A stretch of DNA of 20,105 nucleotides from positions 1 to 20,105 of the IMG/VR virus record IMGVR_UViG_3300020472_000217; one strand, written 5' to 3'. The DNA comes from a virus. Each line of letters begins with the position of its first letter. Position 1 is the first letter of the stretch. The translations under genes were made by a program, and so were the position numbers. Below the pieces are notes generated by a model that saw nothing but the letters and a program-made list of their open reading frames with translations, was not told the DNA's origin and made no database searches. This document shows, piece by piece, positions 1-20,105 of the stretch.

Positions 1-514
1 TAATAGGACCAATGTGAACAATAGTATTACCTGATCCAGCAGCAACAGCATAAATTAATGCTGTTGTATTGTTAGGTGCTGTTCCTGTAGAGAATGTTTC
101 ACCTACAGCAAATGTACCTGATGTAGATTCAACAGTTACAGGTATTATAGTCCTTGCAAATACATCTACCTCAGTAAATGCAGGAATATAGAATGATTCA
201 AACTTAAATGTACCTTCACCATCACTTGTAGTAATAGTAGCACCTGGTGTCAATCCAGCAGATGACGGAAGAGGTGTGTTAAGAGTATATCTGTAATTAG
301 TAACTATATCTCCTGTATGCAACTTATAAGTTGAAGCACCTAGAGTTAGTTTTTGATCGTAATTTTTGAGGGCAACGTCAAAACTTGTATTACTACCACC
401 TTGGGCAGTAACATTTAGCACCGTACTAGCCGAGGCATCAATAGGTGCTTTGTAGAGCAGAGTATTCGTTGCTGCTCCAGGTTTTGCTTTTGCCAGTATG
501 CCTTGTTTAGCCAT
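1..514 (-). CDS. Virion structural protein, N-terminal part (runs off the left edge)
   Basis: The frame starts at an ATG at 514 and stays open for 171 codons to the window edge, so the C-terminus is missing. It begins MAKQGILAKAKP and continues as a Thr/Ser/Gly/Ala-rich, beta-rich protein with few charged residues and no cysteine. This composition is usual for tail-fibre, neck or decoration proteins of myoviruses. The opening AKPGAATNTLLYKAPIDASA resembles small structural proteins that I recall from T4-like cyanophages, but I cannot assign a T4 gene number. It lies 6 bases downstream of the preceding structural gene, without a clear Shine-Dalgarno sequence. It is therefore probably co-transcribed from the late promoter at 1874-1881. 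The structural role is inferred from composition and neighbours. Confidence 0.7.
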   Translation of the reverse strand, partial: MAKQGILAKAKPGAATNTLLYKAPIDASASTVLNVTAQGGSNTSFDVALKNYDQKLTLGASTYKLHTGDIVTNYRYTLNTPLPSSAGLTPGATITTSDGEGTFKFESFYIPAFTEVDVFARTIIPVTVESTSGTFAVGETFSTGTAPNNTTALIYAVAAGSGNTIVHIGPI

Positions 515-520
515 TGTTTA

Positions 521-1843
521 TTAGAATCCAGCGTAAAAGAATTGTTGTTGTCTGGTTTGACCAGTCAAGTTGTTAGCACCGATACCAGCACCGAATGTAA
601 CATCATCAAGGGTAACGTTCTCTGTAGATAACAAAGTAGCGTTAGCGTCAGGGAACTTAATTGTTCTAGGACCTGTGATACCCTCAGCAGATAGTATAAC
701 TTGTCCCTCAGTATTTCCTGTGAACTTAATTATAGGTGAAACAAGTGATTTGTTAGTTAAATCTTGCGTAGCAAGTTCAGTAACTAATACGTTGATAGCA
801 CCAGAGTTATTTAGGACATTAGTAGCAGGGAACCCAACGTTTTCATTCGATTGTGTATTCTGATTAGCAGTCGTAAAAGTAATCTTCTTAGTAACATCCG
901 TAGAATCACCAAGAGTCAATGCTTTAATAGTTTTGTTAGCTAATATCTGTGTAGCGTCTTCACCAACTAAAGTTATATTTTGATCAGGAACTGTAATAGT
1001 TCTGTTTGCCGTTAGATTAGCAGTATTAAATTGTGACCAGTTAGTAGCAGTCTCTGCGTCCTTTGCTAATTTTAAATTAACAAAAGTCTTAGACAATGCA
1101 ATCTGTTCTGCCTTTGTATCTAATAGTGTGGATGCAGTAGCAGTTGGTTCAGAAGTAGTTGTAACTGTACCAGCATCAGGCAAGAAGTAAGAACGTCTTG
1201 TACCAGAGGTTATTGCCCAGTTAATTTGAAAAATTGCTTCTTCAGTACCATCAACAAGAACTAGATTATCCTCATCAATAAGAATAGTTTTATTAGTTAA
1301 TGTTTGTTGTGTGTCAGCACCAACTAAAGTTGTACCATTACCAGAAGTAATAGCAGGTAGTGTCATGATTCTGGTATTAGTACCAGTACCAACATTACTT
1401 ACTTCAAATCGTGCTTTTGGACCTTGAGCATCTTCTAAAACAAATGATCCATCATCTATTAAGAACTGACCTGTTACTTTAACAGCACCAGTACCTTTAG
1501 GTGATAGAACAATATCAGTATTAGAAACAACATCATCAACAGCAGTAATATACAATGATGTACTTGTACCACTATTAGTAATACGACTCATATACAAACC
1601 ACCATCACCAAATGCTATTCCTATTTGGTCATATGCTGTTTGATATAGTCCACTATCCCTATCTAAATCAAAGGCTAGTCCAGGAGACGCTTTGGTTCCC
1701 TGAGCTAGACCTTTAAATAACTGATTTACTTTTGCTTTTCTATTCGGTATTAGAGGATCAGATACGACAACTGGAAGAATTGCTTCTCCTGATAAGTTGG
1801 AGTCTGAGATTGTCTCTAACTGTGAAATCTTTTTAGTTGCCAC
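521..1843 (-). CDS. Tail fibre / virion structural protein with internal repeats
   Basis: This 440-residue protein is rich in Thr, Asn, Val and Ala and almost devoid of cysteine, typical of a trimeric beta-structured phage fibre. It contains a degenerate repeat in which a T-(I/L)-x-x-P(D) strand is followed by (T)LV or LL and then TQ-x-L-(T/A)-NK-(T/S)-(I/L). NKT/NKS copies are at residues 181-187, 301-306 and 362-367. Matching strand motifs are near 158-174, 216-230, 281-293 and 393-405. The N-terminal portion (about 1-130) is non-repetitive and probably attaches to the virion; 'LSPKGTGAVKVTG' near 113 is common in phage fibres. A TATAAATA late promoter lies about 30 bases upstream. Receptor binding is an inference. 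It could also be a whisker- or neck-type structural protein. Confidence 0.75.
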   Translation of the reverse strand: MATKKISQLETISDSNLSGEAILPVVVSDPLIPNRKAKVNQLFKGLAQGTKASPGLAFDLDRDSGLYQTAYDQIGIAFGDGGLYMSRITNSGTSTSLYITAVDDVVSNTDIVLSPKGTGAVKVTGQFLIDDGSFVLEDAQGPKARFEVSNVGTGTNTRIMTLPAITSGNGTTLVGADTQQTLTNKTILIDEDNLVLVDGTEEAIFQINWAITSGTRRSYFLPDAGTVTTTSEPTATASTLLDTKAEQIALSKTFVNLKLAKDAETATNWSQFNTANLTANRTITVPDQNITLVGEDATQILANKTIKALTLGDSTDVTKKITFTTANQNTQSNENVGFPATNVLNNSGAINVLVTELATQDLTNKSLVSPIIKFTGNTEGQVILSAEGITGPRTIKFPDANATLLSTENVTLDDVTFGAGIGANNLTGQTRQQQFFYAGF

Positions 1844-1873
1844 TTCAATTAATCACACTTTTGGTTACACGTC

Positions 1874-1881
1874 TATTTATA
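1874..1881 (-). promoter_or_regulatory. T4-type late promoter (TATAAATA)
   Basis: Read on the minus strand this is an exact TATAAATA, the T4 late-promoter -10 box recognised by the phage sigma factor gp55. No -35 element is expected. It overlaps the last codons of the 72-residue gene and ends 30 bases before the fibre-gene ATG at 1843. Confidence 0.75.
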
Positions 1882-2095
1882 ATGCTTCTTCGCTATTATT
1901 ACCAAGTACCATATTGTATAAATCTACTGCTTCTTCTAAGCATATAGTATGGTACTTAATCTGTTCTTCAATCTCTGTAAGTAATGCTTCATGAGCAGAA
2001 CCTGCACCATCTTGTAAATACTCTGCCAATACTTCTGACAAAATAATCTTTCTGTTATCTCCCACTCTTGTTGGGAAATCAATTACGTTGCTCAT
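1877..2095 (-). CDS. Small acidic protein of unknown function (72 aa)
   Basis: I do not recognise a family. The protein (MSNVIDFPTRVGDNRK...) is acidic and predicted to be mostly helical, with no membrane segment and a single cysteine (in TICLEEA). Its start is well supported: AGGGAGG at 2102-2108 is an almost perfect Shine-Dalgarno sequence six bases before the ATG at 2095, the strongest ribosome-binding site I saw here. The first 17 bases overlap the end of the preceding 46-residue gene. It is the last gene of the cassette that begins at the sigma-70-type promoter near 3300. An IDFPTR-type start is common in small cyanophage proteins of unknown role. Confidence 0.75.
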   Translation of the reverse strand: MSNVIDFPTRVGDNRKIILSEVLAEYLQDGAGSAHEALLTEIEEQIKYHTICLEEAVDLYNMVLGNNSEEAL

Positions 2096-2219
2096 CTTTG
2101 TCCTCCCTAATGTCTTGGTGTAATTTTTCTATTGCTTTACGCACTTCTGGAGTTTCATCCCATTCCCAAGTCGATTCACGACCTTTCTTATCAACTGTAG
2201 TAAAAGATTTTTTGGTCAT
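2079..2219 (-). CDS. Very small conserved-looking protein (46 aa)
   Basis: This short gene starts at an ATG that overlaps the oxygenase stop as ATGA (2216-2219) and ends at a TGA at 2079-2081. The product begins MTKKSFTTVDKKGRESTWEW and continues DETPEVRKAIEKLH. It is strongly charged, with a short beta-like first half (TTVDKKGRESTWEW) and a helical second half. The stop-start overlap with the gene before it and the 17-base overlap with the gene after it argue for real translation by coupling. Small cyanophage proteins with a W-E-W/ETPEVR-type core look familiar, but no function is known to me. Codon use is ordinary for the window. Confidence 0.65.
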   Translation of the reverse strand: MTKKSFTTVDKKGRESTWEWDETPEVRKAIEKLHQDIREDKDEQRN

Positions 2220-2770
2220 TTTAAAAAATTAGTATTTAAGAGGATACGATTACGAGTCTTGCAAGGAGAATGCCCAGTATGTACCAAATCACCATCAAAG
2301 AATATAAGTCTATTCTTCTTTGGTTCAATAGTCTCCTTAATTGTAAGGGGACCATCTCTATTGGTCTCATTATATATGATAGTCTCTCCATCACTATCAT
2401 TCATGTAAAGAATGAAAGTATGGTGAGGAAAATTTTGATCTGTATGGGGAGTATGAAGTACGTTTTGTGGTGCTCTAACTGTCATATCTAATCTGGATCT
2501 CATTAATGAACCTTTCATAAGGTTAAATTGAGTTTCGATTTTCATTATGGCAGGTAACCATACGTCTCCTTCAGTATCTTGGAAAGTGATACCTGCTTTG
2601 GCATCAAATATTAGATGGGAAAACCCAAATTTCCATCCCTCATCATAATCACCAGGCGTAGGAATTGAAACATTATGATGATACTTCCAAGGAAGACCAG
2701 GACCATCTACTGCTTCCAGCAAATAGTCAATATAATAATCATCTAGGAAGTTGTCATGTATTTCAACCAT
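2216..2770 (-). CDS. 2-oxoglutarate/Fe(II)-dependent oxygenase, prolyl-4-hydroxylase type
   Basis: This 184-residue soluble protein has the expected jelly-roll signatures. An iron-binding H-x-D is at His109-Thr110-Asp111 (VLHTPHTDQNF). A GET...YNE stretch at 128-135 follows the first strand pair. The distal histidine lies in FFDGDLVHTGHSP (His164, with His167 nearby), and an arginine eight to eleven residues later (Arg173/Arg175, RNRILLN) would hold the 2-oxoglutarate carboxylate. The family uses oxygen and 2-oxoglutarate to hydroxylate a substrate. Such genes are frequent in T4-like cyanophages, but their substrates are mostly unknown. It sits between small unknown genes, 6 bases after one and overlapping the next by ATGA. 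Candidates include hydroxylation of virion proteins or of host metabolites or nucleic acids; the sequence does not decide between them. Confidence 0.85.
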   Translation of the reverse strand: MVEIHDNFLDDYYIDYLLEAVDGPGLPWKYHHNVSIPTPGDYDEGWKFGFSHLIFDAKAGITFQDTEGDVWLPAIMKIETQFNLMKGSLMRSRLDMTVRAPQNVLHTPHTDQNFPHHTFILYMNDSDGETIIYNETNRDGPLTIKETIEPKKNRLIFFDGDLVHTGHSPCKTRNRILLNTNFLK

Positions 2771-2776
2771 TTCTTT

Positions 2777-3085
2777 TTAAATGCTTGTAGACGTTTCTTG
2801 GCTTGCCGAAGTTGCTGAGGTTTTAAGTGCCTCTTCTGCTCCTTTTTGCTGTGATGTTGCCAATTTGGAATGGTCATTGGTAATGAATTCCTTACGAAAC
2901 TCCTCTACTTGATTTAAAACTTCATTATCTACAGGGGGACCACTTTGAATCACAGGTGTTAGCAAAGCAGTTGCACCATCTTTACGTCTAATTCTCCATA
3001 CTGTCCGATTACGTTCAGTCATTGTTAGAAGGAAGGGTAGGTTCGCTACTGCTTCCTCTTCTGAAATATCCTGAATATCGGTCAT
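2777..3085 (-). CDS. Small protein of unknown function (102 aa)
   Basis: I chose the ATG at 3085 because it overlaps the stop of the preceding gene as ATGA (3082-3085). An in-frame ATG 15 bases further upstream would overlap that gene much more. The product begins MTDIQDISEEEAVANLPF. It has an ordered-looking first two thirds including a TVWRIRRKDGATALLTPVIQ strand pair. A helical stretch (VLNQVEEFRKEFITNDHSK) and a Ser/Thr/Ala/Gln-rich tail that is probably disordered follow. There is no signal peptide or membrane segment. No family was recognised. It is co-transcribed with the oxygenase that starts 6 bases downstream. Confidence 0.65.
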   Translation of the reverse strand: MTDIQDISEEEAVANLPFLLTMTERNRTVWRIRRKDGATALLTPVIQSGPPVDNEVLNQVEEFRKEFITNDHSKLATSQQKGAEEALKTSATSASQETSTSI

Positions 3086-3276
3086 GTATTTGCAAAGCAA
3101 TAGGTTACTTGGTCGGAGTCAACAAGTTCAGAAATAGTAGCGACAGTCTCTGAGAAACCCTCAGATCCTTCGTTATCCCACTTCCATTCAACGACTTCCT
3201 CATAACCCTCTTCGTCAACGAGCTTTATAGATCGTTTAGAGAGATTAATAAAGATGTGTTCCACGGTATCAGACAT
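3082..3276 (-). CDS. Small acidic protein of unknown function (64 aa), first gene of the oxygenase cassette
   Basis: The protein (MSDTVEHIFINLSKRSIKLV...) is strongly acidic and predicted as a small beta/alpha domain: an N-terminal strand pair (HIFINLSKRSIKLVDEEG), a VVEWKWD strand, a helix, and a C-terminal strand (QVTYCFANT). The start is supported by AAGGA at 3283-3287, six bases before the ATG. It is directly preceded by a textbook sigma-70 promoter, so this gene leads the transcript that includes the 2OG oxygenase. Its function is unknown, although small proteins of this type recur in cyanophage genomes. Confidence 0.7.
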   Translation of the reverse strand: MSDTVEHIFINLSKRSIKLVDEEGYEEVVEWKWDNEGSEGFSETVATISELVDSDQVTYCFANT

Positions 3277-3295
3277 ATGAAATCCTTACCCTAAT

Positions 3296-3324
3296 ATCAT
3301 ACAGTATATATGGTTGGGTGTCAA
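3296..3324 (-). promoter_or_regulatory. Sigma-70-type promoter (TTGACA-17-TATGAT)
   Basis: On the minus strand TTGACA lies at 3319-3324 and TATGAT at 3296-3301, separated by exactly 17 bases. It falls in the 50-base gap after the gp5 stop (3327-3329). Transcription would start near 3289, giving a leader of about 13 bases that contains the AAGGA ribosome-binding site. It differs from the TAAATA late boxes elsewhere in the window and implies recognition by host vegetative RNA polymerase. This is read from sequence only. Confidence 0.75.
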
Positions 3325-3326
3325 GT

Positions 3327-5654
3327 CTATGTGACAGACCCTGAACTGCCTAGTGCATCGTAGGTATATGTTCCACTAATCTCATACTTATCAGGGATAA
3401 TCGATTTATATGCTGACTTCTCATTGGTAAGAGAAATATAATAGTCTTTTATATTACTTGGATTAATAATGGTTTGATAACCACCATTTACTACAGTTCT
3501 CATACCAGTTACAGTCTTAACACTTGCTTGCTTCTCTGTATTAATTAATTGTAATAGATGAGGTGTTGCTATTTCCACAGAACTTTCCGCATTAAAGGTT
3601 AGTTCCGCACCACTTCTTGTCTGTTGTTGATAAGAGTTCTCATATAATGATCCAGTAATCTTAGTAGAGGTAGATTTAATTCTATACTCTGAACTATGAA
3701 CTTCATAGGCAGCACCCACTACATTCATATCAACATCAGATCCAAATCTGAGAGTATGCTTCTGTGTACTCTTAGTATCCTTATCATATCCTTCAGCACT
3801 TAAGAAGAATCCACCACCAACTTCTAAGTGACAATTACCAGTCACTTTCAGGTAGTAATCTCCATCAATGGTACGAGCATAATCACCACTCACAAGCTTA
3901 CAATCATCACCATGTACCTCTTGTGTTAACACACCTGCCCAACTTATATGGTCTGCAACTATTGAACCTGTATCTCCTTTATTATTAGTCTGGGTCTTTC
4001 TATAGTCTTCAACTGCTGCGTTGACTTCTGCTTCAGTAGCGTTTGGATTAGATATTCTAAAGGAGTCTCTTGCTTTCTTTTCTGCATAATGAGAGTTATT
4101 ATATAAGAATGATGTATGAGTAGTACCGTTTGATTTCTTAATTACTTCACCTTGACGACCAGGAGTTCCAAGTTGTACTTCATAAGATCCACTAACATTA
4201 TTCTTAGCAGTAGTTAGATATGGATCTGCATCGTCAAAGATAGTACTGAATATATCTTTTGTTTTAAGAGTGTTACTTAAACCTAATAATGGATACCAAC
4301 CCATTGCCTTAGAAGCATTAGGTGTTCTCTTACAAGCATTAACATCGAATGTAGCAATCAGTTCTATCATACCACTGATATTAACTACATCATATGATAC
4401 AGCATCTTGTAAATGGAATATACCTGTTGATTTCTCCCAAGCATCAATAATCTTAGTTGCTTCTCCTATCCCACTAACAGTAGTATTAATGGATTTGGTT
4501 AGATCTCCAATATCTTTAACAATCTTAGCAACATCTTTAACTATATCATTAGTAATAGTATTAACAGATCTTGTTACCATAGTAGGTTTATCAATAACAC
4601 CTGTAAGATAGGTATCAAGAACATCTGTAACTGTCTTTAATGGTGTAGCAGTATAAGTAGAAATTTGAGCATCCTGAGTACATAAAGTACTTAAGATCTT
4701 AGTAATTGCAATCTGTACTGTAGAAAGTACAGCATAAGGTTCACCAGTTGATTGAAGGAGTACGTTAGTAAGTTTTAGATCTTCTGTTAAATTAATCAAT
4801 GACTGACGCATTGCACTTATGACCTGTGCAAACAAAGATCCTAAGTAATTTTCAATACGTACTGTTAAATCAGACTTAGTAATCAACTTACCACTAACAA
4901 GATCAAGATAATCACCACCCTCTGCCTTAATTAAATTAGAGGAAGTGTTAGCAAGATCTTCAATTAAATATGAAAGTTTATATTCTAAAGTCTTCCAAGG
5001 ACCACCAACACCATTAGCAGCAGGTATTGGTTTTGCTGGATCTAAAGGTTTAATTGGATTTGCAGAACTACCTACTAATCCTTTATGTGATCCAATATTC
5101 TTAGGTGATCCACTACCACCTAATTGTGTAGTACTCTGACCTGGGAAAGCAACAATATTACTTTCTCCTTGCCTTAATGGTTGTATTGGTGATATTGTAT
5201 TCTTCTCTGCGGGATGTATAGCAGAAGTATTAGGTGCTACACCCGCTTCTATTTTTTGATCAGTGAATGAAAAATCTCTTTCAGTTCTTGATTCTGATGA
5301 TTTCTTTACACGCATAACACCAATAACTACTGGCATCTGTGCGACTTCTCCATCCATAAAGAAACCCATAACGATAGCACCAGGTTGTAATTGTCCTGAT
5401 GATTCTCCTTGTCCATCGTTACCTGCTTGAGATGTATGTTGTAATACTGTAGCCCAAGGTAAATTCTCTGATGGAAGGTCTGCTACAGTTCCACCTCTAA
5501 AATTAGTATAATATCCAACTACTCGAACCTTAACCCTACCTAGTTCCATAGGGTCTTCATTATCTTCGACCTCACCAACCCACCAGAAAAAACCATCTTT
5601 TCCGATAAAATTAATTTGATCTGTTTCTTCTAAGAACAGATTATCTAATGACAT
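3327..5654 (-). CDS. 5: Baseplate central spike protein, gp5-like
   Basis: This 775-residue protein corresponds to T4 gp5, the trimeric spike that sits under the gp27 hub and punctures the outer membrane. The N-terminus carries the OB-fold of the family: WWVGEVED and LGRVKVRVVGYYT (about 23-50), LPWATV (65-70), GAIVMGFFMDG (92-102) and PVVIGVM (108-114). A Ser/Thr/Ile/Leu-rich helical middle (about 220-450) follows. The C-terminal third has short repetitive strands such as DYYLKVTGNCHLEVGGGFF, as expected for the triple-stranded beta-helix. T4 gp5 is 575 residues and has a lysozyme domain between OB-fold and helix. I see no such catalytic pattern here, so this is probably a non-enzymatic spike. 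A late promoter lies at 5674-5681. The start has no strong Shine-Dalgarno. Confidence 0.88.
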   Translation of the reverse strand: MSLDNLFLEETDQINFIGKDGFFWWVGEVEDNEDPMELGRVKVRVVGYYTNFRGGTVADLPSENLPWATVLQHTSQAGNDGQGESSGQLQPGAIVMGFFMDGEVAQMPVVIGVMRVKKSSESRTERDFSFTDQKIEAGVAPNTSAIHPAEKNTISPIQPLRQGESNIVAFPGQSTTQLGGSGSPKNIGSHKGLVGSSANPIKPLDPAKPIPAANGVGGPWKTLEYKLSYLIEDLANTSSNLIKAEGGDYLDLVSGKLITKSDLTVRIENYLGSLFAQVISAMRQSLINLTEDLKLTNVLLQSTGEPYAVLSTVQIAITKILSTLCTQDAQISTYTATPLKTVTDVLDTYLTGVIDKPTMVTRSVNTITNDIVKDVAKIVKDIGDLTKSINTTVSGIGEATKIIDAWEKSTGIFHLQDAVSYDVVNISGMIELIATFDVNACKRTPNASKAMGWYPLLGLSNTLKTKDIFSTIFDDADPYLTTAKNNVSGSYEVQLGTPGRQGEVIKKSNGTTHTSFLYNNSHYAEKKARDSFRISNPNATEAEVNAAVEDYRKTQTNNKGDTGSIVADHISWAGVLTQEVHGDDCKLVSGDYARTIDGDYYLKVTGNCHLEVGGGFFLSAEGYDKDTKSTQKHTLRFGSDVDMNVVGAAYEVHSSEYRIKSTSTKITGSLYENSYQQQTRSGAELTFNAESSVEIATPHLLQLINTEKQASVKTVTGMRTVVNGGYQTIINPSNIKDYYISLTNEKSAYKSIIPDKYEISGTYTYDALGSSGSVT

Positions 5655-5673
5655 AACTCTGCAGGTTTTTAGT

Positions 5674-5681
5674 TATTTATC
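5674..5681 (-). promoter_or_regulatory. T4-type late promoter (GATAAATA)
   Basis: Read on the minus strand the sequence is GATAAATA, seven of eight matches to the T4 late box. It ends 19 bases upstream of the gp5 ATG at 5654 and overlaps the stop of the preceding small gene, the same arrangement as the box before the fibre gene. Confidence 0.65.
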
Positions 5682-5871
5682 CCTGCATAGGACTTCCTGT
5701 TCTCCATCTGGATTGTACGGAGTAACCTTGCCAATCAAGGATCTCGTTTTGATATTGCTGTCGTTTATGAAGGAGAACAATTCTCTTTGCCTCCGTCATA
5801 GCATTTGAATAAAAAATTACAGGTTGTTCGTCATTATGGGTGTGTCCATTTAAGGATGAATCTCCACTCAT
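5677..5871 (-). CDS. Small protein of unknown function (64 aa) upstream of gp5
   Basis: The protein begins MSGDSSLNGHTHNDEQPVIF, contains a basic helix (AKRIVLLHKRQQYQNEI) and ends with aromatic and basic residues (WQGYSVQSRWRTG). There is no cysteine, signal peptide or membrane segment. Its ATG overlaps the stop of the previous gene as ATGA (5868-5871), which supports the start. It ends 22 bases before gp5, so it could be a small baseplate-associated or spike-assembly protein, but nothing in the sequence shows this directly. Confidence 0.6.
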   Translation of the reverse strand: MSGDSSLNGHTHNDEQPVIFYSNAMTEAKRIVLLHKRQQYQNEILDWQGYSVQSRWRTGSPMQG

Positions 5872-6050
5872 GATCGTAAATGCCTTGTGTAGATAGAATC
5901 AGACCGAACTAATAGTTCAGTAAAATATTCCATTTTTCTTGGATGAACGGTAGACGGACTTTCTGCTATGGCTTGTTTAATAGCGATCATTTCCACCCAT
6001 TCTTCGTCCGTTAGAGTTTTTGCCCCTTCGGGATTACGTTTGTAAGTCAA
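5868..6050 (-). CDS. Small protein of unknown function (60 aa)
   Basis: The frame runs from a TTG at 6050 to a TGA overlapping the next ATG. The product (TYKRNPEGAKTLTDEEWVEM...) is predicted to be helical, with the TLTDEEWVEMIAIKQAI segment amphipathic. The upstream frame is closed by a TAG and offers no ATG, so the choice is this TTG or an internal ATG near codon 21. The TTG start is weakly supported because there is no good Shine-Dalgarno. The 3' ATGA overlap with the next gene argues that the frame is used. No family was recognised. Confidence 0.55.
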   Translation of the reverse strand: MTYKRNPEGAKTLTDEEWVEMIAIKQAIAESPSTVHPRKMEYFTELLVRSDSIYTRHLRS

Positions 6051-6156
6051 TGGTCGTGTCTTAATTTGTGATACCTAACAATTTAGCATGAAATGTGTTG
6101 AAATACAAGTATTCCTTGCTACATTTAAGGATGAATTAAGATTTCCTCAAAGGTTT
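6051..6156. other. Intergenic gap without recognisable gene
   Basis: This 106-base stretch, between the small membrane protein and the 60-residue gene, is the longest gene-free interval on the left side besides the one after gp54. I see no open frame of useful length and no stable hairpin with a T tract. A weak sigma-70-like pair on the minus strand (TTGTAT, 17 bases, TAAATT) is four of six at each box and is not claimed. Confidence 0.5.
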
Positions 6157-6360
6157 TTAATATATGACTCCATTTCTAGGATACGGAATCTCTATCATAA
6201 CAGGTGCATCAAACACCTTCTCAAGTGTTTCTGACATCCTATTAAATCCGTTACCAACGTGAATTTGACCTGCAAATACAGATACAGTAGCAGCACCCCA
6301 GAAGATATAATACCATCTGGATTTTACTTGTGCTCTTAATTTTCTTCTGTCGTTATTCAT
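6157..6360 (-). CDS. Small single-pass membrane protein (67 aa)
   Basis: The N-terminus is highly basic (MNNDRRKLRAQVKSR). It is followed by an aromatic/hydrophobic segment, WYYIFWGAATVSVFAG (about 16-31), long enough to cross or insert into the membrane. The remainder is polar and ends PYPRNGVIY. By the positive-inside rule the basic end would be cytoplasmic and residues 32-67 outside. No family was recognised, although small membrane proteins of this kind recur near cpeT and CP12 in cyanophages. The ATG overlaps the stop of the CpeT gene as ATGA (6357-6360), so it is translationally coupled to it. A role at the thylakoid or plasma membrane is speculation. Confidence 0.65.
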   Translation of the reverse strand: MNNDRRKLRAQVKSRWYYIFWGAATVSVFAGQIHVGNGFNRMSETLEKVFDAPVMIEIPYPRNGVIY

Positions 6361-6803
6361 AATCTAATAAATCGAAACAAGTTAGGACTACCCCAAACAA
6401 CGTTGTTGTTAGAATCAAATCCTTGATCCTTGCTGTGAAGTTTATCTCCGAAAAGATGTATTTCGGAGACAATGCGACTTCCTCGCTCACCTAGACACAA
6501 ATCACTATTAAGTGATCCATGCCAAACATTATCTTGGAACGTAAACATCATATCACATTCACCATGCCTTGTCAAGTCAAGATGATAGTTCTCCATGATC
6601 GCAGTCGTGGAGGACGTTTGAATAAATTTATGTTTCTTATGCCTATACGGATTTGTCTTTCCGTCTACTCTATAAAAATTTTTAGAAGTATACCAATCAC
6701 CGTCTTTCTCCCAGATGATTTCGCACTGGGAGAAACAGTGAGGGTTCGATTGAGCTTGTTGTCTGTTAGTCCAATGTCCTAACAAATAACTATCAATCGT
6801 CAT
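6357..6803 (-). CDS. cpeT: CpeT-like T-type phycobiliprotein lyase
   Basis: This 148-residue protein matches the CpeT/CpcT family pattern: LLGHWTNRQQAQSNP at 7-21, a Y-R pair in NPYRHKKH (51-58), WHG at 94-96, then SEIHLFGDKLHSKDQGFD (113-130) and VVWGSP (135-140). The host enzymes attach bilin chromophores to phycobiliprotein cysteines in light-harvesting antennae. Cyanomyoviruses carry shorter versions, and phage CpeT is thought to bind bilins and alter pigment handling during infection. The start overlaps the CP12 stop by 11 bases, and the stop overlaps the next gene as ATGA, so this is a coupled cassette. There is no clear Shine-Dalgarno. Lyase activity is not established by sequence; a bilin carrier or antenna-degradation role is possible. 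Confidence 0.75.
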   Translation of the reverse strand: MTIDSYLLGHWTNRQQAQSNPHCFSQCEIIWEKDGDWYTSKNFYRVDGKTNPYRHKKHKFIQTSSTTAIMENYHLDLTRHGECDMMFTFQDNVWHGSLNSDLCLGERGSRIVSEIHLFGDKLHSKDQGFDSNNNVVWGSPNLFRFIRL

Positions 6804-7020
6804 AAATTAAACATTCTGGTTCATCAGGATGCATCTCACAAAATAGTTCAATAGCATTTGGATCGTGATGATCTCCTGCATCTATCTCATCATGATGATG
6901 ATCTACATAAACTTCTAGTTCATGAAGCTCTTCTTTATAATGACGACGAGCAGCTGGATTTGTTTGAGGATCCTCAATGATCGCTATGTCTGCTGCGATA
7001 TGGTCTTCAATGGTTTTCAT
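6793..7020 (-). CDS. cp12: CP12, Calvin-cycle inhibitor protein
   Basis: This 75-residue, highly acidic and histidine-rich protein ends with the CP12 signature: F-C-E-M-H-P-D-E-P-E-C-L-I-Y-D-D, with Cys61 and Cys70 forming the redox-sensitive loop that binds GAPDH. CP12 bridges GAPDH and phosphoribulokinase and shuts down carbon fixation. Phage copies are thought to push carbon into the pentose phosphate pathway, making NADPH and nucleotides. The N-terminal cysteine pair of many host CP12s, used for phosphoribulokinase, is absent; only the C-terminal pair exists. GAGGT at 7028-7032 is a good ribosome-binding site seven bases before the ATG. A late box at 7046-7053 lies just upstream. It leads a coupled cassette with the CpeT gene. 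Confidence 0.88.
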   Translation of the reverse strand: MKTIEDHIAADIAIIEDPQTNPAARRHYKEELHELEVYVDHHHDEIDAGDHHDPNAIELFCEMHPDEPECLIYDD

Positions 7021-7045
7021 AATTACTACCTCAATAGTACAGTAT

Positions 7046-7053
7046 TATTTATC
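7046..7053 (-). promoter_or_regulatory. T4-type late promoter (GATAAATA) before CP12
   Basis: Read on the minus strand the sequence is GATAAATA, one mismatch from the T4 late box. It ends 25 bases before the CP12 ATG and covers the stop codon of the hub gene (7049-7051). Confidence 0.6.
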
Positions 7054-8446
7054 TAAGAATAGAGTCTTTACGCAACTTCAACTCAGTTACAAGACGTGTT
7101 TCTGTCAGGGAATGAATAACTTCCGTTATAATATACCTGCCACTATATCGCCTATCTAATTCGCCTCCATCCCCTGCACCCTTTACGTTTGCAGGTACTT
7201 GTAATTCTAATCCATAACCAACATATAGGTCCAAATTTCCTGGAACTCTTAATGTTAGCTGTAGTTGATTAAGTGATTGTTCTCTCATATGCTTATATGC
7301 TTGCAACTCTGCAAGTTGTTCATATGATGCCATAGTATTAAAACTATTCTTTGGATCAAAGTTTTGATTAGGTAGAGAACAATATCTAATTCTTTTTGGT
7401 GTCTGTAATGCTATTTGAGTCTCTCTATCCATCTGTGTAATAGGATTAACAGATTTCTTCTCATTCAAATGAGACATCTTCTTCCACATTTGATTGACAC
7501 TATATTGAATTGCTGGATCTTTTGTATCCTTACTGAATCCAAGTTTACTTGATGTGATACTTACTGGATCAAATCCAACACTATAACCCGCATATGTACC
7601 ATGTCTCAATCCTTCTATAACTTGTCCCTCTTCTGGATAACCAATACCAATAGTACTGAATTGATCTAATTCCTCTTGACCAACACTCTTTAACGTATGA
7701 GTGTATCGATATAGTTTTGCTTTACCACTAACATCATCCGTAGCCTTTACATTATGCTGCTGTTGAATATCTTCAATCATCTTATCCCATGACTTAGCAT
7801 GAAATCCTAATGCATTCTCAAAGAATTGGAATCCATTCTGAAGAGTACCACCTTTAGGTGCTTTTCTAATACTACGATCAAGTATCCACCTAATAAGAGT
7901 AGCAGGTCTCCAATGACTTGCTATAAATGAATGTTTTGTAAGGGTTTGTTCAGCAAATACTCTTTTCTTAGTAGATACAAACCTCTTATCTCTAAGAACA
8001 GTCTTAATAATCTCAGAAGTTTCTGTCTTATTATTGAATATTACATCAGAACTACCAAAGATATCAATAGATTCATTCTTAATATGCTCTACACTAAAGC
8101 ATTTAATTTTAAACAGTTGGTTGCTTTGACTTGCATTTACTCTATCAAATATACCAAATGATCTAAACCAATAAGTCCTATCAATAATAGAAGTTTCAAT
8201 ATCCAACTTAAAGAGTTCAGTACCAGTCATAGTACCAATCAAACCAGCAGCATCTTCAAATATAAACTCTGCTTCAATAGTTGGTCTATTAATCTCATTA
8301 TAGATCAACCATCCTCTACAAAACTGAACTAAGTTAAAAGCACGTTCTGGACCTTCTAATCGTTTACCATTTCTATACATTGATAATCGATAGGTTGCTT
8401 CACCTGGACTAGATGCTAATAACGATCCTTCTTTTAATTTTGCCAT
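7049..8446 (-). CDS. 27: Baseplate hub protein, gp27-like
   Basis: This 465-residue protein occupies the hub position, between the tape-measure-like genes and the gp5 spike. It has the mixed alpha/beta character of T4 gp27 (391 residues) and related phage hub proteins. Visible marks are an N-terminal beta domain (TYRLSMYRNGKRLEG; FRSFGIFDRVNASQ), a helix-rich core with the hub-like phrase FQFFENALGFHAKSWDKM (about 205-225), and a C-terminal beta domain with LRVPGNLDLYVGYGLELQVP and RYIITEVIHSLTETRLVTEL. The last resembles the C-terminal domain of phage late-control/hub proteins. The trimer forms the cup joining tail tube to spike. Its ATG overlaps the stop of the upstream gene as TAATG. Assignment rests on gene order plus overall resemblance. 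Confidence 0.72.
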   Translation of the reverse strand: MAKLKEGSLLASSPGEATYRLSMYRNGKRLEGPERAFNLVQFCRGWLIYNEINRPTIEAEFIFEDAAGLIGTMTGTELFKLDIETSIIDRTYWFRSFGIFDRVNASQSNQLFKIKCFSVEHIKNESIDIFGSSDVIFNNKTETSEIIKTVLRDKRFVSTKKRVFAEQTLTKHSFIASHWRPATLIRWILDRSIRKAPKGGTLQNGFQFFENALGFHAKSWDKMIEDIQQQHNVKATDDVSGKAKLYRYTHTLKSVGQEELDQFSTIGIGYPEEGQVIEGLRHGTYAGYSVGFDPVSITSSKLGFSKDTKDPAIQYSVNQMWKKMSHLNEKKSVNPITQMDRETQIALQTPKRIRYCSLPNQNFDPKNSFNTMASYEQLAELQAYKHMREQSLNQLQLTLRVPGNLDLYVGYGLELQVPANVKGAGDGGELDRRYSGRYIITEVIHSLTETRLVTELKLRKDSILR

Positions 8447-11400
8447 TAACCAGTACCTGCCCTACTCGCTGCATAAGATAAATTATTGCCCACACCCGCA
8501 GTTTTGGATTCAGCAACTGCCTTAGTAACAAAAGACTGTGCTGCTGCTACTTCAGAACGTACTGAAGCATTATTAGCTTCGATTGATGCCATAGTAGCTT
8601 GGACTGAGCTATTTATTTTCTCAGACAAACGGAAGGATAAGAACTCTTTCTCTCTAAGAATCTTCTGCTGCATCCTCATGGTAGATTTATCATCCTTATC
8701 TCTACCACTTGTTGAACCTTTGTTGGTCATAGAATTGACATTACTACCAGCACTTGTGTTACTAGCAGTATCATTTCTTCCAGATTTTACTGGACTATAA
8801 GCAGACTTAGCATTACTAACATTACTTCCCTGTTGACCCTGTGGCATCTGAGAAGGGAACATTGTACTACCAGATTTAAACCCACCAAATAAACCAGGTG
8901 GTTTATGAACCTGCTTCTTCTTATCAGTCATATTGGGTGATTGACCGTCAAGACCTTCTGAAGAAATTTTTGCATTAGCTTCCTTATTACCATCAGTTCT
9001 GCCGAACATATTCTTAAAGCTAACTTGATATGCAGTTCTATCTTTACCACCCTTAGAACTCTTAGTAAAGTTAGTAGCATTCGTCAAGACGTTAATTGCT
9101 GCATCATCATATCCTTGATTGGATAAAGCAGTTTGTAAATATCCGTCCTTCTGTGCATTTAATATTGCCTTCCATGATAGTGCTGAATCTGCACTAGACA
9201 TGTCTTTCTTGAATATATTAGTACTATCAATTAAATCCATCCAAGTACTTGCATTACCAAACTTACCACTAGAATTACCAAACTGATCCATCAAACTTGC
9301 TTTATTCATCCAAGATCTTGCATGTAAAGACTGCTCTAACAAACTTCCACCCTTAGTATCATTATGAATCTGTTGAGCAATCATCTGCATATTGCCAGGT
9401 GCTTGGATAGAAGAATTTTTACCGCCTCCTTGCTTTTCTTCTTTACCAGCAATACCTATATGAACATGTCCAGGATAACCATAATTATTTGGTCCTTGCT
9501 TACGTTCTTGATTGACCGCCCAAGCACCCCATTTATCGTGAACGATTTCAGTAATCTTATATGCTCCTACCTGACTGTGTAAAGTATCAGCAAGTGAATG
9601 TAACCTTTGACCTTTTTGTCCTGGTCTATAATCAGCAATATTTAATCCAAGACCTAAAGTATGTAATCCACCAGCATTTACAGGAGAATCACCTCTAGGG
9701 TTGAATCCTTCAGTATTAGCTTTCATCTTATTCCACTTATTAGCATGGAAGAATGGGTTATCCTCAACAGTAAACCCTTGGCTAAGCATTTGCTTACCAA
9801 CTCTCTTCGATGCTTCAATACCACCACCTTTAGCAGTAATACCGAGTGTTTCGGGATTAATAGGTGCACCACCAGCAGAATGTACTAATCCAGAAACACC
9901 TCCTTGCATAGCACTTTGGAGATTATCCATCATGCCTTGCATTCCACCACCACCTGTAAGGTTGTTGTAGATCCCCATAGCATTTTGCATGAGGCTTCCA
10001 GCCTTACCACCAATTAACTGGGCAATATTATTACCGTAACTACCAAAGACTTGACCTAGTTTTTGACCAAATGTTCCTTCACCTCTAAGGATATCACCAA
10101 TACCTAAACCAGTGCTAAGCCACCCTTGGGCTTTGCTTCCTGGTTTCATAAAGTTGGAAGCAACACCACCAATACCTTTTATTATATCCCAACCAGTAGC
10201 CTTACCATCTTTACCGCTACCACCACCACTAAAGAGATTGAATATACCACCAATAGAATTACCAAGTCCTTCATTACCAAATGCTGCACCTATCTGTCCA
10301 GCACCACCACCTTTAAACCAATCTCCTAATCTACCTTGCCAACCTTCAGATCCTTTAGTGAATTTTTGACCAAAGTTAGTAAACCAATTACCAGTTTGCT
10401 TTGGTGTATTGACCATATCACCAACATTACTGCTGATAGTACCTAATAATCCACCACTACTACCTTTATTCTTCTTACCACCACCAAATAAATTACCCCA
10501 ACTAAATCCTCCACCTGATTTACCACCACCAGATTTACCACCGCCACCCCATCCTTTACCACTTAACCAACTTCCTAGTCCAAAATGCTTACTTTGGCTA
10601 TTCAATCTTGGCATTCTAATGTCAAATCCATTAGAAGAAGCAACACGCATGTTTGCTTCCATCAATCCAGGATTTCTGCGAGTAGCAGCATTATCAACAG
10701 GTATTACAAAGTTTTCACCAGTATTTTTTCTTGCAACATATTCCAATCCATGACCAACAAAGTCAGGAGAAGCACCACTTTGTGATCCTAAAGAAACAGG
10801 ATATCCACTATTAGGACCATTAATCCATCCACCTGTTGCTCTCTGAGGAAGAAGTTTTAAAACATTTCCACCATATTCATATGAAGATCCATCATCTCTA
10901 GTACCTGTTCTGCCAAATGGATCAGGATCATCTGCTACATCAGAAGCATAATCCATGCCTTTTTTAGCAACATAGGCAGTACCTGCCACCATTGTAGTAA
11001 CTTGGAGTGCTTTACCCCATTTACCACCCATCCAACGCATTCCTCTGCGTTTTGCTAAACCTGTTTTAAATCTAGTTAATGAATTATAAAAGGTAGATAA
11101 GATCCATTTAAAATCCTTTAAAGTCCTACCAACTCTAAGTGGATTTAACCATCTCAATCCTAAGAATATTGCTCCCAACCCAACGAAGGTTTTCATAAAC
11201 CCACCTATTCGTTGAGCCCACGTGGCATCTTCTCTTAAGAGATTATATAACCCGTCTACAGCTCCCGTAAGATTCTTTGTCAGGAATTTTGCTACCCACG
11301 TAAATATCTTATCAAGCGTCCTAAGTGTATTTGCAACTGCTTCTTGATTCTTAGGATCAGAAAGCCATTTTAATATTGGTCTCAGTACCAACAACTTAAA

Positions 11401-11736
11401 GAGACCAGAAAGCATCTTCAATAAACCTTCCCAGAATTTAGGAGCAGTCCTACCTATAAAATTCTTAGCGAATTTAGCTGATTCTACCTTCTGTGGTTTA
11501 GTATATCTTGGAGTGAACTTTATCCTATTCTTAGCATCCGCAAGACGTTTAAGTTCAATCTTTTTAATATCAGAAACGATTCCAGCAATACTATTAACAG
11601 TAGTACCTAAACGATTGAGTGCACCTACCTGTGCTACTTGTAATTGAGTTGACTTATTATTTCCACCAGCAGCTGCGACACCTGTAACAGATACCATCTT
11701 ATAGAGATTTAATTTTCTGTTCTTCTTTATTGCCAT
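8446..11736 (-). CDS. Large tail protein, tape-measure-like (paralogue 2), with a degenerate M15-like peptidase region
   Basis: This 1096-residue protein has tape-measure traits: a basic N-terminus, hydrophobic helical segments (about 105-125 and 179-200), a glycine-rich middle with KSGGGKSGGG repeats, and a GGWINGPNSGYPVSL...GENFVIPVDN block (about 300-350) common in phage tape measures. Residues 692-702 (HTLGLGLNIAD) and 757-759 (HVH) look like the H-x6-D...H-x-H zinc layout of M15 peptidases, but the aspartate position is Asn699, so it may be inactive. The N-terminal 200 residues resemble those of the upstream gene product. The ATG follows the preceding TAA with no gap. A possible late box is at 11787-11794. 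It could alternatively be a second tail-lumen or baseplate protein. Confidence 0.7.
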   Translation of the reverse strand: MAIKKNRKLNLYKMVSVTGVAAAGGNNKSTQLQVAQVGALNRLGTTVNSIAGIVSDIKKIELKRLADAKNRIKFTPRYTKPQKVESAKFAKNFIGRTAPKFWEGLLKMLSGLFKLLVLRPILKWLSDPKNQEAVANTLRTLDKIFTWVAKFLTKNLTGAVDGLYNLLREDATWAQRIGGFMKTFVGLGAIFLGLRWLNPLRVGRTLKDFKWILSTFYNSLTRFKTGLAKRRGMRWMGGKWGKALQVTTMVAGTAYVAKKGMDYASDVADDPDPFGRTGTRDDGSSYEYGGNVLKLLPQRATGGWINGPNSGYPVSLGSQSGASPDFVGHGLEYVARKNTGENFVIPVDNAATRRNPGLMEANMRVASSNGFDIRMPRLNSQSKHFGLGSWLSGKGWGGGGKSGGGKSGGGFSWGNLFGGGKKNKGSSGGLLGTISSNVGDMVNTPKQTGNWFTNFGQKFTKGSEGWQGRLGDWFKGGGAGQIGAAFGNEGLGNSIGGIFNLFSGGGSGKDGKATGWDIIKGIGGVASNFMKPGSKAQGWLSTGLGIGDILRGEGTFGQKLGQVFGSYGNNIAQLIGGKAGSLMQNAMGIYNNLTGGGGMQGMMDNLQSAMQGGVSGLVHSAGGAPINPETLGITAKGGGIEASKRVGKQMLSQGFTVEDNPFFHANKWNKMKANTEGFNPRGDSPVNAGGLHTLGLGLNIADYRPGQKGQRLHSLADTLHSQVGAYKITEIVHDKWGAWAVNQERKQGPNNYGYPGHVHIGIAGKEEKQGGGKNSSIQAPGNMQMIAQQIHNDTKGGSLLEQSLHARSWMNKASLMDQFGNSSGKFGNASTWMDLIDSTNIFKKDMSSADSALSWKAILNAQKDGYLQTALSNQGYDDAAINVLTNATNFTKSSKGGKDRTAYQVSFKNMFGRTDGNKEANAKISSEGLDGQSPNMTDKKKQVHKPPGLFGGFKSGSTMFPSQMPQGQQGSNVSNAKSAYSPVKSGRNDTASNTSAGSNVNSMTNKGSTSGRDKDDKSTMRMQQKILREKEFLSFRLSEKINSSVQATMASIEANNASVRSEVAAAQSFVTKAVAESKTAGVGNNLSYAASRAGTG

Positions 11737-14700
11737 TTATTTACCACACCTCTGACAGGGTTGCCTAACTGGTACTCTCACAACATTATTTATTGGGACA
11801 GGCTTAGCTATTGGTACTAACTTATTAGCAATCATAGGTACTGGAATAAACTCCATCTTAGTCTGTAAAGCATACTGCTGAGACATTTCTGATTGTGAAC
11901 CAGTTCTAGTACTATCCATCGATTTTATTTGTGATGGGAATTGACCTAATAATCTTGGATCAACACCCAATTCTGGAGCAAGTTCTTGTAGACCTTGCAT
12001 CATTGCCATAGGTCCACCTCCAGACACCATGCCTGTGATTGCCTTAAATATGCCACCAAATCCCATCTCATTGGCAATACTACCAAATAATCCCATAGGA
12101 CTAAATGTCCCTCCAGGCATACCACCATCACCCAATCCAAATAATGAAGACAATCCTGGTATATTTCCTATACCTGGTATTGCTGAAACAATATTACCTA
12201 ATCCTGGAACCTTGTTCATCACATCACCAATATTACCCAAGAACTTGGTTAATCCAGATGGTAACTTACCTTGTAATAATCCTAATCCTGAAGATAATGC
12301 TCCTGAGACTCCTCCATCAAGGAATCCCATAGCAACTTTACCAAATCCTGTAGCTTGGAATTTATCAATACTTGATGCTAATGCACCACTACCAAAATGA
12401 GTAGAGAAACCATGTGCAGCACCAATACCAGAACTTATAGCACCTAATATATCACCTTGAGATAACGAGTATATACCTTTTGCAGCATGTATAAACGGTG
12501 CAGCAGCAGGGAATACTATTGGTGCAACTGTCATTAATATGCTACCAAGCGGTGATTGCATCACACCACTTACTAGACTAGAAACTCCGTTTACAACACC
12601 ACTAACTGCCTTAGATATACCCCCAACAACACCAGATACTGCCTTGGATATACCTTTAAAAATCTTACCAAAGAAGAATTGTTTATCAGGACTTTGTAGT
12701 CTTGCTGGTATCCTTCCACCAAATTCTTTCTTTCTGTTGGTCTTAATTGGACTTTTAGCTCCCCAACTAAATGGATTCCACCAAGTAGTCTTCTTCTTAT
12801 TCGCTTCTTTATCGAGATGCTTTCCATAAGTATCAGCACCATAACCAGGTGCTAATGGTCCTATACCAGATGTACTTTTAGGAGTAATCTTCTTATTTTC
12901 AAATACGTCTAAGAAGTCCCACCACTGATTCTGATATTCTGGTTTTGAAGCATGATCTTCTCTTATATTAACGTTACCATGCCTATTCTTCTGTCTGTCA
13001 GCAGTAGAGGAAGGAGTGTATCCTATATTATAAGGTGATGATTGATCCATAAGATCAATTTTCGCCTCTTCACTCATTCCATATTTTTCTATTAACTCAT
13101 CGCCATATAATATACCAGGATTTTCTATTGCTAATTGTTTTCTATCATTATATTTCTTAAGTGCCTTACTATACGCTCTACCACCAGAACCTGTACTAGG
13201 AAAATCACTTCTCTTAGGTTTTGTATGTGTTTTACCTCCTACTGTAAACTGATTCTTACCAACAGTAGTTTTTGATTTACCTTTTCCAAGAGTCTCTTTA
13301 AAATCAATATTAAGTTTCTTAATTACTGCCTCAGCCCCAGACCTGAGACCTTGGATCATTTCACCAACTACAAATCTTCCTTCTATCTTGGCAAGTTCTA
13401 TCGATCCTTGAGAAGCACCAACAACAGAACTACCTTTTTGACCTTTCTGTTCACCCTCAATTTGACTACCAAGTGCATCACCACCTGTTAAATTACCTTC
13501 TTGAGTAGTAGGTTGGGATGCTTGCCAAGAATCTTTAAAGAAAGCTTTGTGTAGTAACGGGAACGTGTTCCCCGTTAAATTGAGCATCCAGGCAATATTG
13601 GGTATTTCCTTACCCATCATTAATGATAAAGGACCCAACATGCCCTTCATCATTAACTTCATGGCTCCCCAAATCTTACCAGAACCCCAAACCTTAGCTA
13701 ACCACCCAGGCGGTTTTTCAGGGAAATCTGGTATTTTGAACTTAGGAATACCCGTGTAGAACTTAGTCCACCCAGTTCTTATCCATACAAGGACGTTTTT
13801 AAGCTGGTTAAAGACACCTTTTAGGTCAGTTAATAATTTCTGCCCAGCTTCACCCCAGCCTCCACCTTTAAATCCAATCCACAACAATTCACCAAAATAT
13901 TCACCTAAACTCATTCCCAATAATGTGCCAAGACCAGGAAGAGGTATAAATGAACCTAATGCACCACCAACAGCAGTACCAGCAGTTTTAAATAGTACTT
14001 TATCCCAAGGATCACCCTGTAACAAAGAAAATATCGCAGTTAGAATACTACCAAAAACAGGTATCCTACCAAACGTGTTCTGGAATGCTTTTCCAAGTAA
14101 TTTTACATTATTTTTACCTAAAAACTTAAGTGCACCACGACCAAAGGATCGTTGTACACCCTTGCCCATGACGCTTCCTGTAGGAGCAGTTCTTGGAGAT
14201 AATCCACTCGTTTTTGGGGGTGGTTTAAATGCAGAAGGGTTTTTATTTGCTGCTCTCCGTACTTTGGCTAGTGCTTCTGCTCTGGTTGCACCATCCTTAA
14301 TTGCTTGTCGATATAACCTATCACCATTCTTACCATACTTCTTTAAAAGAGGATTATTATTAGACCTTACTTTATTTTTTAGATTGGTTTTTTGATTTTT
14401 TCTATTATTTGCTTTAGTATCATTACGTCTCTGTAGAGGATCTTTTTTATCCCAAACAAAGTCCAACATGGACAATATTGATCCCATTAATCCAAATGGG
14501 TTTAAAAGTGCCCCTAAGCCTATTATCCCTAAGACAAATTTACCTAGTCCAGTTATTCTACTAGCAAATGATCCATTTGGATCTGTTAATTGGGCAAATC
14601 CATCCATTATGCCCTTTCCTATTACAAACCCAAATGCCTTTTTAAGTGCCTTCCAGATTACAGTAATTTTGTATATAAAAAGTTCTAATTGTGGTTGACT

Positions 14701-15156
14701 GCTCGGATCTGCCACCCATTTCATAATGGCAAGAGTGGACATCCATGTCCCTAGCTTGACCATCCATCCAAATACTGCCATTAAAGGACCATCCAGTCCC
14801 AATGACTTAATTAGTCCATCAATACCCTTCTTCGTATCGGAATCTGGCCCTTTCTTGGCCATTTTATTAGTAATATCACCTTTCTGGAAAAGATTTTGAT
14901 TCTCTACCTCTTCCTCTCTCTTTCTATCCGCTTCTCTCTTTGCTCTTTTACGTTCAGCGATTGCTTGCAGTTTATCATTCTTCAAACCTGCAGAGTATAT
15001 CGCTTGTAAGTCTCCTACTGTTGCACCAAGTGCAGTAACAGTAATTCCAAGACGATTTGTGGCTAATAAAGATGCCCTTCCAGCATTTTGCGACATTGGT
15101 GCTTCGCTGTCCTTGCCAGGTGGGTTAATAAACTTGTATGCACTTAATTTAGCCAC
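11737..15156 (-). CDS. Large tail protein, probable tape measure (paralogue 1)
   Basis: This 1139-residue protein begins at a GTG (15156), chosen because MAKLSAYKFINPPGKD matches the style of neighbouring starts and the codon overlaps the end of the chaperone frame as GTGGCTAA. Domains in order: a TNRLGITVTALGATVGDLQAI helix (about 33-55), a highly charged helix (AERKRAKREADRKREEEVEN, near 67-86), a hydrophobic helical block (120-230), a basic low-complexity region, more hydrophobic segments with LxGDPWDK, a polar middle, and a Gly/Leu/Ile-rich C-terminal third. It ends VRQPCQRCGK, a C-x-x-C pair at 1134/1137. Position straight after the gp26 chaperone unit and the transmembrane-like segments fit a tape measure. 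T4 gp29 (590 residues) is much shorter, so homology to it is not claimed. Confidence 0.75.
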   Translation of the reverse strand: MAKLSAYKFINPPGKDSEAPMSQNAGRASLLATNRLGITVTALGATVGDLQAIYSAGLKNDKLQAIAERKRAKREADRKREEEVENQNLFQKGDITNKMAKKGPDSDTKKGIDGLIKSLGLDGPLMAVFGWMVKLGTWMSTLAIMKWVADPSSQPQLELFIYKITVIWKALKKAFGFVIGKGIMDGFAQLTDPNGSFASRITGLGKFVLGIIGLGALLNPFGLMGSILSMLDFVWDKKDPLQRRNDTKANNRKNQKTNLKNKVRSNNNPLLKKYGKNGDRLYRQAIKDGATRAEALAKVRRAANKNPSAFKPPPKTSGLSPRTAPTGSVMGKGVQRSFGRGALKFLGKNNVKLLGKAFQNTFGRIPVFGSILTAIFSLLQGDPWDKVLFKTAGTAVGGALGSFIPLPGLGTLLGMSLGEYFGELLWIGFKGGGWGEAGQKLLTDLKGVFNQLKNVLVWIRTGWTKFYTGIPKFKIPDFPEKPPGWLAKVWGSGKIWGAMKLMMKGMLGPLSLMMGKEIPNIAWMLNLTGNTFPLLHKAFFKDSWQASQPTTQEGNLTGGDALGSQIEGEQKGQKGSSVVGASQGSIELAKIEGRFVVGEMIQGLRSGAEAVIKKLNIDFKETLGKGKSKTTVGKNQFTVGGKTHTKPKRSDFPSTGSGGRAYSKALKKYNDRKQLAIENPGILYGDELIEKYGMSEEAKIDLMDQSSPYNIGYTPSSTADRQKNRHGNVNIREDHASKPEYQNQWWDFLDVFENKKITPKSTSGIGPLAPGYGADTYGKHLDKEANKKKTTWWNPFSWGAKSPIKTNRKKEFGGRIPARLQSPDKQFFFGKIFKGISKAVSGVVGGISKAVSGVVNGVSSLVSGVMQSPLGSILMTVAPIVFPAAAPFIHAAKGIYSLSQGDILGAISSGIGAAHGFSTHFGSGALASSIDKFQATGFGKVAMGFLDGGVSGALSSGLGLLQGKLPSGLTKFLGNIGDVMNKVPGLGNIVSAIPGIGNIPGLSSLFGLGDGGMPGGTFSPMGLFGSIANEMGFGGIFKAITGMVSGGGPMAMMQGLQELAPELGVDPRLLGQFPSQIKSMDSTRTGSQSEMSQQYALQTKMEFIPVPMIANKLVPIAKPVPINNVVRVPVRQPCQRCGK
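11787..11794 (-). promoter_or_regulatory. Possible late promoter (AATAAATA) inside the end of paralogue 1
   Basis: Read on the minus strand this is AATAAATA, one base from the late box and 50 bases before the ATG of the second large tail gene. It lies within coding sequence (PINNVV), so it may be chance in AT-rich DNA. Confidence 0.3.
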
Positions 15157-15346
15157 TCGTCTTAGTTTCTTGCTCCTTCATTCTACGTTCTTCTTCTTTT
15201 AAGAATTCCATCAACAAATTGAGATAGAGTTCTTTTTCCCAAGGCATGAGATTGTCAATATACTCAATATTCCACTTATGATGGTGGATTAGAGCGAAAT
15301 TGGTTTCATAATAAGTACGGAGATTAGTGTGAAGAAGGGCTAACCG
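15149..15346 (-). CDS. gp51-position extension read by -1 frameshift from gp26 (65 aa)
   Basis: In the -1 frame relative to gp26, an open frame continues from the slippery site for 65 codons to a TAA at 15149-15151. It begins RLALLHTNLRTYYETN, continues with FALIHHHKWNIEYIDNLMPW, and ends in a charged helix (FLKEEERRMKEQETKTSG). The phrase N-L-M-P-W-E-K-E-L-Y resembles the second-frame segments of phage tail assembly chaperones. No ATG occurs until codon 34 and that one lacks a Shine-Dalgarno, so independent initiation is unlikely. Fusion through the heptamer would give about 300 residues: gp26 residues 1-235 plus these 65. It fills the slot between gp26 and the tape measure, as the T part of lambda gpGT does. 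The last 8 bases overlap the tape-measure start, suggesting coupling. Confidence 0.72.
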   Translation of the reverse strand, partial: RLALLHTNLRTYYETNFALIHHHKWNIEYIDNLMPWEKELYLNLLMEFLKEEERRMKEQETKTSG

Positions 15347-16050
15347 AAAAAAGCCGCTAATCCTTCTAATTTCACCTCACCAGTTTTCCCAGTTTTAGGA
15401 TTTTTCACATTTAACGTATGTGCCAATTTGGGCATAGTTTCAAAGAAATCTTGAATTGCCTTAAATTGAGCAGATGTTAATTGATCCAAAAATTCAAGCA
15501 TTTCAGGTTCTGGAAGGGATGTACAATCATGTACTTCTTCTTCAGTAGCAATTTGCTCAATACAACCTGCTGCCATTTTGAAAACTTGATCAACTCCTGG
15601 TTGTTCACCAGCAAAGTTCATTTCAACGAAATTTTCAAGACTTGGATACTTCATAGTAACCATTATTCCTTCATCAAGCTTAAGTTCCTTTTTATGACCT
15701 TTGGTCTTTTGAACCTTAATGTCTTCTAAAGGAATATTCACTTCAACTTCTGTTTCCTCATCATCGGGACAAACCACAGAAACATCAACGCTTTCACCAA
15801 CGGACTTAGTTCTCACTTGAAGGAAAACATACTCAATATCAAATGTTGCCAATTCTTCAACATCTTTAATATCAGTACATCCTCTGATAATATCTTTAAT
15901 AGCGTTAATCATGGTAGAAGAATCGCCAGTTTCAGTTGCAATAAGAAGACTTTTTTCCTCTTTTACAAGAAATGGACGAAAATTCACAGTTCTGCCGTCA
16001 GACGGCAATTTCATTTTATAACGAGGGGCGTTTAATTTAGGTAATGCCAT
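15340..16050 (-). CDS. 26: gp26-like baseplate hub subunit / tail assembly chaperone
   Basis: I start this at the ATG at 16050 (MALPKLNAPRYKMKLPSDGR), not the in-frame TTG nine bases upstream, because MALPKL openings are typical. The 236-residue product is close to T4 gp26 (208). It begins with two beta strands and RPFLVKEEKSLLIA, then has a helical segment (MINAIKDIIRGC) and an acidic strand-rich middle. The C-terminal helical half, FLDQLTSAQFKAIQDFFETMP, resembles tail assembly chaperones. T4 gp26 is assigned to hub assembly. By position this is the G-type chaperone preceding the tape measure. Its last codons GCT TTT TTC GGT TAG carry the slippery heptamer. A CTAAATA late box is at 16071-16077. 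There is no strong Shine-Dalgarno. Confidence 0.85.
   Translation of the reverse strand: MALPKLNAPRYKMKLPSDGRTVNFRPFLVKEEKSLLIATETGDSSTMINAIKDIIRGCTDIKDVEELATFDIEYVFLQVRTKSVGESVDVSVVCPDDEETEVEVNIPLEDIKVQKTKGHKKELKLDEGIMVTMKYPSLENFVEMNFAGEQPGVDQVFKMAAGCIEQIATEEEVHDCTSLPEPEMLEFLDQLTSAQFKAIQDFFETMPKLAHTLNVKNPKTGKTGEVKLEGLAAFFG
15346..15365 (-). promoter_or_regulatory. Programmed -1 frameshift site: T TTT TTC with upstream Shine-Dalgarno-like AAGGA
   Basis: On the minus strand the heptamer T TTT TTC (15352 to 15346) fits X XXY YYZ in the gp26 frame (GCT TTT TTC), three codons from the gp26 stop. AAGGA at 15361-15365 ends eight bases before it. This is close to the spacing at which internal Shine-Dalgarno sequences stimulate -1 slippage in bacteria (known for dnaX). 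A weak six-pair stem (GGTTAG with CTAATC) directly follows with no spacer and may not matter. The -1 frame is open for 65 codons. Confidence 0.75.
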
Positions 16051-16070
16051 AGTGTTCAATTCAGTGTAGT

Positions 16071-16077
16071 TATTTAG
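16071..16077 (-). promoter_or_regulatory. T4-type late promoter (CTAAATA) before gp26
   Basis: Read on the minus strand the sequence is CTAAATA, the short core form of the late box. It ends 20 bases before the gp26 ATG at 16050 and lies just downstream of the terminator after gp54, as expected for a new transcription unit. Confidence 0.6.
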
Positions 16078-16095
16078 TCAAAAACCCAAAGGGGC

Positions 16096-16127
16096 AAAAA
16101 ATAGGAAGCGAATTTTTTACGCTTCCT
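16096..16127 (-). terminator. Intrinsic (rho-independent) terminator after gp54
   Basis: A perfect 8-base-pair stem, AGGAAGCG (16103-16110) with CGCTTCCT (16120-16127), encloses a 9-base loop. On the minus strand it is followed at once by ATTTTTT (16096-16102). The T tract lies on one side only, so termination is directed against minus-strand transcription leaving gp54 (stop 16157). It is the clearest terminator in the window and separates the gp4-gp54 unit from gp26. Confidence 0.85.
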
Positions 16128-16156
16128 GGGGAATCAAAATCGAAATAATATACAAG

Positions 16157-17113
16157 TTACCAGCGATCATCTTGGGTGACCTTGTGGAACTCAGAGTAAC
16201 TACCTCGATCAGTGATACCATAGTTTGATCCAAGTGTTTTTAATCCAGGGTTAGGTGCAATAGCATCAAAGTTTGAACCATGAGAGTATAAAGGTAGCGT
16301 ATAAAATCTATACCTCTCAAAGTTAAACCCAACAGTCATAGTTGAGACCCTTGCCTCCATATTATTTAATTGAGTAGATCCAATGTTAACTGGGAAAACA
16401 TTAGAAAGTTCCCACATTGCAACAACTCCAGGTAATCTATAGTTTTGATATTGTTGCTGATGTGATTGAGAAAGAGGTTTTAAGTATGAATCTGTATCAA
16501 AGTTATTGAACAATGTAATCTTAGGTCTCAAATAATATAGACCACTGTTATACATGTGATACATTGCTGCAGCACCAAGACCTCTTTCTAACTTAAAGAT
16601 TCTAAGTCTTGGTGATACATAATCCTCATAAAATTCTGTGTACTGATGAGCATCACTGTTCATCATAGTAACCCATCTCTCAAATATAGCTCTTGTTCTA
16701 TGAGAGGAAGGTATTTTAAATGATATATTAATCTGACTAAAAGCACTACCAGTGGTATATTTGTATGCAGAACCAACGTTAGCAATTTGTCCAGTAGTTA
16801 CTTGCTTACTAGGAAGGTTTACACTATCAGCATAGTAGTCTAGGAGCATCCTATCATCACCAACTTCAAGGTTATCTGTCAACATCCTTGGAGTAGAAAA
16901 CTCAAGAGAATATAAGTTAGTTAATGAAAAATCATTCATAGGTTTTCTAGTTTGTGCTAGAAACTCCTGAAATGATTGAACCTTTGCAGTATCAGAACCT
17001 GGTATAGAGTTAACACCATCATACTCTGGTGGGAGTTGTCCAACTGGCCAACCACCAACTACAGGTAGAGTCCCAGCCCAGTTTGCAAAAAATTTACTTA
17101 TAAAACCAAACAT
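16157..17113 (-). CDS. 54: Baseplate tail-tube initiator, gp54-like
   Basis: This 318-residue protein is nearly the length of T4 gp54 (320), which with gp48 caps the baseplate hub and nucleates tail-tube polymerisation. Typical features are a short hydrophobic N-terminus (MFGFISKFFANWAGTLPVVG), then the tube-like NDFSLTNLYSLEFSTPRML (about 59-77). DYYADSVNLPSKQVTTGQ follows, then INISFKIPSSHRTRAIFERWV (about 128-148) and a C-terminal strand set ending STMTVGFNFERYRFYTLPL. These strands follow the tail-tube fold shared by gp19, gp48 and gp54. The ATG overlaps the gp4 stop as TAATG, so the two are coupled. The transcript ends at the intrinsic terminator 30 bases downstream of the stop. Confidence 0.88.
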   Translation of the reverse strand: MFGFISKFFANWAGTLPVVGGWPVGQLPPEYDGVNSIPGSDTAKVQSFQEFLAQTRKPMNDFSLTNLYSLEFSTPRMLTDNLEVGDDRMLLDYYADSVNLPSKQVTTGQIANVGSAYKYTTGSAFSQINISFKIPSSHRTRAIFERWVTMMNSDAHQYTEFYEDYVSPRLRIFKLERGLGAAAMYHMYNSGLYYLRPKITLFNNFDTDSYLKPLSQSHQQQYQNYRLPGVVAMWELSNVFPVNIGSTQLNNMEARVSTMTVGFNFERYRFYTLPLYSHGSNFDAIAPNPGLKTLGSNYGITDRGSYSEFHKVTQDDRW

Positions 17114-17535
17114 TATACCTTAAGCTCCTTCTCTGTGATTATCATAAACTCCATACCATAATCCCTACAGAATTCCTCTGCAGCCTTCCACTTCGCTTGG
17201 TTGACACCCCAAGTAAATACTTCTCGTAAATAACCTTTAGTCACTTTCTTCTGTTTCGTTGGTTCTTTAGTTTGCCTAGAGGGTTTCACCTCAACAATAT
17301 ATTTCTTGTTATTCGCTTTGACATAGAAGTCTGGATAATACTTATGTCTTTTATTATCTAGTGGTGAAACATATGGTATAAAGATCTCTTCACTACCCCA
17401 TTCAGTAATAGAAGGCGTGGCATCACACCACTTCATGAATTTATATTCCCACCCAGAACGGTAAAATATTTTAGATAAATCACCTTTATATTTGTTTCTA
17501 TTCCGAGGGATGTATTTTCCCTGCTTATAACGCAT
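17113..17535 (-). CDS. 4: Head completion protein, gp4-like (PD-(D/E)XK nuclease fold)
   Basis: This 140-residue protein matches T4 gp4 (150 residues), needed to finish the DNA-filled head before tail joining. Recognisable segments are GKYIPRNRNKYKGD at the N-terminus, FYRSGWEYKFMKWCD (24-38), SEEIFIPYVSPLDNKRHKYYPDF (48-70), and EVFTWGVNQAKWKAAEEFC near 105-123. The layout Glu30, Asp69 (YYPDF) and Glu82-x-Lys84 (VEVKP) is a complete PD-(D/E)XK nuclease pattern of the TnsA/restriction type, so it may process a DNA end. The ATG overlaps the opposing late promoter of gp48. A CTAAATA late box is 22 bases upstream (17558-17564). Confidence 0.9.
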   Translation of the reverse strand: MRYKQGKYIPRNRNKYKGDLSKIFYRSGWEYKFMKWCDATPSITEWGSEEIFIPYVSPLDNKRHKYYPDFYVKANNKKYIVEVKPSRQTKEPTKQKKVTKGYLREVFTWGVNQAKWKAAEEFCRDYGMEFMIITEKELKV

Positions 17536-17540
17536 AAATA
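17533..17540 (+). promoter_or_regulatory. T4-type late promoter (CATAAATA) for gp48-gp53
   Basis: On the plus strand CATAAATA, one mismatch from the late box, ends 40 bases before the gp48 ATG at 17581. The first three bases are also the complement of the gp4 start codon. Confidence 0.6.
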
Positions 17541-17557
17541 CATAGAGATCACACTGT

Positions 17558-17564
17558 TATTTAG
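17558..17564 (-). promoter_or_regulatory. T4-type late promoter (CTAAATA) for gp4-gp54
   Basis: Read on the minus strand the sequence is CTAAATA and it ends 22 bases before the gp4 ATG at 17535. It faces the plus-strand late box at 17533-17540. Confidence 0.55.
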
Positions 17565-17580
17565 GTAGTTATTGAAGTAG

Positions 17581-18663
17581 ATGACAATATATAAGTACCC
17601 ACTTAAGTTCCCAATGGAGGAACAGTACCGTAACAGACAGCTTGGTCTGGCTGAAGGTGCTACAAAACATGTTGACTACTTAATGCTTCGTAGAGAAAGA
17701 TTTAAGTATGATGGTCAAAATGTACCTAACTTCTACAATAGAGAAGTTCCAGGAAACCAAGCAACTGTTAAACAACATCCTGATAGATGTTACATAGCAA
17801 TACCTGCTGGTATTTCTACATCATATGGTCCTGCATATAGAAGACAAGACGTTGGTGTGTCTGGTGTTGCAGCTATGAACATGATGCAATCTGGTAATGA
17901 TTTTACACAGATGGCAAAAGATTTACAAGACGCAGCATTCGCAGCACTACCTGAGTTCTCTACCAATGCTGTACTTAGTTTGATTAATGGTTTCAACCAG
18001 TTCGTTGGCTTACAAGGATCAATGGACATCAATGCTATACAAGCACTACAGAAAGGTCAGGTCTTTAACCCATACAGTGAGCAGATCTTCCAAGGTATGA
18101 GTTTTAGAACTCACAACTTTGCTTTCAAATTTATGGCTCGAAGTAGGAATGAGTCGAGACACATACAAAATATTATTGACTACATTAAGATAGGAACGTT
18201 ACCTAAAGTAAGAGGTGGTGAGTTTGATAAACGATTCATCAACGCAGGTGATAAGTATAAAGTTCCTGGTGGTGAGGTAAAGAGAGCAGGTAAAGGAAAG
18301 AAAGAAGGATCTAGTCAAGATATCTGGGGTAAAGAATACTTCAAGCACTTTAATAAGGCAGACTATGCAAAGAGTAATAGGTTCTTTGACATACCAGATA
18401 GATTCCAACTAAGGTTTGTACGTTTCGGTGCAAACGATGATGGTACAATGGGATCAATGACAGAGACTACTAGAAGGGATCTAATGTTTAAGATGTATCC
18501 TTCTGTATGTACAGGTATTAATGTAAACTATACACCAGACAATCAATACGTATCATTCAAACAACCTGATCCAAATGGAGTATCAGTTCCAGCTATCGTT
18601 ATGACACTTAGTTTCACAGAGACTAGACTCTTGACAGAAAACGATGCAGCAGTGGGGTATTAA
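17581..18663 (+). CDS. 48: Baseplate tail-tube cap, gp48-like
   Basis: The 360-residue length agrees with T4 gp48 (364), the ring that caps the hub and, with gp54, starts tube assembly. The N-terminus reads YKYPLKFPMEEQYRNRQ. The middle is Ala/Met/Gln-rich and helical (GVAAMNMMQSGNDFTQMAKD), and the family phrase NPYSEQIFQGMSFRTHNFAF (about 161-180) is followed by KFMARSRNESRHIQNIIDYIKIGTLP. The C-terminus returns to tube-like strands (YPSVCTGINVNYTPDNQYVS; PAIVMTLSFTETRLLTE). It is on the strand opposite to gp54, although the products are direct partners. The stop overlaps the gp53 ATG as TAATG. No strong Shine-Dalgarno precedes the ATG. Confidence 0.88.
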   Translation: MTIYKYPLKFPMEEQYRNRQLGLAEGATKHVDYLMLRRERFKYDGQNVPNFYNREVPGNQATVKQHPDRCYIAIPAGISTSYGPAYRRQDVGVSGVAAMNMMQSGNDFTQMAKDLQDAAFAALPEFSTNAVLSLINGFNQFVGLQGSMDINAIQALQKGQVFNPYSEQIFQGMSFRTHNFAFKFMARSRNESRHIQNIIDYIKIGTLPKVRGGEFDKRFINAGDKYKVPGGEVKRAGKGKKEGSSQDIWGKEYFKHFNKADYAKSNRFFDIPDRFQLRFVRFGANDDGTMGSMTETTRRDLMFKMYPSVCTGINVNYTPDNQYVSFKQPDPNGVSVPAIVMTLSFTETRLLTENDAAVGY

Positions 18664-19406
18664 TGAAATATTTCGACTTACTTCCAAACGTATATGTTGG
18701 TGAAGGTATCACCGATGATGAAGCATACAAATATCGTCTAGCAAAAAACATATTCAGAAGAACACAGGTCAGAGCAGATCTATCACAGTATATTACTTTG
18801 ATGGAAGCATTCATCATACCTAATGGTGAAAGACCAGAGAGACTTGCTCAAGCTGTATTAGGTAACGCATACTTAGACTGGATAATTCTATTGGTTAATA
18901 ATATTACTGATGTATATTCACAATGGCCTAAGACTGAAGAAGTTCTAAGAGAACATGTTAATAATGTATACGCAGACCCAGATGCAATTCATCATTACGA
19001 AACTGTAGAAGCACAATATAATGGAGAAGTATTCCTTAAGAAAGGATTGGAAGTTAATAGAGAATGGAGAACAGTTTTACCTGATGGATCAACACTAGGA
19101 GAAACAGCCTCAGTGTATCCTGTATCTAACTATGAACATGAAGTGTATCTTAATGAACAAAAAGCAATCATAAAAATACCAACTACTCCTGTAGTTGAGT
19201 TCATCATGTCAGAATTTGAAGAGATAGTAGCGTATGAACCTCATGCAGAACTAGATGAGTTCGGTGATAAGAAGACAGAGATAGGTGCTGCTGCTCGTTT
19301 CCTTGACAATACTGGGTATGTTACTGGTAGTGTTAACATAGACAGTAATGTTGGTAATGTTACATCATACGATAACGGTCCTGGATCTGCTACGACAACA
19401 GTTTAA
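18663..19406 (+). CDS. 53: Baseplate wedge subunit, gp53-like
   Basis: The N-terminal half matches T4 gp53: an FDLLPNVYVGEG opening, a YRLAKNIFRR segment and YITLMEAFIIPNGERPERLAQ. The conserved LGNAYLDWIILLVNNITDVYSQWP (about 70-92) follows, in which an Asn-x-x-x-x-Trp motif precedes the wedge-specific W-P-K-T. The protein is 247 residues against 196 in T4. The extra length is a beta-rich C-terminal part (KAIIKIPTTPVVEFIM...) and a Gly/Ser/Thr tail. The Asp/Asn-rich end NIDSNVGNVTSYDNGPGSATT may be flexible. gp53 joins neighbouring wedges around the hub. Its last 17 bases overlap the end of the converging halogenase-like gene. Confidence 0.85.
   Translation: MKYFDLLPNVYVGEGITDDEAYKYRLAKNIFRRTQVRADLSQYITLMEAFIIPNGERPERLAQAVLGNAYLDWIILLVNNITDVYSQWPKTEEVLREHVNNVYADPDAIHHYETVEAQYNGEVFLKKGLEVNREWRTVLPDGSTLGETASVYPVSNYEHEVYLNEQKAIIKIPTTPVVEFIMSEFEEIVAYEPHAELDEFGDKKTEIGAAARFLDNTGYVTGSVNIDSNVGNVTSYDNGPGSATTTV
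19390..19406. other. 17-base convergent 3' overlap of gp53 and halogenase-like gene
   Basis: The last five residues plus stop of gp53 on the plus strand share bases with the last residues and TAG of the halogenase-like gene on the minus strand. No hairpin with a T tract is visible on either strand nearby. Transcripts probably run through into each other. Confidence 0.8.
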
Positions 19407-20105
19407 ATTTTGACTTAGCATAGTCAAGTAGCATAGGTTTTTTAAATATTTTTTGCACGGTCTTCTTAGGTATGTGTCCCATACCAAAGAGGGTATAGAT
19501 CCATAGTTCTACACCAGTAGATCCATAATAATATAAGAAGTCATCTCTAAAGATACCTCTGTGTCCAGCAAGTTCTATTATATTTCTTGTGAAATCTGTA
19601 AGATGTTCCTTCTGATAGATCATCCTCCAGAATTTTGAGTCTCTTCTCTCTCCAGAGTAGTGTAGGTTAATGAAATCTTTAAAATTATCTACCATCATAC
19701 CTATTTCACTACAGAATTTCTTAACATTTGCTCTGGAATAGGTGTCTTCAAAGGTATTTCTTAGATACTTCCTGTGGAAATTACTGATTTCTATTACAGT
19801 AGTATGAATATTAGTAGCCTGTAATGGTTCTAGGAATGATCCTGCTAAACCTACAGCAAGACAATTCTTACTCCATATATTATCAACCCTACCCGACTCA
19901 AACTTAATTGCTGCTCCAGGAGTTATGATTCTTCCTAAGTGTTTTTGTACCTCATCTATGGCTTGGTCTTCATTAATATACTCATCACAATATACATAAC
20001 CCGAACCCATCTTCTTGGCCGTTGGTATCTGCCACAACCATCCAGAAGATAGTGCAGTACAAGTGGTACTATCTCCACCATCATTATCTTCTATAAAAGG
20101 TACAG
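19390..20105 (-). CDS. Tryptophan-halogenase-like flavoprotein, C-terminal part (runs off the right edge)
   Basis: The frame is open from the right edge to a TAG at 19390, about 238 codons. The segment G-W-L-W-Q-I-P (20023-20043) is the W-x-W-x-I-P motif of FAD-dependent tryptophan halogenases (PrnA type), which helps stop monooxygenase activity. It is followed by GSGYVYCDEYI, IWSKNCLAVGLAGSFLEPLQATNIH, and LHYSGERRDSKFWR. The SFLEPLQATNIH block is where the family places the catalytic-site Glu/Ser region. The FAD-binding Gly-rich loop and catalytic lysine would lie upstream, outside this window. Cyanophages are known to encode such genes. The substrate is unknown and true halogenation is not shown. 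It overlaps gp53 by 17 bases tail to tail. Confidence 0.8.
   Translation of the reverse strand, partial: VPFIEDNDGGDSTTCTALSSGWLWQIPTAKKMGSGYVYCDEYINEDQAIDEVQKHLGRIITPGAAIKFESGRVDNIWSKNCLAVGLAGSFLEPLQATNIHTTVIEISNFHRKYLRNTFEDTYSRANVKKFCSEIGMMVDNFKDFINLHYSGERRDSKFWRMIYQKEHLTDFTRNIIELAGHRGIFRDDFLYYYGSTGVELWIYTLFGMGHIPKKTVQKIFKKPMLLDYAKSKFKLLS

Follow-up and report, generated by a model that had tools for sequence, protein, structure and literature searches.

The gp26 gene of this T4-like cyanophage very probably ends in a site of programmed −1 ribosomal frameshifting, as judged from its sequence and that of its relatives. We hold with high confidence that gp26 and the overlapping −1 frame make up a single tail assembly chaperone gene, from which frameshifting would give a short and a long form. 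The window, by which we mean the whole 20,105-base stretch analyzed (IMG/VR viral record IMGVR_UViG_3300020472_000217, positions 1 to 20,105), covers the tail and baseplate region of the phage. This assignment comes from the homologues around gp26, namely those of tail tube, head closure, baseplate wedge, tube cap and baseplate hub/lysozyme. The gp26 homologue itself (15340..16050, minus strand), the predicted short chaperone form, has 236 residues and matches PF12322 T4_baseplate (E 7.7e-76) and phrog_150 'baseplate hub' (E 9.5e-86).

The initial annotation had proposed the frameshift from a handful of local features, and each of these holds in the window. The last codons of gp26 read GAA GGA TTA GCG GCT TTT TTC GGT TAG, which places the slippery heptamer T TTT TTC in the gp26 frame at 15346..15352 on the minus strand. 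A Shine-Dalgarno (SD)-like AAGGA, a possible stimulator, stands at 15361..15365 (minus strand) and ends 8 nt 5′ of the heptamer. From the heptamer, the −1 frame stays open for 67 codons counting both slippery ones, of which 65 are new. This extension (15149..15346, minus strand) runs from CGG at 15346 to the GGC ending at 15152 and closes with TAA at 15151-15149. After a tandem slip, the long product would comprise 235 + 65 = 300 residues (15149..16050, minus strand), with the peptide ...AAFFRLALLHTNLR across its junction. The TAA overlaps by 8 nt the GTG start (15156) of the next ORF, of 1139 aa. A usable start had been reported missing from the −1 frame, and its earliest ATG, GTG or TTG in the window is indeed the codon for the Met of LMPWEK, 35 codons in.

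The genes of the window contain 30 in-frame X XXY YYZ heptamers among 6019 codon positions. A −1 frame of at least 65 codons is opened by one of the 30, that of gp26, and by 0.6% of all codon positions. We compared the locus with 80 close and 80 further environmental loci, one of them common to both sets, together with annotated phages. T TTT TTN is found at the gp26 end in 171 of the 172 loci with a gp26 domain, and it is T TTT TTC in 168. Because the motif is kept so widely in homologous loci, a chance origin of the heptamer is ruled out. Set against constraint on the amino acids alone, its conservation has a log10 P of about −19 for 47 representatives below 75% identity and about −38 for 104 representatives below 85%, values that assume independent representatives and hence overstate the strength of the result. 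A sequencing error in the window was considered as well and rejected, as the identical junction recurs in hundreds of records. Beyond cyanophages, T TTT TTN is present in phages of Pelagibacter, Pseudomonas, Vibrio (KVP40), Sinorhizobium, Rhizobium, Agrobacterium, Stenotrophomonas and Pseudoalteromonas.

Outside the cyanophages the last base of the heptamer varies, being T TTT TTA in Pseudoalteromonas phage XG4 (L208:2230-2244), T TTT TTG in Rhizobium-type phages (L012, L190) and T TTT TTT in Pelagibacter-type phages (L006, L183). One Stenotrophomonas phage (L187, 1740-1760), a 99% relative of L186, has five T rather than six at the slippery run; this is likely a sequencing error and possibly a real variant. 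Elsewhere in the window, a 184-aa ORF (2216-2770) has a T TTT TTA heptamer at codons 181-182, a few codons 5′ of its stop, and there the −1 frame stays open over 49 codons.

Since Phe-Phe is itself a conserved dipeptide, we chose its codons as the test. The dipeptide occupies the gp26 end in 104 of 106 representatives (below 85% nucleotide identity), written TTT TTC in 102 and TTT TTT in 2. The heptamer could in principle be an accident of codon usage on a dipeptide conserved purely as protein, given that TTT is the commoner Phe codon (0.70), yet there is next to no chance of this. Aligned on the heptamer, TTT is used in 101/101 and TTC in 100/100, and most nearby codons share one synonym in 40-80%. 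The wobble bases stay fixed while the preceding residue changes among Ala, Ser (by AGT or TCT), Asp, Asn and Gly, its third base being T every time. The next Phe-Phe upstream in gp26, which is also conserved and serves as an internal control, has the reverse codon order, TTC TTT, in 74 of 100. T4 gp26 likewise keeps Phe-Phe in its tail, where the codons read GAG TTC TTT, without the heptamer. Protein-only conservation was rejected on the strength of this codon control. A different kind of slippage, by RNA polymerase on the run of six consecutive T, would add a base to some mRNAs and yield the identical fusion protein. We regard this as very improbable, as the run is fixed at six T followed nearly always by C, in X XXY YYZ register, and the SD-like element sits at a spacing known for ribosomal sites. 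Established transcriptional slippage usually takes place on longer runs.

The remaining rival takes the second frame as a small gene in its own right, gp51, with its own start and translationally coupled to the gp26 stop. Most GenBank records annotate it in this way, and many relatives do have an ATG a few nucleotides past or overlapping the gp26 stop, among them S-PM2, S-CRM01, KVP40 and RHph_N34. More generally, an ATG, GTG or TTG falls among −1 codons 1 to 16 in 81 of 101 representatives, often just past the gp26 stop. The −1 frame itself is coding. Past the heptamer its pN/pS is 0.21, compared with 0.96 for the frame of gp26 and 2.38 for the remaining one; its peptide matches phrog_634 'baseplate hub assembly catalyst' (E 2.7e-28) and is present in 488 phage records. 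Against an independent start, six loci (the window, S-CAM8, P-SSM7 and environmental L017, L021 and L096) have no ATG, GTG or TTG before −1 codon 33, and this start-less stretch is still under purifying selection, with a pN/pS of 0.14. Translation of these codons must come from upstream, most simply via the heptamer. Public annotation begins gp51 at the ATG behind the stop in S-PM2, truncates it to 31 residues in P-SSM7 and lacks it in S-CAM8. The SD-like element, about 10 nt from the heptamer, is too distant from the ATGs after the stop to serve them, and T4 and 44RR have the −1 domain only as a fusion. A separate gene is thus very unlikely, and we favor frameshifting; in those relatives with an ATG near the gp26 stop, reinitiation may add a short free product. 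The initial proposal of −1 frameshifting survives all the sequence tests put to it.

We envision that most ribosomes would stop at the gp26 TAG and release the 236-residue short form. A minority would shift by −1 on T TTT TTC, with both Phe tRNAs re-pairing on TTT TTT, and go on with CGG into a 300-residue form bearing a 65-residue, mostly helical C-terminal domain. The helical character of the extension is predicted with modest confidence (pLDDT 75). Slippage is perhaps aided by the SD-like element 8-10 nt upstream and by the nearby stop. In most relatives the element is GAGG or GGAGG with a spacing of 10 nt (8-10 nt overall). It also encodes a conserved Leu-Glu-Gly, and this protein constraint alone may account for its conservation. 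A search for downstream RNA structure gave no consensus structure in 20 sequences and a single-strand fold with a z of −1.6, and no Rfam family matched in the window.

The whole PF12322 domain is present in T4 gp26 as well as in T4 gp51, and gp51 then has about 48 more residues, which match the −1 extension described here. A profile of the extension matches residues 200-244 of T4 gp51 (E 2e-5) and 196-248 of 44RR gp51 (E 2e-8), compared with 0.05 for the best chance match, and also matches the gp51 end in Enterobacter phage EC-F2. In T4 gp51, the matched C-terminus directly follows the PF12322 domain, so the predicted long form has the same domain order as the single-frame T4 protein. By sequence, T4 gp51 amounts to the long product encoded permanently in a single frame, and T4 gp26 corresponds to the short one. 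The pair of proteins for which T4 has two genes would come, in this phage, from a single gene through a frameshift. The initial annotation had suggested a link to the T4 scheme; this is correct and goes further than proposed, as gp51 joins a gp26-like domain in frame with the domain found here in the −1 frame. Both T4 proteins are listed among the chaperones of hub assembly, gp51 being required yet absent from the particle (PMC3004832).

The T4 arrangement differs in that its two genes are separate and divergent and have no heptamer, whereas here a −1 shift on one gene would give both forms. The genes are divergent in 44RR as well and overlap head to tail in EC-F2. KVP40, a Vibrio phage of the Straboviridae like T4, has a single gene with T TTT TTC. 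A tree for the direction of the T4 change had poor support, with long branches meeting, and gave no polarity. One possibility, which we put forward tentatively, is that the frameshifted single gene is ancestral in the wider T4-like phages, that the T4 branch exchanged the frameshift for a duplicated gene with a permanent long copy, and that the Ackermannviridae keep the −1 domain with another, non-heptamer slip around ATTTTCATTTAATTTTTG.

Homologues that had lost the heptamer while starting the second frame on their own had been named in the initial annotation as speaking against frameshifting. None appeared in cyanophages or most other groups; the heptamer-less exceptions are the Ackermannviridae and Vibrio phage K445. 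In the Ackermannviridae (Kuttervirus and relatives), gp26 ends GAG ATT TTC ATT TAA, without a heptamer, and the −1 frame is open, conserved and encodes the same domain (extension profile E 5e-4). In Kuttervirus SP1 (L013:1780-1990) and L191-L205, the ...YSIFEISESMPW... domain in the −1 frame begins upstream of any ATG. The stretch ATTTTCATTTAATTTTTGAAATTGATTTA is almost invariant among Ackermannviridae relatives about 71% identical, which suggests a different slip site in this family. K445 has an ATG over the gp26 stop. Either another slip site or reinitiation may operate in the Ackermannviridae and K445.

With respect to function, analogy with lambda G/GT and T4 gp26/gp51 suggests that both forms would coat a tail or hub component, probably the tape measure, and pass it on, and that neither would be part of the finished virion. 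Slippage and its efficiency, the chaperone role and the partner are what we infer, the function as a tail assembly chaperone pair being drawn from T4 gp26/gp51 and from the lambda G/GT layout. The locus resembles lambda gpG/gpGT, and also P2 E/E+E′, in having a short chaperone, a slippery site near its 3′ end, a −1 extension and a presumed tape measure adjoining. Unlike lambda, whose slippery site is G-rich, the site here is T TTT TTC; at 236 aa the short form is also the larger of the two, and the likeness is one of layout, with no sequence relationship shown. Compared by fold, the gp26 model matched no solved chaperone significantly; 2ob9, the tail assembly chaperone of HK97, appeared only at E 1.8 with a probability of 0.30, and a sequence search of solved structures returned nothing at E 0.001. 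Among predicted viral structures, the model matches only other gp26-like proteins. A similar locus in phage Adele (Vandenendeviridae/Andersonviridae) has a conserved open −1 frame, mis-annotated as a separate hypothetical gene, and a T-rich GTTTTT at the end of the short form (PMC12846349); it differs in belonging to other phage families and in its motif.

Novelty of the T4 link is not supported, as earlier work covers the same idea (PMC10885494, PMC12846349). Vladimirov, Gautam and Davidson (2022, Virology 566:9) assigned the T4-like chaperone genes, according to the papers that cite them (PMC10885494, PMC12846349). Of these, the PRFect paper cites Vladimirov et al. 2022 for the statement that some T4-like phages, in place of frameshifting, have a short gene and a long, fused one (PMC10885494), and the 2025 phage Adele paper credits the same authors with poly-T signals for frameshifting in the chaperone genes of T4-like phages (PMC12846349). 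Going by these citing accounts, the overall idea is largely known and the general principle already published. Our literature search returned no open paper on this particular site in cyanophages. What the codon control, the start-less test and the survey of loci add is further support, not a new principle.

Beyond the single locus, these comparisons correct the annotation of hundreds of marine T4-like phages. What is recorded there as a small 'gp51' gene is mostly the distal half of a frameshifted one, a half that some records truncate or omit. One protein family that reaches the same pair by two routes, a frameshift or a duplicated gene, offers a clear sequence contrast, by which the need for a fixed short:long ratio can be tested.

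The 1139-aa ORF that follows (11737..15156, minus strand, GTG start) had been called the tape measure. It does adjoin the −1 frame, and synteny alone makes it a candidate; its best PHROG is phrog_790 'endolysin' (E 2.6e-123), and the match to phrog_5493 'tail length tape measure protein' is weak (E 0.0047). The ORFs at 8446-11736 and 11737-15156 are alike over their first ~230 residues (BLASTP E 5e-7), and both match 'endolysin' PHROGs. The pair, both large and situated after gp26, appear to be related tail proteins, either one a candidate tape measure.
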